Shown here: positions 1 to 64,000 of the stretch, piece by piece
Layout of the letters: each line of letters opens with the position of its first letter
Position numbering within the stretch: the first letter of the stretch is position 1
Origin: Leptolyngbya sp. FACHB-8
GTDB taxonomy: Bacteria > Cyanobacteriota > Cyanobacteriia > Elainellales > Elainellaceae
Length of the DNA stretch: 64,000 nt
NCBI RefSeq assembly: GCF_014695575.1
Contig: NZ_JACJOO010000009.1
Coordinates: 1 to 64,000, forward strand
Direction: 5' to 3'
Notes under the pieces: generated by a model
Databases searched by the model: none
Seen by the model: the letters and a program-made list of their open reading frames with translations, nothing else
Told to the model about the DNA's origin: nothing
Translations under genes and position numbers: made by a program

Positions 1-37
1 TCAGATCACGCAGGGGATGTTTTTGGCGACGGGTCAT
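1..37 (-). mobile_element. Possible transposase N-terminus (edge fragment)
   Basis: A minus-strand reading frame opens with ATG at 35-37 and reads MTRRQKHPLRDL before leaving the window. The basic K/R-H-P-L-R-x-L opening resembles what I recall of the N-termini of some IS630-like helix-turn-helix transposases, but twelve residues cannot prove it. The context adds some weight: the adjacent GST gene lacks its N-terminal half, as expected if an element had inserted there. The element's end would fall between about 38 and 110. It could equally be a chance frame. Confidence 0.3.
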
Positions 38-86
38 AGCAGGGCACCCAAGGGTTCCCTACTATCTTGACAGCCGCCTATAAAAA

Positions 87-632
87 ATGGCGATATTCGA
101 GTCAAATGACCCACTAGTAAATGATAGTGAAGTGTTGTTTGAATCAGCTGTGATTTGTGAATATTTGGATGAAATCACCCCTAATTCGCTACATCCCCAA
201 GATCCTCTCACAAAAGCTAGACATCGTGCCTGGATTGAGTTTGGCTCTGATATTCTAACTAAAATTGTAGGTTTCTATGCTGCTAAGGATGAGGAAACTT
301 TCGAAGTGAAACGGCAGGCGTTAATCAGTAGTTTTCAAATCTTAGAAAATCAACTTCAAACGGCACCTTATTTTGCAGGAGCAACCTTTTCCCTGGTAGA
401 TGCGGTTTATGGCCCCATCTTCCGTTACTTTGCAGCATTTGAACGCTACGAGAATTTTGGCTTCTTTGCCCAAACACCCAAAGTACGAGCCTGGAGCGAG
501 ACTTTGCTGCAACGTCCTTCGGTTCAACAGGCTGTTGCCGATAATTATTTTGAGTTGCTCCACAACTTTCTGTTGCAACGCAATAGCATTTTGTCGCAAC
601 GAATTCTCGAAGCTGAAAAGCAAGCTGCGTAA
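87..632 (+). pseudogene. Glutathione S-transferase, N-terminally truncated
   Basis: The 181-residue product matches the GST fold only from about residue 10. It keeps the end of the thioredoxin-like domain (EVLFESAVICEYLDE, the glutathione gamma-glutamyl contact region) and the whole alpha-helical C-terminal domain (ALISSFQILENQL, the F-A-G-A-T-F-S-L-x-D N-capping segment). The first ~45 residues of a normal GST, including the catalytic Ser/Cys/Tyr region, are absent. An in-frame TAA lies at 81-83 and none of the three upstream frames encodes the missing part. Likely a remnant cut by an insertion at the left edge; if translated it should lack the catalytic site. Confidence 0.7.
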
Positions 633-635
633 GCT

Positions 636-1160
636 TCAATTTGCCTCTAGCCGCTGCTTCAACTGTTTCACCAAAGTGTTCGTTTCAAGACGGAGACTAA
701 TCAAACTCAAAACGTAGGCGATCGCTCCAATTTGCAGGAAAGAAGTTGCAGCAATTTGCGCCCAGTTTCCTGTATCCCGAAAGATAAAAATGGATAACCC
801 GACGAAAGCAATCACCCCTATTCCCAACTGTATCCAGATTTGCCTGGCAATACGCGAGGTCAGCGCAAGGCGCGTGTAACGCTCATCTTCCAAATTCGGA
901 AGAATCGTGACGTGGGTTACGAGAGTCCATCGTCGGTTACCATAAGGCCCCAAGATGCGGATACCTTTGGCTTGCGATCGCACCTTGTATTCATAACCTG
1001 CTAAAGTTCCCCGCTCACCCTGACGTATACCTGTCATGGTGAGCGTTTGCAAATTACCCAACACTCGGTGCAGGGGAGCCTCGATGGATAAAGTAAAGGT
1101 GCAGTAGGGGACGATCCAGGTTAGCCAGGGAGGGAGCGATCGCCACAATCCTATACTCAT
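636..1160 (-). CDS. Cyanobacterial membrane protein, unknown function
   Basis: A 174-residue protein that I do not recognise. It has one hydrophobic stretch near residues 12-25 and two clearer membrane segments near residues 112-128 and 137-155, with a soluble middle that contains a GPYGNRRW loop, and a basic C-terminal tail ([12 protein letters not shown]). Its ATG overlaps the stop of the upstream Get3d-type ATPase gene (ATGA at 1157-1160), so the two are probably translationally coupled. Since Get3 relatives handle tail-anchored or other hydrophobic clients, a membrane partner is conceivable; that is inference from position only. Confidence 0.75.
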
Positions 1161-2338
1161 GCAGGCTGAGCAAATCGAATTTTCAGGTAATCTTCCTCCA
1201 TCTTCGCCCCCGAAGGTTGCAGGGCTGCAAGTGCCTGGGGTAGCACCAGATTGCGACGGTGGTTACCAATGCGAACATTAAGTTCGTCGGCAGACTTGCT
1301 GAGTTCAATCTTGTCCTTCGGAATCCCTGGCAGATACAGCTCAAGGCTGTACTGGTTCTGTTCCTGTACAACCCGCATTGTGGTCTCTTTGTAGTAAACC
1401 TGAGCGGGATCTTCATTGGCGTAAAGCGTATCTTTCAGGCGATCGAGTGCCGCTAAACCGCACAGTTCCTCAGAAAACAGCGGCACTTCCTTCACGGGCA
1501 ACGGCTGGAAGTTATCGTGAATTTCCTGACGATACTGCTGCTGATTTTCCTTCCAACGGGTGAAGAACGGATCAGATACCGAATCGGGAATAATGCGGTT
1601 CGCTACCACCATATCCGTCGCCACATTGTAGAGGCTGAGATAAGCGTGTGCCCGCAAGGATTCCTTAATCACCATCTTTTCGGGATTGGTGACCAGGCGC
1701 ACCGAGGTTTTGGTGTTGTCCGTCAGTACCTTTTCCAAAGCCTCGATCTGCTCATAAAACTCGTAGGGCGCATCCATTACTTCCTGGTTGGGAAGAGAGA
1801 AGCCAGCGATCGGACGGAAGATCGGTTCTACCAGAGGACGCAATGCCGCAGAGACGGCCTGAAGTGGTTTGTAGAAGCGGCGCATGTACCAGCCCGCCAC
1901 CTCCGGCAAGCTGAGAAGCCGCAAAGCTGTTCCGGTTGGTGCAGAGTCAATAATTAATACGTCAAACTCGCCTTCGTCATAGTGGCGCTTCATCCGTACC
2001 AGGCTGAAGATCTCATCCATACCCGGTAGGATAGCCAGTTCTTCCGCTTCAACACCTTCCAAACCACGAGCCTGTAAAACTTGAGTAATATAGCGCTTCA
2101 CTGCACCCCAGTTGCCTTCCAACTCCATGAGGGCATCCAGTTCTGCCCCCCACAGGTTGGGACGCACCTGACGCGGGTCATGCCCCAGCTCCATATCGAA
2201 GCTATCGGCCAGGGAATGGGCAGGGTCAGTGCTCAGCACGAGGGTTTTGTGGCCCAGCTCGGCACAACGCAGGCCAGTTGCCGCTGCCACGGAGGTTTTG
2301 CCAACCCCTCCCTTTCCGGTCATCAGGATTACGCGCAT
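1157..2338 (-). CDS. Get3d-type ArsA/TRC40 ATPase with alpha-crystallin tail
   Basis: This 393-residue P-loop ATPase opens directly with a deviant Walker A motif (GKGGVGKTS, residues 8-16), followed by the [11 protein letters not shown] switch segment and the IIDSAPTG Walker-B region, all typical of ArsA/Get3 dimeric ATPases. Residues about 325-393 form a small-heat-shock-like domain ([17 protein letters not shown]...LKIRFAQ), the ArsA_HSP20 arrangement found in the photosynthetic-lineage Get3d branch. The arsenite-binding cysteines of ArsA are not apparent. Known Get3 proteins are ATP-driven chaperones for hydrophobic segments; the client of Get3d is unsettled. The gene overlaps the downstream membrane-protein gene by four bases. 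Confidence 0.92.
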
Positions 2339-2746
2339 AAAAAGCTTAAGTATTACGAACTGTATCTATCCTTAATGTATCGGCAATAGTTTGATTTTGG
2401 GAAATTTATATCAAATCTGGTTGAATCAGGTGTGACGCACCAAATCTGATTCAACCAAGGCCCAGGAATGGGAGAGAGCGATCGCTCTCTCAATGCCATT
2501 TAGAACCGCAATAATAGAAATTCTCTGTCACATCGTCGTAGGACAGATACTTCTCAAAACTCTGGAATCGAGCCTTAGCCTAAGTCATTGCAGTGTCGAA
2601 GGGCTATATAGAACAACCTTCCCCCTTCAGCCTAAACCGAACCTGAGCAGGGCTTACGCATCTGTGTTGTGTGCTTTGCACACAACACAGATGCACCAGG
2701 CAACGTATTTCTTCTATACGCACATACGGAAAAATAGATTCCTAGA
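2339..2746. other. 408-bp gene-free interval with two hairpins
   Basis: This space lies upstream of the minus-strand ATPase gene and downstream of the minus-strand DUF2358 gene. It holds two strong inverted repeats: arms at 2418-2429 and 2446-2457, and arms at 2658-2674 and 2678-2694. A plus-strand open frame at 2493-2750 runs through the second hairpin and has no recognisable domain, so I do not call it a gene. A HIP1 octamer lies near 2479. Confidence 0.7.
2658..2694. repeat. Perfect 17-bp hairpin, TTT loop
   Basis: Arms 2658-2674 and 2678-2694 are perfectly complementary, with a three-base TTT loop (AAA on the other strand) closed by GC pairs. It lies downstream of the DUF2358 gene, which ends at 2747 on the minus strand. 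There is no T-run of the usual intrinsic-terminator type next to it. Confidence 0.85.
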
Positions 2747-3130
2747 TTAGGCTTGCCCCGGAAAATGCTGCTTCAGCACATCCAAGCGAGAACAATGCCA
2801 GTAATCAATATGAGAAATAATCAAATCGTTCTCATTAAGCTTTAGTTCGCTCCAACCCGAAATTTGGATATGGGGATTCCAGGGTAGGGGCGTTGTCCAG
2901 TAAAGCGTCCAGTCAGTACGGATGTGTTTGCCGGTGCGCTGAATTTCGTGCAGTTCAAGACGGGGATCGCGAAACCAGGTGTCGATGAATCTAATCATTT
3001 TTTGATAGCGATCGCACCCCCGAAACTGAGTCATCGGGTCTTTGAAGTACACATCCGGAGCATAGAGACTGTAGGTTTGAGCTTTAGGAAAATTTTGATA
3101 ATCCGCTTTGAGCGCCTCAAGAATATCCAT
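2747..3130 (-). CDS. DUF2358 family protein
   Basis: The 127-residue product matches the DUF2358 family of cyanobacteria and plastids, a small SnoaL/NTF2-like fold. Recognisable features are the VYFKDPMTQFRGCDRYQKMI segment, the WTLYWTTPLPWNP strand pair and the SHIDYWHCSRLDVL C-terminus. Family members generally end in this D-Y-W element. Biochemical function is not established. It stands alone between two hairpin-bearing spaces and is divergent from pnp. Confidence 0.88.
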   Translation of the reverse strand: MDILEALKADYQNFPKAQTYSLYAPDVYFKDPMTQFRGCDRYQKMIRFIDTWFRDPRLELHEIQRTGKHIRTDWTLYWTTPLPWNPHIQISGWSELKLNENDLIISHIDYWHCSRLDVLKQHFPGQA

Positions 3131-3154
3131 CTTAAAAAATAGTTGAAATAGGTG

Positions 3155-3225
3155 TTTCTGAATGGGGGTATGAAATGGGATGCCAAACTACAGTCTTAAT
3201 TCCATTTCATACCACCATTCAGAAA
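3155..3225. repeat. 24-bp inverted repeat between divergent genes
   Basis: Arms 3155-3178 and 3202-3225 pair over 24 positions with one mismatch, around a 23-base spacer. The repeat sits in the 331-bp interval upstream of both the DUF2358 gene (minus) and pnp (plus). A second short dyad (gcccaa/ttgggc) lies near 3339-3354, within the likely pnp leader. No other feature was found in this interval. Confidence 0.75.
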
Positions 3226-3461
3226 TGGGTGAAAATATTCTTCCGGTACAAGTTCAGAGAATCGTTCTCAGTCTACGATAAGGAGTAGAGAGACACATTC
3301 TGGTTTGTAACAGGACGTTGCGGGCCATGACTTAAGAGGCCCAATCGTTGGGCAATTGGCTGAAGCCGGAGTTGCGGAACGATTGCAAAATCTGAAACAC
3401 TCCAGAATTTCGGTGTTAGGATTTCCACAGAAGAAAGAGAGAAAGAAGGACAATTCGATAG

Positions 3462-5615
3462 ATGGTCGGAGAAATAGAAAAGTCGATAGTCTTTGATGGA
3501 AGAGATATTCGGCTCAAGATTGGTCTGTTAGCACCCCAGGCAGGCGGTGCTGTGTTGGTCGAGTCAGAAGACACTGCCGTATTGGTGACCGCGACCCGAG
3601 CATCGGGCCGCGAAGGAATTGATTTTTTGCCGCTGTTGGTGGATTACGAAGAGAGATTGTACGCGGCAGGACGCATCCCTGGGGGTTTCTTGCGGCGGGA
3701 AGGTCGCCCACCGGAGAAAGCAACCCTGATTAGCCGTTTGATTGACCGCCCCATGCGGCCTCTATTTCCCCAATGGCTGCGGGATGACATTCAGATTGTG
3801 GCGACGACGATGTCGATGGATGAGCGGGTACCTCCCGATGTGTTAGCGGTAACTGGGGCTTCCATTGCTACCCTGTTAGCGCAAATTCCATTCAACGGCC
3901 CCATGGCAGCGGTACGCGTTGGCCTGGTCGGAGACGATTTTATTATCAATCCCACCTACGAAGAAATTGAAGTCGGAGATCTGGATCTGGTGGTTGCCGG
4001 ATCGCCCGAGGGTGTGATCATGGTCGAGGCCGGGGCGAATCAATTGCCTGAGCAAGACATGATCGAAGCGATCGATTTTGGTTACGAGGCTGTCCGGGAA
4101 CTGATCCAAGCCCAGCGTGACCTGATGAGCGATTTGGGTCTAGAGATTGTGCAGGAAGCAGCCCCCGTGGTCGATTCCACGTTGGAGGATTTCATTACGG
4201 AGCGTTCTACCGCTTCCATTAAAGAAATTTTGGCTCACTTCGAATACACCAAGCCCCAGCGTGACGAAAAGCTGGACGAGGTGAAAGCATCTGTCGCAGC
4301 AGCGATCGCTGAACTGGCTGAAGATGACCCCGTTCGTGTCGCCGCTGAGGCTGACGGCAAGGCCCTGCCGAATGTCTTCAAGAGCGTTACCAAGAAGCTG
4401 ATGCGCCGTCAAATTGTCGAAGACGGCGTGCGAGTGGATGGCCGTAAACTGGATGAAGTCCGTAAGATTTCCTGCCGCACTGGGGTGTTGCCTCGGCGGG
4501 TGCATGGTAGTGCGGTCTTCCAACGGGAACTGACCCAGGTGTTGTCGGCAGTAACGCTAGGCACACCCGGTGAAGCGCAGGAGTTGGACGACCTGCACCC
4601 CGATGAGCAGAAGCGCTATATGCATCACTACAACTTCCCCCCCTACTCGGTGGGTGAGACGAAACCGATGCGATCGCCCGGTCGCCGTGAAGTTGGTCAT
4701 GGGGCTCTAGCAGAGCGGGCACTGGTGCCGGTGCTACCCGAAAAGATCGACTTTCCCTACGTGCTACGGGTCGTTTCCGAGGTGTTATCCTCCAACGGTT
4801 CCACTTCCATGGGTTCGGTGTGTGGTTCTACCCTGGCCCTGATGGATGCTGGGGTTCCCATCAAGAAGCCCGTAAGCGGTGCTGCCATGGGTCTGATCAA
4901 GGAAGGTGATGAAGTTCGCATCTTGACAGACATCCAGGGAATCGAAGATTTCCTCGGCGACATGGACTTTAAGGTGGCCGGAACTGACACGGGTATCACC
5001 GCCCTGCAAATGGATATGAAAATCAACGGCTTGCCAATTTCTGTGGTAGCCGATGCCATCAAGCAGGCTCGTGCGGCTCGTCTACATATCCTGGGCAAGA
5101 TGATGGAAGCCATCTCGGAGCCCAACAAGGAACTGTCACCTTTCGCGCCACGACTGCTTACCATCAAGATCGATCCCGATATGATCGGTATGGTCATTGG
5201 CCCCGGCGGTAAGACGATCAAGAGCATCACCGAACAAACCGGAGCCAAGATCGACATCGAAGACGATGGTACTGTGACGATCGCCTCCATCGATGGCATC
5301 AAAGCCCAACAAGCTCGCGCCATCATCGAAGGTATGACCCGCAAGTTGTCGGCAGGGGATGTTTATATAGGCAAAGTCACCCGTATCATCCCTATCGGTG
5401 CCTTTGTAGAATTCCTTCCCGGTAAAGAAGGCATGATCCACATCTCCCAACTCGCCGACTATCGCGTTGGCAAAGTGGAAGATGAAGTCTCGGTGGGTGA
5501 AGAAATCGTTGTGAAAGTCCGAGAGATTGATGGACGGGGTCGGATCAACCTGACTCGTCTGGGCATTCATCCCGATGAAGCCGCCGCTGCAAAAGCAGCC
5601 GCAGAAGCAAGCTAA
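3462..5615 (+). CDS. pnp: Polyribonucleotide nucleotidyltransferase (PNPase)
   Basis: PNPase degrades RNA 3'-to-5' by phosphorolysis and can add heteropolymeric tails, as it does in cyanobacteria and chloroplasts. At 717 residues it has the normal length. Two RNase PH-like cores occupy about residues 10-140 and 320-540, separated by the all-alpha linker. A KH domain ([12 protein letters not shown], near 575-590) and an S1 domain (GDVYIGKV...EGMIHISQL, from about 632) follow. The ATG at 3462 gives the expected [14 protein letters not shown] start. A strong intrinsic terminator follows at 5637-5661. Confidence 0.98.
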
Positions 5616-5636
5616 TTCAATGCTGTAACACAGAGA

Positions 5637-5661
5637 GGGGCGAATATTTCGCCCCTTTTTT
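5637..5661 (+). terminator. Intrinsic terminator of pnp
   Basis: A GC-rich hairpin (arms 5637-5644 and 5648-5655) is followed directly by a run of six T at 5656-5661. It begins 22 bases after the pnp stop codon. Confidence 0.9.
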
Positions 5662-5674
5662 GTGGGCACTTCTT

Positions 5675-5711
5675 AAAAAAGCACCTGGAACCTTCCAGGT
5701 GCTTTTTTTTT
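5675..5711. terminator. Bidirectional terminator between pnp and glsF
   Basis: Arms 5681-5690 and 5693-5702 form a 10-bp perfect stem with a two-base loop. It is flanked by six A on the left and nine T on the right, so it can end transcripts from both directions. It serves glsF on the minus strand, whose stop is at 5727. Confidence 0.9.
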
Positions 5712-5726
5712 CAGACTAAACGAGCT

Positions 5727-8700
5727 CTAGGGAGCAGGAGTCAAAACCTTTTCAGCTTCAGCCTGAACTTCAGGGCTTTCGGCTTCCGAGGGAGGTACTA
5801 CCTGCCAGAACTTGGGTAGATAGTTCGCCCAATCTGCCAAGACCGCCTTACCTTTAGCGCTACCCGTCCGTTCAACGTGAGCCTCAATCAAGGACTTCAA
5901 TTGCTGTTCTCCAACAGGGCTTTGAATCCGCTGAAGTTTTACAATTTCGGGGTTCACGCGATCGCTAAACCCACCATCCTCATCCAGAAAGTATCCCAAT
6001 CCGCCGGTCATCCCGGCACCTACGTTACGGCCAACGCGTCCGAGGACAACCACCACACCACCGGTCATGTATTCGCAGCAGTGATCGCCCGCTCCTTCAA
6101 TCACCGCATGGGCGCGGGAGTTGCGTACTGCAAACCGCTCACCAGCCTGACCACTGGCAAACAAGCGACCCCCGGTTGCGCCATAAAGGCAGGTGTTGCC
6201 AATAATGACGTTCTTAGCTGCGTCATAGTTGGCGTTGGCAGGGGGACGGATGATAATTTCCCCGCCATGCATGCCCTTACCTACATAGTCATTGGCTTCC
6301 CCTTCCAGGTCGAGGGTCATACCGACCAGGTTGAAGGCACCAAAGCTCTGACCAACGCTGCCTTTAGCTTGAAGAGTAATTTGCCCTTCGAAGCCACTAT
6401 CGCCATAGCGCTTGGCGATCGCCCCCGAAATTCGTGCCCCGAGGGTACGGTCGGTGTTGACGACTTTGATTTCCTTGGTAACACTGCTGTGCTGTGCGAT
6501 CGCTGATTGAATATCCCCATCCTGCAGCAGCTCATCATCCAACACAGGCCCGTTGGTGTGAACATCACCATGCTCTAACCAGGAACGATTATCCCGAGTA
6601 TCGGGCAGATTGGTCAGGCAACCCAGGTTCAAACTCTGAGTCTTGGTGAGGCCGACACCTTGGCGAGGCTTCAGCAGGTCAGCCCGACCAATAATGTCGT
6701 TGAGGTGGGTATAGCCCAAGCGAGCCAGGAGCGATCGCACTTCCTCAGCAACAAAGATGAAGAAGTTAACCACATGCTCCGGCATCCCAGTGAAGCGCTT
6801 CCGCAGTTCCTCACGCTGGCTGGCAACACCGACTGGACAGTTGTTGGTGTGGCAGATGCGGGCCATGATGCAACCTTCGGCAATCATAGCGATGGAGCCG
6901 AAACCGAATTCTTCGGCACCCATCAGGGCACCCATCACCACATCCCAACCGGTCTTGATACCGCCATCAACCCGGAGGATGACGCGATCGCGCAATTGGT
7001 TCTCCATCAACACTCGATGCACTTCCGTCAGACCCAATTCCCAGGGGCTTCCAGCATGCTTAATCGAACTGAGAGGCGAAGCACCAGTACCACCATCATG
7101 ACCAGAAATCTGGATGATGTCCGCGTTGGCCTTGGCAACCCCAGCGGCGATCGTTCCAATACCCACCTCAGATACCAGCTTCACGGATACCTTTGCCAGT
7201 GGGTTGATCTGGTGCAGGTCGAAGATGAGCTGAGCCAGGTCCTCGATGGAATAGATATCGTGATGCGGTGGTGGCGAAATCAGAGTTACACCGGGCTTGG
7301 AGCGACGCAGCATGGCAATGTAGGGGCTCACTTTCTTACCCGGAAGCTGACCACCTTCACCCGGCTTTGCACCTTGTGCCATCTTGATCTCAAGCTGCTG
7401 AGCGCTCATTAGATACTCGGGGGTAACGCCGAAGCGGCCCGAGGCAATTTGTTTAATGGCTGAGCTGGCCGTATCCCCATTCTTGAGACCCTTCAGGTGG
7501 GGTAGCGTTCCCGACAGCCCTTCCCCATCCACGTCATCCAGAACTTTAAAGCGAACGGGGTCTTCACCACCTTCACCGGAGTTGGACTTACCACCAATTC
7601 GGTTCATGGCGATCGCCAACGTCTCATGTGCCTCTCGCGACAAGGCTCCCAGAGACATACCACCTGTGCAGAAGCGCTTCACGATATCCGTTGCAGATTC
7701 TACCTGGTCGAGAGGAATGGAGGGGCGATCGCTCTTGAAGTCCAGCAAGTCACGCAGAGCCGTTACCGGACGATCCTGCAAGTACTTCATGTACAGGTCG
7801 TAGTGGTCGGGGCTTTTCTGCTCGACTGCCTTGTGCAGATACTTCGCCATTTCGGGGCTGTTCATGTGGTACTCCCCACCAGGGCGATACTGCACGAAGC
7901 CATAGTTCTGCAACTTCTTGATGCTCAGTTCGGGGAAGGCACGGCTGTGGAAGGACATAACTTCGTTCGCCAGATCCGTCACACTTAAGCCGCCCAAACG
8001 AGAAGCAGTTCCCTTGAAGCCCAGGCTCAACAGATCCCCACCAATCCCAATCGCTTCAAAAATTTGCGCGCCATGATAGCTAGCCATCAGCGAAATCCCC
8101 ATCTTGGAGAGGATCTTTAGCAAGCCAGATTCAACAGCCTTACGGTAGTTCTGCTGCGCTTTCTCTAGAGAAATAGCATCCAGCTTGCCCCGTTCCATTA
8201 GGCTCTGAGTCTTCGGGTCGGCGTACCAGTGGCGCACCGTTTCCAACGCCATGTAGGGACAGATAGCGCTTGCACCATAACCGACTAAGCAGGCAAAGTG
8301 ATGGGTGCTCCAGCACTGAGCCGTATCCACAACCAGGGACGCCCGCATCCGCAAGCCTTGACGAATCAGGTGATGGTGGACAGCACCCACTGCCAGTAGT
8401 GGAGGAACGTAGGTCAACTCAGGGTTGAGAGTCGCAAGGCTACCATCGGTGGCAAAGCGATCGCTCAGAATCAATACCTTCTTGCCATTCTGCACAGCCG
8501 CAGCCGCAGCCTGGCACAGGTCATTTACAGCTTGCTGCAAACCGCCTGGCCCTGCTGACACAGAGTACAGGGTCGAGAGCGTTGCTGTATCAAAGCTAGA
8601 CCGACGAATAACATCCAGTTCCCCGTCGTTTAGAACAGGGGAAGAAATCGTCAGCAAACGGGCATGCTCCGGCGTTTCTCCCAGCAGGTTGCGCCGTTCT

Positions 8701-10391
8701 CCCAGGTACATTTGCAGGGACATCACCAGTTTTTCCCGGAGAGGGTCAATCGGTGGGTTCGTTACCTGAGCAAACCGCTGCTTGAAGTAGTCATAAAGCA
8801 GGTGAGGCTTGTCAGACAGCACAGCCAAAGGCGTGTCGTCACCCATGCAGAAGGTCGGCTCACCACCCCGGGATGCCATGTCCTGAATGATCATCTCCAC
8901 ATCTTCAGAGGTGTAGCCAAAGGCGACCTGCTGCCGCAGCAGAGTAGGGCTATCCATCTGGGAAGCTGTGAGGAAGGGCTGAGCTTCCAGGGTTTGGCGG
9001 TGCTCCTTGAGCCACTGACCATAGGGCTTCTGGGATGCAACCCGCTTCTTCATGTCCCAATTTTTCAGAATTTCTCTGCTTTCGAGGTTAATGGCGATCG
9101 TCTGCCCAGGACCTAACCGCCCCTTCTCCACAATCTCCGCTTCGGGAATATCCACGACCCCAGCTTCGGAAGAAACGACAATGTAACCATCGTGGGTAAT
9201 CACATAACGAGCAGGACGCAGACCGTTACGGTCCAGACAAGCTCCTACCGTGCGACCATCGCTAAAGACCAATAGCGCAGGCCCATCCCAGGGCTCCTGA
9301 ATACCACTGTAGAAGTCGTAGAAGTCAGTAATCTCAGGATGATCGGCCAGATCAGGCTGATTCTTGTAGGCCTCCGGCACCATGATCATCAATGCCGTCA
9401 ACGGATCGCGACCAGAACGCACCAGCAATTCCAGCACGTTATCCAAGTTGGCAGAGTCACTATTGTCTGGATTTACGCTGGGCATGAGATCGGGAAGTTC
9501 AGTTCCCCAGCAGTCATGAGCCAGTTCTGCTTCTCGAGCCACCATCCAGTTGATGTTGCCCAACAGTGTATTGATTTCACCGTTATGGCCCAGCAAGCGC
9601 ATGGGTTGAGCCAGCGGCCAGCGAGGCATCGTATTAGTACTGAAGCGGCGATGATAGACGGCAAACGTGCTTTCGTAGGCAGGATTCTGCAAATCCTCAT
9701 AGAAGTCAGCCAATACGGCTGAGCGCACCATACCCTTATAAACAATGGTGCGATTAGAAAACGAGCAAACGTAAAACTCCTGGTAAGCCAGGGCATGATC
9801 TGGGGACTGGCCAGCCGATGCACTCAAGCTTCGCAGCATCCGCTTGCGTGCCAGGAACAGCAAGCGCTCCAGGCTATCTCCCTCAACATTCGCCTGAACA
9901 ATAACCTGCTCAATAGTGGGCTGATTATCGCGTGCCAATACCCCAAGAGTTTCTGGACGCACGGGTACTGAGCGCCAACCCAACAGTTTCAGCCCTGTCG
10001 CTTCAATGGCTTGCTGCGCAGTTTGACGGGCGATCGCTGCCGCCTTTTCCGCCTGAGGCAAAAAGACCATACCGACAGCCAGATTTTCTAACCGACTGAC
10101 AGTCATACCTTGAGATTCTAACCAGGGACGCAAAATACCCCAGGGCAGGGCGGTCATAATCCCAGCCCCATCCCCAGAATCCATATCCGCGTTACAGCCG
10201 CCCCGGTGTTCCAGGCAGGTCAGGGCACCAAGAGCTTTCGAGACCAGGCTGTGGCTCGCCCGCCCCTGCTGGTCGGCTACAAAGCCAACCCCACAGGCGT
10301 CGCGCTCCTCCACCAACCACCGCTGGCCAGCGTATCCTTCGGTTTGTGCCAGATTCATCGAGTTGCTCGTATTCACGCCCTTATTACCCAT
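5727..10391 (-). CDS. glsF: Ferredoxin-dependent glutamate synthase
   Basis: It makes two glutamates from 2-oxoglutarate and glutamine using reduced ferredoxin; with glutamine synthetase this is the main ammonium assimilation route in cyanobacteria. The 1554 residues comprise a class-II glutaminase domain whose mature N-terminus would be Cys33 (ERDACGVGF), a central region, an FMN domain and the C-terminal GXGXG domain. Cys1174, Cys1180 and Cys1185 (C-x5-C-x4-C) fit the 3Fe-4S ligands. The insertion at [20 protein letters not shown] corresponds to the ferredoxin loop, and the [14 protein letters not shown] opening matches GlsF rather than pyridine-nucleotide GltB. Start could be the second Met (10358); neither has a clear Shine-Dalgarno. 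Confidence 0.96.
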
Positions 10392-11095
10392 AACGTAAAT
10401 GTTTGACCTGTCCCTGACTCATCGATCTGCCATGGCACGCCAGTAGACTCACGTTCACCCGGCAGCTGATTGAATCGCCCCCTCTACCCGACTGCCGCAA
10501 TCGGTAGTCAAGCCTCGCACACTGAATCTCTTATTCTTCACTCTAGGGTGAAGAAATAAGTCTAGAACGCAAAGTTTGTCACAGTTTCGTGAATCTACTC
10601 AACAATACTGTGAGTACTCGCTCAGTGGTGCCTCAGACCCTATCCTCGCAAATGGCAAGGCCCTGAGTGCAGTCGGTTGATCTATTTTCGTGCCCTATCG
10701 ACAACCGACCCGCCTACAGGAACATGGGGAGGAGATCGCTGAGAGCCTTTCCAAAAGCCAAATAGAGAAGATCATATTAGTGGAACCTGAAAAACTTTGC
10801 AATCCCTTAAGATTTGAGGAATTGCAAATTAGGTGTTATCCACATGTTTTGAAGCTTGCTTCTGAGGAGTAGCTCATCGATCGATTGAGTTTCAATCCTA
10901 ACGAATTGTATCAAGAATGGTTTCCTTCTAGATCCCGATCCAGATCTCAAACAATCGGTCTACTGCCGTAATCAGTTTTTCAGCGTGGAAAGCTTGTTCT
11001 GGAGTACCTGGGCACAGTTCTTAATAAAGGAACGTCTTCTGTCGAAGGGGGGGTATTCTCGTACCACAGCTCTCCTCTTTTGATAGATCGAATCC
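10392..11095. other. 704-bp intergenic region upstream of glsF and a surface protein
   Basis: This interval separates two divergent genes. It contains an inverted repeat at 10531-10560 (12-bp arms with one bulge, in the likely glsF leader or promoter zone) and a GTG-initiated 60-codon frame at 10690-10872 with no recognisable domain, which I do not call. I looked for the NtcA consensus GTA-N8-TAC near glsF and for a glutamine riboswitch and found neither convincingly. Otherwise I see nothing in it. Confidence 0.6.
10531..10560. promoter_or_regulatory. Dyad upstream of glsF
   Basis: An inverted repeat about 140-170 bases before the glsF start: arms read cttattcttcac and gtgaagaaataag around a six-base loop, with one bulged base. 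It could be an operator or a leader hairpin; nothing links it to a known regulator. Confidence 0.45.
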
Positions 11096-12982
11096 ATGCC
11101 ACGACGTTCCAACCGCTCCCCGTCTCGTCGTAAATCCCGCCGCTTAGCACGACGAAAGACATCTGCCTCAGCCCCTGCGCTGCCCCTCATGCATAGCTTT
11201 GGATTTGCTTTCGCCATCATGGTCGGGGTCGCTTTTTTGTTTCAATTTCCTGACATTCGGGCCAATGCGGCCTCTCGTTTCCAAGAAGCTCAAGCCACGA
11301 CGAACCTCACCCTGTTAGCTCAGCGAAATGACGCGCAACGGGGTAATCAAATTGTGGTGAACGGCACTACCTTGCCTGTCGAATGGTCCATTTGGAATGG
11401 CCAAGTCGGTATCTCTGATGTTGGCCTCATGCAACTGGTTGGAGTGGAATTGTTAGACACCCGTGACCCTCAGCAACAACCAGTTCGTTGGTTTACCGAC
11501 CCGGTTGCTACCCCCCTCATCCTGCGAGCCTGGAACGACGGTCAGTTCCGATACCTGGATATGAGCTCCATTGCGACCACATTCAACTGGCGTTTTTCAC
11601 TGTCAGGGGGTTCTCTACAAATCCAAACACCGACAGCCCAAGTGTTAAATGTGCGCCAGGGGCGACAGTCCTGGGGCGATCGCTTTGTCATCGACCTGGC
11701 AGGCCCAACCACCTGGCAAGTGACGGAGCAAACCACTGGGGTTGAAATTAGCGTAGATGGGGCCTACAGCCCTGCGACTCCGCCTACCCCTACTCGCTCC
11801 GGTAATACCTTCCAGGGTTATCAGGTTTCTCAGCGCGGCACCAAGACGGTCATCCAGATTCAGGGAACGAGCGGTGTTCGGCCTGTAGCCTTTACACTTC
11901 CAAATCCCAATCGCTTGGTTGTCGACTTGCGCTCAGAGGTCTTTCCAAACCGGGACATCCAATGGTCTCCAGGAATTCGGTGGCGATCGCAACTCTTAAA
12001 TTTGGGCGATAGTACATTCCCCGTCATTTGGCTAGAAATTAATCCTCGCCAAAGCGATACTCGGGTTCGTCCCATCTGGGGCAATCCAAACGGACAACCT
12101 GGCATTACACCCCTGACGACGATGGCTCGCCAGAATCAGGCGGCTGCAGCTATTAATGCTGGGTTCTTCAACCGTAATAATCAGCTACCTTTAGGAGCCA
12201 TTCGTCGGGAATCTCGCTGGTTCTCAGGTCCTATCTTGAACCGAGGAGCGATCGGCTGGAATGAGCGCGGCGATGCCGTTCTGGATCGTCTGACCCTCGG
12301 TGAAACGATTCGCACGAGTCAGGGCTCAACTGTACCGATTTTCTCGCTAAATAGTGGATACGTTGGTACGGGTGTTTCTCGTTACACCCCGGAGTGGGGG
12401 CCGGCCTATACGCCCATTCTTGCTAACGAAACGATCTTTACGGTTCGACGAGATCAAATTGTTAGCCAGGGATTTGCTCCGACGGCTGGACAAGGCAGTT
12501 TTCCAGTTCCGCAGGATGGATACTTGCTGGTGTCCAGGGGCAGTGAGGCGATCGCCAACACTCTCCCTACAGGCACCACTCTACAAATTCAACAGGGGTC
12601 TAATCCAGCCGCGTTCGATTCCTTTCCTCAAGTACTTGGAGCAGGTCCACTACTGATTCAAAATCGCCGAGTTGTCTTGAATGGAGGAGCTGAGCAGTTT
12701 ACAGCACAATTTGTTCAACAACGGGCCGTTCGCAGTGCGATCGCCCGTACGGCTGACGGCAACATCCTCTTAGTTGCCGGTCAAAACCGTATCGGAGGTC
12801 GGGGTCCCACGCTTTTAGAGTGGGCTCAACTGATGCAGCAACTTGGGGCCACAGATGCCCTCAACTTAGACGGAGGTAGCTCAACGTCTCTATATCTTGG
12901 AGGCCGCCTCATCAATCGATCTCCCCTCACGGCAGCCCGTGTTCATAACGGGATTGGGGTCTTTGCGGCCCCACCTCAGTAA
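11096..12982 (+). CDS. Phosphodiester glycosidase (NAGPA/DUF2233) family envelope protein
   Basis: The 628-residue protein begins with a strongly basic cytoplasmic segment (RRSNRSPSRRKSRRLARRK), then one membrane anchor near residues 35-52, so the rest is probably periplasmic. Residues about 240-285 resemble an AMIN-type cell-wall targeting strand set (GYQVSQRGTKTVIQI...PNRLVVDLR). The C-terminal ~300 residues are a NAGPA-type domain, with NAGFFNRNNQLPLGAI and the hallmark DALNLDGGSSTSLYLGGRLIN. Family members cleave GlcNAc-phosphodiester or related bonds; the bacterial substrate here is unknown. The ATG at 11096 gives the only sensible topology. Confidence 0.87.
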   Translation: MPRRSNRSPSRRKSRRLARRKTSASAPALPLMHSFGFAFAIMVGVAFLFQFPDIRANAASRFQEAQATTNLTLLAQRNDAQRGNQIVVNGTTLPVEWSIWNGQVGISDVGLMQLVGVELLDTRDPQQQPVRWFTDPVATPLILRAWNDGQFRYLDMSSIATTFNWRFSLSGGSLQIQTPTAQVLNVRQGRQSWGDRFVIDLAGPTTWQVTEQTTGVEISVDGAYSPATPPTPTRSGNTFQGYQVSQRGTKTVIQIQGTSGVRPVAFTLPNPNRLVVDLRSEVFPNRDIQWSPGIRWRSQLLNLGDSTFPVIWLEINPRQSDTRVRPIWGNPNGQPGITPLTTMARQNQAAAAINAGFFNRNNQLPLGAIRRESRWFSGPILNRGAIGWNERGDAVLDRLTLGETIRTSQGSTVPIFSLNSGYVGTGVSRYTPEWGPAYTPILANETIFTVRRDQIVSQGFAPTAGQGSFPVPQDGYLLVSRGSEAIANTLPTGTTLQIQQGSNPAAFDSFPQVLGAGPLLIQNRRVVLNGGAEQFTAQFVQQRAVRSAIARTADGNILLVAGQNRIGGRGPTLLEWAQLMQQLGATDALNLDGGSSTSLYLGGRLINRSPLTAARVHNGIGVFAAPPQ

Positions 12983-13280
12983 AGTTACAGAACCTTTCAG
13001 CAAGAGCACAAAGTATCCACGTAAAGTTGCGCTCGTTCTTTGTTAAAGCCGTTGTTTAGATTGTGTGAATGAGCCCCTACAGGGATGACACTCATTCAGT
13101 GGGTCTTGTATGGTGGCTGAGTGGGCTAAATCTAAAGCTTGTAAAGCTCTGTGGCTTGATGTCCCACCCTTGAGGAAAATTTGCAACATTATCCTCACCC
13201 ATCAGATATCGCTCTTGCCTGTTTCGCATTCAGTCCACTGCATCGTTTACACGAGTATTATCTTTTAAGGAGAAAGTGCC

Positions 13281-13694
13281 GTGGTCCAAGCCAAGGAAGT
13301 CGCTCAACCAACCGTCTTATCTGCCCCCGCTGTCGGCAAAGGTGTCGCTGCGACTGAACTTCGCCCCTGGGGTTCATTCACGGTTCTGGAAGAAGGAACT
13401 GGGTATAAGATTAAGCGCATTGAGGTCAAGCCTGGTCATCGGCTCAGCCTACAAATGCACCACCACCGTAGTGAACACTGGATTGTCGTGTCAGGTACGG
13501 CTCGTGTCATCTGTGGCGACCAGGACACCTTGTTGTTCTGCAATCAATCCACCTACGTTCCCCCCTGCACTAGCCACCGCCTAGAGAACCCTGGCGTTAT
13601 CCCCCTGATTCTGATCGAAGTTCAAAATGGCGAATACCTCGGCGAAGACGACATCGTCCGTTATCAGGATGACTACGCTCGTACCGAAAAGTAA
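13281..13694 (+). CDS. Cupin protein, ManC/PMI type II C-terminal domain
   Basis: The 137-residue single cupin matches the isomerase half of bifunctional mannose-1-phosphate guanylyltransferase/mannose-6-phosphate isomerase (RPWGSFTVLEEG, KPGHRLSLQMHHHRSEHW, GTARVICG, STYVPPCTSHRLENPG). The histidines of HHHRSEHW and the later His in SHRLENPG are the expected metal ligands. Free-standing forms are common in cyanobacteria; mannose-phosphate isomerisation or sugar-nucleotide support is plausible but unproven. Start is GTG at 13281, preceded by AAGGAGA at 13267-13273. A terminator-like hairpin follows. Confidence 0.9.
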   Translation: MVQAKEVAQPTVLSAPAVGKGVAATELRPWGSFTVLEEGTGYKIKRIEVKPGHRLSLQMHHHRSEHWIVVSGTARVICGDQDTLLFCNQSTYVPPCTSHRLENPGVIPLILIEVQNGEYLGEDDIVRYQDDYARTEK

Positions 13695-13744
13695 TCCCGT
13701 CCACTTTGCATTAAATTGATAAGAAAATTAATTCACCTGGGCTT

Positions 13745-13777
13745 AAAAGCGAGATGCCGATGCAGCATCTCGCTTTT
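13745..13777 (+). terminator. Terminator-like hairpin after the cupin gene
   Basis: Arms 13745-13757 and 13765-13777 pair perfectly over 13 bp, starting with AAAA and ending with TTTT followed by a short T-rich stretch. A second imperfect 13-bp dyad lies at 13794-13806/13825-13837, before the next gene. Confidence 0.75.
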
Positions 13778-13919
13778 GCTTTATGAGCTAAAACCTTTGC
13801 GGTAAGGACGTTACGTACAACATTCTTACCACAAAGGCTTCAGTGACTTCAGGAGATACAATCACGACTGCGACTGAATCCTCTAGAATTGAATCCGGCC
13901 TAAATATTCAGTCCACGGA

Positions 13920-14294
13920 ATGATTCATCTCAGCCCGCTGGCAATTCAAGAAATTTGCCGTTTGGTGACTACGGGTTCTCAACCCGAAAATCTCTCCTTT
14001 CGTGTAGGAGTACAGCCGGGCGGTTGTGCTGATCTGTACTACACCCTCCAACCCTCCACCCGTGTCACTCCAGACGATCAGGTCTGGGAACGGGATGGGT
14101 TGACGATTGTAGTCGATCCAAACAGCCTACCCGCCATAGACGGTACTACCCTTGACTATGCTGAAGATTTGATGGGTGGTGGCTTTCGGTTTCATAACCC
14201 CAATGCGATCGCCACCTGTGGCTGCGGAGCCTCCTTCTCGCTTGAAGCCACAACCATTTCAGATGTTGCGTGTACCGAACCCCCTAATTTCTAA
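13920..14294 (+). CDS. A-type iron-sulfur carrier (IscA/SufA/HesB family)
   Basis: The 124-residue protein carries the three cysteines of A-type carriers, which pass Fe-S clusters to apoproteins: one in QPGGCADLYY and two in the C-terminal CGCGASF. The overall pattern (IHLSPLAIQEICRL...LDYAEDLMGGGFRFHNPNA) is the standard Fe-S biosynthesis fold. It sits directly upstream of rpsL, a gene order I recall from other cyanobacteria, but rpsL has its own promoter-like sequence. Confidence 0.92.
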   Translation: MIHLSPLAIQEICRLVTTGSQPENLSFRVGVQPGGCADLYYTLQPSTRVTPDDQVWERDGLTIVVDPNSLPAIDGTTLDYAEDLMGGGFRFHNPNAIATCGCGASFSLEATTISDVACTEPPNF

Positions 14295-14351
14295 AATCGC
14301 CGTCAACCTGAAATCCCTTATTTCAAGGAAGCGGGACTGTCAACTAAAAAG

Positions 14352-14381
14352 TTGACACAAATTGCGGAAAATCGGTATGAT
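14352..14381 (+). promoter_or_regulatory. Sigma70-type promoter of the str operon
   Basis: A perfect -35 box TTGACA (14352-14357) and a near-consensus -10 box TATGAT (14376-14381) are separated by 18 bases. Predicted transcription start is near 14388, about 47 bases before the rpsL ATG. Confidence 0.7.
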
Positions 14382-14434
14382 TGTAGACTGTGAAAACTTT
14401 CAGACCTTATTGAGAGGCGCAAGGCAGAGCATCC

Positions 14435-14812
14435 ATGCCGACCATTCAGCAACTCATTCGTAGTGAACGCCAAAAAGCGAATCAAAAAACCAAGTCGCCA
14501 GCCCTAAAGAGTTGTCCGCAACGGCGTGGCGTATGTACTCGCGTATACACCACGACCCCCAAGAAGCCGAACTCAGCTCTGCGGAAAGTAGCTCGTGTTC
14601 GCCTGACCTCGGGCTTTGAAGTAACGGCCTACATCCCAGGGATTGGCCATAACCTTCAAGAACACTCTGTTGTGATGATCCGTGGTGGCCGGGTAAAAGA
14701 TTTGCCAGGTGTACGCTATCACATCGTTCGTGGAACCCTGGATACCGCTGGGGTTAAAGACCGGAAGCAAGGGCGCTCCAAGTACGGAGCCAAGCGGCCT
14801 AAGGCTAAGTAA
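14435..14812 (+). CDS. rpsL: 30S ribosomal protein S12
   Basis: S12 lines the decoding centre of the small subunit. The 125 residues begin [14 protein letters not shown] and contain the conserved [24 protein letters not shown] and [23 protein letters not shown] segments, including the KPNSA loop that is the classical streptomycin-resistance site. The lysine at that site is wild type. First gene of rpsL-rpsG-fusA-tuf-rpsJ. Confidence 0.99.
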
Positions 14813-14964
14813 GCTGACTGGTTGATGTCTGCTCTGCGGCGATAGCCCATCATTAACCTTGAGCAGCTAAATCTTCCGCGCCTACTGAATCCCTTAACCT
14901 TCTTCCTGCTGACGCTTTAGTACCGAATCATTAAGCATAAAACTTCATCGCCAGAACTAGCCTT

Positions 14965-15435
14965 ATGTCTCGTCGCACAGCCATTCAAAAACGCCCCGTT
15001 CCGCCCGACCCCACTTATGGAAGCCGCCTTGTTAGCATGTTGGTGAGACGCATGATGCGTTCGGGCAAGCGATCCATCGCCTACAGTATCGTTTACGACG
15101 CCTTCAAGACGATTCAGGAACGGACCGGAAACGATCCCCTCGAAGTTTTTGAACGCGCTGTGAAGAACGCAACTCCCCTGGTGGAAGTAAAAGCTCGCCG
15201 GGTTGGGGGTGCTACCTATCAGGTACCCATGGAAGTCCGTTCCGATCGTGGAACTGCACTTGCTTTGCGTTGGCTGATCCAGTTTTCCCGGAGTCGTGCG
15301 GGTAAGACGATGTCTGGCCGCTTGGCTAACGAGCTGATGGATGCAGCAAACGAGACCGGAAGTGCAATCCGTAAGCGGGAAGAAACTCATAAGATGGCTG
15401 AAGCCAACAAAGCGTTTGCCCATTATCGTTACTAG
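14965..15435 (+). CDS. rpsG: 30S ribosomal protein S7
   Basis: S7 nucleates assembly of the 16S rRNA 3' domain. At 156 residues it has the normal bacterial length and conserved start [21 protein letters not shown] 152-base spacer separates it from rpsL, longer than in most bacteria. No intrinsic terminator is evident, so co-transcription with fusA is likely. Confidence 0.98.
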
Positions 15436-15561
15436 TGCCTGGGATTTCTGTAAGATTCCATGCCTTGTAAGGAATCTCTGCCATCAGAGGAAGCAAACGT
15501 ATAGAATCTTTACAGAAGCAGTAGTGACCGAAAATTGCGGTAGCGACTTAAGGAGGTAGTT

Positions 15562-17682
15562 GTGGCGCGCACCACTCCGCTTGAACTTGTTCGTAATATT
15601 GGGATTGCGGCACATATTGATGCCGGAAAAACCACCACGACAGAGCGGATCCTCTTCTACTCCGGGGTGGTTCATAAGATTGGCGAAGTCCACGATGGTA
15701 ACACCGTTACCGATTGGATGGAGCAGGAACGGGAGCGAGGTATCACTATTACGGCTGCTGCCATTAGTACTGCTTGGACTCGTCGTGATCCCAAAGTTCC
15801 AACCCAGCCTATGGCAGGGGAACCGGAATACAAGATCAATATTATTGATACCCCTGGGCACGTAGACTTCACCATTGAGGTAGAACGCTCCATGCGAGTT
15901 CTGGACGGTGTAATTACCGTTTTGGATTCAGTGGGTGGCGTTCAACCTCAGACGGAAACAGTATGGCGGCAGGCAGATCGCTACAAAGTTCCCCGGATCA
16001 TCTTTGTTAATAAGATGGATCGGACGGGTGCGGATTTTCTGAAGGTCTATCGGCAGGTGCGCGATCGCCTCCGGGCTAACGCCGTTCCTATTCAGATTCC
16101 CATTGGCAGTGAAGATAATCTGCGGGGAATTGTAGACCTGGTTCGCATGCGAGCCTACCTCTACCAGAACGACCTGGGCACCGACATTCTTGAAGCCGAG
16201 ATTCCCGAAGAGGTTCAAGACCTGGCTGAGGAATATCGCATCAAGCTGGTGGAATCCGTTTCTGAAATCAGCGATGACCTGATGGCGAAATACCTGGAAG
16301 GTCAAGATTTGACGGAGGACGAGATCCGAGCGGCTTTGCGTCAGGGCACGATTCATGGAACGCTCGTTCCCATGCTGTGTGGGTCTGCGTTCAAAAACAA
16401 GGGCGTGCAGATCTTGCTGGATGCTGTTGTTAACTACCTGCCCTCTCCCCTTGAGGTTCCACCTATTCAGGGGATCTTGCCCGACGGTAGCACTGCCGAG
16501 CGCCCAGCCAACGATGACTCACCATTATCGGCTCTGGCGTTTAAGCTAATGGCAGACCCCTACGGTCGTTTGACCTTTGTACGGGTCTACTCCGGGGTCA
16601 TGAAGAAAGGGAGTTATGTCTATAACTCAGCCAAAGGGAAGAAAGAGCGAATTTCTCGCTTAATTATTCTGAAGGCGGATGAGCGTCTGGATGTCGATGA
16701 GCTGCGGGCCGGGGATTTGGGTGCGGCATTAGGCCTGAAAGATACCTTCACAGGCGATACTATCTGTGATGAGTCATCTCCCATTATCCTGGAATCTCTC
16801 TTTATTCCTGAGCCGGTAATTTCGGTGGCCGTTGAGCCGAAGACGAAGCAGGATATGGAGAAGCTCTCGAAAGCGCTCCAGTCTCTCTCTGAGGAGGATC
16901 CAACCTTCCGAGTGAGCGTTGATCCCGAGACGAACCAGACCGTAATTGCGGGGATGGGTGAGCTTCACCTGGATATTCTGGTCGACCGGATGAAGCGTGA
17001 GTTCAAGGTGGAAGCTAATGTGGGGGCTCCCCAGGTGGCCTATCGGGAAACCATCCGTAAGGCAACTGTTGAGGAGTGTAAGTACGCTCGTCAGAGTGGC
17101 GGTAAAGGCCAGTATGGCCATGTGGTCATTCGGGTTGAGCCAGGAGAACCGGGTTCGGGATTTGAGTTCGTCTCCAAGGTTGTGGGCGGCGTGATCCCGA
17201 AGGAATACATTCCGGCGGTTGAGCAGGGGATCAAAGAAGCCTGCGAGACGGGAATTTATGCCGGGTACCCAATGATCGATCTAAAGGTTACCCTGACAGA
17301 TGGATCGTTCCACGAGGTCGACTCCTCGGAAATGGCGTTCAAGATTGCCGGTTCTATGGCAGTCAAGGGCGCTGTTATGAAGGCATCTCCTGTACTTCTG
17401 GAGCCTTTGATGAAGGTCGAGGTGGAAGTTCCTGAAGATTTCATTGGAACTGTCATTGGTGACCTTAACTCTCGTCGAGGCCACATTGAAGGTCAGGATA
17501 CGGAACAGGGCATTGCAAAAGTAATGTCGAAGGTTCCCCTGGCGGAGATGTTTGGATATGCTACTGATATTCGGTCCAAGACTCAGGGTCGTGGCATATT
17601 CTCGATGGAATTCAGCGAGTACAGCGAGGTACCTCGTAACGTAGCTGAGACAATTGTTGCAAAGAGCAAAGGGAACGCTTAG
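15562..17682 (+). CDS. fusA: Elongation factor G
   Basis: EF-G is the GTPase that drives ribosomal translocation. The 706-residue protein has the G1 loop [13 protein letters not shown], the switch-2 DTPGHVDF and the NKMD motif, followed by domains II-V up to [15 protein letters not shown]. The start is GTG at 15562, chosen because a full AGGAGGT lies at 15551-15557 and it gives the expected [22 protein letters not shown] opening. Only 22 bases separate its stop from tuf. Confidence 0.98.
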
Positions 17683-17704
17683 TAATTTAGGGACAAGTAG
17701 ATTC

Positions 17705-18934
17705 ATGGCACGCGCAAAATTTGAACGGAATAAACCCCACGTCAACATCGGTACCATCGGTCACGTTGACCATGGTAAAACGACCCTGACTGCGGCAATT
17801 ACTATGACCCTGGCCGCTCTGGGTAACGCTACAGCTCGCAAATACGATGAAATCGATGCGGCTCCCGAAGAGAAAGCTCGCGGTATTACCATCAATACCG
17901 CTCACGTGGAATACGAGACGGAATCCCGTCACTATGCTCACGTGGACTGCCCCGGTCACGCTGACTACGTGAAGAACATGATCACCGGTGCAGCTCAAAT
18001 GGACGGCGCTATCCTCGTGGTAGCCGCTACCGACGGTGCCATGCCTCAGACCAAGGAGCACATTCTGTTGGCTCGTCAGGTAGGGGTTCCTAGTCTGGTG
18101 GTGTTCCTGAACAAGGTAGACCAAGTGGACGACGAAGAGCTGCTGGAGTTGGTTGAACTGGAACTGCGTGAGCTGCTGAGCAGCTACGAGTTTGATGGCG
18201 ATAACATGCCTTTTGTTCGTGGCTCCGGTCTGATGGCTCTGGAAGCTATGGTGCAAAATCCTAAAACTGCGCGCGGCGACAACGAGTGGGTTGACAAGAT
18301 CTACGACCTGATGGATGCCGTTGACTCCTATATCCCAACCCCCGAGCGGGATATTGACAAGCCCTTCCTGATGGCCGTTGAAGACGTGTTCTCGATTACA
18401 GGCCGGGGTACCGTTGCGACCGGTCGGATCGAGCGGGGTAAGGTGAAAGTGGGTGACACTGTGGAAATCGTAGGTATCCGCGACACCCGTAACACCACCG
18501 TAACCGGTATCGAGATGTTCAAGAAGATTCTGGAAGAAGGGATGGCCGGTGACAACGCTGGTTTGCTACTTCGGGGTATTCAAAAGGCGGACATCGAGCG
18601 TGGGATGGTACTGGCGAAGCCCGGTTCCATCACGCCTCACACCAACTTTGAAGGTGAAGTGTACATTTTGACCGACAAAGAAGGTGGCCGTAAGACACCC
18701 TTTTTCAAGGGTTACAAGCCTCAGTTCTACGTTCGGACCACCGACGTAACCGGAACGATCGAATCCTTCACTGCTGATGACGGAAGCGATGCCGAAATGG
18801 TTATGCCGGGTGACCGTATCAAAATGAACGTTACCCTGATAAACGCGATCGCCATCGAACAAGGGATGCGCTTCGCAATCCGTGAAGGTGGCCGCACCAT
18901 TGGTGCTGGTGTTGTTTCCAAGATCCTCAAGTAG
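17705..18934 (+). CDS. tuf: Elongation factor Tu
   Basis: EF-Tu delivers aminoacyl-tRNA to the ribosome. The 409-residue product starts [17 protein letters not shown] at 17705; an upstream in-frame TTG exists but would add a non-homologous tail overlapping fusA. It has GHVDHGKTT, the [12 protein letters not shown] switch-2 region and NKVD. The short insertion with [22 protein letters not shown] is typical of cyanobacteria and plastids. A hairpin at 18960-18986 follows. Confidence 0.99.
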
Positions 18935-18959
18935 GATTTATCCTACCTGATTAACATTT

Positions 18960-18986
18960 CCAGCAGCCAGGTTTGCTGGCTGCTGG
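18960..18986 (+). terminator. Hairpin after tuf
   Basis: Perfect 11-bp arms (18960-18970, 18976-18986) around a five-base loop, followed by a weakly T-rich stretch. It may attenuate rather than fully stop transcription into rpsJ. Confidence 0.55.
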
Positions 18987-19082
18987 AATGTTTTGAGAAT
19001 GATGGCTCTGAGGTAATACCGGAGTGCCTCGCTTTGAGTCTTGCAATGTCCGGTACTGAACCTTGAAATCTGGATATTTCTA

Positions 19083-19400
19083 ATGGCTACTATTCAACAG
19101 CAAAAGATTCGAATTCGTTTGAAAGCCTTCGACCGGCGTCTGCTCGACACATCCTGTGAAAAGATTGTAGACACAGCTAATCGCACCAACGCTACGGCGA
19201 TCGGCCCTATTCCTCTACCCACCAAGCGCCGGATTTATTGCGTACTGCGTTCTCCTCACGTCGACAAAGATTCTCGTGAGCATTTTGAAACCCGTACTCA
19301 CCGACGTATCATCGATATTTATCAACCCTCCTCGAAGACGATCGACGCTTTGATGAAGTTGGATCTTCCTGCTGGCGTTGATATTGAAGTGAAGCTGTAA
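19083..19400 (+). CDS. rpsJ: 30S ribosomal protein S10
   Basis: The 105-residue S10 begins [19 protein letters not shown] at 19083; an earlier in-frame start would add 14 unrelated residues. It contains the conserved [27 protein letters not shown] and [33 protein letters not shown] regions. Placing rpsJ at the end of the str operon, away from the S10-spc cluster, is the usual cyanobacterial arrangement. A 15-bp hairpin (19408-19422/19430-19444) follows directly. Confidence 0.98.
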
Positions 19401-19407
19401 GAACTCG

Positions 19408-19444
19408 ATTAATTTTCCGTGCGCAATCTGCACGGAAAATTAAT
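19408..19444 (+). terminator. 15-bp hairpin after rpsJ
   Basis: Perfect 15-bp arms 19408-19422 and 19430-19444 around a seven-base loop, eight bases after the rpsJ stop. The arms are A/T-rich on the outside, so on either strand the descending arm ends in an A/T-rich tract. It probably ends the str operon transcript. Confidence 0.65.
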
Positions 19445-19603
19445 TCATTTCTAGCTTGAGATCGATGAATTGTTCAGGCTTCCCTTGGGGAGCCCGATGC
19501 AATACGATAAACTGGAAGAGGCTAGTGTTTCAGATTTGTTATGAAAGTACTTGACTTTCGCAAACTCCCGAAACATTTTTGATATCCCTTTCCAGAAACG
19601 CAG

Positions 19604-20266
19604 ATGACCTTTTCCTCCTCCTCGGTTACGGTTCGCGAGTTACCCCTTTTTCCGTTACCCGAAGTCGTTCTGTTTCCTGGGCAGAAGCTTCCTCTGCATA
19701 TTTTTGAGTTTCGCTACCGGATGATGATGAACACCATTCTGGAGAGCGATCGCCGTTTTGGAGTACTCATGCTCAATCCGGCGGATAACAATAGCATTGC
19801 AACGGTTGGATGCTGTGCCGAGTTGGTGAATCACCACCGCCTGCCAGATGACCGGATGAAGGTCATGAGTGTAGGGCAGCAACGCTTTCGCGTGCTGAAC
19901 TATGTGCGGGAGAAGCCGTACCGGGTTGGTTTGGTGGAATGGATTGAGGATCAACCAACTGATCAAAATTTGCAACCGTTAACGACTCAAGTAGACCAGC
20001 TTTTGCGAGATGTTGTCCATTTATCTGCAAAGTTGACGGGGCAGGAAATTGAGCTTCCTGAAGATATCCCGGCAACTCCTTTAGAGCTGTCTTACTGGGT
20101 AGCCCGCAATTTGTACGATGCGGCCACGGAGCAACAGCTTCTCCTGGAGATGCTGAGTACGTCAGACCGATTGGAACGGGAAGCAGAAATTCTTTCATCG
20201 ACTCGTAACAGCCTGGCAGCGCGTACAGCTCTGAAAGATGCATTTCACAAAGATGCATTGCCTTGA
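19604..20266 (+). CDS. LON peptidase substrate-binding domain protein
   Basis: A 220-residue protein with only the N-terminal substrate-binding domain of Lon (LPLFPLPEVVLFPGQKLPLHIFEFRYRMM, GVLMLNP, then the GQQRFRVLNYVREKPYRVGLVEW strands) and the helical extension. It lacks the AAA+ and protease domains, which is normal for this stand-alone family, widespread in cyanobacteria downstream of rpsJ. Role unknown; a substrate adaptor is the usual guess. Followed by a strong intrinsic terminator. Confidence 0.93.
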   Translation: MTFSSSSVTVRELPLFPLPEVVLFPGQKLPLHIFEFRYRMMMNTILESDRRFGVLMLNPADNNSIATVGCCAELVNHHRLPDDRMKVMSVGQQRFRVLNYVREKPYRVGLVEWIEDQPTDQNLQPLTTQVDQLLRDVVHLSAKLTGQEIELPEDIPATPLELSYWVARNLYDAATEQQLLLEMLSTSDRLEREAEILSSTRNSLAARTALKDAFHKDALP

Positions 20267-20282
20267 ATTGAGTTATTAAAAC

Positions 20283-20317
20283 AAAAAGGGTGTGAGGCAT
20301 TGCTTCACACCCTTTTT
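20283..20317 (+). terminator. Intrinsic terminator after the LON-domain gene
   Basis: Arms 20283-20295 and 20305-20317 form a 13-bp stem beginning AAAAA and ending TTTTT, so it can act in both directions. It starts 16 bases past the stop codon. Confidence 0.9.
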
Positions 20318-20350
20318 GCTGAGTAGCAACCCAGTTATGCCCATTAAATA

Positions 20351-20472
20351 ACCTGAGTTCGGGATAAGCTGAAGTGCTCATTTTGGCGTGCGCAGAGCGC
20401 ATGCCAAAATGAGCGTTTTCGAGTGCCGCGCGTTGCGCGGCACTCGAAAACGCCCTTAACCTGAACTCAGGT
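20351..20472. mobile_element. Palindromic element family A, copy 1 (intact)
   Basis: A 122-bp element with perfect 10-bp terminal inverted repeats (acctgagttc at 20351-20360, gaactcaggt at 20463-20472), flanked by a 7-bp direct repeat ttaaata (20344-20350 and 20473-20479), which looks like a target duplication. Inside are two hairpins: arms 20376-20393/20397-20414 (18 bp, one G.T wobble, loop AGA) and arms 20413-20431/20435-20453 (19 bp perfect, loop GTT). It encodes no protein. Homologous copies lie near 37983 and 51209. Confidence 0.8.
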
Positions 20473-20476
20473 TTAA

Positions 20477-20627
20477 ATAGACCTCTTGAATGAATCGGTT
20501 TTTGAAGGCGTGAGTCATTGTACGGCTTCGCCTTCAACGATTCACACAGGAGGTCTATATGAAGCTGCGTCTTATGTATGTTCTGTATCCTGATGCGTTA
20601 GGACGTAGAACCCAAGGCGCAGCTTCA
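20477..20627. repeat. Cluster of nested inverted repeats before the pheA 3' end
   Basis: Three dyads are packed together: imperfect arms 20477-20497/20538-20558, enclosing a perfect 9-bp pair 20502-20510/20529-20537, and a separate 10-bp pair 20560-20569/20618-20627. The last ends 13 bases from the pheA stop on the minus strand. A motif atgaagctgc at the start of the third dyad also occurs near 29957. Confidence 0.6.
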
Positions 20628-20640
20628 TCGTGAAAGGATG

Positions 20641-21492
20641 TTATTGGGTTGGCGGAACAGCAAGAATTTTATAACTACCGAATATTTTGAGAGTTTCTGT
20701 GTAGGATTGCAGTTCTTGTAAAGCATCCTGTACAGAGGGTTCGTCCGCATCAGCTTCGATATCAATGAAGAAGAGGTAGTCTCCCAAAGACTTTTTGGTA
20801 GGGCGCGATTCAATCCGGCTCATGTTGATATTGCGCGCGGCGAGAGCTTGCAGTGGTTTGACCAGAGCTCCAGGCAAGTTGGCCAGAAGGCTGAAGGCCA
20901 TCGACGTATGAGTGCCACCAGGGGACGGTTCTAAGCACACGACCCAGAAGCGAGTACAGTTGTCGGGGCGATCGTTAATGGGTAAGGCACGGATGGGCAA
21001 GTCGTAAAGGGCTGCTGCACGCTGGGAGGCGATCGCCGCTGCCGGAGCCCCTGGTTCCAGACGTTGGAGCGCCTCACTCGTGGAAGGCGTAGGAATTAGC
21101 TTTGCGTTAGGTACGTTACGTTCTAGCCATTCCTGGCATTGGGCGATCGCTTGGGGATGAGAATAGACAGTACGAATTTCATGGATGGATTCGAGCCGTG
21201 AAATCAGGGCATGAGCGATGGGAAGCACCAGAGCACAATGAATTTGAAGACCCTGAAGTTGCCAGAGGGTATCGAGTGTAGTCGTTACTCCACCTTCCGT
21301 GGAATTTTCGACAGGCACTACCGCATAAAAAGTCTGCCTATCAGCTGCCGCTTTTAGTACCTGAGCAATAGTGGGATACGGATGAAGCTCGGGGGTTTGA
21401 CCTGTTTGCTGAGCTACGGCATTGGCCCACCGGAGAGCCGCATCTTCAACATTCGTGCCAGCGGGACCAAGGTAAGCAATCGAACAATTCAT
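20641..21492 (-). CDS. pheA: Prephenate dehydratase
   Basis: It converts prephenate to phenylpyruvate for phenylalanine synthesis. The 283-residue product has the dehydratase domain (IAYLGPAGTNVEDAAL, AVVPVENSTEGGVTTTLD, RCTRFWV-like NCTRFWVV) and a C-terminal ACT domain (MAFSLLANLPGALVKPLQALAARNINMSRIESRP), where phenylalanine feedback binding is known in the family. ATG at 21492 (MNCSIAYLGPAG) is preferred to an upstream TTG, which adds 14 residues unlike family N-termini. No chorismate mutase domain, as usual in cyanobacteria. Confidence 0.96.
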   Translation of the reverse strand: MNCSIAYLGPAGTNVEDAALRWANAVAQQTGQTPELHPYPTIAQVLKAAADRQTFYAVVPVENSTEGGVTTTLDTLWQLQGLQIHCALVLPIAHALISRLESIHEIRTVYSHPQAIAQCQEWLERNVPNAKLIPTPSTSEALQRLEPGAPAAAIASQRAAALYDLPIRALPINDRPDNCTRFWVVCLEPSPGGTHTSMAFSLLANLPGALVKPLQALAARNINMSRIESRPTKKSLGDYLFFIDIEADADEPSVQDALQELQSYTETLKIFGSYKILAVPPTQ

Positions 21493-21821
21493 GGGGGATC
21501 GACCCTGAAAAGAGCAAGAAGAGTGCTTAAGCAACCAAAAAATTAGTGCATGTTTTAGGCAGAAAGCCCACGGTTTAGCAGTCTATCAGACCTACGATAC
21601 CCTGATGCTCCTAGGGGAAGAACAACCGTGTTTGCAACATTCAATAAAGCAATGCGAAGGAATATTCCCAGAAAACCGTATACTTCCTGAAGGTGAGGTT
21701 ATGTTTTGAAGAAAATTGTAAAATTTAGTTACACATCGTTCGAACAATTCAATAGATTAGAGCTTTCTTCAGAGCATTTCAACCTTTAATTTTCACTCAG
21801 TTTCTATTTACCTCCCCACTC
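21493..21821. other. 329-bp divergent intergenic region, nothing recognised
   Basis: This lies between pheA (minus) and the DUF1997 gene (plus) and must contain both promoters. It is A/T-rich toward the right. I see no strong dyad, no clear -35/-10 pair and no small open frame worth calling. Confidence 0.5.
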
Positions 21822-22418
21822 ATGGAAGTTCACTTTCACTCCTCTCAATCTGTTGATTTGTCCGTACCGGAATTATCAATTCCAGTGCAGCATTATTTGC
21901 GGCAACCTCAGCGGTTAGTGCAGGCACTGGTTGACCCGAGCCGGGTTGAAGTACTGAGTGAGAATTGTTTTCGGCTGAAGATGCGGCCGTTAAACTTTTT
22001 GATGCTGAATATTCAGCCGGTTGTTGATTTGGAATTGCAGGTGGATGGTAATGGGGCGATCGCCCTCCATTCTGTGGGCTGTGAAATCCTTGGGGTTGAG
22101 TATATTAATGAGCGCTTCCGGTTAACGTTAGAGGGCCGACTACGTCCAGAGCTAGTTTATGGAAAAACCCATCTAAAGGGCCTGGCAGATTTGCATGTCC
22201 ATGTGGATGTTCCACCCATGTTGTGGCTGACGCCCAAACCAATTTTGGAGGCGACCGGGAATGGGTTGCTGAAGAGTATTCTCATGACGGTCAAACAGCG
22301 GCTGACTCATCAGTTATTACAGGATTATCGGCATTGGGTTGAAGCACAGATGCAGGAGGCTCCTGCGGCCAATTCTTCTCTGCCTGCTCCTTTTTCTACG
22401 AAAGGCTCAGCAATATAA
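21822..22418 (+). CDS. DUF1997 family protein
   Basis: A 198-residue protein of the DUF1997 family, conserved in cyanobacteria and plastid-bearing eukaryotes. The middle (LKMRPLNFLMLNIQPVVDLEL, GVEYINERFRLTLEGRLRPE) is rich in beta strands and resembles a START/SRPBCC-like lipid-binding shell, followed by a C-terminal helix (GLLKSILMTVKQRLTHQLLQDYRHWVEAQ). No enzymatic function is known to me. It ends just before a 26-bp perfect hairpin. Confidence 0.87.
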   Translation: MEVHFHSSQSVDLSVPELSIPVQHYLRQPQRLVQALVDPSRVEVLSENCFRLKMRPLNFLMLNIQPVVDLELQVDGNGAIALHSVGCEILGVEYINERFRLTLEGRLRPELVYGKTHLKGLADLHVHVDVPPMLWLTPKPILEATGNGLLKSILMTVKQRLTHQLLQDYRHWVEAQMQEAPAANSSLPAPFSTKGSAI

Positions 22419-22469
22419 AACCTGCCATAGGTCGCTCATTTAACCTGAATTCATACAAAACAAAGTATG

Positions 22470-22529
22470 AGGCTGCACAGAATGGGAGGTGTAATGCGTG
22501 AGTATTACACCTCCCATTCTGTGCAGCCT
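22470..22529. repeat. 26-bp perfect hairpin after the DUF1997 gene
   Basis: Arms 22470-22495 and 22504-22529 are perfectly complementary over 26 bp with an eight-base loop. The hairpin is bracketed by aacctga (22442-22448) and tcaggt (22545-22550), which resemble the terminal repeats of element family A. No T-run follows. Confidence 0.88.
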
Positions 22530-22630
22530 TACATAAAAACAGTATCAGGTGATATTAAGATGATTCGGATAAACCAGGGTCGTGTTCGTAAATCGGACGC
22601 ACCGTAGAAATTGGCTTGGGGTTGGGAACC

Positions 22631-24472
22631 ATGGTTCAGCGTTTGGAAAGGGTAAGTTGGAAGCCTTGGATTGCAGGAGCCGTTGCCCTGATCCTTCCCT
22701 TTGGAGTTCATGCTGTGGCTTATGCTGAAAGTCCTTTGCGTGTTGTGTATCCAAGCGATGGATATGAGACCACGGCGGCTCAGATTTTCCTTGTCGGTAC
22801 AGGGGCTCCGAACCAGCCTATTACGGTAAATGGAGAAGCGATCGCTCGTAGCCCTGCAGGGCATTTTGCTCCCAGTTTTCCGCTACAGGTGGGAGAGAAT
22901 GTGTTCACCCTCCAGCAGGGCACTGAAACTTTAACGTTGCGTGTGGTGCGGCAGACAGATCAGCCTGTGCTGCCCGAAGGAACGGCGTTTGCGGAGGGAA
23001 GCCTGACCCCGGCCCAGGATGTTGCTCAGTTCCCGGATGCGCTGGTTTGTTTTGGGGCGGTCGCCCCCCCTGCATCTCTAGTCTCAGTCACATTGGGCAG
23101 CCGTACCGTAACTCTTCTGCCACAACCTGCACCCACTCAACTACCCCCTAATTCCGCCGTTTTAACGAATCAGAACCAACCGACAGCCCCTAGCGTTGCG
23201 CAAACCTATGAGGGGTGCGGTGTGCTTGGTAGTTTCATGGGAAGTGCGACAGCTCCTCGTTCAGGTCAAGCTGGAGAAGCGATCGCCCTTGGCTACCCCC
23301 AATTCACCCTGGAACAGAATGGGCAGCAAGTGACTCAGCAAGGCCCAGGCCAGGTTAGCGTACTGCAACAGGAGTTGCCACAAATCATCGAAGTCACTGC
23401 TGAGGGGGGTACTGCCCGCACTGGCCCCAGCACCGACTATTCTCGGTTAACGCCGCTGCCTCGGGGTACCCGTGCCGCAGTCATCGGACGGGAGGCTAAC
23501 TGGTATCAGATGGATTATGGGGCGTGGATTCGGGATACCGATGTGCGAGTCATTCCGGGCTCTGTGCCGCCGCGAAGTCTGATTCGGGGAATTACGTCTC
23601 GTAATACAGGGGATTGGACAGAGGTGAGGTTTCCGTTGCAGGTGCCGGTACCCCTTGCGGTGTTTCAGGAGGGCGATCGCTTCACCCTCACCCTGTACAA
23701 CACCACTGCGCAGACCGATACCATTGCTCTGAATGATGACCCAGTGATCCAGCGGTTGGATTGGACGCAACCAGCACCCGAGCAGATACAGTACCAATTT
23801 GCCCTAAAATCGGATCAGCAGTGGGGATACCGATTGCGGTATGAGGGTACGACGTTAGTGCTGGCACTGCGACATCCGCCTCGGGTTTATCCTGACTCAG
23901 AGCAGCCGTTGAACGGCATCACGATTTTGCTCGATCCAGGGCATGGTGGGCCAGAGGATAGTGGGTCTGTGGGGCCGAATGGCACGCCGGAAAAGGATGT
24001 GGCATTGACTGTGACGCGGTTGTTGCGCGATCGCCTGCAACAACGAGGAGCCTCCATTATCATGACCCGCGATGCAGATGTGGATTTGGGGCCGAATGAG
24101 CGGGCTCAAATGATTCAGGACATGGCTCCAAATTTGGCTCTGAGCATTCATTACAACGCTCTGCCGGATGCGGGCGATGCGGAGAATACAGCAGGGGTTG
24201 GGACGTTTTGGTATCAATCACAAAGCCATAGCCTGGCCGTGTTTTTGCACAACTATCTCGTGGAGGAGCGCGATCGCCCCTCCTACGGGGTGTTCTGGAA
24301 CAACCTGGCATTGACCCGTCCCTATGTGGCTCCTGCTGTCCTGCTGGAGCTGGGATTTATGATTAACCCCAATGAGTTTGAGTGGATCACAAATCCTGAA
24401 GAGCAGGTGGCTCTCGCTGATACGCTGGCCGATGGGATTACCCAGTGGCTACTCGAAAATGGATCCCGTTAA
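22631..24472 (+). CDS. N-acetylmuramoyl-L-alanine amidase (AmiC-like) with SH3b
   Basis: It is predicted to cleave the amide between N-acetylmuramic acid and the stem peptide. The 613-residue protein has a signal peptide (WIAGAVALILPFGVHAVAYA), an N-terminal beta-rich region, an SH3b-like domain near residues 255-305 (GGTARTGPSTDYSRLTPLPRG), and a C-terminal Amidase_3 domain from about residue 425 with zinc-ligand signatures LLDPGHGGPEDSG, the E of TPEKDVALT and the H of ALSIHYNA. The ATG at 22631 is preferred to a TTG at 22616. In filamentous cyanobacteria such amidases shape septa. Confidence 0.93.
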   Translation: MVQRLERVSWKPWIAGAVALILPFGVHAVAYAESPLRVVYPSDGYETTAAQIFLVGTGAPNQPITVNGEAIARSPAGHFAPSFPLQVGENVFTLQQGTETLTLRVVRQTDQPVLPEGTAFAEGSLTPAQDVAQFPDALVCFGAVAPPASLVSVTLGSRTVTLLPQPAPTQLPPNSAVLTNQNQPTAPSVAQTYEGCGVLGSFMGSATAPRSGQAGEAIALGYPQFTLEQNGQQVTQQGPGQVSVLQQELPQIIEVTAEGGTARTGPSTDYSRLTPLPRGTRAAVIGREANWYQMDYGAWIRDTDVRVIPGSVPPRSLIRGITSRNTGDWTEVRFPLQVPVPLAVFQEGDRFTLTLYNTTAQTDTIALNDDPVIQRLDWTQPAPEQIQYQFALKSDQQWGYRLRYEGTTLVLALRHPPRVYPDSEQPLNGITILLDPGHGGPEDSGSVGPNGTPEKDVALTVTRLLRDRLQQRGASIIMTRDADVDLGPNERAQMIQDMAPNLALSIHYNALPDAGDAENTAGVGTFWYQSQSHSLAVFLHNYLVEERDRPSYGVFWNNLALTRPYVAPAVLLELGFMINPNEFEWITNPEEQVALADTLADGITQWLLENGSR

Positions 24473-24562
24473 GGGTGCCAGGCAAGCAGAGCTAGCATGA
24501 AATCTATTCGGTCGCATATGGATGACCCACGTATCAAGGCGTTGCTTCAAAGCTTGCTGAAA

Positions 24563-24605
24563 GGGTGGTCATTTTCGTGCGCGAAACGCAGGGAAATGAC
24601 CACCC
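24563..24605. repeat. 12-bp hairpin with nested inner dyad
   Basis: Perfect arms 24563-24574 and 24594-24605, with a smaller inner dyad (tgcg/cgca) around gcgaaac. It lies between the convergent amidase and PEBP genes and is probably a shared transcription end, although T-runs are weak. Confidence 0.6.
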
Positions 24606-24625
24606 CAATTAATAGAGCGATCGCC

Positions 24626-25087
24626 TTAGAAACTCGCTCTACCGTACAAACCCATCAGCTCTGCTGCATCCAATACATGCCCGTCCATGGCCTGCAAAAC
24701 CTCCTCTTTGGTTGCTCCTGAGGCCAAATCTAGAGGTTGATCGAGGGCATAGAGCTTGAAGAAATAACGATGAGTGCCATTGGCCGGACAAGGACCACCA
24801 AAACCCATCTCGCCAAAGTCATTTTTGCCTTGCTTCACACCGTGATGTAATGCTTCTTGCTTTGCAACGCCTTCTGCTAAATCTCGTTGATCTGCAGGTA
24901 AGTTGTAGAGAACCCAGTGCGTAAATTTGCCTTCAGGCGCATCGTGATCATAGGCGATTAAGGCAAAACTCTGAGTTTCAGCCGGTGGATCTTGCCAGTT
25001 GAGAGGCGGGGACTGGTTTTCACCATCACAGGTATATTTGAACGGGATGGATGTTCCTGTTAAAAATTCTGAGCTATACAGATGCAT
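24626..25087 (-). CDS. YbhB/YbcL family PEBP protein
   Basis: The 153-residue product belongs to the phosphatidylethanolamine-binding (Raf kinase inhibitor-like) family. It has the CDGENQSPPLNWQDPPAETQSFALI opening, the DHDAPEGKFTHWVLYNLPA signature and the GFGGPCPANGTHRYFFKLYALD C-terminal block containing the conserved pocket residues. Bacterial members have no settled role. A 32-bp hairpin lies upstream at 25291-25357. Confidence 0.95.
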   Translation of the reverse strand: MHLYSSEFLTGTSIPFKYTCDGENQSPPLNWQDPPAETQSFALIAYDHDAPEGKFTHWVLYNLPADQRDLAEGVAKQEALHHGVKQGKNDFGEMGFGGPCPANGTHRYFFKLYALDQPLDLASGATKEEVLQAMDGHVLDAAELMGLYGRASF

Positions 25088-25290
25088 GGGTGTAACGGCA
25101 AAGGGTGATGGGTTGGCGATCGCCCTCAGACAAACGCTGAAGTATCTCGTTAAAGGGCGTCTGGGACGGGCAATGCAAGCTGTTGTAAACGTGACTATGC
25201 CATCAGCCTAAGCAGCTAGACCAATCTTTTCCTCCCACAGGTGGCGCATATTGCCAGGTCTCACTCCTCTGCCAATAGAGATACATAGCG

Positions 25291-25357
25291 AAATCCGTGA
25301 ATGCCAGGACGAAACGGGGTACTTCGTGCCCCGTTTCGTCCTGGCATTCACGGATTT
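25291..25357. repeat. 32-bp hairpin with TTC triloop
   Basis: Arms 25291-25322 and 25326-25357 pair over 32 positions with a single G.T wobble next to a three-base loop TTC (GAA on the other strand). It lies in the 295-bp space between the PEBP gene and pgsA (both minus), 26 bases past the pgsA stop. No T-run. Confidence 0.92.
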
Positions 25358-25382
25358 GAAATAAAACCGCTGTCGTTTCCCC

Positions 25383-25904
25383 TCAAGGACTTGAAGATGT
25401 TGCAGGAGCAGGAGGGAGCAGATAGATTAAGCCTGAAATCAGCGTGAGGGCGATCGCCGCCCAAAACATCCCCTGCGCCAGAACGCTAGAGGCTGTGGGA
25501 GGTGCAATGAGAAGGGCGATCGCCGCAATTTGGGTCACCGTTTTCAGCTTGCCCCAAATGTTTGCCCCAGAAACCTTGGGTTGACTGACCCGCCACCCGG
25601 CGATCGCCAACTCTCGCGCCAGTATTAAAAATACGCCCCAGGCAGATATCTGACCCAGCTCAATCAGCATGAGCAAGGGAGCCAACACCAGCAGTTTATC
25701 TACCAGGGGATCTAAAAATTTGCCCAGATCGGTCACCTGATTCAAGCGTCGCGCGAGATAGCCATCCAGCCAATCTGTTCCCGCTGCTACAAGGAAGAGA
25801 ACGGCAGCAATCCACCGCATTTGTCCTGTAGGTTGATGCAACAGTACCAGCAGGAAGGGAACTCCCAGCAGCCGCGAAACGGTAATCCAGGTCGGTAAAT
25901 TCAT
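25383..25904 (-). CDS. pgsA: CDP-diacylglycerol-glycerol-3-phosphate 3-phosphatidyltransferase
   Basis: It makes phosphatidylglycerol phosphate, the precursor of phosphatidylglycerol, which is essential for photosystems in cyanobacteria. The 173-residue membrane protein carries the CDP-alcohol phosphotransferase signature D-x2-D-G-x2-A-R-x8-G-x3-D-x3-D in DWLDGYLARRLNQVTDLGKF followed by LDPLVDK. About five hydrophobic segments are visible. ATG at 25904 (MNLPTWITVSRLLG) is preferred to an upstream TTG. Confidence 0.93.
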   Translation of the reverse strand: MNLPTWITVSRLLGVPFLLVLLHQPTGQMRWIAAVLFLVAAGTDWLDGYLARRLNQVTDLGKFLDPLVDKLLVLAPLLMLIELGQISAWGVFLILARELAIAGWRVSQPKVSGANIWGKLKTVTQIAAIALLIAPPTASSVLAQGMFWAAIALTLISGLIYLLPPAPATSSSP

Positions 25905-26014
25905 AGACGCGTAGCTCAAGCTAACGTCTTCAACCTTATATCAACTCCGGACGCATAAACATAAAGCCCAACAAAGGATTTGGTCGGCCCTCGGTGCCGC
26001 CCAAATCCCTCTTC

Positions 26015-26827
26015 TTAGCTTGCCCGAGCGCTGCTTTGAGTTGTGGGAGGTTTAAGTAGGCCCAGGTATTGTTTCAGCACTAGCCAGCAAAATACGGTGT
26101 TGCCGACGATGTAGCGCTTCCAGAGACGTTGGGGTTCCATAAACAGGCGGAACAACCATTCCATGCCCGTTACCTGCATCCATCGTGGAGCGCGCTGCAC
26201 CATGCCCGATACAAGCTCGAAGCTGACCCCAATGCCCAGAGAAATGGGCACGCCAATCGCCTGGTATTGCTCGTACATCCAGTTTTCTTGCTTAGGGGCT
26301 CCCAAACCAACGAAAAGAATGTGGGGTTGAGCTTCGCGAATGAGGGTGTTGATATGTTCGAGTTCCTGGCGATCGCGCTCAAACCCATAGGGTGGGCAGT
26401 AGGTTCCGGCGATAGTCAGACCAGGGTTGCGAGTTTTCAGCAGATCTGCGGCCGCATCAGCCGCCCCTGGACGGCCCCCCAATAGGAATACGCGTAAGCC
26501 TCGTAAAGCGGCAGCAGCACATACGGCTTCAAACAAATCGGTACCGTTTACCCGGCCTTTCAAAGGTCGACCCAAAAGTTTCCCAGCCCACAGGAGGGGA
26601 ACACCATCGGGCACCGAGAGATAAGCGTGTTTGTAAACCTCGCGGAAGTAAGCGTCTTCTTGCAACATCACCGTATGGTGGGCGTTGGGGGTGACCACAT
26701 AGCGAGGTGGTCCTCCCGCGATCGCCGCTTCGATGACCTGATCGACGGTTTCTTGAAAGCTATAGCGGTCAATATCAACATTGCAAATACTGACACGTTG
26801 AGGTTCATTTGTGGCGATCGCACACAT
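26015..26827 (-). CDS. WecG/TagA/CpsF family glycosyltransferase
   Basis: A 270-residue GT26-family enzyme, expected to transfer a sugar (often ManNAc or ManNAcA) onto a lipid-linked primer for a surface polysaccharide. It shows VVTPNAHHTVMLQEDAYFREV, PDGVPLLWAGKLLG, the LLGGRPGAADAAA segment and the GLGAPKQENWMYE signature near the C-terminus. It is divergent from a GT2 glycosyltransferase and close to two beta-helix surface proteins, consistent with exopolysaccharide production. Confidence 0.93.
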   Translation of the reverse strand: MCAIATNEPQRVSICNVDIDRYSFQETVDQVIEAAIAGGPPRYVVTPNAHHTVMLQEDAYFREVYKHAYLSVPDGVPLLWAGKLLGRPLKGRVNGTDLFEAVCAAAALRGLRVFLLGGRPGAADAAADLLKTRNPGLTIAGTYCPPYGFERDRQELEHINTLIREAQPHILFVGLGAPKQENWMYEQYQAIGVPISLGIGVSFELVSGMVQRAPRWMQVTGMEWLFRLFMEPQRLWKRYIVGNTVFCWLVLKQYLGLLKPPTTQSSARAS

Positions 26828-27059
26828 AGGGGCACCATCCTACAGCATCTGGCAAGATAGTAACGATCTCATCGCCGACTTCAGGAATGCTTCTGGGATT
26901 CCTCATGGTCCCTTCACAATTCATAAGTTTCTTGTAAAGTTTCTGGCTATTCTCCGTGAAAATATGGTCTTGACGGTGGAAACAGGGCTAATTTGCGGGT
27001 GCTATCATGGCGAATCTTTAAATAAATTCGAGACCCAGACGCGTTAGGTGGGCAGTTCC

Positions 27060-28007
27060 ATGGCATCCAGAGATTACATTCTGATCAGTCCTTGCCGCGA
27101 CGAAGCGGCTTACATGCAAAAAACCATCGATTCCATCGGTGCCCAAACCGTCCTTCCCAAAAAATGGATCATCGTGGATGATGGCTCGACGGACGCTTCC
27201 CCACAAATTTTGGCGGAAGCGGCTCGCAAATACCCCTTTATTCAAGTCATTACCCGGCGCGATCGCGGTGCCCGTTCCGTGGGCCCTGGCGTCATTGAAG
27301 CCTTTTACGTCGGTTACGACAGCATTCGGCCCGACGAAAACTACAACTACATTTGCAAAATTGACGTGGATCTCGATATCCCATCTACCTACTTCGAAAC
27401 CATGTTGCAGCGCATGGAGGCGAACCCTCGGATTGGAGTGTGTAGTGGCAAGCCCTATTTTTATGGGGAGAACGGAAACCTGATTAGCGAAAAGTGCGGT
27501 GATGAGACGGCCGTTGGCATGATCAAGTTCTACCGCCGCGCCTGCTTTGAGCAGATTGGTGGCTTTGTGCGCGAAGTCATGTGGGACACTATCGACTGCC
27601 ACCGCTGCCGCATGAAAGGTTGGATTGCCTGTAGCTGGGATGAGCCTGAAATTCGTTTTATTCACCTGCGGGCTATGGGTTCCAGCCATAAAAGTATTCT
27701 GGCTGGTCGTATGCGTCACGGCTACGGTCAGTATTTCATGGGCACCAGCCTGCCCTATATGACCGCCAGTTCTATCTATCGTCTGGCCCATCCGCCTTTG
27801 ATTATTGGCGGTTTAGCGATGTGGTGGGGCTTTTTTAGCAGTATGTTGGCTGGGAAGCCAAGGTATAGCGATCGCGAATTCCGCAGTTTTATCCGCCGAT
27901 ATCACTGGAATTGCCTATTTAAGGGCAAAACGAAGGCGACTTATGAGTTAGATCAGCAACAAGCCCCCGTTTGGGAGGAGAATCGGCTGGTTTTGATGTC
28001 CTCATAA
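27060..28007 (+). CDS. GT2 family glycosyltransferase
   Basis: The 315-residue enzyme has a GT-A fold: ILISPCRDEAAYMQKTIDSI, the nucleotide-binding WIIVDDGSTD, and a D-x-D-type metal site in CKIDVDLDIP. A later segment, WDTIDCHRCRMKGWIACSWDE, fits the acceptor/catalytic region. Hydrophobic residues near 250-275 may contact the membrane. ATG at 27060 (MASRDYILISP) is chosen over GTG at 27048. Sugar and acceptor are unknown. Confidence 0.9.
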   Translation: MASRDYILISPCRDEAAYMQKTIDSIGAQTVLPKKWIIVDDGSTDASPQILAEAARKYPFIQVITRRDRGARSVGPGVIEAFYVGYDSIRPDENYNYICKIDVDLDIPSTYFETMLQRMEANPRIGVCSGKPYFYGENGNLISEKCGDETAVGMIKFYRRACFEQIGGFVREVMWDTIDCHRCRMKGWIACSWDEPEIRFIHLRAMGSSHKSILAGRMRHGYGQYFMGTSLPYMTASSIYRLAHPPLIIGGLAMWWGFFSSMLAGKPRYSDREFRSFIRRYHWNCLFKGKTKATYELDQQQAPVWEENRLVLMSS

Positions 28008-28018
28008 GTAACTCACCC

Positions 28019-28102
28019 AGAAAGCGAGGCTGACGGAGCCAGCCTCGCTTTCTACTAGGGGTGTGTGGAAAGGGGCACGAAGTGCCCCTTTCCACACACC
28101 CC
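28019..28102. repeat. Two adjacent hairpins between convergent genes
   Basis: The first has perfect 14-bp arms 28019-28032/28040-28053. The second has perfect 21-bp arms 28058-28078/28082-28102 with a GAA triloop. They fill the space between the GT2 gene (plus) and the lipoprotein gene (minus) and could end both transcripts. There is no T-run. Confidence 0.85.
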
Positions 28103-28124
28103 ATCCACACCTTTGAAATATTCC

Positions 28125-29732
28125 CTACCAGTTCTCGTAGGCTCCTAGGTCATAGCCGCGTCCTAACGGGCGAGCGCCTCCCATAATGTCGGTCGTGATG
28201 TCCGTAAGGGCATGCCCCTGGTCAATTGCGGAGGTAGCTGATTCCGACAGGCGGAAATCTCCATGATTTGCATCGACAAACAAACTCTGGCGCGATGGAA
28301 TGTTATCGCCTTCCGAGGCACCGATATTATTGCGGAGGTCGGCCTTACCACTGTCATCCACAATATCCCCTTCACTGCCACCGTTAAAGACGGTGTTGTA
28401 GTAAATCTTGCGATCGCCCCCCTTATCCCCCTCACTCCGAATTCCGTACGCCTCGGTGTTGTAAACCACGTTGTTATAAACCTCAACACCACCGCCAAAG
28501 ACTCGAATTCCTGTCCCATCGGAATCGTGCAGTTTGCCGCTGATATTGTAAATTTGATTGCCGCGTACAACGTAGTCATGCTCCTGGCCCGTTGGCCCAT
28601 CCATCACGTTAACAGCGGCTCGCACCTCGGTATTGATGTCATGGATGCTGTTGTATTGAGCAATCAAGTCATGGAGACCCCGCTTCAGGTCGATCGCCTC
28701 GGCACTGGTACGAAAAATCTCGTTGCGGTGTAGCAGCACATGATGGGTTCCATCCTCGTCTCCACCCGAGGCCCCAACTCCCACATAAATCCCCTCACCA
28801 TAGCGGGAATACTCGCCTCCTCGACGGCCCGTATCGTGAATGGAATTCTCTGCAATTAAGATATGGCTGGAGCGATCGCGCACATGAACGGCCTCCTGCC
28901 CAGTGTCATAAACATGACAATTGCGGATCGTCACATGCTGCAGCTTTTCCCCCATAATTCCCCAGAGTGAACGCCGCGCGGTTAATCCATCGAGAATCAC
29001 CTGAGAGCTATCCTCGATCCAAATGCCAGCATCGCGTTCGTGGCTACCTGCTGTGAATAGGGCATCGCGATCGCCTCGCAACGTAATGGGTTTGCCTGCC
29101 TCGCCCCGCAATCCCGTAATCCGCAACGCCTCATAGGTGCCTGCGGCAAACTGCACCGTATCTCCTGGGCCAACCATCGATAAGGCCTTCTCAGCCGTCC
29201 GAAAGGGTGAATTGGAGCGGGTGCCAGAGTTGCCATCATCCCCGGTAGGTGACACATAGTAAGTGGAACCTATGCTACGACCTGTGGCTCCAAAGTCTGG
29301 TAGCGGTTGCAAGGCCTCATTTTCGGATGATGTCGATTTCGGTTCAGCGATCGCCACCCGAAAACGTCCAATTGGGAGTGTCGTTTCCGCTTGTCTCAGG
29401 GAAACCGTATAGGTGCCGTTATCCTGAACATCCCAGCGCTCGCCCGGGGCTTGCACCTGAAACTGTAGAGTATTTCCCTTCCTCGACACCCTGTGAGCCT
29501 CTGACGCAAAACCATTTGGACCTTCTATTCGTAGTTTGTCAGTCAGAGCAGGCAGATTTGGAGCGGATTGGACCTGACCGTAGGAAACCTGAAACACATA
29601 GGGGTTAGCGCTCTCCTGGCGAATCGGCTCTGCCTGCAAATCGAGAGATGGCAGTTGCCCCGGTGTAGCGCTACAGCCGAGGGCGATCGCCAGGAACGTG
29701 ACCAATGCTAACAACCCCTGAAAACGCTTCAT
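28125..29732 (-). CDS. Beta-helix repeat lipoprotein
   Basis: A 535-residue predicted lipoprotein: signal peptide with lipobox near Cys20 (LAIALGCSA), an Ig-like strand region to about residue 130, then a right-handed parallel beta-helix introduced by STYYVSPTGDDGNSGTRSNS and running through repeated strand-turn units (VILDGLTARRSLWGI, VTIRNCHVYDTGQEAVHV, HILIAENSIHDTG). Such folds bind or cleave polysaccharides (pectate-lyase/NosD type). A close paralogue lies downstream on the same strand. Probably part of the surface polysaccharide locus. Confidence 0.87.
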   Translation of the reverse strand: MKRFQGLLALVTFLAIALGCSATPGQLPSLDLQAEPIRQESANPYVFQVSYGQVQSAPNLPALTDKLRIEGPNGFASEAHRVSRKGNTLQFQVQAPGERWDVQDNGTYTVSLRQAETTLPIGRFRVAIAEPKSTSSENEALQPLPDFGATGRSIGSTYYVSPTGDDGNSGTRSNSPFRTAEKALSMVGPGDTVQFAAGTYEALRITGLRGEAGKPITLRGDRDALFTAGSHERDAGIWIEDSSQVILDGLTARRSLWGIMGEKLQHVTIRNCHVYDTGQEAVHVRDRSSHILIAENSIHDTGRRGGEYSRYGEGIYVGVGASGGDEDGTHHVLLHRNEIFRTSAEAIDLKRGLHDLIAQYNSIHDINTEVRAAVNVMDGPTGQEHDYVVRGNQIYNISGKLHDSDGTGIRVFGGGVEVYNNVVYNTEAYGIRSEGDKGGDRKIYYNTVFNGGSEGDIVDDSGKADLRNNIGASEGDNIPSRQSLFVDANHGDFRLSESATSAIDQGHALTDITTDIMGGARPLGRGYDLGAYENW

Positions 29733-29864
29733 GTTGTTACCCCCACATCGATGTTTGGATATCTTCCGAAGTTCTCCCTAAGATAGCCTGCTCATTTTTT
29801 TAGGCATAGTATATTGAGCTGACAACCGGCAATCTTTACACAACCTCCCATCTTAAACTTGTAA

Positions 29865-29920
29865 TAAACCTCAAAATCCTGTGCTGCCGCTTTGTGGGCA
29901 GCACAGGATTTTGGGGTTTA
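29865..29920. repeat. 24-bp hairpin upstream of the lipoprotein gene
   Basis: Arms 29865-29888 and 29897-29920 pair over 24 positions with one G.T wobble around an eight-base loop containing gctttg. It lies in the 355-bp interval between the two beta-helix genes. Confidence 0.85.
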
Positions 29921-29966
29921 GGTTTAATTGAGTTAAGCGACTTATACCCATTCCCCATGAAGCTGC

Positions 29967-30054
29967 ACCTTGTGGACTGAGCCCTGACACAAGGTAACAG
30001 GGGACAGAGGCAAAGCCTCTGTCCCCTGTTGCTCTAACGCTATTGGCAATAGCG
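29967..30054. repeat. Three hairpins in tandem after the large beta-helix gene
   Basis: Arms 29967-29974/29988-29995 (8 bp), 29996-30011/30015-30030 (16 bp perfect, AAA loop) and 30038-30044/30048-30054 (7 bp, GGC loop) follow each other with little gap. They lie just past the stop of the minus-strand gene ending at 30088 and may end its transcript. Confidence 0.75.
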
Positions 30055-30087
30055 ATTTAACTTCGGTTGACGTATCAACCCTTAGGC

Positions 30088-32508
30088 TTACTGGCTCTCG
30101 TAAGCACCCATATCGTAGATTCCACCTTGAGGACGGGCCCGGCCAACCGCATCAATGTTGACCATGCTGATGCTAGTCCCCTTGTTAATGGCAGCCGTGG
30201 CTGACGAACTCAGACGGAGATCACCGCCCGTGGCATTCATGAACAGAGAGGCAGTGGAGGCAATATTCCCCGCTTTCGTAGAACCAATGTTGTTGCGGAT
30301 ATCAGCCTTCCCGGTGTCATCTACGATATTGCCGCGGGTGCCACCGTTAAAGACAGTGTTGTTGTAGATCCGAACAGGCCCGCCGACACTGGCCTGGTTA
30401 CGGATTCCGGCATCCTCCGCGTTGGAGATGACGTTGTTGTAAACATCGACGCCGCCCCCAAAGATCCGGATCCCAACGCCATCACTGTTATACGTTTCAC
30501 CGGAAATATTGCGAATGGTATTGCCCCGCACCACATAGCCGTACTCTGTACCCGTTGGGCCATCCATGACGTTGATGATGGCTCGAACTTTGGTATTGAT
30601 GTCGTGGATGTTGTTGTACTCGGCAATGATGTTGTGCAACCCTCGCTTCAGGTCGATCGCCTCCACACTGGTGCGATAGATTTCGTTTCTATGCACCGCC
30701 ACGTGGTGAGTTCCGTCATTTTCGCCACCCGCAGCACCGAAGCCCACATAGACGCCTTCACCGTAATTGGCATAGGTACCGCCCCGCATACCCGTGTCAT
30801 GGATCTTGTTCTGGGCAATCAGAACATAGCTGGATTGAGCACGAACGTGAATCCCTTCCTGGCCGATGTCATACACTTCAGAGTTACGGATAGTTGTGTT
30901 GGTGATGCGCTCACCCATGATGCCGAAGAGCGATCGCTTCGCTACCACGCCATCCAGAATAATATTGGAGCTATCTCGAATGGAAACGCCTGCCCCTGAG
31001 CTATAGCTGCCTGAACTAAAGACCGCAGCACCAGAGGTCTTAATCGTGATGGGTGCGCTGGCGGTTCCATTTTTGCCGCTAATGGTCAGCGATGGGTAGT
31101 TACCAGCGGCAAAGACAATAGTTTCACCGGGGCGAACCATTGAGAGTGCTTTGGAGGCTGTGCGGAAGGCAGATGTTGCACTAATACCCGAGTTGTTATC
31201 GTTCCCCGTAGTAGACACGTAGAGAATTCGTCCGCTGCTCGTTCCAGTGGCACCAAATCCTGCGGGAGGGGCCAGGGGGCTAGGAGCTGGAGGCGGCGTA
31301 ATAGCACCACCGCCACCGGACGTGGGAATAGCGACATCGAAGGAGCCGAGGCTACCCGCCGCGACGCTATTGTCGCTGGTGTCATTTACAGCTCCGGTTT
31401 GCATCGCGACCGAGTAGGTTCCGTTGTCTGCACTGTCCCAGCTTCCACCCGGCGCATTGACCTGGTAGGTCGCCGTGCGGGGAGTACCATCGGTCGTGCT
31501 ATTGACACTAACCAGGGTCGCGGTTTGGCTAAATCCATTGGGGCCGGTTACGCGGACATCGGCATTATCAATCGTCGAAGCATCAATGCCCGCATTGTCG
31601 CTATAGGCGACGGTAAAGGTTTTGCTGTTAGAGCTAGCAGCGGTTATGTTGGATGCTGTCAGAGCCGCCGTTGGAGCCGTAGTATCAGCTGGGGGTGCGC
31701 TCACCGGGATAAATTCAACATAGTCAACGCGGGCGTGTTCTTCGCTGTTTTCTAACCCACGCAGCTCAATGCGATCGCCCTGCTGAACTGTTACTCCACT
31801 GGCAACAATCCGCTCGACCCGGTTGCCACTAGTCATCGCGTTGCTGCCCAGCTGTTGATTCAGGGTAGTCGTTGCCACCATGCTGCCGCCGACGCGGGTT
31901 TCAATCCGGGCTGCCCCATCATTCTCGTCAAAGTACCCAATCTTGATATTGTAGGTACCCGAGGCTCCCTGGAAGTTGCTTGAAGCCGTTCCTACTTCAT
32001 TGGTAGCGACTCCCTTCAAGCCAACCAGACGCCCCCCCGAAGCCAAAGTACTGGACTCAATGCGATAGGTATTTAGCTGCATGTTTTCTGCTTCAACCCG
32101 AATGGGGCTGGGAGCGGCTAAGGCCGTCGTCGCGGCAAACGTCCGTAAGGTACTCTCGCTGCGAAGGCGAGCGCTGCTGGTGCTTGTTTGTTGGGTTAAT
32201 GCATCCTGAGTACCGCTGCTAAGCAATTGAGTGTTTTCGGTATTTCCTAATAACAACTGACTGCCAGTAGACGGGGAAGCGACTGTGAGTGTTTCAGCAC
32301 TCATAGCAGTGGAATTCAGCTGTTCTAATGATGTATCTCCCATCGTTGAAGACACACCCAAAGGAGCTAATGGTTGGTTCCAAGTTGAATCCAATCCACT
32401 ACTACTACTTGTTCCAGTTTCATTTGTATTTGGAACAATTGTGTTGCTTGTCTGGGTAAGACTCAGCGCACTGACATCACTCTGATTAACCCAATTTTCA
32501 GCATTCAT
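30088..32508 (-). CDS. CBM/Ig-like/beta-helix surface protein
   Basis: The 806-residue protein is a paralogue of the neighbouring lipoprotein with extra modules. A Ser/Thr/Asn-rich leader (~residues 1-130) precedes a CBM6/35-like domain (IRVEAENMQLNTYRIES...ARVDYVEFIPV, ~135-265), an Ig-like region ending FDVAIPTS, a Gly/Pro linker, and a right-handed beta-helix (RILYVSTTGNDNNSGI onward). ATG at 32508 (MNAENWVNQSDV) replaces a TTG 30 codons upstream. No Sec signal peptide or lipobox is visible, so export, if any, would use another route. Polysaccharide binding or cleavage is inferred. Confidence 0.82.
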   Translation of the reverse strand: MNAENWVNQSDVSALSLTQTSNTIVPNTNETGTSSSSGLDSTWNQPLAPLGVSSTMGDTSLEQLNSTAMSAETLTVASPSTGSQLLLGNTENTQLLSSGTQDALTQQTSTSSARLRSESTLRTFAATTALAAPSPIRVEAENMQLNTYRIESSTLASGGRLVGLKGVATNEVGTASSNFQGASGTYNIKIGYFDENDGAARIETRVGGSMVATTTLNQQLGSNAMTSGNRVERIVASGVTVQQGDRIELRGLENSEEHARVDYVEFIPVSAPPADTTAPTAALTASNITAASSNSKTFTVAYSDNAGIDASTIDNADVRVTGPNGFSQTATLVSVNSTTDGTPRTATYQVNAPGGSWDSADNGTYSVAMQTGAVNDTSDNSVAAGSLGSFDVAIPTSGGGGAITPPPAPSPLAPPAGFGATGTSSGRILYVSTTGNDNNSGISATSAFRTASKALSMVRPGETIVFAAGNYPSLTISGKNGTASAPITIKTSGAAVFSSGSYSSGAGVSIRDSSNIILDGVVAKRSLFGIMGERITNTTIRNSEVYDIGQEGIHVRAQSSYVLIAQNKIHDTGMRGGTYANYGEGVYVGFGAAGGENDGTHHVAVHRNEIYRTSVEAIDLKRGLHNIIAEYNNIHDINTKVRAIINVMDGPTGTEYGYVVRGNTIRNISGETYNSDGVGIRIFGGGVDVYNNVISNAEDAGIRNQASVGGPVRIYNNTVFNGGTRGNIVDDTGKADIRNNIGSTKAGNIASTASLFMNATGGDLRLSSSATAAINKGTSISMVNIDAVGRARPQGGIYDMGAYESQ

Positions 32509-33370
32509 AGTCTCAAGCCTCTGAACTAAATCCAGGTGTTCCTGGAGATTTCTAATAAAGCTTTCATGAAGCTGAATCAACCACAGGACATTTACCAAAT
32601 GAGAATGTTCATTCTAAAAATATTTCGTCAGGAATACCCGAATTAGAATAAATACATACTTTCAAAAAAACGCTGCTTAGGCGTTAACACGGTCGTTTTA
32701 GAAAATGGTTATGACCTTTGAAAAGCCGTTTTAAGTATTCAGCTTCTAAAAAATAAAATTTCAATACTTTTGCTTGAAGCATACAGATACAGCCTCAAAA
32801 GATATACGCAAATCTAAGAACTTGTAGTGCCTTCTCTCAGTACAATCCCTTACCAAAAAATTCCCGCAATTCAATACAGCAGACGAAGAATAATCGACGT
32901 ATCCACTTGAGGCTGAAGAAAAATTCTCGTAAGTAGTTTTAAGGTTGTGTTTTATTTTTGTCTTTTCAAAACATAGATTTTTCTATGGGTTTTCCACAAC
33001 GTATTTTCCGCAGTCTCTTTAAAGGAGTTCTACCTTTTCTCTGCACCACCGTAAAACCATGGAATTGATAAAGACTGATGGCGGAAATAAAGCAAAATCT
33101 CTGTATTGGCACGGAGATCCTCTTCGAGGATCGCTGGAATTAGAATTAGGATTCTTTTTTAGTGGTGACTCTCTCCGTAGATCAACGGATAAGATCGCAC
33201 AGGAGCCCCGATTTTTCCGGGCCTAACACCTGCAACATCAGACCCTGTCTGCAGTTCTTCAATTTTTCAGGTCTATCGCTATGCGTAGCCTGGTGATTTA
33301 TGAAATGATTTTTGAAAAGGGGGGTGGGCCTAGCCCACCCCCCTTTTCAAAAATCATTTGAGACCGCTCT
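32509..33370. other. 862-bp divergent intergenic region
   Basis: This separates the large beta-helix gene (minus) from the EVE gene (plus). The left two thirds are A/T-rich without a recognisable gene. There is a 7-bp hairpin with TTC loop at 33116-33132. A stretch near 33172-33200 resembles a tRNA D-arm, but no complete cloverleaf follows. A 27-bp perfect hairpin at 33303-33359 lies directly before the EVE start codon. Confidence 0.6.
33303..33359. repeat. 27-bp perfect hairpin abutting the EVE start
   Basis: Arms 33303-33329 and 33333-33359 are perfectly complementary with a three-base loop CTA; the arms contain G6/C6 runs. The right arm ends 11 bases before the EVE ATG at 33371, in the ribosome-binding region, so if transcribed it could affect translation. 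Confidence 0.92.
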
Positions 33371-33829
33371 ATGCGCTATTGGCTGATGAAATCGGAACCC
33401 GACGTCTACAGTATTAACGACCTGGAACGCGACCAAGAAACCCTTTGGGACGGGGTTCGTAATTATCAGGCTCGCAATTTTATGCGGTCGATGGAGCCCG
33501 GTGACTGGGTCTTCTTTTACCACTCCAACACTCAACCCCCTGGCGTTGTTGGGCTGATGACCGTGGCCCAGAGCGGAGTTCCCGATCCCACTCAGTTCGA
33601 CCCGGCTAGCGAGTATTACGATCCCAAATCCACCCAAGACAATCCCCGCTGGCAAACTGTCACACTCCGATTCCTGGAGCAGTTCCCCACAATGGTGCCT
33701 CTGGAACAGCTACGACAAACCTTTAGCGAGGATGAACTCTGGGTAGTGCGACGTGGCAACCGATTGTCGGTGATGCCTGTAGATGACCCTGTTGCTGAGA
33801 AAATTTTGGCGATCGCCCGACACTCATAA
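33371..33829 (+). CDS. EVE domain protein
   Basis: The 152-residue single-domain protein belongs to the EVE (PUA-like) family, related to human THYN1: it opens RYWLMKSEPDVYSINDL, has WDGVRNYQARNFMRSM and GDWVFFYHSN, then VVGLMTVAQSGVPDPTQF. EVE domains bind modified bases in DNA or RNA. A solo EVE gene in this kind of context is common and gives no hint of a restriction partner; none is nearby. Confidence 0.95.
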   Translation: MRYWLMKSEPDVYSINDLERDQETLWDGVRNYQARNFMRSMEPGDWVFFYHSNTQPPGVVGLMTVAQSGVPDPTQFDPASEYYDPKSTQDNPRWQTVTLRFLEQFPTMVPLEQLRQTFSEDELWVVRRGNRLSVMPVDDPVAEKILAIARHS

Positions 33830-33846
33830 AAATCACCATTCAGCTC

Positions 33847-33915
33847 AGGGCTTAGGCATTCTTGTTGCATGTGATGTTCTAAGCACACCACATGCAACAA
33901 GAATGCCTAAGCCCT
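33847..33915. repeat. 27-bp perfect hairpin after the EVE gene
   Basis: Perfect arms 33847-33873 and 33889-33915 around a 15-base loop, beginning 18 bases after the EVE stop codon. The EVE gene is thus bracketed by two unrelated 27-bp hairpins. Confidence 0.9.
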
Positions 33916-34068
33916 CAGGTTATAAAACTTCCTTAAGAGTTTTACAGCTCTACAGGAACACCAGCTTTTGAACTGCCATGTCCGAATCTGGACCCGATTT
34001 GCCTGGTAGAAGCTTCAGGCAAAATCTTGATCCGGATGTGGGTGTGATTCAACGGGAATTGATGAAAG

Positions 34069-34141
34069 TCCAGGGTGCAGGGGTTGAACCTGCCTGAGGC
34101 GAATTATGAGTTCGCTGCCTAAACCGCTCGGCCAACCCTGG
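34069..34141 (-). tRNA. trnI-CAT: tRNA-Ile2 (anticodon CAT, lysidine type)
   Basis: A 73-nt cloverleaf on the minus strand. Acceptor arms ccagggt/accctgg pair perfectly with discriminator A. D-arm is gcc/ggc around gagcggttta; the anticodon stem gcgaa/ttcgc encloses ctcataa, giving anticodon CAT; the T-arm is gcagg-ttcaacc-cctgc. The sequence around the anticodon and D-loop closely follows plastid trnI-CAU rather than initiator or elongator tRNA-Met, so C34 is expected to be converted to lysidine by TilS for reading AUA. CCA is not encoded. Confidence 0.9.
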
Positions 34142-34228
34142 CTAAATTTTTAATTTAGGATTTAATTGTAGATCGAGGTTGCAGGTAGTCAACCCCATTA
34201 TTGCTCCAGAATTATTTGGAACCACGGA

Positions 34229-34513
34229 ATGAAAGTAAATTCGACCGTTGCCCTGACATTAATTTTGCTGGCCTTGATGGTTGGTGCCGGTGTCGTCAGT
34301 GCCGCCTGGGGGTATTCTATGGGCCGTGAAGCCCTGAAAGGAGTCACGCAGCCCGATGTTCGACCCACCACTGTCGGCGAGGAGGGAGGCAATACAGCCA
34401 AAAGTAAAGCCTTTGAAATTATTCCCGAGTCAAAGATTTTAGAAGAAGTGAAGACCCAAATGCAGAGTTCTGCCCAGGGAGCCGAAGCCTCTGTGTCACA
34501 CTTACCCGTATAG
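34229..34513 (+). CDS. Small single-pass membrane protein
   Basis: A 94-residue protein that I recognise only as a conserved-hypothetical type. It starts MKVNSTVALTLILLALMVGAGVVSAAWGY, one N-terminal membrane helix, then a hydrophilic tail. The motif GYSMGREALKGVTQPDVRPT after the helix is reminiscent of a family common in cyanobacteria, function unknown. It stands between a tRNA on the other strand and the CNNM/CorC-like gene. Confidence 0.75.
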   Translation: MKVNSTVALTLILLALMVGAGVVSAAWGYSMGREALKGVTQPDVRPTTVGEEGGNTAKSKAFEIIPESKILEEVKTQMQSSAQGAEASVSHLPV

Positions 34514-34678
34514 CAGTTTAGAGAGTATCCTGAGCGTTGATTGTTCGTAGGTTATGCCTACGCACGTTAACCCTTTTCAAGACTCTAAGAGCCTTCTAGA
34601 ACGGGTTTGTTGGGGTAATTTCTATTTTCAGTAGATCTTGCCCCCTGTAGCCATCAACGTGATTTAACCAGTTCCATA

Positions 34679-36094
34679 ATGATTGCCCTTGCCCAAGCGG
34701 AACCTCCCGGTGCTGTCTTTGTTCTCAGCGGAACGGATATCGCCCTACGCTTGCTGTCAGTTTTTCTCCTCATTGCCATTAATGCCTTCTTTGTAGCCGC
34801 CGAGTTTTCGATTGTCTCGGTACGGCAGTCGCGCATTAATCAATTGGCCTCAGCTGGAGATGTACAGGCTCGTACTGTGCAGGATCTCCAGCGCAGCATC
34901 GACCGCATGCTGTCGACAGCCCAATTGGGTATTACCCTCTCCAGCCTGGCTTTAGGTTGGATTGGTGAAAAAACGGTCGCCGTTCTCCTGGCGGCAACCC
35001 TGAACGGTACTATCGTGCACATGGTTTCCATTCCGGTAGCCTTTTTGCTGGTAGCCTACCTACAGATTGTGTTGGGAGAACTGTGTCCTAAGTCCCTGGC
35101 ACTGCTCTACCCTGAGCAAGTGGCCCGTTTTTTGGGACCCCCGAGTTTGGCGATCGCTCGCTTCTTTAACCCCTTTATCTGGGTCTTGAACCAATCCACC
35201 CGTTGGTTACTGCGGCTCTTTGGCATCCGCAGCGATGGTCAAATCTGGTCCAGCCGGGTTACCCCTGAAGAGCTGCAATTGATTATCCAAACCTCCAGCG
35301 CGTCTCCTGAACTGGAGGAGGATGAGCGTGAACTGCTGACGAACGTCCTGGAGTTCGCTGACGTCACCGTCCGGGAAGTGATGGTTCCTCGCATTAGCAT
35401 TGTGGCCATCCCACAGGATGCAACCCTGCGGGATTTCCTCCATCAAGTCAATGATGCTGGCTATTCCCGCTACCCCGTTATTGGTGAGTCGCTAGACCAT
35501 GTTGTTGGCACGATTTATTTCAAGGATGTCGTCGGTGCCCTGGTTGATACCTTTACGACCCTGGATAGCTCCATCTCTAACTGGCTTCAGCCCACACGCT
35601 TTGTCCCTGAACATCTACAACTGAGCGAGTTGCTCCATTTGATGCAGGAATCTGGGCTGACGTTGATGATGGTAGCCGATGAATTTGGTGGCACCGCGGG
35701 CCTGGTGACGTTGGAGGATGTCACGGAGCAGATCATCGGGTACGCCGAAGAGTCCCCAAATTCGACAGAAGAATCTCCCATTCAAATTTTGGAAGATGGC
35801 ACGATGTTAGTGCAGGCTCAGATGAACCTGGATGAGGTCAACGAGTTACTGGAACTTGACCTCCCCACTACCGAGGCTTATCAAACCCTGGGTGGGTTCA
35901 TGATTCACCAATTGCAAAAAATTCCAGCGCAGGGTGAAAACCTGCGGTACAACAACCTTGACATCACGGTGGCCTCCGTCGTTGGCCCTCGTCTCCATCA
36001 AATTCGTATTCAACGGTTGCCGGATCCTGTGCACCCGACTGAACCGTTGGAAGGGGAGGCAATCGCCCACCACGACCGTAACGAGTCTAATTAG
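34679..36094 (+). CDS. CNNM/CorC (HlyC-like) membrane protein
   Basis: The 471-residue protein has an N-terminal DUF21/CNNM membrane domain with about four membrane segments (LLIAINAFFVAAEFSIVSV, QLGITLSSLALGWIGE), a tandem CBS pair at about 210-340 (VREVMVPRISIVAIP, DEFGGTAGLVTLEDV), and a C-terminal CorC_HlyC domain. Relatives are Mg2+/Co2+ or Na+-coupled magnesium transporters and their regulators; older names call them hemolysins. ATG at 34679 begins the predicted first segment. Confidence 0.94.
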   Translation: MIALAQAEPPGAVFVLSGTDIALRLLSVFLLIAINAFFVAAEFSIVSVRQSRINQLASAGDVQARTVQDLQRSIDRMLSTAQLGITLSSLALGWIGEKTVAVLLAATLNGTIVHMVSIPVAFLLVAYLQIVLGELCPKSLALLYPEQVARFLGPPSLAIARFFNPFIWVLNQSTRWLLRLFGIRSDGQIWSSRVTPEELQLIIQTSSASPELEEDERELLTNVLEFADVTVREVMVPRISIVAIPQDATLRDFLHQVNDAGYSRYPVIGESLDHVVGTIYFKDVVGALVDTFTTLDSSISNWLQPTRFVPEHLQLSELLHLMQESGLTLMMVADEFGGTAGLVTLEDVTEQIIGYAEESPNSTEESPIQILEDGTMLVQAQMNLDEVNELLELDLPTTEAYQTLGGFMIHQLQKIPAQGENLRYNNLDITVASVVGPRLHQIRIQRLPDPVHPTEPLEGEAIAHHDRNESN

Positions 36095-36113
36095 CCATAG
36101 CCCATCCCACTGA

Positions 36114-36169
36114 CCATAACAGTTACGGCAGGGACGTTTCGCGAAACATTCCTGCCGTAACTGTTATGG
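36114..36169. repeat. 19-bp hairpin between convergent genes
   Basis: Perfect 19-bp arms 36114-36132 and 36151-36169, with an inner self-complementary gtttcgcgaaac at 36136-36147. It lies between the convergent CNNM/CorC-like and EcsC-like genes and may end both transcripts. Confidence 0.85.
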
Positions 36170-36175
36170 CATTGC

Positions 36176-37870
36176 TTAAGACGGCTTACCCGATCGCTTC
36201 CAGAAATTGAACAAGCCCCGCTTCACTGTCTGCACTGACTCCTTGGCAGATTCCGTTGTATTCTCCACGTCCTTATCCTGCACCAGGGTTTGGGTAATCT
36301 GGTCAAGAACTTTTGATTCTTCTTCGGTAACGATACCGTCGGCTTCAGCAATCTGCCGGCATTGGGCCAGCAGGGGTACCGCAAAATCCTGATTAATCTC
36401 TACTAAAAGCGTTTCCAGGGGAGTGGGATGGCTGTGATTGTCGGTAATCACTTTTAGGGAGACAGGGCTGAAATTGAGCCGTTGCAGTTCTGGAAGGGTT
36501 TCCTGCCAGGTTAGGTTTGGTGCGCTGGCACGAACCATGTGGGCAAGGATTTGATCCATGGCAATTTGCTGGGCGATCGCCTCCTGCAAATACGCATCCC
36601 GTTCCTGCTGAGCCGCATCCACCAGGGTTTTCGGCGCTGTATCCTCCGCCCGAGCTTCGTAGAACTGGCAGGCCACATGCCCCACGGTGTAGAGCGCCAC
36701 TGCATTCGTACTGGCCCCCACTACGGCCCCTGCCACAGGGACAAGGCGCATCATGCCCAACCCGGCCCGCAACGCATAGCTGCCACCCAGGGCCAACCCA
36801 AAGATGGCCAAAATTTCCCCTTTCCGAGCCGGGTCCCGAAGATCCAACCCATAGGCTCCTGCGATCTGGTATCCCATTTCCGCCTGAAGCACCGTGGTCG
36901 CCGCCAGATCCAGAGCCACCATGCCCGGAATAAAGCTACTGGCAGCCCCAGTCCCGCTAACCAGGAGGGCTTTCTGCATCATGATGCGGTGGGCGATCGC
37001 TCGAGGCGGTTCATTGGGATGCTTGGCCTGAAGCCGTCGCACGCTTTCCTCCGCTTTGACAATATCCACCCGATCCAGAACAGGAACCAACCAATCCATC
37101 TGGTCGACGACCTCGCCAACGGTATCCGTGGCATATCCCACCGCACTCATCGCTCCATGGGTCGTATTCGCCAGGACTTTTCCCGTTTGCTGAGCGGCTT
37201 GACCAACGGCCCCTGCCGCGCCAGTCACGGTACCGCTGACCACTTTTCCCGTTTGCTGGGCTGCATGACCCACTGCCTCAGCGGCCCCACTGACTGATGT
37301 GGTAATCGCTTTTCCACTATGATTTGCTAACTCACCAACGGTACCCACAGCACCGGATACCACCCCTGTCACCGAGTCCCACCAGGATGTGGTCTGGGCC
37401 TCCTGTGCTAACTCAAGTTGAGCCGTCGCTGCATCCTCGGCTTCCCGGCCAGTCGAGGGCGTAGCAGGCTGTGAGGCATGAGTTTTACCAAGGTGTGGAA
37501 GTTTAGGGAGTGAGTTACGCACTGCATCTAACCAGGTGTGATGAGCGCTAGAAAATGTCTTAGGCAGCTTCAGTTCCTCCTGCCAGGCGGGGAAGTCTTC
37601 GCCTTTCACCCATCCGTAAATACGAGCTTGTCGAATATCGGTGAGGGCCAGGTCTACCAGAACCGATTGAACAGTGGCGATCGCCCCCTTTAGCTCTGGT
37701 GCCTTCACAGCCTCAATTCGCAGGTAGAGACACGTTCCTTTCAGAGTGGCTTTCGTTAAAAATTCGCACTCTGGCGATGCTTGAACAAGACGCTGGTTGA
37801 TCAGGTGGGCGATCGCCTCCAGATCTAAATTCTTGGCTGGTTCCAGCATTTCAGATTTCAGCGGTGACAT
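36176..37870 (-). CDS. EcsC-like protein with 22-residue repeats
   Basis: A 564-residue protein of unknown function. The N-terminal ~110 residues form a compact alpha/beta domain. Four tandem 22-residue units follow (pattern SGAxxAVGxAxQxTGKVxxxTV, roughly residues 172-259), likely an amphipathic helix able to lie on membranes. Then an EcsC-like region with GTGAASSFIPGMVALDLAAT and IAGAYGLDLRDPARKGEIL, and a C-terminal helical domain (EADGIVTEEESKVLDQI) resembling TerB-like EF-hand-type helices. ATG at 37870 is preferred to a GTG six codons upstream. Confidence 0.72.
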   Translation of the reverse strand: MSPLKSEMLEPAKNLDLEAIAHLINQRLVQASPECEFLTKATLKGTCLYLRIEAVKAPELKGAIATVQSVLVDLALTDIRQARIYGWVKGEDFPAWQEELKLPKTFSSAHHTWLDAVRNSLPKLPHLGKTHASQPATPSTGREAEDAATAQLELAQEAQTTSWWDSVTGVVSGAVGTVGELANHSGKAITTSVSGAAEAVGHAAQQTGKVVSGTVTGAAGAVGQAAQQTGKVLANTTHGAMSAVGYATDTVGEVVDQMDWLVPVLDRVDIVKAEESVRRLQAKHPNEPPRAIAHRIMMQKALLVSGTGAASSFIPGMVALDLAATTVLQAEMGYQIAGAYGLDLRDPARKGEILAIFGLALGGSYALRAGLGMMRLVPVAGAVVGASTNAVALYTVGHVACQFYEARAEDTAPKTLVDAAQQERDAYLQEAIAQQIAMDQILAHMVRASAPNLTWQETLPELQRLNFSPVSLKVITDNHSHPTPLETLLVEINQDFAVPLLAQCRQIAEADGIVTEEESKVLDQITQTLVQDKDVENTTESAKESVQTVKRGLFNFWKRSGKPS

Positions 37871-37982
37871 AAGCCCATCCGATACCACAAACTCAATCCT
37901 ATTTTCGAAAACTGGAAACGCTCTCTGGAACTAGCTTCAGGAGGAAATCCCCTCTCTTTCTGCCCTTTCAGGGATTACATCA

Positions 37983-38245
37983 CCCCACTTCGGAATAAGC
38001 CGAAGTGCTCATCTTTGTAGGCGCGACACGCACGCAAAAGTGGATGTTTTCAAGGGTCACGTCTTGCACACAGCAATTTTCAGTATGAGCTTCAAAGCTG
38101 AGAGTTCCTGCCCTTCGGGCACGAACTCTCAGCTTTGAAGCCCGAAAATAGCCCGCCGAAGGCGGGCTATTTTCGGGTTGGATTCCAAAATGAGAATTGC
38201 TGTCTTGCACAGCACTTGAAAACGCCCTTGGGCCACGCTGAGGTT
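37983..38245. mobile_element. Element family A, copy 2 (degenerate, interrupted by B)
   Basis: It aligns with copy 1 at both ends (ggaataagccgaagtgctcat on the left half, cttgaaaacgccctt on the right half), but its hairpin 1 has decayed. Hairpin 2 (tttcaagg... cttgaaaa) is split in its loop by a family B element at 38071-38202. Without B and one copy of the duplicated 9-mer, the A sequence becomes continuous. It lies in the 487-bp space between the EcsC-like gene and pyrE. Confidence 0.7.
38071..38202. mobile_element. Element family B, copy 1, with 9-bp target duplication
   Basis: This 132-bp element runs from cagcaattttca to tgagaattgctg (terminal inverted repeats, one mismatch) and is flanked by a perfect 9-bp direct repeat tcttgcaca (38062-38070 and 38203-38211). 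Inside: hairpin I, arms 38089-38113/38117-38141 (25 bp, one mismatch, TTC loop), and hairpin II, arms 38141-38157/38161-38177 (17 bp perfect, GAA loop), then a 13-base spacer. It has no coding capacity and sits inside element A copy 2. Confidence 0.85.
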
Positions 38246-38357
38246 ATGTCAGTCCTGCCTTCGGGGAGGATGCAGTTACTCCGAAAAATGGCGATCGCTG
38301 CAAGATCCGGGTGCCCAGAGTGCTACTATCACCATTGGCTTCAATCAATTCTCAATC

Positions 38358-38954
38358 ATGTCTGACCTTGCTTCCCTGGCAACCCTGGATCTGCCAACCC
38401 TGCGTCAAAAAGTGCTCACCCTCTTCGCTGAGGTTGCCTACAAGGAGGGGGAATTTACCCTATCCTCTGGGCAGACCAGCTCCTATTACATCAATGGCAA
38501 ACAGGTCACGCTCCATGCGTGGGGAGGTCTGGCTGTGGGGCGACTGCTGTTAGCCCAGGTGCCTGAGGAGGCGATCGCCGTTGCCGGTTTAACCCTGGGA
38601 GCGGATCCTCTGGTCACAGCAACCAGTGTGGCAGCGGCCTATGAGGGGCGATCGCTCACCGCTCTCATCGTACGCAAGGAAGCAAAGGGCCACGGTACCC
38701 AGGCCTATATTGAAGGCCCCACGCTTCCCCCGGGTAGTTCTGTGGCGGTGTTAGAGGATGTGGTGACAACAGGCCAGTCTGCCCTCAAAGCCGTAGATCG
38801 ATTGGAAGCAGCCGGTTATAAGGTTTCGCACATTTTAGCTCTGGTGGATCGCCAGCAGGGTGGAGCAGAGCTATATCAGGAACGTGGATTAACCTTTCAC
38901 TCGCTCTTTACGATTCAGGATATTCAGGGGGAGTGGCGATCGCAGAACTCCTAA
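38358..38954 (+). CDS. pyrE: Orotate phosphoribosyltransferase
   Basis: It joins orotate to PRPP to give OMP in pyrimidine synthesis. The 198-residue protein has the substrate loop FTLSSGQTSSYYINGKQ, the flexible loop IVRKEAKGHGTQAYIEG, and the PRPP-binding motif VAVLEDVVTTGQSAL. Normal length for the family. It converges on sucrose synthase, with a 15-bp hairpin (38957-38989) in the 47-bp gap. Confidence 0.96.
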   Translation: MSDLASLATLDLPTLRQKVLTLFAEVAYKEGEFTLSSGQTSSYYINGKQVTLHAWGGLAVGRLLLAQVPEEAIAVAGLTLGADPLVTATSVAAAYEGRSLTALIVRKEAKGHGTQAYIEGPTLPPGSSVAVLEDVVTTGQSALKAVDRLEAAGYKVSHILALVDRQQGGAELYQERGLTFHSLFTIQDIQGEWRSQNS

Positions 38955-38956
38955 TC

Positions 38957-38989
38957 GTAACTGAGCGGCGCAAAGCGCCGCTCAGTTAC
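38957..38989. terminator. 15-bp hairpin between pyrE and susA
   Basis: Perfect arms 38957-38971 and 38975-38989 with an AAA loop fill most of the 47-bp gap between two convergent genes. A short AAAAA lies just past it. A shared transcription end is the simplest reading. Confidence 0.75.
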
Positions 38990-39001
38990 TCTCAAAAATC
39001 C

Positions 39002-41449
39002 TTACCGATACCGTTGCTGCTCCAGCAAGGCCTTAGCCCGAGGCTTAAACAGGAGTTGGAACAGAGTTTCCATGTACCGCAGGAGATCCTCGCGGTTGTC
39101 CTGGGAGGTGTAGTCCCAGAAGCCGTAGATGCGGGCCAGGGAAAGGAGTTTACTGGTATGAATGCGCCAGGTGTACGTAGAGTAGACGCGATCGATCGCC
39201 CGCTCTGAAACCTGTTGCCAGAGGTCGGGTTGCTGCTCACACTTCGAGAAGAAGTCGAGCATAACATCGGCCATCTGTTGAGGTTGGGTGGGGTTGATGT
39301 AGAACCCATTCGAACCGTTGTGAATAATCTCCAGAGGGCCACCGAACTCCGTCGCAAAGGTGGGAAGGCCGGAAATCATGGCCTCCAATACCGTTAGGCC
39401 AAAGGCTTCAAACAGGGCAGGCTGCACGAAGACCCCGTGGTGGTCGGCAATAATGCGGTACACTTCGCCAGAATCAGTTTTCGAGAGACGTACCCCCAGC
39501 CAGCGAATTTTACCCCAGAGGTTGTGCTGCTGAATCAGGTTGTGCATTTTGACGATTTCGTCAGCTTCCTCAGCGTCGCTGGTTTCCTCGGTACGGGTTT
39601 TGCCCGCAATGATAATCAGATTGCAGCGTGCCTGTAGTTCGGGGCTCTGGCCGAAGGCTTCTACTAACCCGGTGAGATTTTTAATCCGATCCAGTCGGGC
39701 CATAGAAAAGATAGGAGGCTTACTGGGGTCGTCCAGTTGCCCTACGATGCTGTCGGGTTCTTGACGAGTAAACAGCAGTTCGGTGAGCCGTTCGATTTCC
39801 CCTGCGTGGCGATCGCTCCCCTTCGTATAAGGGAAGAAATAACTCTCATTCACCCCAGGCGGCACCACGTTGAACTTCGGGCTCGCCAACTGCACCCCAT
39901 GCATAACGTGGTACAAGTCAGGCATGGTAAACGTGCGGTAAGACTCATACTGACCACGGGTTTCTGCGGTTCCCACAATTTCCTGGTAGGTGCTGCTGAT
40001 GACGAAATCTGCCGCGTTCATGGCGATCAGATCCGCTGTAAATTGCAGGGAGAAGTGATACTGATCCTCCATTTCCTGCCAGTACAGGTTGCTGAACAGG
40101 TACTTCGATTTTTCTAGGGCATGGGCGATGATGCCGTTGGTTACCTTCAAGCGGCGGGATAGTAGAAAGGCCACCAGGTTACCGTCGGTGTAGTTACCCA
40201 GAATGAGATCAGGCCGTCCCTGGAACTCTGCCAGCAGTACCTTCTCAGAATCGACCGCGAAGGTTTCCAGGAAGCTCCAGATTTCAAAGCGGGAAATCCA
40301 GTTTTGTGACAGGTTGGGGTTGAAGTCGCGGAAGGGCACCCGCACAATCCAGACATTGTCGGTACCATGTACCTTTTCACGAGGTTGATCGCAACGTGTT
40401 CCATCGCTGTTAGGAATTAGGCGGGACAGGATGATCACCTTCGGCAGGGCCTCATCTGGGGTCAGCCCCGCCAGCTCCATATCTTCCTTCAGTTGCTTTT
40501 CCAGGCTACGGGCTTGATCCAGCACATAAACAACCTGGCCGCCAGTATCAGGTCGTCCCAGTACGCCCTCCTGCCCAAACCAACCATGCACCGAAACCAG
40601 CACAATCCGAAAGATCATTGGAATGCGGGAAAGGAACGATTCCAGCGCTTTTGGATCTGGGGAATCGAGTAGTTCATCCAGCAACTCAAGGGACTCGCAT
40701 ACCCGTCCCACAGTATTACCCCAACCTGGCTCAAACCCTAAGGATTGCAGATCAAACCGAAATTTCGAGTAGGATTCGTCAGGTTGATAGCGCTTCAAAA
40801 ATTCGAGGGCTCTTTTAACCTGCGCGGAAAGATGAGTGGGTGATTCTACACGCTGATTTAATAGCAACTGCATCCCTTGATGGGAGTGTAATTGCAGAAA
40901 TTGAAAGAGGACTTGTTGCCATTGCTGTGAGTACTGAAACAGCTTACTCGACAAGTAGCGATTTAGAAATTCCACTCCTCGACCAATATTTTTAGGGTCG
41001 CGAATGAGAGGAGAGTAATCGTAAAACGATTGCACATCAATTTCTAATAAATCGCCCTCGTCGGGATGGTAGTGATTGACGAGGCGATCGCGCAATTCCA
41101 ATAGTTCTTTCGGGGCTGTCTGCTCCGCAGTTCCATCCTCAAAAAGCCAGTAAGCTTCTTCAGAAGCAATTCCTGGCCGAACAATTATGCAGGCTGTATG
41201 ATTTTCAAAAATAACTTCCTGAATTTTTTGAATCAAATGATTTAAAAGCTCTAGTTGATTGCAGTCCAGCTCGTTGCCTTGAGAAGATTTCTGAGCCGTA
41301 TGCCCATTGCAAAATTGATGAAATGCCAGCAGAACTTCATTCCGCAGGTAGTAGCGCTTATCTCCCTGGTGGAGCTGGTATAAAAACTCTCGTAGAGCAG
41401 TTTTTTCAGAACTTTCTAGAACGGCGTGCAGCGGTTCAAACATAGGCAT
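39002..41449 (-). CDS. susA: Sucrose synthase
   Basis: It reversibly converts sucrose and a nucleoside diphosphate to NDP-glucose and fructose; in cyanobacteria it mainly cleaves sucrose. The ~815 residues comprise an N-terminal regulatory region (EFLYQLHQGDKRYYLRNEVLLAF) and a GT-B catalytic half, with VLVSVHGWFGQEGVLGRPDTGGQVVYVLDQ and the E-x7-E motif in PALFEAFGLTVLEAMISGLP. Candidate starts are GTG 41452, ATG 41449 and ATG 41443; the last (MFEPLHAVLESSEK) fits relatives equally well. It diverges from sucrose-phosphate phosphatase. Confidence 0.95.
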   Translation of the reverse strand: MPMFEPLHAVLESSEKTALREFLYQLHQGDKRYYLRNEVLLAFHQFCNGHTAQKSSQGNELDCNQLELLNHLIQKIQEVIFENHTACIIVRPGIASEEAYWLFEDGTAEQTAPKELLELRDRLVNHYHPDEGDLLEIDVQSFYDYSPLIRDPKNIGRGVEFLNRYLSSKLFQYSQQWQQVLFQFLQLHSHQGMQLLLNQRVESPTHLSAQVKRALEFLKRYQPDESYSKFRFDLQSLGFEPGWGNTVGRVCESLELLDELLDSPDPKALESFLSRIPMIFRIVLVSVHGWFGQEGVLGRPDTGGQVVYVLDQARSLEKQLKEDMELAGLTPDEALPKVIILSRLIPNSDGTRCDQPREKVHGTDNVWIVRVPFRDFNPNLSQNWISRFEIWSFLETFAVDSEKVLLAEFQGRPDLILGNYTDGNLVAFLLSRRLKVTNGIIAHALEKSKYLFSNLYWQEMEDQYHFSLQFTADLIAMNAADFVISSTYQEIVGTAETRGQYESYRTFTMPDLYHVMHGVQLASPKFNVVPPGVNESYFFPYTKGSDRHAGEIERLTELLFTRQEPDSIVGQLDDPSKPPIFSMARLDRIKNLTGLVEAFGQSPELQARCNLIIIAGKTRTEETSDAEEADEIVKMHNLIQQHNLWGKIRWLGVRLSKTDSGEVYRIIADHHGVFVQPALFEAFGLTVLEAMISGLPTFATEFGGPLEIIHNGSNGFYINPTQPQQMADVMLDFFSKCEQQPDLWQQVSERAIDRVYSTYTWRIHTSKLLSLARIYGFWDYTSQDNREDLLRYMETLFQLLFKPRAKALLEQQRYR

Positions 41450-41452
41450 CAC

Positions 41453-41945
41453 CGGGTAATTTTGCTAGGGCTAGGCTAACGCACGATATTGGGAATGGGT
41501 AGTATTTTTTGCTTAAAATTCGCTTCTAGACGGAGATAGTTTTGTATGCAATTCGTCAGGCTCTATCGCTCGATATAATCCATTTGATAGAGAGGCGAAG
41601 CGTGGAGGCTATTTGAAAAGTTGATTTTTTGTGCACATAGTTCATAAAAATCCACCCTGTCAAACTTCTTTAAATTACCTCTTAGAAATATCGGAAATAT
41701 TGGAAATTCAGGTCAGTCCAGTATGATAACGAGTGTTATTTATAACGTCGATAGTTATGCTCGCTTGTACCTTGATCAAACCAAAGCTCCGAGTGGAGAT
41801 TTTTCTGTTGCGAAGTGGCAGAAAAATCTCCGTTCAGGGTTCTGCAAGATCTGAGTCTGTTCAATTTGGTTGCGGCAAAGAGAGAACCGTGGGCTCAACA
41901 CCAAGCTCTCTCTTTGCCGCAACCAAATGAACCGGAGTATTAACT
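41453..41945. other. 493-bp divergent region between the sucrose genes
   Basis: It must carry the promoters of susA (minus) and spp (plus). The spp-proximal half has two hairpins: arms 41795-41807/41819-41831 (13 bp, extended inward by wobble pairs to a GAA loop) and arms 41864-41884/41908-41928 (21 bp perfect). The remainder is A/T-rich with no gene visible. Confidence 0.6.
41864..41928. repeat. 21-bp hairpin in the spp leader
   Basis: Perfect 21-bp arms with a 23-base loop; the right arm ends 17 bases before the spp ATG (41946) and just before its likely ribosome-binding site (cggag, 41933-41937). In the spp mRNA it would form a strong 5' leader structure. Confidence 0.85.
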
Positions 41946-42692
41946 ATGGCCCAATTTCTATTTATTACCGATCTGGACAATACTCTGGTCGGAGACGATG
42001 CCGCGATGAAGCAGCTCAATGCGAAATTGCTGCATCACCGAGACACCTACGGTACTCAAATTGTCTACTCGACCGGGCGATCGCGCACCTCTTACGAAGC
42101 CCTCTATCAGGAAAAGGGTCTGATTCCCCCGGATGCTGTTGTCAATGGTGTAGGTACGGCCCTCTACATTGGTGAGCAGGAGAAGCCCCATACCCCCTGG
42201 TCAGAACGGTTACAAGAGGGATGGGATCGCGATCGCATCCAGGCTATCACCGCCCACTTTTCAGACCTCACACCTCAGCCTGCCAGTGAACAAAATCCGT
42301 TCAAAATCAGTTTCTTCTTATCACCCGAAATCGCTCCTACCCTCGTACCCGAACTGGAGCGCCAACTTAAAGCAGCCGGGTTCACGGTCACCATCATCTA
42401 TAGTGGTAGCCTCGACCTGGATATTCTCCCCATCCAGGCCAACAAAGGGCTAGCAATGTCCTACCTGCAGGAACTTTGGCAGGTGCCCTCCAACACAACG
42501 GTAGCCTGCGGCGACTCCGGGAACGATCGCGCCTTTTTCGAACGTCAGGACGAACGGGGCATTATCGTCGGTAATGCGATGCAGGAACTCCTGGAGTGGC
42601 ATCACGCGAATCCCTCTCCTCACCGTTACTTAGCCCAAGCTTCTTACGCCGCAGGCATCCTGGAAGGGCTGAACCACTTTGGGCTGATTTAG
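41946..42692 (+). CDS. spp: Sucrose-phosphate phosphatase
   Basis: It dephosphorylates sucrose-6-phosphate, the last step of sucrose synthesis. The 248-residue HAD phosphatase has motif I DLDNTLVGDD (nucleophile and acid/base Asp), motif II STGRS, the lysine of FKISFFL/QANKG, and motif IV ACGDSGNDRAFF. Size and C2-type cap match the single-domain cyanobacterial enzyme. Its placement divergent from sucrose synthase puts synthesis and breakdown of sucrose side by side; no sucrose-phosphate synthase lies in the window. Confidence 0.95.
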   Translation: MAQFLFITDLDNTLVGDDAAMKQLNAKLLHHRDTYGTQIVYSTGRSRTSYEALYQEKGLIPPDAVVNGVGTALYIGEQEKPHTPWSERLQEGWDRDRIQAITAHFSDLTPQPASEQNPFKISFFLSPEIAPTLVPELERQLKAAGFTVTIIYSGSLDLDILPIQANKGLAMSYLQELWQVPSNTTVACGDSGNDRAFFERQDERGIIVGNAMQELLEWHHANPSPHRYLAQASYAAGILEGLNHFGLI

Positions 42693-42716
42693 AGCCCTTT
42701 AAAGCGAATTGATAGA

Positions 42717-42753
42717 ACCAGGCTCCTATTGTTGTAAAAACTGGGAGCCTGGT
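42717..42753 (+). terminator. 10-bp hairpin after spp
   Basis: Perfect arms 42717-42726 and 42744-42753 around a 17-base loop, 25 bases past the spp stop, between convergent genes. No T-run, so terminator function is uncertain. Confidence 0.5.
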
Positions 42754-42808
42754 CTGGTGCAAAGCTGACTCTGCAAAGCTCTTTATGGAGGGTATCTAGA
42801 AAAGTACT

Positions 42809-45800
42809 CTACAACTCAGCCTGAGAATCTGCTGCGATCGCTAACAACTTCGGAAACAAGTACACCGTAAACATGGTCCACCCATCCCGGCTATCGACTG
42901 TTACCGTCCCACCTAACTGCTCTGCCAGCTTCTGTACCAGCGCCAACCCGAGTCCCGTCCCCTCATGCAACCAGGGGTCATTGGAAGGAATTCGATAGAA
43001 CCGCTCAAAAATTCGCTCCTGCTCCTCTGCCGGAATTTCGATACCCGAATTGCAGACCTGGATTTGTAAGAAATCAGACCGTGAAAAAACGGCTATCTGG
43101 ATCTCCCCCTGAATGGGCGTGTACTTACACGCATTGTTTAGCAACTCCCCCACAATCCGCCCCAGATACATAAAGTCACAGGTCAGCGGCGGCAGTGCCG
43201 CAGGGATATCAACGGTGAGCGTTTGGGAGCGGGCACGAGTGCGCTCGATAAACGGTTCTGACAGATGATGCAGCCAATCTCCCAAATCCATCGTAGTGAG
43301 CAGCAGGGGCTCAGACTCGGCATCCAGGCGCGATAGATCCAGCAAGTCATTAATCAGCTTCAGCTCGCGGTGGCATTCATCCTTCAAAATTTGGAAATAC
43401 CGCAGAAAGCTGGGAGACTGGCCTCCCTGCAAAAGCCCCATCTCCATGAGCTTGACTTCGAGCATTTCGGTCGCCATTTTGACGTTCGCCATCGGCGTCC
43501 GCAACTCATGGGACACACTACTGAGAAACTCATCCTTCAACCGATTGAGGTGAGCCAGATCCTTCACCTGAGCCTGGGCTGCTTCATAAAGGCGGGCTTG
43601 GCGAATGGCGATCGCACACTGATTAGCAATCTGCTCCACCAGGCGAACCTCCAGTTCGTCAAACGGTTCCGGCCCCGCTCGGTACAGCCATAGGTCTCCC
43701 ATCACAATGTGGCTATCAATTAAGGGGCAGGCCAACACACTGTAATGCCGTTCTCCGTCATACAGGTTTGCCAGCGGCTCATTATCAAGAGCCCTCCAGC
43801 AAAAATGCACCGTTCTGCCCTGCATCAGTTGAGCATAAATTTCGGGGAAGTCTTGCAGGTAAATGACAGGCGCACGGGCAGAGGGTCCCCCCTCCGCCAG
43901 GTACTCGTATTGGATGGTAGAAGTCTGCCGCTCCAGGTCATACACACTGGTATCACAGGAGCTAATGCGCAGCTCTGTCGTTAGCTCTCGCACCACTTTT
44001 TGGAGAATCTGCTGCTCATCCAGACTATCCCGCACCTTGTCGGTGATGCCTTTCAGGAGAGCCTCAAAAGCATTGGCCTGTTGCAACCGCTCAGTGCGTT
44101 GCTGCACCATGGTTTCTAGTTCCACATTCAGCCGCTGTGCCCAGGCATAGAGTTCCGACTGCTGAACGGCAATGCCCACTTGAATGCCCAGTTGTTGCAG
44201 AAACTCCTGTTCCCAGGCTTGCCACTGCCGGGGAGCCTGACACTGATGGACAATCAGCAACCCCCACAACTCTTGCCCAGCCAGAATGGGGACTACCAAA
44301 TTGGCTCGAACGTTGAACTGTCGTAAAAGTTGCCGATGGCAGGGGGCGATCGCAGCCAGTTCTACATCCTGAATACCAGAGCAGCGGCCCTGTCGGTATT
44401 GCTCTACATACGATACGCGGAAGCAAGGGTCATCGTAGGTCTGCGACAGAATGCTATATTCAGGCCGCAACACCGACTCCACCCGAAAAATGCCACTCCA
44501 GTTCGGCTCAAAGCGGTACACAATTACCCGATCGGCCTGAAATAAGTCCCGTACTTCATCCACCGTAGTCTGCAACACGTCATCCAGCTCGAGAGACTGC
44601 CGGATGCGCTGGGTAACATGCAACATGACCTGATGACGATGGGCTTGCTTCTGTTGTAGATATTCAATTTCTTTGCGGGTCGTAATATCCTGTAGGGTGC
44701 CAAAAAGATACCGGGGTTGTGAGGAGTTACCCTGCACGAGTTGGCCGTTCATCACAGCATGGCTCACCGAGCCGTCCGGCAACAACAACCGAAACTCCAG
44801 GTTACAGGGAGAGGCAAAGCCGATCGCCTCCTCAATCCAGGCTTGCAGAGTGGCCTGATCCTGGGGATGTACTCGCTGTACCAAAGTTTCAAAGGAAAAC
44901 GTGACAGCTTGATGGGGCAACCCTAAAATCCGCAGCGTTTCTTGGGAAGCAGTCAGTTGCCGAGAAGTCAAATCCAGAGACCAATCGCCAATTTGGGCGA
45001 GTCGTTGGGTCCGGATGAGGGTTTGCTCGCACTGCCGGAGATGTTCCTCAGTCTGTTTTTGTTTGGAGATGTCGGTATTGGCAAAAATACAGGCGATCGC
45101 TTTTCCCTGAGAGTCAAAAATGGCAAAGATCCGCGACAACGTATGCAATGCCGTGCCATCTGAACGGCGGTACGTCATTTCCAGATCTGTCACCGCTTTG
45201 CCATTAAGCGCAGCCCTGATTCGTTCAGTAATGGCCGACTGATCCATGGTGTGGGCCAGCAATGACCAGACTGGTTGACCGCAAATATCGGAACTGTAGC
45301 CAAGTAACGATTCACAGGCTGCATTCCAGAACAGCACATTCCCATCCAAATCAATGAGAAAAATCGCATTGGGCGAGCGTTCAACCGCTTGTCTAGAGTA
45401 ATGCAATGCCAGCGAGCAGAGGAATTTTGAAGAAAAGTCGGGGGTCAACCCCAAAAACTCTTCCCGGTGCCCATAATCCTCCAGGGCAGGCTCCTCCAAG
45501 ACACGCAGCCATGGCCGTTGTAGCGTCGTGTTCTCCTGCCTCAAGCTAACTGAATCGGAGGCATCTTCCAGGGAAGCACCCTCCACCTTCCACTGCTGCT
45601 CAAGGCTCACTTCACCTAGAACATCCGCAGGGGTCAACACCTCCAGCACTGTGCCGTCAGCGGCAATCACGGGCAAGTATTGCACCCGGTTTTGTCGAAA
45701 GAGGGTTACCAGTAAAGGAATATTCAGTCGTTGCTCCCATGGCAGGGTTGGGACTGAAACCTGCATCAGCGATCGCACAGAAAGACTGTTGGCTTCCTGC

Positions 45801-45997
45801 CCTCCAGCTATTGCCCGCAGCATATCCGCTGCAGTAATTAACCCGAGCAACCCCTTGGGCTCCCCCACCAGAATACATTCCACCCCCTGCTGCATCTGAG
45901 CGATTACATCCGCCCCGGTTCCGTACACCGACACCCACCCATATAAGGGAGGAAATGCAGCGAACTCATCCTCACCTATGGTAGAGACTTGAGCCAT
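42809..45997 (-). CDS. CBS-PAS-PAS-CBCR-GAF-GAF sensor histidine kinase
   Basis: A 1062-residue soluble kinase. Order: CBS pair (~10-135), two PAS/PAC units (~200-320, 335-445), GAF1 (~455-620), GAF2 (~650-800), HisKA with His830 (SSVSHELRTPMANVK), HATPase (~930-1045; N box ELLNNACKYT, GTGLGLALV). GAF1 has the cyanobacteriochrome bilin site Cys553-His554 (IAPCHRQLLRQFNVRANLVVPI) and Asp523-Pro-Cys525-Phe526, a DXCF motif, 28 residues before. Known DXCF photosensors use both cysteines for blue or violet sensing. CBS domains could add nucleotide sensing. No response regulator adjoins. Confidence 0.9.
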   Translation of the reverse strand: MAQVSTIGEDEFAAFPPLYGWVSVYGTGADVIAQMQQGVECILVGEPKGLLGLITAADMLRAIAGGQEANSLSVRSLMQVSVPTLPWEQRLNIPLLVTLFRQNRVQYLPVIAADGTVLEVLTPADVLGEVSLEQQWKVEGASLEDASDSVSLRQENTTLQRPWLRVLEEPALEDYGHREEFLGLTPDFSSKFLCSLALHYSRQAVERSPNAIFLIDLDGNVLFWNAACESLLGYSSDICGQPVWSLLAHTMDQSAITERIRAALNGKAVTDLEMTYRRSDGTALHTLSRIFAIFDSQGKAIACIFANTDISKQKQTEEHLRQCEQTLIRTQRLAQIGDWSLDLTSRQLTASQETLRILGLPHQAVTFSFETLVQRVHPQDQATLQAWIEEAIGFASPCNLEFRLLLPDGSVSHAVMNGQLVQGNSSQPRYLFGTLQDITTRKEIEYLQQKQAHRHQVMLHVTQRIRQSLELDDVLQTTVDEVRDLFQADRVIVYRFEPNWSGIFRVESVLRPEYSILSQTYDDPCFRVSYVEQYRQGRCSGIQDVELAAIAPCHRQLLRQFNVRANLVVPILAGQELWGLLIVHQCQAPRQWQAWEQEFLQQLGIQVGIAVQQSELYAWAQRLNVELETMVQQRTERLQQANAFEALLKGITDKVRDSLDEQQILQKVVRELTTELRISSCDTSVYDLERQTSTIQYEYLAEGGPSARAPVIYLQDFPEIYAQLMQGRTVHFCWRALDNEPLANLYDGERHYSVLACPLIDSHIVMGDLWLYRAGPEPFDELEVRLVEQIANQCAIAIRQARLYEAAQAQVKDLAHLNRLKDEFLSSVSHELRTPMANVKMATEMLEVKLMEMGLLQGGQSPSFLRYFQILKDECHRELKLINDLLDLSRLDAESEPLLLTTMDLGDWLHHLSEPFIERTRARSQTLTVDIPAALPPLTCDFMYLGRIVGELLNNACKYTPIQGEIQIAVFSRSDFLQIQVCNSGIEIPAEEQERIFERFYRIPSNDPWLHEGTGLGLALVQKLAEQLGGTVTVDSRDGWTMFTVYLFPKLLAIAADSQAEL

Positions 45998-46113
45998 CCT
46001 ATTCCTGAGTTCGACAGTAATCCACGTTCAATCTGTCCAACAATCCCGTCTACGCCGAAGATGCAGACATACCCCTCCAAGACAGAACACACCCGCTCAG
46101 CGCCACCAATGGC

Positions 46114-46938
46114 TTAGCTCCCTGAGGTCATAGCCTGGATTACCGCTTCCTGGCTCACTCGCTCGTAAATCGTTTTGAGGTAGCTCATGACAACCTGTGG
46201 CGAAACACCGCTAACAGTCCCTAACAACTCTGGCGTTAAAGGTAATGTACCCAATAAATCTAGAACTGTTTCGCTTCCTGGGTTGGGAGCAATAACAACC
46301 AGGGAAGGCTCAAGTTGATGGTGATATTGCCAGAACTGAGCCAGATCCATTTCAGGTAGAGACTGGGTCGAAGCCGTTTCAGGTTCCGCTGTATCTGCGC
46401 TCTGCCCCTGGCGCAGCTCTCGTAAAGCGCTCAGCAGTTGCTCTTTGGTACGCCCTCGCAGTTGAAACAGAACAAAAGGATCTTCGCTAAAGCGATCGCC
46501 CAAGGTATAGTAGACCGCACCGATGTGCTTACAGGGGTTCGCCGGATCCGGACAGGTGCAACGGCTATGAATATCAAATTTTGTAAAGGGAAACAAACTT
46601 AACCCGTTGGCCGTAAACACGTCTTCAATATTGTGAGGCATTTCCCCAGCCAACAGCTTTGCCGTATAAAACGCTTGCTGAGAGAGTGATTCGATAATAT
46701 ATCCCCACTGTTCGTCGTCGAAGGAATCCAGGTGAAGCACCACCTTGTAGGGTTCTGGGGCGGTCCCCTGCACCAGCGCATGCACCTTGTAACCCCGAAA
46801 CTCAATTTTCAGTACGTGGCCTTCCCGGGCATAGTTGCGGGCTCGGGCTAGGCGTCGCACCCAGCCAAAGGATTCCAACACATCGACCCATCGTTGTGCC
46901 CACCATTCCCGATTGGATTGAACCCCTGCCTCAGTCAT
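46114..46938 (-). CDS. SWIM zinc finger protein
   Basis: The 274-residue product has a SWIM zinc-binding motif, CTCPDPANPCKHIGAVYY (C-x-C-x7-C-x-H), after a beta-rich region (VLKIEFRGYKVHALVQG). Stand-alone SWIM proteins of this type accompany SNF2-family helicases in many bacteria, but none is adjacent here. The C-terminal part (from LPEMDLAQFWQYHHQLE) is helical and unassigned. ATG at 46938 (MTEAGVQSNREWWAQRW), preceded by GGGTATGG, is preferred to a GTG at 46986. Confidence 0.87.
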   Translation of the reverse strand: MTEAGVQSNREWWAQRWVDVLESFGWVRRLARARNYAREGHVLKIEFRGYKVHALVQGTAPEPYKVVLHLDSFDDEQWGYIIESLSQQAFYTAKLLAGEMPHNIEDVFTANGLSLFPFTKFDIHSRCTCPDPANPCKHIGAVYYTLGDRFSEDPFVLFQLRGRTKEQLLSALRELRQGQSADTAEPETASTQSLPEMDLAQFWQYHHQLEPSLVVIAPNPGSETVLDLLGTLPLTPELLGTVSGVSPQVVMSYLKTIYERVSQEAVIQAMTSGS

Positions 46939-47264
46939 GCAGCCATACCCATGACATTTAATTCTGCATCTACAAACCTCTATCACTACTCAAACGCGAT
47001 TCCTCAGGATTTTCAACGGGAAAAGAACAGGACTGCTAAAAATTGTCATCAATCTTTGCCGTAATTACCCTGAGAAAAATCAGGTCTAAGGTTAGCGAGA
47101 TAGGCGCTGAACACGTGCCCCTTCAACCTTATGCCCCAGAAACCGCTTTCCCAGTGTTTCCTCCAGGTATCCGCAAATTTTCCCATGCACGTTCTGTGCA
47201 TAGTTGTGAACATAAATGTAACAATGGATCCAATTAGAAATATGTCTTGGGTCAGATTTACCTT

Positions 47265-47627
47265 ATGATCTTTAACTCTGACGGAACAGAATTCTTTGCG
47301 AGCGGCAGCAGGGAGGAGCGGCAGGCCAACCAACTGCTGCAATACCTCCAGCACCAATCTCCAGAAATGCTAGGACGAGTCGCCCGCTCGGTCAGCCCTG
47401 AAATCAAGGAAATCATCTCCCAAAACGTACAGGGATTGGTGGGAATGCTTCCGTCGGAAGCCTTCAACATGCAAATCACCACCGACCGAGAAAATCTTGC
47501 AGGGCTGTTGGCTTCGGCCATGATGACTGGATACTTTCTGCGACGGATGGAACAGCGAATGGAGTTGGAATCTAGCATGGCTAGTTCCTTTTCCCTTCGC
47601 GATGATGATGACAATCGTCCTGACTAA
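47265..47627 (+). CDS. DUF760 family protein
   Basis: A 120-residue DUF760 protein, a family confined mainly to cyanobacteria and plastids. The core is NQLLQYLQHQSPEMLGRVARSVSPEIKEIISQNVQGLVGMLPSEAFNMQITT, followed by GLLASAMMTGYFLRRMEQRMELE, a helix with small residues. Function unknown. ATG at 47265 (MIFNSDGTEFFASGS) is preferred to an in-frame TTG at 47247. Confidence 0.9.
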   Translation: MIFNSDGTEFFASGSREERQANQLLQYLQHQSPEMLGRVARSVSPEIKEIISQNVQGLVGMLPSEAFNMQITTDRENLAGLLASAMMTGYFLRRMEQRMELESSMASSFSLRDDDDNRPD

Positions 47628-47712
47628 ATTAGGTCAAGGGTTAATTTGGGCACAGAGCCCACGAAAAATGTAACGGAAACGGGCTCTAAGGAGGTTTCTG
47701 CATAAGAATCTA

Positions 47713-47765
47713 CCCAGGATGTTGGTGCTTTGCCCGCTTCGCGGGCAAAGCACCAACATCCTGGG
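47713..47765. repeat. 25-bp perfect hairpin, TTC loop
   Basis: Arms 47713-47737 and 47741-47765 pair perfectly; the loop is TTC within gcttcgc (gcgaagc on the other strand). It lies between the convergent DUF760 and HtrA genes, 31 bases from the protease stop. Confidence 0.92.
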
Positions 47766-47796
47766 GGTAATTTCATTGTTGGAAATCTCCTAAGCT

Positions 47797-49008
47797 CTAA
47801 CCCATCTGATCCACTGGGAAGGCCGTAGGCCGTACTGTAATCGAGAGAACTCGGCCTTCTCGGTTTACTTCTAGCTGAAGGCGATCGCCCACTCGTACGC
47901 TTTCCACCTGTTCCTGAACCTCTGTTGAGGTTTTTACGTCGACCCCATTAATCTTTACAATTACATCTCCCGCTTGGAGCCCGGCTTCCTGAGCTGGTGT
48001 TTGCTCCATCACTTGTACAATCAGCACGCCTTCATCCACTTCAATCTTGGCGGTAATCTCAGTTTCCTCTGCCACGCGGCGCTTGATGTCGGGAGTCAAA
48101 TCAATCATTTGTATCCCTAAATAGGGATGCTGGGCATTGCCGTTAGAAAAGAGCTGCTCTGAAATACGCTGGGCCGTTTCGATGGGAATGGCAAACCCCA
48201 ATCCCTGAGCGTTGGCCCGAATGGCCGTGTTAATTCCAATGACTTCACCCCGGTCATTCAGTAGCGGTCCTCCCGAATTACCAGGGTTGATGGCCGCGTC
48301 AGTCTGAATGAACCGCACGCGGCGATCGGGCACCCCTACCTGAGAGCTACTGCGACCTGTGGCGCTGATAATGCCCGCAGTGACGGTATTGTCGAGGCCC
48401 AAAGGGTTGCCGATGGCGATCGCCCACTGCCCCGGAATCAGCGCTTCGGAGCTACCCAGGGTCACGGTTGGAAGATTTGTCGCATCAATTTTTACTGCCG
48501 CCACATCCGTCACCGGGTCAACCCCAACCACTTGGCCTTCCAGCACCCGTCCATCCTTCAGCGTTACCTGCACCTTATCAGCCCCTTGCACCACATGGGC
48601 ATTGGTGATGATGTGGCCTTCTTTGCTAACAATGAAGCCTGAACCAGTGCCCTGTTCAATCCGCTCGGGCATGGGCATCTCCTGCTCCCCGAAAAAGCGG
48701 CGGAAAAAGGGGTTTTCAAGTTCACCCGGTCCGTTGCCGCCAACCTTACGTGAGGAGTCAATCCGCACCACAGCCGGGCCAACCCGTTCTACAGCCTCCG
48801 CTATAAAATTGCGGCTTTGTGGAGCAGATGCAGCTGGCAACGATGGCAGCGTTATATCAGTCTGGCTCGTAATAGCGCGTGCTACTGGCTTTGGGCTTAG
48901 AGCCATAGGCTGTTCTGGTTGTCGCAGCGCGTAAAGCCGATATCCACCTACCAATCCAGTTGCGATACCCGCGGAAAGAAGGGTCAGGTATAGTGCCACT
49001 TGTTTCAT
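47797..49008 (-). CDS. HtrA/Deg-type serine protease
   Basis: A 403-residue Deg-family protease with an N-terminal membrane anchor (residues ~4-26), the trypsin-like catalytic triad His138 (TNAHVVQGAD), Asp168 (TDVAAVKID) and Ser245 (NPGNSGGPLL), and one PDZ domain (~295-395; YLGIQMIDLTPDIKRR, EAGLQAGDVIVKINGVDV). One PDZ domain fits the cyanobacterial HhoA/HhoB/HtrA group, which act in the periplasm or thylakoid lumen on damaged proteins. Which of the three orthologues it is cannot be decided from sequence alone. Confidence 0.94.
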   Translation of the reverse strand: MKQVALYLTLLSAGIATGLVGGYRLYALRQPEQPMALSPKPVARAITSQTDITLPSLPAASAPQSRNFIAEAVERVGPAVVRIDSSRKVGGNGPGELENPFFRRFFGEQEMPMPERIEQGTGSGFIVSKEGHIITNAHVVQGADKVQVTLKDGRVLEGQVVGVDPVTDVAAVKIDATNLPTVTLGSSEALIPGQWAIAIGNPLGLDNTVTAGIISATGRSSSQVGVPDRRVRFIQTDAAINPGNSGGPLLNDRGEVIGINTAIRANAQGLGFAIPIETAQRISEQLFSNGNAQHPYLGIQMIDLTPDIKRRVAEETEITAKIEVDEGVLIVQVMEQTPAQEAGLQAGDVIVKINGVDVKTSTEVQEQVESVRVGDRLQLEVNREGRVLSITVRPTAFPVDQMG

Positions 49009-49289
49009 AAAGCAATGGAAGGGGTGGATAAAGTTGCGGATAAATTGAACGTTTGCTTCTAATCACGGTTTGTAGAAGGGTCCGCTAGACTGAAACCATT
49101 GAGGTAGCTCTACAGAAGAGCTTTTACTTCCCCAAGATAGTTTCCTCCTAATGGTAACGAACATCCTTCTTTTCCTGATGGTTCGGTCCATAGTTTGGAG
49201 TGATCTAACTCATAACCAGGAGCGCTAGCCCATAGCTCACCTGGTTTAATTGTGGCCCCCGTCTATTCTGACTCACCTCTGAACGATCT

Positions 49290-50204
49290 ATGACTTTGCT
49301 TCCCCGGTTTGTTTCACTTGCATTCGGTCTGGTTACCTTAGGGACTGGGCTGCTGGCACTGCCACTGGAGGCAATAGCCATACCCGGCTCCCAACGAGTC
49401 GCCCAAGCTTCTTCACCGAACGGCGCTCTTTGCCCAGAAGCCGCACTCTCTCGTCTGCGCCGCCACCGCATTGCCACCGGAGAAACTCTGACCTCTCTGG
49501 CTCAGCAGTACGATCTGATTCCCGCAACACTGATGGGTTTCAACCCTGTTCTGCGCAACGGCAACGCCCCGGTCGGGACAGAAATTGTGATTCCTCCCTA
49601 CAACGGCATCCGCGTAGAAGTTCCAGCAGGAAGCACCTGGCGGGACGTAGCAGCAGCTTACGGGGTACGAGCGGATGTCCTCTTTGAGGTGAATGGCTGT
49701 ACCCAAAACGCCCCCAGGGTTGTTTTCATTCCAGGGATCAACTGGGCTCCGACACCTGTAGCTCAGGTGGTTGAATCTAACCCAACGTTGTCCCGCTACC
49801 CGCTGCCCAATGAGGCGGAGGTCGTCACAGGTTACGGTTGGCAAGTTAATTTCTTGACCAGTCAGATGGCCTTCCACAGTGGGGTAGATTTACAGGCGGC
49901 TGCAGGAACCCCAGTGTTGGCCGCCCAAGATGGCACCGTCGCCTTCGCCTCAACCCAGGGGAACTATGGCAATTTAGTGGTGCTCAATCATGCAGGCGGA
50001 CTACAAACCCGCTATGCCCAACTGGCGACGATTGATGTTGCAGTGGGACAAACGGTTAGAAGAGGCGATCGCCTGGGTACGGTCGGGCAAACGGGGGATG
50101 CCTCCACTCCTCACCTGCATTTTGAGGTTCGCTCTAACTCTAGCCTAGGCTGGGTAGCCGAAAGCCCCACCCAATTCTTTCCCAGCATGGAAGTAGGACG
50201 CTGA
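49290..50204 (+). CDS. LysM / M23 metallopeptidase
   Basis: The 304-residue exported protein has a signal peptide (FVSLAFGLVTLGTGLLALPLEAIA), two LysM repeats (IATGETLTSLAQQYDLIPATL, ~52-95; VPAGSTWRDVAAAYGVRADVL, ~110-150) and a C-terminal M23 (LytM) domain with the zinc-ligand motifs FHSGVDLQAAAGTPV and HLHFEVR. It should cut peptidoglycan peptide bridges or, like EnvC/NlpD, activate amidases. Terminator at 50229-50270. Confidence 0.94.
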   Translation: MTLLPRFVSLAFGLVTLGTGLLALPLEAIAIPGSQRVAQASSPNGALCPEAALSRLRRHRIATGETLTSLAQQYDLIPATLMGFNPVLRNGNAPVGTEIVIPPYNGIRVEVPAGSTWRDVAAAYGVRADVLFEVNGCTQNAPRVVFIPGINWAPTPVAQVVESNPTLSRYPLPNEAEVVTGYGWQVNFLTSQMAFHSGVDLQAAAGTPVLAAQDGTVAFASTQGNYGNLVVLNHAGGLQTRYAQLATIDVAVGQTVRRGDRLGTVGQTGDASTPHLHFEVRSNSSLGWVAESPTQFFPSMEVGR

Positions 50205-50228
50205 ACGATTACAACCCCAGCCAGTAAG

Positions 50229-50270
50229 GAAAGGTGCATGGAGCTTTTGGTTCCACGCACCTTTCTTTTT
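50229..50270 (+). terminator. Intrinsic terminator after the M23 peptidase gene
   Basis: Arms 50229-50242 and 50252-50265 (14 bp, with small internal mismatches) are followed by a T-run at 50266-50270. It may also serve the small convergent gene at 50288. Confidence 0.8.
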
Positions 50271-50287
50271 AGGCCAGAGTCAAAAAA

Positions 50288-50533
50288 CTACGAGGCAAGT
50301 GCCATGTCGGATGAGGCATTCAGGAAACGTTCGAGATAAAGATAAACCCCTTCATTGGCCTGAAAGGAAATACTAATGTGATCGACAGCTTGTTCCACGG
50401 CCAAGATGTCGACCTGATAGTGCGGCATGATCAAAAAATTGAGCCAATCGGCAATCTCAGAAAAGGGGACATGAAGCCGTCCTAGACAACATCCATCAAC
50501 CAGTTCTGTAGAAAAGCAAGGACTTGGGTGCAT
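50288..50533 (-). CDS. Small hypothetical protein
   Basis: An 81-residue frame I do not recognise: MHPSPCFSTELVDGCCLGRLHVPFSEIADWLNFLIMPHYQVDILAVEQAVDHIS... It has three cysteines near the start, no signal peptide or membrane segment, and a mixed helix/strand composition that looks protein-like. It is the only open frame in the space between the M23 terminator and the DUF4278 leader. Could be lineage-specific. Confidence 0.55.
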   Translation of the reverse strand: MHPSPCFSTELVDGCCLGRLHVPFSEIADWLNFLIMPHYQVDILAVEQAVDHISISFQANEGVYLYLERFLNASSDMALAS

Positions 50534-50909
50534 CTTAAACCCCTTATATGCTCAACCTGAACTATCTTGCATCACAAATAGTACATTTGAACTTATTATT
50601 CACAAGTTCTCTCAATCCGGCAAGAGAGATTTTCTAAAGAATTTACACAACTCTTAGTTTTCGGTTCTGCCCAATTGCGGCCCCATGGCGACACTAAGAT
50701 TCAGCCGAGCCCAACTTTACAGAAATTCATTTGACAAAAATTGGCAAAACGGTAACATTAAATACAGAAAGCATTTTTCTTTCTTGCCTAAAGCCTGGCT
50801 CGTCATCTGTAGTAAGCCCTTTTGGTCCTGCTTTTCTACAATGAGTCGTTGTCCTCTCTTCATCCAGGTTGGTTCCCAAGGATTTGTTTTCGTTTCTTAA
50901 GAGGTGACT
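50534..50909. other. 376-bp divergent intergenic region
   Basis: It carries a candidate promoter for the DUF4278 gene at 50731-50758 and a long A/T-rich leader. A plus-strand frame at 50685-50900 is not called; it has no domain and overlaps the promoter. Confidence 0.5.
50731..50758 (+). promoter_or_regulatory. Candidate sigma70 promoter of the DUF4278 gene
   Basis: TTGACA (50731-50736) and TAACAT (50753-50758) are spaced by 16 bases. This would give a leader of about 145 nt before the ATG at 50910. Confidence 0.45.
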
Positions 50910-51086
50910 ATGGAACTTCACTATCGCGGCGCGGCTTACAGTGCTCCAGACACAGGAGTGGAATTTTCTGAAGGTGATGTTATTGGCCAATATCGGGGAG
51001 CGGCGTTGAAAGCTCACCGGCTTAACAATGCCCCCAGTGAAACAGCCAAACCCCGGATGAAATATCGCGGGGCCTGGGTACAGTAA
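50910..51086 (+). CDS. DUF4278 domain protein
   Basis: A 58-residue protein: MELHYRGAAYSAPD, GDVIGQYRGAALKAHRL and KPRMKYRGAWVQ show the short repeated x-Y-R-G-x motif that defines DUF4278, frequent and often multi-copy in cyanobacteria. Function unknown. ATG at 50910 has a GAGGTG ribosome site at 50901-50906, so the in-frame start two codons earlier is unlikely. Confidence 0.88.
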   Translation: MELHYRGAAYSAPDTGVEFSEGDVIGQYRGAALKAHRLNNAPSETAKPRMKYRGAWVQ

Positions 51087-51208
51087 ATCTCTTGAGAGAT
51101 TTTGAAGTTTTCCCTAAAGTCTCTGCCTATAGTTTTGTGGATGTAGCGAACTCAACACCCCGAGAGGGGTGTTTTTCTTTAGGCTAATTTTCTTCGAATG
51201 CCAATATA

Positions 51209-51470
51209 GGCTCAGTTTGGGCAAGCTGAAGTGTCCATTTTGGCATGTGCGCAGCACACGCCAAGAAGGGCGTTTTCGAGCGCCGCATATGGCGTGACAT
51301 TCGAAAACGCCCTTCATTCAAACTCAGCAATTCTCAGTATGGGTATCAAAGCCAAGAGTTCACGCCCTAGGGGCGTGAACTCTTGGCTTTGATACCCGAA
51401 AACCGCGCGCCAAAGGCGCGCGGTTTTCGGGCCTGATTTCAAAATGAGAATTGCTGGTTCAAACTGCTGA
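51209..51470. mobile_element. Element family A, copy 3 (interrupted by B)
   Basis: It aligns with copy 1 from ggctcagtttggg through gcaagctgaagtg, hairpin 1 (ttggcatgtgc/gcacacgccaa) and hairpin 2 (outer arms gggcgttttcga/tcgaaaacgccc). Its right end is split by a family B element at 51325-51456. Together A and B fill most of the 457-bp space between the DUF4278 gene and the 61-codon gene at 51544. Confidence 0.7.
51325..51456. mobile_element. Element family B, copy 2, with near-perfect target duplication
   Basis: This 132-bp copy has perfect 12-bp terminal inverted repeats (cagcaattctca / tgagaattgctg). It is flanked by attcaaact (51316-51324) and gttcaaact (51457-51465), an 8-of-9 direct repeat. 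Hairpin I arms are 51341-51367/51371-51397 (27 bp perfect, TAG loop); hairpin II arms are 51397-51411/51415-51429 (15 bp perfect, AAA loop, two more pairs possible outside). Same length as copy 1. Confidence 0.85.
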
Positions 51471-51543
51471 ATTTGGCTCTTTCAAAAAACGGCCTGAACA
51501 AATGGCGATAGAATGCTGGAACGTTTGAAGCTCAATTTTTTTT

Positions 51544-51729
51544 ATGACAGAAGACATTAGGATGATTGGCAAAGTGGTAGGAATTTCTGCCCTTTTGGCA
51601 ATCGCCATTCGTTATGGAGCCCCCCTGGTTACCTGGCCAAGCGGTGCTCCAGTGGTGGTTACTTTAATTGTATTGCCCTCTATACTGGTGGGTCTGCTTC
51701 TTTTCTGGCGGGGACAGCAAGCATGTTAG
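51544..51729 (+). CDS. Small two-segment membrane protein
   Basis: A 61-residue hydrophobic protein with two predicted membrane segments (VVGISALLAIAIRYGAPLV and VVVTLIVLPSILVGLLLFW). It is unknown to me. Its last codons overlap the start of the ADP-ribosylglycohydrolase gene by seven bases (51723-51729), which suggests translational coupling and a shared mRNA. Confidence 0.7.
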   Translation: MTEDIRMIGKVVGISALLAIAIRYGAPLVTWPSGAPVVVTLIVLPSILVGLLLFWRGQQAC

Positions 51730-52538
51730 GGGCGATCGCCGGAGACGTTGTTGGCTCCGTTTATGAATTTAATAATTACCGTTCCAAAGACTTTTCGCTT
51801 CTCCAGGCGACCTCCACCTTTACGGATGACACGATCCTGACGGTTGCCGTTGCAGATGCGCTGCTCACAGGCGTGGACTATGTCACTGCCTTCAAGCAGT
51901 ATTACCAACGCTATCCCAACCCCTGTGGCAGCTATGGTGCTCGCTTTGCTCAATGGGCGGCCTCCAGCACACCCGAACCCTACAACAGTTGGGGAAATGG
52001 CTCAGCGATGCGGGTCAGCCCCATCGGGTTTGCTCTAGATACCCTGGAGGCGGTGCTACACGAGGCAGAGCGAAGTGCTGCCGTTACCCACAACCATCCT
52101 GAAGGAATTAAAGGGGCACAAGCAACTGCAACTGCCATTTTCCTAGCACGCCAGGGGGCGTCTAAAGCAGACATCAAGGTTCATGTTGAAACAATTTTTG
52201 GTTACGACCTGAGCCGTAAGCTGGATGACATTCGTCCGGTGTATCGGTTTAATGAATCGTGCCAGGAAACCGTCCCCGAAGCGCTGATTGCATTTCTGGA
52301 AGCAACGGATTTCGAGGATGCCCTGCGTAATGCAGTATCTCTAGGTGGGGATAGCGATACGTTAACCTGCATTACGGGCGGTGTTGCCGAGGCGTTTTAT
52401 GGGGTGCCGGAGGCGATCGCCCAGGCCATTCTTGATCGGCTTGATCCCTTCCTGCGTCAGAAAACAGAAACATTCCGGCAGCAGTTCGGGACTCGGATGC
52501 CTCGTCAATCCAATAACAGAAACGGATGGGCTGTGTGA
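51723..52538 (+). CDS. ADP-ribosylglycohydrolase family protein
   Basis: The 271-residue protein belongs to the DraG/ARH family, which removes ADP-ribose from arginine or other acceptors using two metal ions. It has GAIAGDVVGSVYEF, the metal-binding TFTDDTILTVA (DDT motif), GSAMRVSPIG and the C-terminal GGDSDTLTCITGGVAEA. Substrate unknown. Start ATG 51723 lies within the preceding small gene. Confidence 0.94.
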   Translation: MLGAIAGDVVGSVYEFNNYRSKDFSLLQATSTFTDDTILTVAVADALLTGVDYVTAFKQYYQRYPNPCGSYGARFAQWAASSTPEPYNSWGNGSAMRVSPIGFALDTLEAVLHEAERSAAVTHNHPEGIKGAQATATAIFLARQGASKADIKVHVETIFGYDLSRKLDDIRPVYRFNESCQETVPEALIAFLEATDFEDALRNAVSLGGDSDTLTCITGGVAEAFYGVPEAIAQAILDRLDPFLRQKTETFRQQFGTRMPRQSNNRNGWAV

Positions 52539-52622
52539 GGCAAAGCATTCGGAATAAACCTTTAGACAATCGTGAAATGTTTGCTCTGAATGCTTCGCCC
52601 TTGGCCTTCTACCTTCTATGGC

Positions 52623-53267
52623 CTACCCCTCTGCCTTCTTACGAAACCGCATTCGATAGACAGGCTTATCTTGCTCCAATGTGAATATTTCTCGTTCGGT
52701 CATGACTGGAAATGGGTTGGGAGTTTGTTCAGGAATGCCGGTCTCGCGCTGGAAGATGGGGTGTTCGTGGAAGCGATCGCCCATTTCCAGTAACACTTCC
52801 TCCACATCAGATTGTAAAAAGACTTCGCCGCTGGGGATGAGGAATTGGGCGATCGCCCCCACAACTTCAGGTTGAATAACTCGGCGCTTCTGGTGGCGCT
52901 TTTTAAACCAGGGGTCAGGAAACTGTACAGCGACCTTTTGGAACACCCCGACTGGTAGTGAACTTAGTAGGGGGTGTAGAGCATTATTGGCGTTGCAAAA
53001 GAGGTAATGCAAGTTTTTCAGACCGGCTTCTTGACATGCATCGTTAGCCCGGATAACCAAAGGTTCACGAATTTCCAGCCCCAGGAAGTTCCAGTCAGGT
53101 TGTTGGGCCGCCATTTCTAAAAGGAAGCTACCCCGTGCACAACCAATGTCAAGCAGCAGCGGCTGTTGGGGCGAGGCATAGATTTGTGACCAATTCGGTG
53201 GCTGAATCGGAGTCTGATATTTCTGACTAAGAGGGTTTACGTGCTGCCGTACTCGAACGATTGACAA
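52623..53267 (-). CDS. trmB: tRNA (guanine-N7)-methyltransferase
   Basis: It methylates G46 in the tRNA variable loop. The 214-residue enzyme has the SAM motif LLDIGCARGSFLLEMA, LEIREPLV, and the characteristic VQFPDPWFKKRHQKRRVI. The start appears to be a rare TTG at 53267, because it gives the conserved MSIVRVRQHVNPLSQKY opening and a GGAGTG site lies about eight bases upstream; no in-frame ATG is available. Confidence 0.94.
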   Translation of the reverse strand: MSIVRVRQHVNPLSQKYQTPIQPPNWSQIYASPQQPLLLDIGCARGSFLLEMAAQQPDWNFLGLEIREPLVIRANDACQEAGLKNLHYLFCNANNALHPLLSSLPVGVFQKVAVQFPDPWFKKRHQKRRVIQPEVVGAIAQFLIPSGEVFLQSDVEEVLLEMGDRFHEHPIFQRETGIPEQTPNPFPVMTEREIFTLEQDKPVYRMRFRKKAEG

Positions 53268-53329
53268 ATTTCATCACTCCTGTTGAAAATAAGCCTTTTC
53301 CAGGCTACAGCAATTTTCTGACACCTATA

Positions 53330-53383
53330 TATAGCGGGTGTATCCCACTTTTACAAAAGTGGGATACACCCTACATAGCTATA
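53330..53383. repeat. 17-bp perfect hairpin beside element B copy 3
   Basis: Arms 53336-53352 and 53355-53371 pair perfectly around a two-base loop. Outer arms tatagc (53330-53335) and gctata (53378-53383) extend it with a bulge. It lies nine bases left of element B copy 3. Confidence 0.85.
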
Positions 53384-53391
53384 ACCCTTTC

Positions 53392-53520
53392 CAGCAATTC
53401 TCATTGTGGGCTTCAACGCCAAGAGTTCGTGCCTTACGGGCACGAACTCTTGGCGTTGAAGCCCGAACTGCTCGCGTGGAGCGAGCGGTTTTCGGGTTGG
53501 ATGCCAAAATGAGAACGCAG
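53392..53520. mobile_element. Element family B, copy 3 (right end decayed)
   Basis: A 129-bp copy starting cagcaattctca and ending in a decayed repeat (tgagaacgcag). Hairpin I arms are 53408-53433/53439-53464 (26 bp perfect, loop TTACG). Hairpin II is weaker (aactgctcgc/gcgagcggtt). No clear target duplication. The element ends ten bases before the stop of the cold-shock/DUF1294 gene. Confidence 0.75.
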
Positions 53521-53530
53521 AAATGTTGAT

Positions 53531-54157
53531 TTAACTGACTTCAAACCGGCCGGAAAGTGCCCAACCTAACCACACAATCCAAAAGAGTTGGTGAAGGATA
53601 ACAATGGCCCAAAATTCAATCTGATAGGACTCTTTTCTGCTTTTATGGCGAAGTTTTCGCTGGGCAACGAAGCCTCCTACCCATCCACCCGCGAATTCTA
53701 GAACATGCAATGTTCTTTCTGGAATTCTCCGGGTTCTTCGTTTGGCAGAGGATTTATCGTTGGCATAGCAGGCAAAGGTTAACAAGCTCATTCCGGGATA
53801 GAGCAGGAGGGGCAACATGTTCATGGTCAACCAGGCAAAATGTAGGGACCCCGCCAGCGGCAGAATGGAAAGCAGCAAGAGCTCGACTACAGGAAAAGAG
53901 AATTTAGGCGGGTGTCGAGAAGATTCTGGAGACGGCTTACACCGTGCCCCTTGAATAAAGGCATTTTGTGCACGAAGCTTACCTTCTTGAAGCGTTGAAT
54001 AGTAATAGATGACGTCTCCAACTTGCGGTCGACGTGTTGAATCTTTTAATTCAGAAATATGCAGAAAAACATCCTGGCTGCCATCAGCAGGGCGAATAAA
54101 TCCAAAACCCTTTGCATCTTTCCAGGCTGTCAGTTGTCCCTTCTGGAGAACAGACAT
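53531..54157 (-). CDS. Cold-shock domain / DUF1294 membrane fusion
   Basis: The 208-residue protein joins an N-terminal cold-shock domain (KGQLTAWKDAKGFGFIRPADGSQDVFLHISEL, with RNP1 KGFGFI and RNP2 DVFLHI) to a DUF1294 membrane domain of three or four segments (VVELLLLSILPLAGSL..., ILHQLFWIVWLGWALSG) with the family motif YANDKSSAKRRTRRIPERTLHVLEFAGGW. This fusion is known in several bacterial groups. It suggests a nucleic-acid-binding face anchored to the membrane; function is unknown. Confidence 0.92.
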   Translation of the reverse strand: MSVLQKGQLTAWKDAKGFGFIRPADGSQDVFLHISELKDSTRRPQVGDVIYYYSTLQEGKLRAQNAFIQGARCKPSPESSRHPPKFSFPVVELLLLSILPLAGSLHFAWLTMNMLPLLLYPGMSLLTFACYANDKSSAKRRTRRIPERTLHVLEFAGGWVGGFVAQRKLRHKSRKESYQIEFWAIVILHQLFWIVWLGWALSGRFEVS

Positions 54158-54364
54158 AGCACACCTTCACGGCTATACTCCTTACTGTAGGTTTCCCTAG
54201 CCTAAAAAAATATCTAAAACTCTTTCTTTTTGTCGTAATTCATTCCAACAATATTCTTTTGACAAGACCAATTTTCGTGATTGAAGGGCACAGAAAATCA
54301 ATCTTTTCAAATAGCTTTTGAGAGCTCGATTTTGATAGTAGATCTTGCCTGTAAAATCATCTCT

Positions 54365-54676
54365 TTAACGAGCGTTGCGTTCAGCAATCAGCACATCTGC
54401 TAGATTTTCGGGAATGCTGTCCAGATCGGTGTAGCCATTGGAAGGAAGGATTGGGGAGCGGAAGGTGTAGGACGGTTCGCATTCGCCGGAGTCATACACC
54501 TGAATAATCCACTCATCGGGTAAACCTTCAAAGCCAATTTCGACAACGTACCAGTCCTCTCCTAGGGGGCGAGCGCTGCGAATGGTAAACCATTCTTGAT
54601 ACTCAAGCGAAAGGCTCCAGGCGTCCAGGAGAAAAGCAAGTGCTTGTTGTCCCGCCTCGTTTGCTGTGAGCTGCAT
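54365..54676 (-). CDS. Conserved hypothetical protein
   Basis: A 103-residue protein that reads like a small immunity/NTF2-like or YbjN-type fold (QLTANEAGQQALAFLLDAW, DWYVVEIGFEGLPDEWIIQVYDSGECEPSYTFRSP). The Ala-rich helix followed by antiparallel strands looks like a genuine protein, and I believe similar ones occur in other cyanobacteria, but I cannot name the family. No signal peptide or membrane segment. Confidence 0.7.
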   Translation of the reverse strand: MQLTANEAGQQALAFLLDAWSLSLEYQEWFTIRSARPLGEDWYVVEIGFEGLPDEWIIQVYDSGECEPSYTFRSPILPSNGYTDLDSIPENLADVLIAERNAR

Positions 54677-55140
54677 AGGATCAGGATGAGATAAATTGCA
54701 ACGTATTACAGACCTGATGATCGGCCTCGCTCATACTTATCTTCATACTTACATCAGTCTTTATCGGGCTGTCACAGTCCGAAATGATTTGTGAGATTGC
54801 CTCAGGCTAAGGCTCAAAGGTGATGTAAGCCTTTCCAATCTCAATTTCAACATAAGCTGGACCTTATCTACATTCTGCCTGTGCAGCTTCATATTGAACC
54901 GGTATAAGTAAGCTCAACCCAAATGTTTTTTTATACATTAGTTCGGACGGTTTTTCTGAAACCCTTGATTTTGCGTGTGCGAAGCGCACGCAAAATCAAG
55001 GGTTTCAGAAAAACTGTGCAGAGTATTGTTTATAGCAACTTATAGCAAATATCAAAGCTGGTTAAAAAACCATTACACATTATGGTTCTTTAACCGGAGA
55101 TCGCATTGAAGCTGGGAAGCAAAAACTGCTGCGATCGCGT
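54677..55140. other. 464-bp intergenic region with a 31-bp hairpin
   Basis: Both neighbours are on the minus strand. The region is A/T-rich and holds the hairpin at 54950-55014. I see no gene and no further structure. Confidence 0.6.
54950..55014. repeat. 31-bp hairpin with GAA triloop
   Basis: Arms 54950-54980 and 54984-55014 pair over 31 positions with one G.T wobble; the loop is GAA in the context gcgaagc. It lies about 125 bases past the stop of the hybrid kinase (minus strand). Confidence 0.92.
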
Positions 55141-57192
55141 TCAGGACTGTGATGCAGGAGCCGAAACATTTTGAGGTTTCTGCTGGAGAGCGTGGAGCAA
55201 GTCTTCTGTTGTAAAGGGCTTAGCCAGAAAGCGACTAAAACCAGCACGTTCTGCTTCAGCGATCGCATCCACGGAACTCAATCCACTCATCGCAATAGCA
55301 TAAACTTCGGGGTGTATAGATTTCAGGATAGGAATGGTTGCCAGACCATCCATTAAGGGCATCATTACATCCATTAAGACGCAGTGAATCTCGTTGTAGT
55401 GCTCGTTAAAAAGGGCGATCGCAGCCTCTCCGTTATGGGCTGTAAGAACGCGGTAATTGTAGGTTTCCAGGGTCGTTCGCGTAATTTCGCGAATGGCTTC
55501 TTCATCATCAACGATTAAAATTAACTCCTGCTGGCCGAAGAGCAAATCTAGAGCATTCTCCATCTGAGTGGGTTCCACATCACAGGCTGGCAAAAACACT
55601 TTAAACTCGCTGCCGTGATTGACCTGGCTCCGAACATCCACAAAGCCCTCATGGCTTTTAACAATGCCCAGTACAGCCGACAATCCTAGCCCGGTGCCCT
55701 GCCCTAATTCCTTAGTGGTGAAAAATGGGTCAAAAATTCGATGGAGAACATCGGATGTCATGCCAGTGCCGGTGTCTGATACCGAAACCACGACATAGGC
55801 CCCTGCCGATCCATCTAAATAACGACGAGCCTGACGGTCATCTAACCACAGATTTTGGGCCGTAATCTCTAATGTGCCGCCTTGAGGCATTGCATCTCGG
55901 GCATTGACACAGAGATTCATGAACACCTGATGCAGTTGGGTCGCATCCCCCAACAGGCTCCAGAGACTTGGGTCGATTTCGTTGCGAATAATGATCGACT
56001 TGGGGAGCGTCTGCTCCAAAATTTGCGTCACCTCATCCAGTAAGTAATTGAGCTGGAGGCTGACCCGCTGGCCCTCAACCCCACGGGCAAAGGACAGAAT
56101 TTGTTTTACTAGATTAGCTCCCCGATGGGCACTGGTCTCCAGAGTCTCCAAAATGCGTCGGGTGTCGTCGTTCAACGCAGGAAGCTTCATGGGTAGCAAC
56201 TGTGACACTACCAGCATGGGTGTCAGGATGTTGTTAAGGTCATGGGCAATCCCGCTGGCCAGAGTTCCCAAGCTCTCTAAGCGCTGAGCACGAAGAAATT
56301 GGGCCTCTAATTGTTTCTTCTCGGTGATGTCCATGTGGATACCCATCATTCGCCGGGGGCATCCCGCTTCATCATGAAAGGCGCTACCTTTGATGGCAAT
56401 CCAACGAGTATCGCCCTTCTCGCCCACCATACGGAATTCGGTATCAAGCACCTGGCCGTGGTTAACCGTTCGCCACAGTTCTTCGTTAGTGCGATCGCAA
56501 TCCTCTGGGTGAAGGCTTTGCAACCAGGTGTGATAAGAACCAGCAAAAGAACCAGGACGCATTGGCCCCAGGGAATGAGGATCACGGCTCCAGATGAAGG
56601 TATCGGTTTCCAAGTCCCACTCAAAGGTGCCGATTTTTCCAGCCTTCTGAGCAAGCTCCAGGCGTTCCTGAATGCGTTGCCGCTGCTCTACTTGCTGGCG
56701 TAGTTGGTCGTTGGCCTCTTTTAACTCTGCTGTACGTTCCTGTACTCGGTTTTCTAAGACTTCGTTGGCTTCCCGCAGGGCTTCGGCTGCCTGTTTACGT
56801 TGGATGGCATACCGGAGCGATCGCACCAACAACTCCTGGTTCACCTGGCGCTTCAGCAGATAATCTTGCGCGCCGCGCCGCACTGCTTCTAAGGCCAAGT
56901 CCTCATCGTTAGTATTGGTCAGCACCACGATGGGAAGGCTGGGCCTGGCCTGGATTAAAGTATCCAACGAATCCAGGCCCGTACTGTCCGGCAGGGTCAG
57001 GTCCAGGAGAGCCACATCCACGGGTTCGGCTTGGAGGTGGGCGATCGCCTCCCCTAATCGCTTCACATGAGTTGAAGTAAACCGCTGGTGCAGCGTGCCT
57101 TTCAGGGTTTCCTGAAGCATGCGAGCTTCTGCAATGTTGTCTTCTACCAGCAGAACGTTAACCCCCGCTGGATTTGGCCCCATCGAATTCAT
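55141..57192 (-). CDS. Hybrid histidine kinase, REC-PAS-HK-REC
   Basis: A 683-residue soluble protein: receiver (NVLLVEDN; phosphoacceptor Asp in DVALLDLTLPD), coiled coil (~125-170), PAS/PAC (~175-300), HisKA with the NtrB-like GIAHDLNNIL, HATPase (VNARDAM; GQGTGLGLSAV), and a C-terminal receiver (LILIVDDEE; VLMDVMMPLMDG; FLAKPF). Start at 57192 uses the ATGA overlap with the rcp1 stop; a frame 20 codons longer exists but overlaps rcp1 further. Third gene of the cph1-rcp1 operon, so a downstream part of the phytochrome relay is likely. Confidence 0.92.
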   Translation of the reverse strand: MNSMGPNPAGVNVLLVEDNIAEARMLQETLKGTLHQRFTSTHVKRLGEAIAHLQAEPVDVALLDLTLPDSTGLDSLDTLIQARPSLPIVVLTNTNDEDLALEAVRRGAQDYLLKRQVNQELLVRSLRYAIQRKQAAEALREANEVLENRVQERTAELKEANDQLRQQVEQRQRIQERLELAQKAGKIGTFEWDLETDTFIWSRDPHSLGPMRPGSFAGSYHTWLQSLHPEDCDRTNEELWRTVNHGQVLDTEFRMVGEKGDTRWIAIKGSAFHDEAGCPRRMMGIHMDITEKKQLEAQFLRAQRLESLGTLASGIAHDLNNILTPMLVVSQLLPMKLPALNDDTRRILETLETSAHRGANLVKQILSFARGVEGQRVSLQLNYLLDEVTQILEQTLPKSIIIRNEIDPSLWSLLGDATQLHQVFMNLCVNARDAMPQGGTLEITAQNLWLDDRQARRYLDGSAGAYVVVSVSDTGTGMTSDVLHRIFDPFFTTKELGQGTGLGLSAVLGIVKSHEGFVDVRSQVNHGSEFKVFLPACDVEPTQMENALDLLFGQQELILIVDDEEAIREITRTTLETYNYRVLTAHNGEAAIALFNEHYNEIHCVLMDVMMPLMDGLATIPILKSIHPEVYAIAMSGLSSVDAIAEAERAGFSRFLAKPFTTEDLLHALQQKPQNVSAPASQS

Positions 57193-57659
57193 TGCTGCTC
57201 CCCATGACTCAGCGGCAGATCGGGTGGGGGCAGTATCGCTGTTTCTAACCAAAATTCCTCAATCCCCCGGACAATCTTGAATAACTGGGCCAGGTTGCGT
57301 GATTTAGAGATGTAGCAGTTGACGTGCAAATCGTAGCTTTTGAAAATATCCTCTTCACTGCGCGAGGTAGTCAGCACAATGATGGGAATGTGCTGTAAAT
57401 CCGGGTCTGCTTTAATCTCTGCCAGTACCTCCCGGCCATCTTTTTTAGGCAAGTTCAAATCCAGCAGGATGAGGTCGGGGCGGATAGCCGCCTCGTACTC
57501 CCCATCCTGCCGCAGATAGGTCATCGCCTCCATCCCATCACGGGTTACCACCACCTCACAGGCGGCTGACGTACTCTTCAGCGCTTCCTGAATAAGGCGG
57601 ATGTCGCCCCGGTTATCTTCGACTAAAAGGATAGTTTTGAGCCGTGCGTCCGTTTGCAT
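57189..57659 (-). CDS. rcp1: Rcp1-type response regulator
   Basis: A single-receiver protein of 156 residues with all receiver residues: acidic pair in LLVEDNRGD, phosphoacceptor Asp67 (LILLDLNLPKKDG), Thr in VLTTSRSEED and Lys in NCYISKS. The long C-terminal helix ending RGIEEFWLETAILP is the Rcp1 signature. In Synechocystis, Rcp1 accepts phosphate from Cph1. Its start lies inside the 3' end of cph1 (47-bp overlap) and its stop overlaps the next kinase, a tight operon. Confidence 0.95.
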   Translation of the reverse strand: MQTDARLKTILLVEDNRGDIRLIQEALKSTSAACEVVVTRDGMEAMTYLRQDGEYEAAIRPDLILLDLNLPKKDGREVLAEIKADPDLQHIPIIVLTTSRSEEDIFKSYDLHVNCYISKSRNLAQLFKIVRGIEEFWLETAILPPPDLPLSHGEQQ

Positions 57660-59922
57660 GGTTGCGATCGCGCCCCCCTACTGGAATCGTGAAATAGAAG
57701 GTAGCCCCTTCGCCCAGGGCTGCATCTACCCAAATCTGCCCCCGATGGCATTCAACAATCTTCTTGCAAATCGCCAATCCCATACCAGAACCAGGGTACT
57801 CGTCCCGAGTATGTAGCCGTTGGAAGATCACAAAGATCCGTTCGGCAAATTGTTGATCAAAGCCAATACCGTTATCCTTCACCGAGAATAACCAGTCTTC
57901 ATCCCGCCGCTGTACCCCAATATGAATTTGCGGTGACTCTTCGGGTTTACGGAATTTGATGGCATTCCCCAGCAGGTTCTGGAACAACTGCATCAGTTGG
58001 GTACCATCCGCAACAATGGTAGGCAATGGATCATAGGTAATGATGGCTCCGGTTTCGGCAATGCGGTTTCGGAGGTTGCCCTGAGCCTGTTCCAACGAAG
58101 TTTCCAGATGAGTCAGTTCCCACTCGATGCCCTTTAAATCGACCTTGGAGTAAGCCAGAACGTCATCGATCAGGGTTTGCATCAGGCTGACACCATCTAC
58201 GACGAAGCCGATAAATTCCTTCCCATCGTCTCCCAGCTCTGCGTCATACCGCATTTCTAGAAGTTGAACGAAGTTCGCAACCTGATTTAGAGGTTCTTGT
58301 AAGTCATGCGATGCAACGTAAGCAAACTTCTTCAGTTCAGCGTTCGAGCGCTCCAGATCTTGGGCTAACAACGCCAGTTCTTCCGCCTGCCGCAGGATGA
58401 TGTTGACGATCGCTTTCCGTAATTCCAGCACCGCTTTCACCTCTACTGACTTCCAGGGCAGAGATTTCAGCCGCACCGTTTCCTTCCACAGATCAAAGGA
58501 CTTGCGGGGGCAAAGGCGCATATGCCCATCCGTATCCTTGAGCTCGTAAGCATTGTTGGGATCGCCGCCCCAGTTCACGGTCTGAATCACTTCTGGGCGG
58601 AACCACAGCACATAACTGCGCTTCGAGATAGGAATGGCTAACAGACCGCTTGCTACGTTCTTGAACCGTTCTGCATCCGAGTAAACCAGGGGCAGCGCAT
58701 TGGTCGAGAACACCTCTCCGTCTACGGTTTTGTTCAGCCATTGCACCAGGAAGTTGAGTTCCTCCTCAGGGGGCGTTTGGCCCAGGGTTGTCCAGTGGCC
58801 GTTGAAGCAGATAGCGGCCCCTTTCGCATCGACCAGATCGAGCAAGTTTGGATCGCGACGGATCAAGCCATCAATGAAATAAGCCTCCTCGGACATGGAT
58901 TCCACCAGGGCAGACTGCACCTGGGAAACTTTTGTGCGGTAGTTATAATCCGCCTCCTCTTCACGGGTAGAAATTTCAGCAAAAATCACCCGTCCCAGAA
59001 ATTCACACGCCTTCCGCAATTCGTAGGGCACCAGTTTAGGGGTGCGGTGATGACAGGCGATCAGCCCCCACAGTTTCTCATCCTTCATGAGGGAAATGGT
59101 GAGAGATGCCCCAACACCCATGTTGTGTAAATACTCCAGGTGACAGGGGTAGGGGCTACGGAGGATGGACAGCGTAAGGTCAGTGGGCTGCTCCGTCATG
59201 GGGTTGGTGGTGGGATAGAGATCCACCGCATCCGCTGCCGCATCGGGAATGACCCGTATCCAGTTGGACAGGAACATTTTGCGGGCTGTCGTGGGAATGT
59301 CTGACTCCGGATAGTGCAAGCCCAGGTAAGACTCCATGGCATCGATTTTGTCTTCAGCGACGACTTCCCCATGCCCGTCATCGTCAAATTTGTAGAGCAT
59401 GACACGATCGAAGCCCGTCACGTTGCGCACTTCCCGCACAATCACGTGACAAAAATCTGCCAGGTTAGAGGTCGCTTCCAATTGTTGAATGGAAGCTTTA
59501 GCTAGATGATAAAAGCTCAAAAAAGGAATGGTTTCCTGGGTTAGTGCTGGCTCTAATTCCAGCACCAACGTGTTATCAGCGGTGCGGTGGAAGATGGCAT
59601 CAAATACACTGTATTCATCCCCGGCACGGCGTACCCAAACCTTTGTGGGGTTAATTAATTCCAAATTGTTGTATGCCAAGCCAGCTTTGAAGCGATCGAC
59701 CTGAAAGGGATCAAGAATTTCGTCTAAAGTTCTGCCTAACACGAATTCAGGTCGGATACCAAAGGCTTTTAGGGTATTGCTGCTAACTTGTAATACGCGC
59801 AGACCAGGCTCATCCAGCACCAACAGTACACCGTGAGGTTGGATTTTTGTCAGGTAGTTAATTTGTGGCTGTTTGAGATTGGTTAAATTAATTTCTTGGA
59901 CGTCAAGATTGACAGCAGCCAT
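57613..59922 (-). CDS. cph1: Cph1-type phytochrome histidine kinase
   Basis: A red/far-red photoreceptor kinase with PAS-GAF-PHY sensory core and HisKA-HATPase output, 769 residues. Bilin attachment is Cys260 in SPYPCHLEYLHNMGVGAS (Cys259 in Synechocystis Cph1), and there is no N-terminal biliverdin cysteine, so phycocyanobilin is expected. PASDIP-region YPESDIPTTARKMF, PHY tongue WGGDPNNAYE...RLCPRKSFDLW, phospho-His539 (YVASHDLQEPLNQ). ATG 59922 is chosen for its GGAGAAGG ribosome site and correct Cys numbering; upstream ATG and GTG in frame exist. A short tail after the ATPase overlaps rcp1. Confidence 0.96.
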   Translation of the reverse strand: MAAVNLDVQEINLTNLKQPQINYLTKIQPHGVLLVLDEPGLRVLQVSSNTLKAFGIRPEFVLGRTLDEILDPFQVDRFKAGLAYNNLELINPTKVWVRRAGDEYSVFDAIFHRTADNTLVLELEPALTQETIPFLSFYHLAKASIQQLEATSNLADFCHVIVREVRNVTGFDRVMLYKFDDDGHGEVVAEDKIDAMESYLGLHYPESDIPTTARKMFLSNWIRVIPDAAADAVDLYPTTNPMTEQPTDLTLSILRSPYPCHLEYLHNMGVGASLTISLMKDEKLWGLIACHHRTPKLVPYELRKACEFLGRVIFAEISTREEEADYNYRTKVSQVQSALVESMSEEAYFIDGLIRRDPNLLDLVDAKGAAICFNGHWTTLGQTPPEEELNFLVQWLNKTVDGEVFSTNALPLVYSDAERFKNVASGLLAIPISKRSYVLWFRPEVIQTVNWGGDPNNAYELKDTDGHMRLCPRKSFDLWKETVRLKSLPWKSVEVKAVLELRKAIVNIILRQAEELALLAQDLERSNAELKKFAYVASHDLQEPLNQVANFVQLLEMRYDAELGDDGKEFIGFVVDGVSLMQTLIDDVLAYSKVDLKGIEWELTHLETSLEQAQGNLRNRIAETGAIITYDPLPTIVADGTQLMQLFQNLLGNAIKFRKPEESPQIHIGVQRRDEDWLFSVKDNGIGFDQQFAERIFVIFQRLHTRDEYPGSGMGLAICKKIVECHRGQIWVDAALGEGATFYFTIPVGGRDRNHANGRTAQNYPFSRR

Positions 59923-60344
59923 AGCCTTCTCCAGGAATAGTGTTTTCTGACGAACGACATAGTTCATACGCGATCGCGAACCCACAACGTTGGTTCACAA
60001 CCCCAGCGGTTGATTGAATCAATTCAGCACGCTTACAAATCCCACGACCCAATGCAGAGTTCGGATAAACCGGAAATCGATCAATGGGAATTTAGATAAA
60101 ATTTATTCCACAATTTCAGCCTAATTTTTATGAAGAAACAGGAGGTTTATGGAAGAGGGCGACACAGTCTTACCTCAGCAGCATATCTCAGAAAAAGCTA
60201 CCACTGCTAATAGGAATTATTAAATAAACCAGAAACTTTTTCAGCACAATAGAGGCCATTTTAACTACATTAAAATGCCCAAAAACTTCTATTCGCTTAC
60301 AAACAACTACAGTTTTTAATATGAAAAATTAATCACTTAAGTAT
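59923..60344. other. 422-bp intergenic region upstream of cph1
   Basis: An A/T-rich stretch that should contain the cph1 operon promoter. No hairpin, no small gene and no clear promoter boxes were identified. Confidence 0.5.
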
Positions 60345-60791
60345 TCACTCTACAGGTAGCGTTACAATTCCCAACCAAAACTCTTCAATTCGCTTGACGA
60401 CCTGTGACAAATTCTCTAAGTCATCAGATTTCAATACATAGCAGTTACCCTGAAGTGCATAGCTGCGAAAAACTTGCTCAGCGCGATCGCGTAGCGTAAA
60501 TACAATGATCGGAATGCGCCGTAACTGCGGATCTGCCTTCATATCGGCCAGAATATTCAGACCATCCGTATCGGTCAGATCACAATCCAACAACACCAGA
60601 TCGGGCCGGGTTGCTCCCTCATAATTTTCCCGCTTATGCAAAAAGTCAGAGGCATCGGAACCATTGGCAACCGCGACCAATCGATAGCGCTCCTCACTTT
60701 CACTGAAAACAGTTGTAATGGTTTCAATATGGTCGGGATTGCCATCAATCACCAAAATTAAACGCTCACCAGCGACATCTAGCATGGGCAT
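60345..60791 (-). CDS. Rcp1-like single-domain response regulator
   Basis: A 148-residue receiver ending in the same RIEEFWLGIVTLPVE helix as rcp1, so a paralogue. Phosphoacceptor Asp69 (LVLLDCDLTDTDG), Thr in IVFTLRD and Lys in NCYVLKSDD are present. The N-terminal acidic site reads VIDGNPDH instead of VEDN, keeping one Asp. It lies upstream of the cph1 operon but has its own spacing; a kinase partner cannot be assigned. An alternative ATG two codons in is equally possible. Confidence 0.92.
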   Translation of the reverse strand: MPMLDVAGERLILVIDGNPDHIETITTVFSESEERYRLVAVANGSDASDFLHKRENYEGATRPDLVLLDCDLTDTDGLNILADMKADPQLRRIPIIVFTLRDRAEQVFRSYALQGNCYVLKSDDLENLSQVVKRIEEFWLGIVTLPVE

Positions 60792-61670
60792 TGGCTCACA
60801 GATAAACAGTAGTGGCAGTTTGAAGTTTTATAGACGATCAATTTCGATGGGTTTAAGCTGTACTGAATCTATCAACTAAACATTCTCATCTATTAAGAAC
60901 TAGTTTGAGAAGGATAGACTTCTGTTTTCCCACGAACATCAAACATAAACTTTTTAAACAGATTGTAAGGATATTCATAGCTGATGGGAAAAGCGATCGC
61001 TCAAATCCCTAGAAAATTTTCGCTTTCTTATTCGTTCCCAGAGTTTCCGCACGCTTGTCGGGGGCGATAAGTTTCAAACACCAACCTAACGAAGATGCAC
61101 TATAGCCTTGGCCCAATTTATTAGGGCATTAGGAGCGATTACAGGGATTGTCTTCATAGCTTCTAATGCCCTAACAAGCCAAGCGATAGCAATATAGGTT
61201 AGCAAACTTGCATCAATTCTAATTTCCTGCCAAAAGTGTGTTACGGAGGGGTCGTGAGGAGTTGCACTCTAAACAAACGCAGTCATCTAAAAGCACCCAT
61301 AGATTCTTTTCCTAATGGAGTACACGCTCCTATAACCCAGAAAAAGATGGGAACGATCTTTTCCGATTCTCCCTTTGTTCTCAAGGTTATATCTGGCTGG
61401 CATCCGCCCAATCATGAGCAAAAGAGCATGTGAGTGGGCTAAAGCCGTCTCAGTGTTCAGTATCGATATATCCCATCGGTTAGACGAAAATATCGATATC
61501 GGTCCTTAGGCTAGGTATATATGCGGAGAAATTGGTAACGCGATCGCAGCTCGTGCATTCGGGTTCAATCCTCTTCGAGGTGCCTATTATCCTTACCATT
61601 GAGCCGGCTCCGGTACATTTTCATAGCACGTCGCTGACTTACCAGGGTTCGTAATCACAGCAATTGGAGC
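60792..61670. other. 879-bp gene-free region
   Basis: It contains an inverted repeat with arms 61121-61132/61163-61174 (12 bp) with outer partial pairing, a dyad built on atatcgatat near 61462-61502, and a stretch near 61515-61580 that resembles parts of a class-II tRNA but folds poorly. A frame at 61236-61433 shows no domain and is not called. No other feature. Confidence 0.55.
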
Positions 61671-62069
61671 ATGAGCCAAACTGATTTTCTACCACCCACT
61701 ATCTTGCTTGTCGAACCGGACAACCGGGTACGACCTCTCTTAAGAGACAATCTCAGTCATTGGGGCTACAGCCTGATCGTGGCACTTGATGAAGCTGATG
61801 CCCTGGAACGCACACACAATGGTAGAGAGAACTTTGACCTATTGCTACTCGCACAATGGGACCAGTCCCTTGATTACTTTGTGGACCTTGGCCGACGTAT
61901 TTGTCAACAGGTTAATCCGTCGGGCTTCATTCCCATTGTCATTATGGCTGAGCAGTTCGGAGCTGAGTTGGAAGGACAAAACATTCAAGTAGGAACGAAC
62001 GAATATATTGTATATCTGGAGGATGGCCAGCAATTGAAGGATTTCCTCTACCGAATCTGCCCTATTTAA
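61671..62069 (+). CDS. Degenerate receiver (pseudo-receiver) protein
   Basis: A 132-residue receiver-like protein: TILLVEPDNRVRPLLRDNLSHWGYSLIVA gives strand 1 and helix 1, NFDLLLLAQWD strand 3, FIPIVIMAEQ strand 4. The phosphoacceptor Asp is replaced by Ala61 and the usual Lys after strand 5 is missing (EYIVYLEDG). It cannot be phosphorylated in the normal way and is probably a protein-interaction module. It is the first of three plus-strand regulatory genes before the window end. Confidence 0.82.
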   Translation: MSQTDFLPPTILLVEPDNRVRPLLRDNLSHWGYSLIVALDEADALERTHNGRENFDLLLLAQWDQSLDYFVDLGRRICQQVNPSGFIPIVIMAEQFGAELEGQNIQVGTNEYIVYLEDGQQLKDFLYRICPI

Positions 62070-62633
62070 GCCCACCGGCAAGATTGACCTTGTGCTCTTC
62101 AGAAGCACAAAATTGGTCTTACCAAAAGTCTTACCAAAAACTGAAGAGTGTTCAAAATGGCTCAACCTTGAGTACTTGGCATTTTGGATTTAATAACTGT
62201 AATTCTTTTTGTAGGTGTGGCGACCATGCCGCCACATCTACAAAAAGAATTACAGGTTGTTTTATTTGTGATCCTTAACAGCTTAAGTTTTCCTATGTTT
62301 AAAGGTGCTTCGCACCTCCCAATAAATTAAAAGGTTAGCGAGCTCATCCATAGCAAATCATCCCAGGGTACGAAACCGTACTGAACTTTAGAGTTAGAAG
62401 AACTATTATCAGCGTGTTTTGCTCAAAACCTGGAGTAACCCACTGGGCGGCTTACTTCAGGTGCATTCGCATTGACCCCTTCTATGAGCCAGCTTACCTT
62501 CCTAAATCATTTTGGATTAGAGGGGTAACCCGACTCACCAGAAGCAGTTACGCACAGGGCAGATAACCTCTCGAAAACTCGTCTTAGCGATTCCCTTATT
62601 TATCGTTCACCCAACCTAACAGGGAGGGCCAGT
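62070..62633. other. 564-bp intergenic region with a 26-bp hairpin
   Basis: Apart from the hairpin at 62197-62255 and a direct repeat gtcttaccaaaa/agtcttaccaaaa near 62118-62140, I see nothing in it. The following receiver gene starts with GTG. Confidence 0.55.
62197..62255. repeat. 26-bp hairpin after the pseudo-receiver gene
   Basis: Arms 62197-62222 and 62230-62255 pair over 26 positions with one G.T wobble around a seven-base loop. It lies 128 bases after the pseudo-receiver stop codon. Confidence 0.88.
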
Positions 62634-63032
62634 GTGCCTGATTCAGACTTTCCACAGAAGATACAAGTACTTGTCGTGGATAGTGATCCGGATTCAAGAG
62701 ATTTATTGGCAGCATTATTTAATGGCTATGAAGCGAGAACCATCATGGCAGCGAGTGCCAGCGAGTGCCTTGAAAAAATACAGGAATCTCCTCCCGATCT
62801 ATTAGTATGTGAACTTGCTTTACCCGATGAGGATGGGTATTCCCTCATGGGTAAAGTAAAAGCATTTGAAGCAGCCCAGGGTATTCGGATTCCGGCGATC
62901 ACCCTGACTGTATATGCCAGTGATGAAGACCGTAGCTTAGCTTTAGCTGCCGGTTTTTCCAGGCACTTGTCCAAACCCTTGGATATAGATGAGTTTCTTG
63001 AAGCAGTAACCTACGCTCTGGCACAACCTTAG
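62634..63032 (+). CDS. Single-domain receiver with Glu at the phosphoacceptor site
   Basis: A 132-residue receiver: QVLVVDSDPDSRD, DLLVCELALPDEDG, IPAITLTVYASDEDR, FSRHLSKPLD. Everything expected of an active receiver is present except that the phosphoacceptor Asp is Glu60. Glu can mimic a phosphorylated Asp, so the protein might be permanently active. The start is GTG at 62634, preceded by AGGGAGG (62623-62629). It precedes a Crp/Fnr gene by 193 bases. Confidence 0.88.
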   Translation: MPDSDFPQKIQVLVVDSDPDSRDLLAALFNGYEARTIMAASASECLEKIQESPPDLLVCELALPDEDGYSLMGKVKAFEAAQGIRIPAITLTVYASDEDRSLALAAGFSRHLSKPLDIDEFLEAVTYALAQP

Positions 63033-63225
63033 AACCTTCATAAGAAGCTGGTTGTTCGTGTCAACGTATACGTATAATCAAACTTCTTTGTAGGGTTTTT
63101 AAACCACTTTTAGGCTGTTTCTAGGGATGTTTTCACTAACCACAATCATGATGAATGACAACCTGGGAACTTCCATTTTGAGATGAGTTCCTCCAAGAAC
63201 CACTCAACGACCTTTCGAGGCTTCC

Positions 63226-63939
63226 ATGACCGCTGAGAACCAAATATTAGCAATCTTATCCCCTGACGTTCTACAACAGCTTGAGCCTCATCTCACTTCT
63301 GTTACTCTCAACCAGGGTGACGTTGTTTACAGGCCAGGTGAGCCGTTGTCTTACATTTACTTTCCCATTGACTGTCTGTTCTCGATCATCGTCACCATGA
63401 GTGATGGATCAACGGCAGAAGTCGGCATTGTGGGAAATCGGGATATGTTGGGGATTAATGCGTTTATGGGCAATATTGTCATTACCCAAACCCAATATTT
63501 GGTTCAAATTGCTGGGAGTGCCAAGCGAATTGATGCACAAATTGTGCGAACCGAATTTGAGCGTAATGAAGAATTGCGCGAAGTACTGTTGCGCTATACT
63601 CAGGCGTTTTTAGTGCAGGTTTCTCAGACGGCTGCTTGCAACTCCCTTCATGTGCTAGAACAACGACTAGCCCGTTGGCTATTGGGAACCCGGGAACGCA
63701 TTAATTCCAACACCATTCCTTTGACCCAAGAATTTATCGCAATCATGTTGGGCGTTCGTCGGGCAGGGGTGACATTGGCTGCACAAAAGCTGCAAGAGCG
63801 CAAATTGATCCAATATCGCCGAGGTAATGTTCAAATTTTGAATCAGGTTGGATTAGAAGCCTTTGCTTGCGAATGTTTCAAAACCATTCAGGCGGAATAC
63901 GATCGCCTGCTGGGTGAAAGATTGGAGAATCAGTCATGA
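63226..63939 (+). CDS. Crp/Fnr family transcription regulator
   Basis: The 237-residue protein has an N-terminal cyclic-nucleotide-binding-type beta roll (LNQGDVVYRPGEPLSYIYFPIDCLFSII, DGSTAEVGIVGNRDMLGI), the long dimer helix (ERNEELREVLLRYTQAFLVQVSQTAACNSLHVLEQRLARWLL) and a winged helix-turn-helix (TQEFIAIMLGVRRAGVTLAAQKLQERKLI). The canonical cAMP phosphate-binding R-S/T signature is absent, and there is no Fnr-type cysteine cluster, so the ligand is unknown. This subfamily is abundant in cyanobacteria and often sits beside response regulators, as here. Confidence 0.93.
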   Translation: MTAENQILAILSPDVLQQLEPHLTSVTLNQGDVVYRPGEPLSYIYFPIDCLFSIIVTMSDGSTAEVGIVGNRDMLGINAFMGNIVITQTQYLVQIAGSAKRIDAQIVRTEFERNEELREVLLRYTQAFLVQVSQTAACNSLHVLEQRLARWLLGTRERINSNTIPLTQEFIAIMLGVRRAGVTLAAQKLQERKLIQYRRGNVQILNQVGLEAFACECFKTIQAEYDRLLGERLENQS

Positions 63940-64000
63940 ATTTGAGAGAAGGAGAGAGGGTACGCCGCATCCGCTTCTCGAGTTTTTACGCCGTCTGATG

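Follow-up and report, generated by a model that had tools for sequence, protein, structure and literature searches.

Nezha, which is attributed to Zhou in 2008 and is said to be a cyanobacterial MITE, resembles the element described here by that description alone. A further likeness is found in Acinetobacter: according to passages of the report on MITEAba12 and ISAba12 (PMC6382973), a 113-bp non-coding MITE shares its ends with a DDE IS of about 1 kb and shows 9-bp duplications, as our element does. MITEAba12 is described in those passages as AT-rich (78%) with a resident IS, whereas the element at our locus, element B, has two GC-rich hairpins, other ends, and no resident IS that we could detect. 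Among the MITE and IS papers listed, none was found to describe element B, judging from the listings and the cited passages, and its 12-base end turned up in two papers, both on other subjects by title. What is new in B is the pairing of hairpins together with the clues to their upkeep; the kind of element, a MITE, is itself known.

The hairpins have their own precedents. In yeast inverted repeats, template switching leaves two signatures, arm homogenization and spacer inversion (passages of PMC8604942), and stem extension and loop inversion are predicted from template switching in excerpts of PMC8794818. Arm homogenization, loop inversion and stem-extending insertions are common to those systems and to B; the cited passages concern yeast coding genes and rRNA, whereas here the hairpins belong to many copies of a mobile element. 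Among the papers listed in a narrow literature search, which is no proof of absence, there was none on template switching in MITEs.

Results

Element B interrupts a second palindromic element

We analyzed a stretch of 64,000 nucleotides from Leptolyngbya sp. FACHB-8 (hereafter the window), which contains the following features:

20351 to 20472, no strand assigned: intact family A element, 122 bp, with a 7-bp flanking repeat (candidate-pair search)
37982 to 38244, forward strand: host family A MITE, 122 bp after removal of B and one 9-mer (hand-counted boundaries)
38062 to 38070, no strand assigned: left 9-bp target duplication TCTTGCACA (direct reading)
38071 to 38202, forward strand: element B, 132-bp two-hairpin MITE (reading; about 42 BLAST relatives; 263 end sequences)
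38071 to 38082, forward strand: terminal inverted repeat at the left end, CAGCAATTTTCA; CAGCAATTCTCA is its commonest form (reading)
38089 to 38141, no strand assigned: palindrome of hairpin 1, with the loop TTC and a single C-C mismatch (self-match)
38141 to 38177, no strand assigned: hairpin 2 palindrome, loop GAA (self-match)
38191 to 38202, reverse strand: right terminal inverted repeat of B (reading)
38203 to 38211, no strand assigned: right 9-bp target duplication TCTTGCACA (direct reading)
51325 to 51456, forward strand: second B copy, placed at the end of another A element

Direct reading found TCTTGCACA twice with a 132-bp non-coding element between the two occurrences, confirming to the base the original prediction of an element bounded by perfect 9-bp repeats. 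The left end CAGCAATTTTCA and right end TGAGAATTGCTG of this copy are complementary at 11 of 12 positions, and the commonest form of the terminal repeat elsewhere is CAGCAATTCTCA. B is short and without coding capacity, its interior filled by the terminal repeats and the two palindromes, which were located by self-matches. The C-C mismatch in hairpin 1 is a one-sided change relative to copy L002. The original prediction knew of no named element with this structure; in these features, as in those given below, B fits the definition of a MITE.

Taking out B and one 9-mer restored an element of 122 bp, as long as 19 of the 20 family A elements in our alignment, and this sequence aligned without gaps over the junction to intact A copies (C25:40546-40652, 75.7% identical; C83:237938-238044, 74.8%). 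The 6-bp flanks of the host element, TACATC and TATGTC, are 4/6 alike by hand count. Intact A copies serve as paralogous empty sites for the window insertion. The best of six other genomes (G001, same genus) aligned at 73% within the neighboring gene but showed no alignment at the insertion point, and shortened parts of four joined flanks (1957 bases; nine flanks amount to 4680 bases) gave no match over any junction in four genomes.

Family A is a second two-hairpin MITE of 122 bp with ends ACCTCAGTTCGGG, found at 20351-20472 in the window, on contigs C83, C54 and C61, and elsewhere. Exact flanking repeats of 6-8 bp were present in 28 of 41 candidate A pairs, 19 of them 6 bp long; the repeats are mostly 6 bp, start with T on the right side, and accompany loops in both orientations.

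Copies, target duplications and insertion sites

The genome is a 6.9-Mb draft in 95 contigs, 99.47% complete. About 42 places match the window copy of B by BLAST, and the 12-bp end CAGCAATTCTCA occurs 263 times (reversed control, 0), a difference that arises because several B subfamilies exist. In 1.203 Mb, made up of sampled stretches and the window, we found 37 end pairs lying 130-139 bp apart with flanking 9-mers alike at 7/9 or better, which extrapolates to about 210 copies in the genome. This search had one valid control: a single reversed string had been used for two of the three control ends and gave 1 pair, and the remaining control end, which differed from the real one by two mismatches, picked up the same elements (38 pairs).

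Target duplications of at least 7/9 flanked 71 of 78 full-length B copies (47 at 9/9, 20 at 8/9 and 4 at 7/9); the sampled sequence of this genome held 79 end pairs at distances of 120-138 bp, and the 78 are what remains after setting aside one mis-pairing (L038:997, 131 bp). By hand arithmetic, the probability that two 9-mers taken at random reach 7/9 is about 0.0013. Seven copies fell below 7/9, one of which (L040:980) stands in a flush tandem with its repeat offset by one base. The second window copy is flanked by ATTCAAACT and GTTCAAACT (51316-51324 and 51457-51465; 8/9), and identity to the window copy reaches 98% among other copies that have perfect duplications. B is therefore a set of multiple dispersed copies whose sequences make its mobility appear close to certain, in line with the claim that a palindromic non-coding unit jumped into a different palindromic element by way of a 9-bp staggered cut. 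The original prediction had allowed that the 9-mer might be a coincidence if related strains always carried A plus B and no other copy of B had direct repeats; as regards other copies, the 71 that do carry them speak for mobility.

When insertions were removed to restore the site, 1 of 61 testable sites fell in an ORF of at least 150 aa (7/61 for at least 100 aa), against 75.5% (79%) of 600 random positions. Nearly all of the sites tested are intergenic. At the 66 sites whose duplications match at 8/9 or better, the target preference was weakly A/T; the duplications are 40% G+C, against about 50% for the genome. The loop of a palindrome, proposed earlier as the target of the window insertion, is not supported as a general target. 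Loop targeting as a rule was rejected on this weak A/T preference, on the ORF counts and on the second window copy, which is inserted at the A end rather than in the loop because its left flank matches A until the last few bases.

B inserts into family A and also into or beside other B copies. Among 69 copies with both sides tested, another B end starts 9 bases beyond the element on 4 sides and 8 bases beyond it on 3, and every other offset up to 129 holds at most one B end; these sides make up five distinct junctions, two of which were counted from both sides. B pairs split by exactly one 8-9 bp duplication were seen at L018:1360-1632, C14:7919-8188, L040:980-1250, L002 and C54:4503. The tandem partners in L018, C14 and L040 differ in sequence, which gives them the look of elements that inserted separately into a single point, and targeting directed by existing ends is a possibility.

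Several further arrangements were observed. The B copy at L018:1501-1632 resembles a chimera of two subfamilies, for which the adjoining copy could be the left-half donor. Another copy (L086:1769-1900) sits in the end of a B copy with the duplication AATTGCTGT. The B copies at L084:1501 and L087:1516 are interrupted by family A elements, so nesting between A and B runs both ways. Contigs C51, C48, C32 and C14 start inside B copies (L058-L061), and near-identical MITEs thus probably broke the draft assembly.

A probable partner IS with the same ends lies in other genomes

We searched the genome for a resident full-length IS with B ends. None was present among the ten ends not followed by B; the seven PF01609 loci had no end pair with at most two mismatches in each end; and one ISAs1 model, searched in this genome, returned nothing. 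End pairs more than 1 kb apart with 7/9 flanks numbered just two in 1.2 Mb (1813 and 2814 bp); each of their ends carries three mismatches, and they enclose no recognizable transposase. A resident full-length IS with B ends was rejected on these empty searches.

Other genomes gave a different result. A 17-base end pattern occurred in 130 of 388 genomes of the same class, some of the occurrences as pairs about 1.4 kb apart. Among eight long pairs, two 1420-bp IS copies in genome G023 (L186 and L187) carry the perfect 9-bp duplications CATCGCCAG and CCTACTGTC; a 1410-bp copy whose frame is in pieces had a duplication of 8/9 (L190); two copies with intact frames had none (L188 and L189; 1/9 and 3/9), nor did the end pairs in L191, L192 and L193. 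The ends of one B subfamily, CAGCAATTCTCAGTATGG and CAGCAATTCTCATTTTGG, set against the IS ends, CAGCAATTCTCAGTATGGCG and CAGCAATTCTCATTTTGGCG, show that the terminal repeats are shared, and B has the same duplication length as the IS (9 bp), both of which are traits of a MITE.

From 80 relatives taken from named genomes we examined 40. Ends of the CAGCAATTC type with perfect 9-bp duplications flanked 14 of these, and 2 more had 8/9; the 14 span six genomes, three of them cyanobacterial (Pseudanabaena biceps, Arthrospira and Leptolyngbya) and the others from Competibacteraceae, Caldilineaceae and Sulfurospirillum. The remainder of the 40 showed no such duplication, and several non-cyanobacterial ones were without such ends. 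A search with the IS transposase matched 24 of 60 genomes, many of the matches being fragments, and gave no match in the draft genome studied here or in its same-genus relative. The IS group with its 9-bp duplications is found in genomes of four phyla, and its MITEs are readily located by their fixed ends. The fitting IS is the likely partner of B, judging from these sequences; the link stands on shared ends and duplication length because the donor transposase is absent from the assembly. A full-length IS with B ends and 9-bp duplications, which the original prediction had suggested looking for, was not found in the draft genome and was present in others. Its companion claim, that the transposase acts in trans, gains support from the matching IS elsewhere and from a draft genome in which no transposase homolog was detected.

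Arthrospira sp. PCC 9108 holds many IS copies (L254-L264), with perfect duplications in 6 of the 7 examined. The frame of L254 may be broken or programmed to shift, because its translation has three stops and its matches are 1303-1306 bp. Genome G183 holds 190 end sequences and, among those listed, many lie some 120 bases in from the start of a contig; its assembly was perhaps broken by a burst of full-length IS.

The transposase of the probable partner has a predicted Tn5-like fold

The partner transposase is 435 aa long. For the transposases scanned, no Pfam or NCBIfam model scored above its cut-off, with weak matches only to DDE_Tnp_1, IS4 and IS701, and a PDB sequence search found no relative at E up to 1. 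Thirteen aligned transposases are 49-83% identical to the first and have invariant acidic residues, of which D127, D216 and E336/E338 are candidates for the DDE residues. A structure model built from the 13 relatives (best mean pLDDT 83.5; five models, 65.9-83.5) matched the Tn5 transposase with Z 22.4 and rmsd 4.1 over 358 aligned residues, and the next unrelated structure match was piggyBac (Z 14.0). The predicted fold is thus alike to that of Tn5/IS50 transposase, at 12% identity over the structural alignment. Tn5/IS50 makes a 9-bp duplication. By alignment and structure model, the transposases of the IS group appear to be one related DDE family with a predicted Tn5-like fold.

One of 16 plasmid records with relatives, from Gloeothece verrucosa PCC 7822, carries the label 'ISNCY family transposase', and its transposase is 47-48% identical to that of the partner IS. 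ISNCY is a holding class rather than a family, and its ISMae2 subgroup makes 9-bp duplications.

Hairpin arms change together and loops occur in both orientations

We aligned 70 copies of B, about a third of the estimated number, and found 2762 of 2857 stem cells (96.7%) to be Watson-Crick pairs. The copies were linked by a minimum spanning tree, which is not a true phylogeny. Along edges of at most 4 differences there were 8 two-sided compensated changes against 0.27 expected, and along edges of at most 10 differences 32 against 2.4, an excess over chance of 13 to 30 times between close copies; over all edges there were 74 against 11.1 expected, with a maximum of 23 in 2000 permutations. Sliding the partner position by one to five bases lowered the 32 to 1-8. 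Where edges had no more than 10 differences, one-sided changes numbered 77 against the 32 two-sided ones. Private compensated pairs came to 16 in 11 copies, with 39 other private states.

Loops fall in reverse-complement pairs in 62 of 70 copies for hairpin 1 and 57 of 70 for hairpin 2. In hairpin 1 the two orientations are balanced (TTC/GAA 11/11, GTA/TAC 12/17, GAC/GTC 6/5), and mismatch cells show no strand preference (GT+TG 39, AC+CA 37), which argues against RNA selection; hairpin-2 loops lean one way (GAA 24 vs TTC 12, p 0.07; AAA 13 vs TTT 8; pooled 37 vs 20, p 0.03), which argues mildly for it. Some changes in single copies have the look of one-step events. L020 has gained 5 nt that are complementary to the opposite arm, L027 has lost 3 nt symmetrically, adjacent compensated pairs, two in number, mark L019 and L039, and L010 differs from L002 solely by one compensated pair and an exact loop inversion.

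Family A hairpins look like those of B, with exceptions among the loops and the mismatches. In 20 A copies, picked for having flanking repeats and considered with no null model for A, 722 of 739 cells were paired, with several compensated pair types. Loops were found in both orientations for AAA/TTT (6/5), GTT/AAC (6/5) and GAA/TTC (3/2), and on one side for GAC (5 vs GTC 0) and for GAA in hairpin 1 (2 vs TTC 0); mismatches were CA+AC 10 vs GT+TG 5.

Similar architectures occur beyond this genome. In three genomes from two other genera of the same family (G012 and G025; G013), elements of 131-143 bp share the ends of B but have two hairpins that differ from it in sequence, and several of these elements show 9-bp duplications, and G296 holds a 117-bp two-hairpin element with the same ends and an 8/9 duplication. 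MITEs of 122-143 or 207-224 bp in yet other genomes likewise share the ends, are often flanked by perfect 9-bp duplications, and do not have two long hairpins; the hairpins thus seem not to be required for use of the ends.

Discussion

We consider it very probable that B is a MITE moved in trans by the transposase of an IS with the same ends, and that its hairpins are kept by template switching. The IS group of B would have the ends CAGCAATTCTCA[GT]T[AT]TG and would cut its target with a 9-bp stagger; a same-end transposase, not detected in the genome now, would mobilize B in trans through a cut-and-paste mechanism. During replication the polymerase would switch template at the inverted repeat, so that one arm would be copied from the other, homogenizing the arms, and the switch would sometimes invert the hairpin loop. 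The compensated changes, the balanced orientations of the hairpin-1 loops and the lack of strand preference among mismatches fit template switching during replication better than RNA selection, and we infer that template switching is the likely keeper of the B hairpins. Selection on unsampled source copies could produce part of the compensated pattern.

The other readings concern either the hairpins or the source of movement. If B were transcribed and served as a terminator, mRNA stabilizer or small RNA, compensatory mutations would restore pairing under selection, a reading that the very stable predicted fold (-88.7 kcal/mol), the intergenic sites (1/61 in an ORF of at least 150 aa) and the lean of the hairpin-2 loops (37 vs 20) would favor. 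Intergenic location is equally what purifying selection leaves behind, however, mismatches are even between the strands (39 vs 37), and the balance of the hairpin-1 loops contrasts with rRNA, where three stable loop classes outnumber their reverse complements by factors of 36, 66 and 8 according to excerpts of PMC8794818. No Rfam family matched the window at gathering score, on which ground a known structured RNA family was rejected, and we regard RNA selection as unlikely. Whole hairpins might instead be swapped between B subfamilies by recombination or gene conversion: several compensated pairs are differences shared by subfamilies, and L018:1501 is chimera-like for two subfamilies. That chimera breaks the pairing of hairpin 1, however, and the 16 private compensated pairs in 11 copies are without a donor among the sampled copies, so that swapping seems quite improbable as the keeper of the hairpins.

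The recent activity of B, with copies up to 98% identical and perfect duplications, could also suggest that a different resident transposase recognizes the same ends, given that the fitting transposase was not found here. The search, which covered PF01609 and one ISAs1 model, argues against this: the seven PF01609 loci lack an end pair within two mismatches per end, the ISAs1 model was empty, and the end pairs more than 1 kb apart in 1.2 Mb have three mismatches per end and no recognizable transposase. We consider such a mobilizer distinctly unlikely. B is short, palindromic, intergenic and present in high copy number, as would be expected of a REP/REPIN-type palindrome if a REP-associated single-strand transposase had moved it, but it has 12-bp terminal inverted repeats and 9-bp target duplications. 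Transposases of the REP-associated kind are not known to duplicate their target, and by its own duplications B departs from that type; such an origin is hardly credible.

The probable upkeep of the hairpins by template switching bears on how palindromic repeats are read more widely, since perfect stems in bacteria are often taken as a sign of RNA or protein-binding function. The roughly 200 copies of B, 70 of which were compared, together with family A, which has other ends, act as replicates for telling a mutational cause apart from selective effects, and the evidence mostly favors template switching. We give an even chance to the broader proposal that two-hairpin MITEs are self-maintaining palindromes through template switching, and that the flush B insertions may mean that existing ends direct incoming copies. 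If this is true, template switching, rather than host function or RNA selection, would perfect the arms, flip the loops and lengthen the stems, and the structure of many bacterial palindromic repeats would be a mutational attractor.
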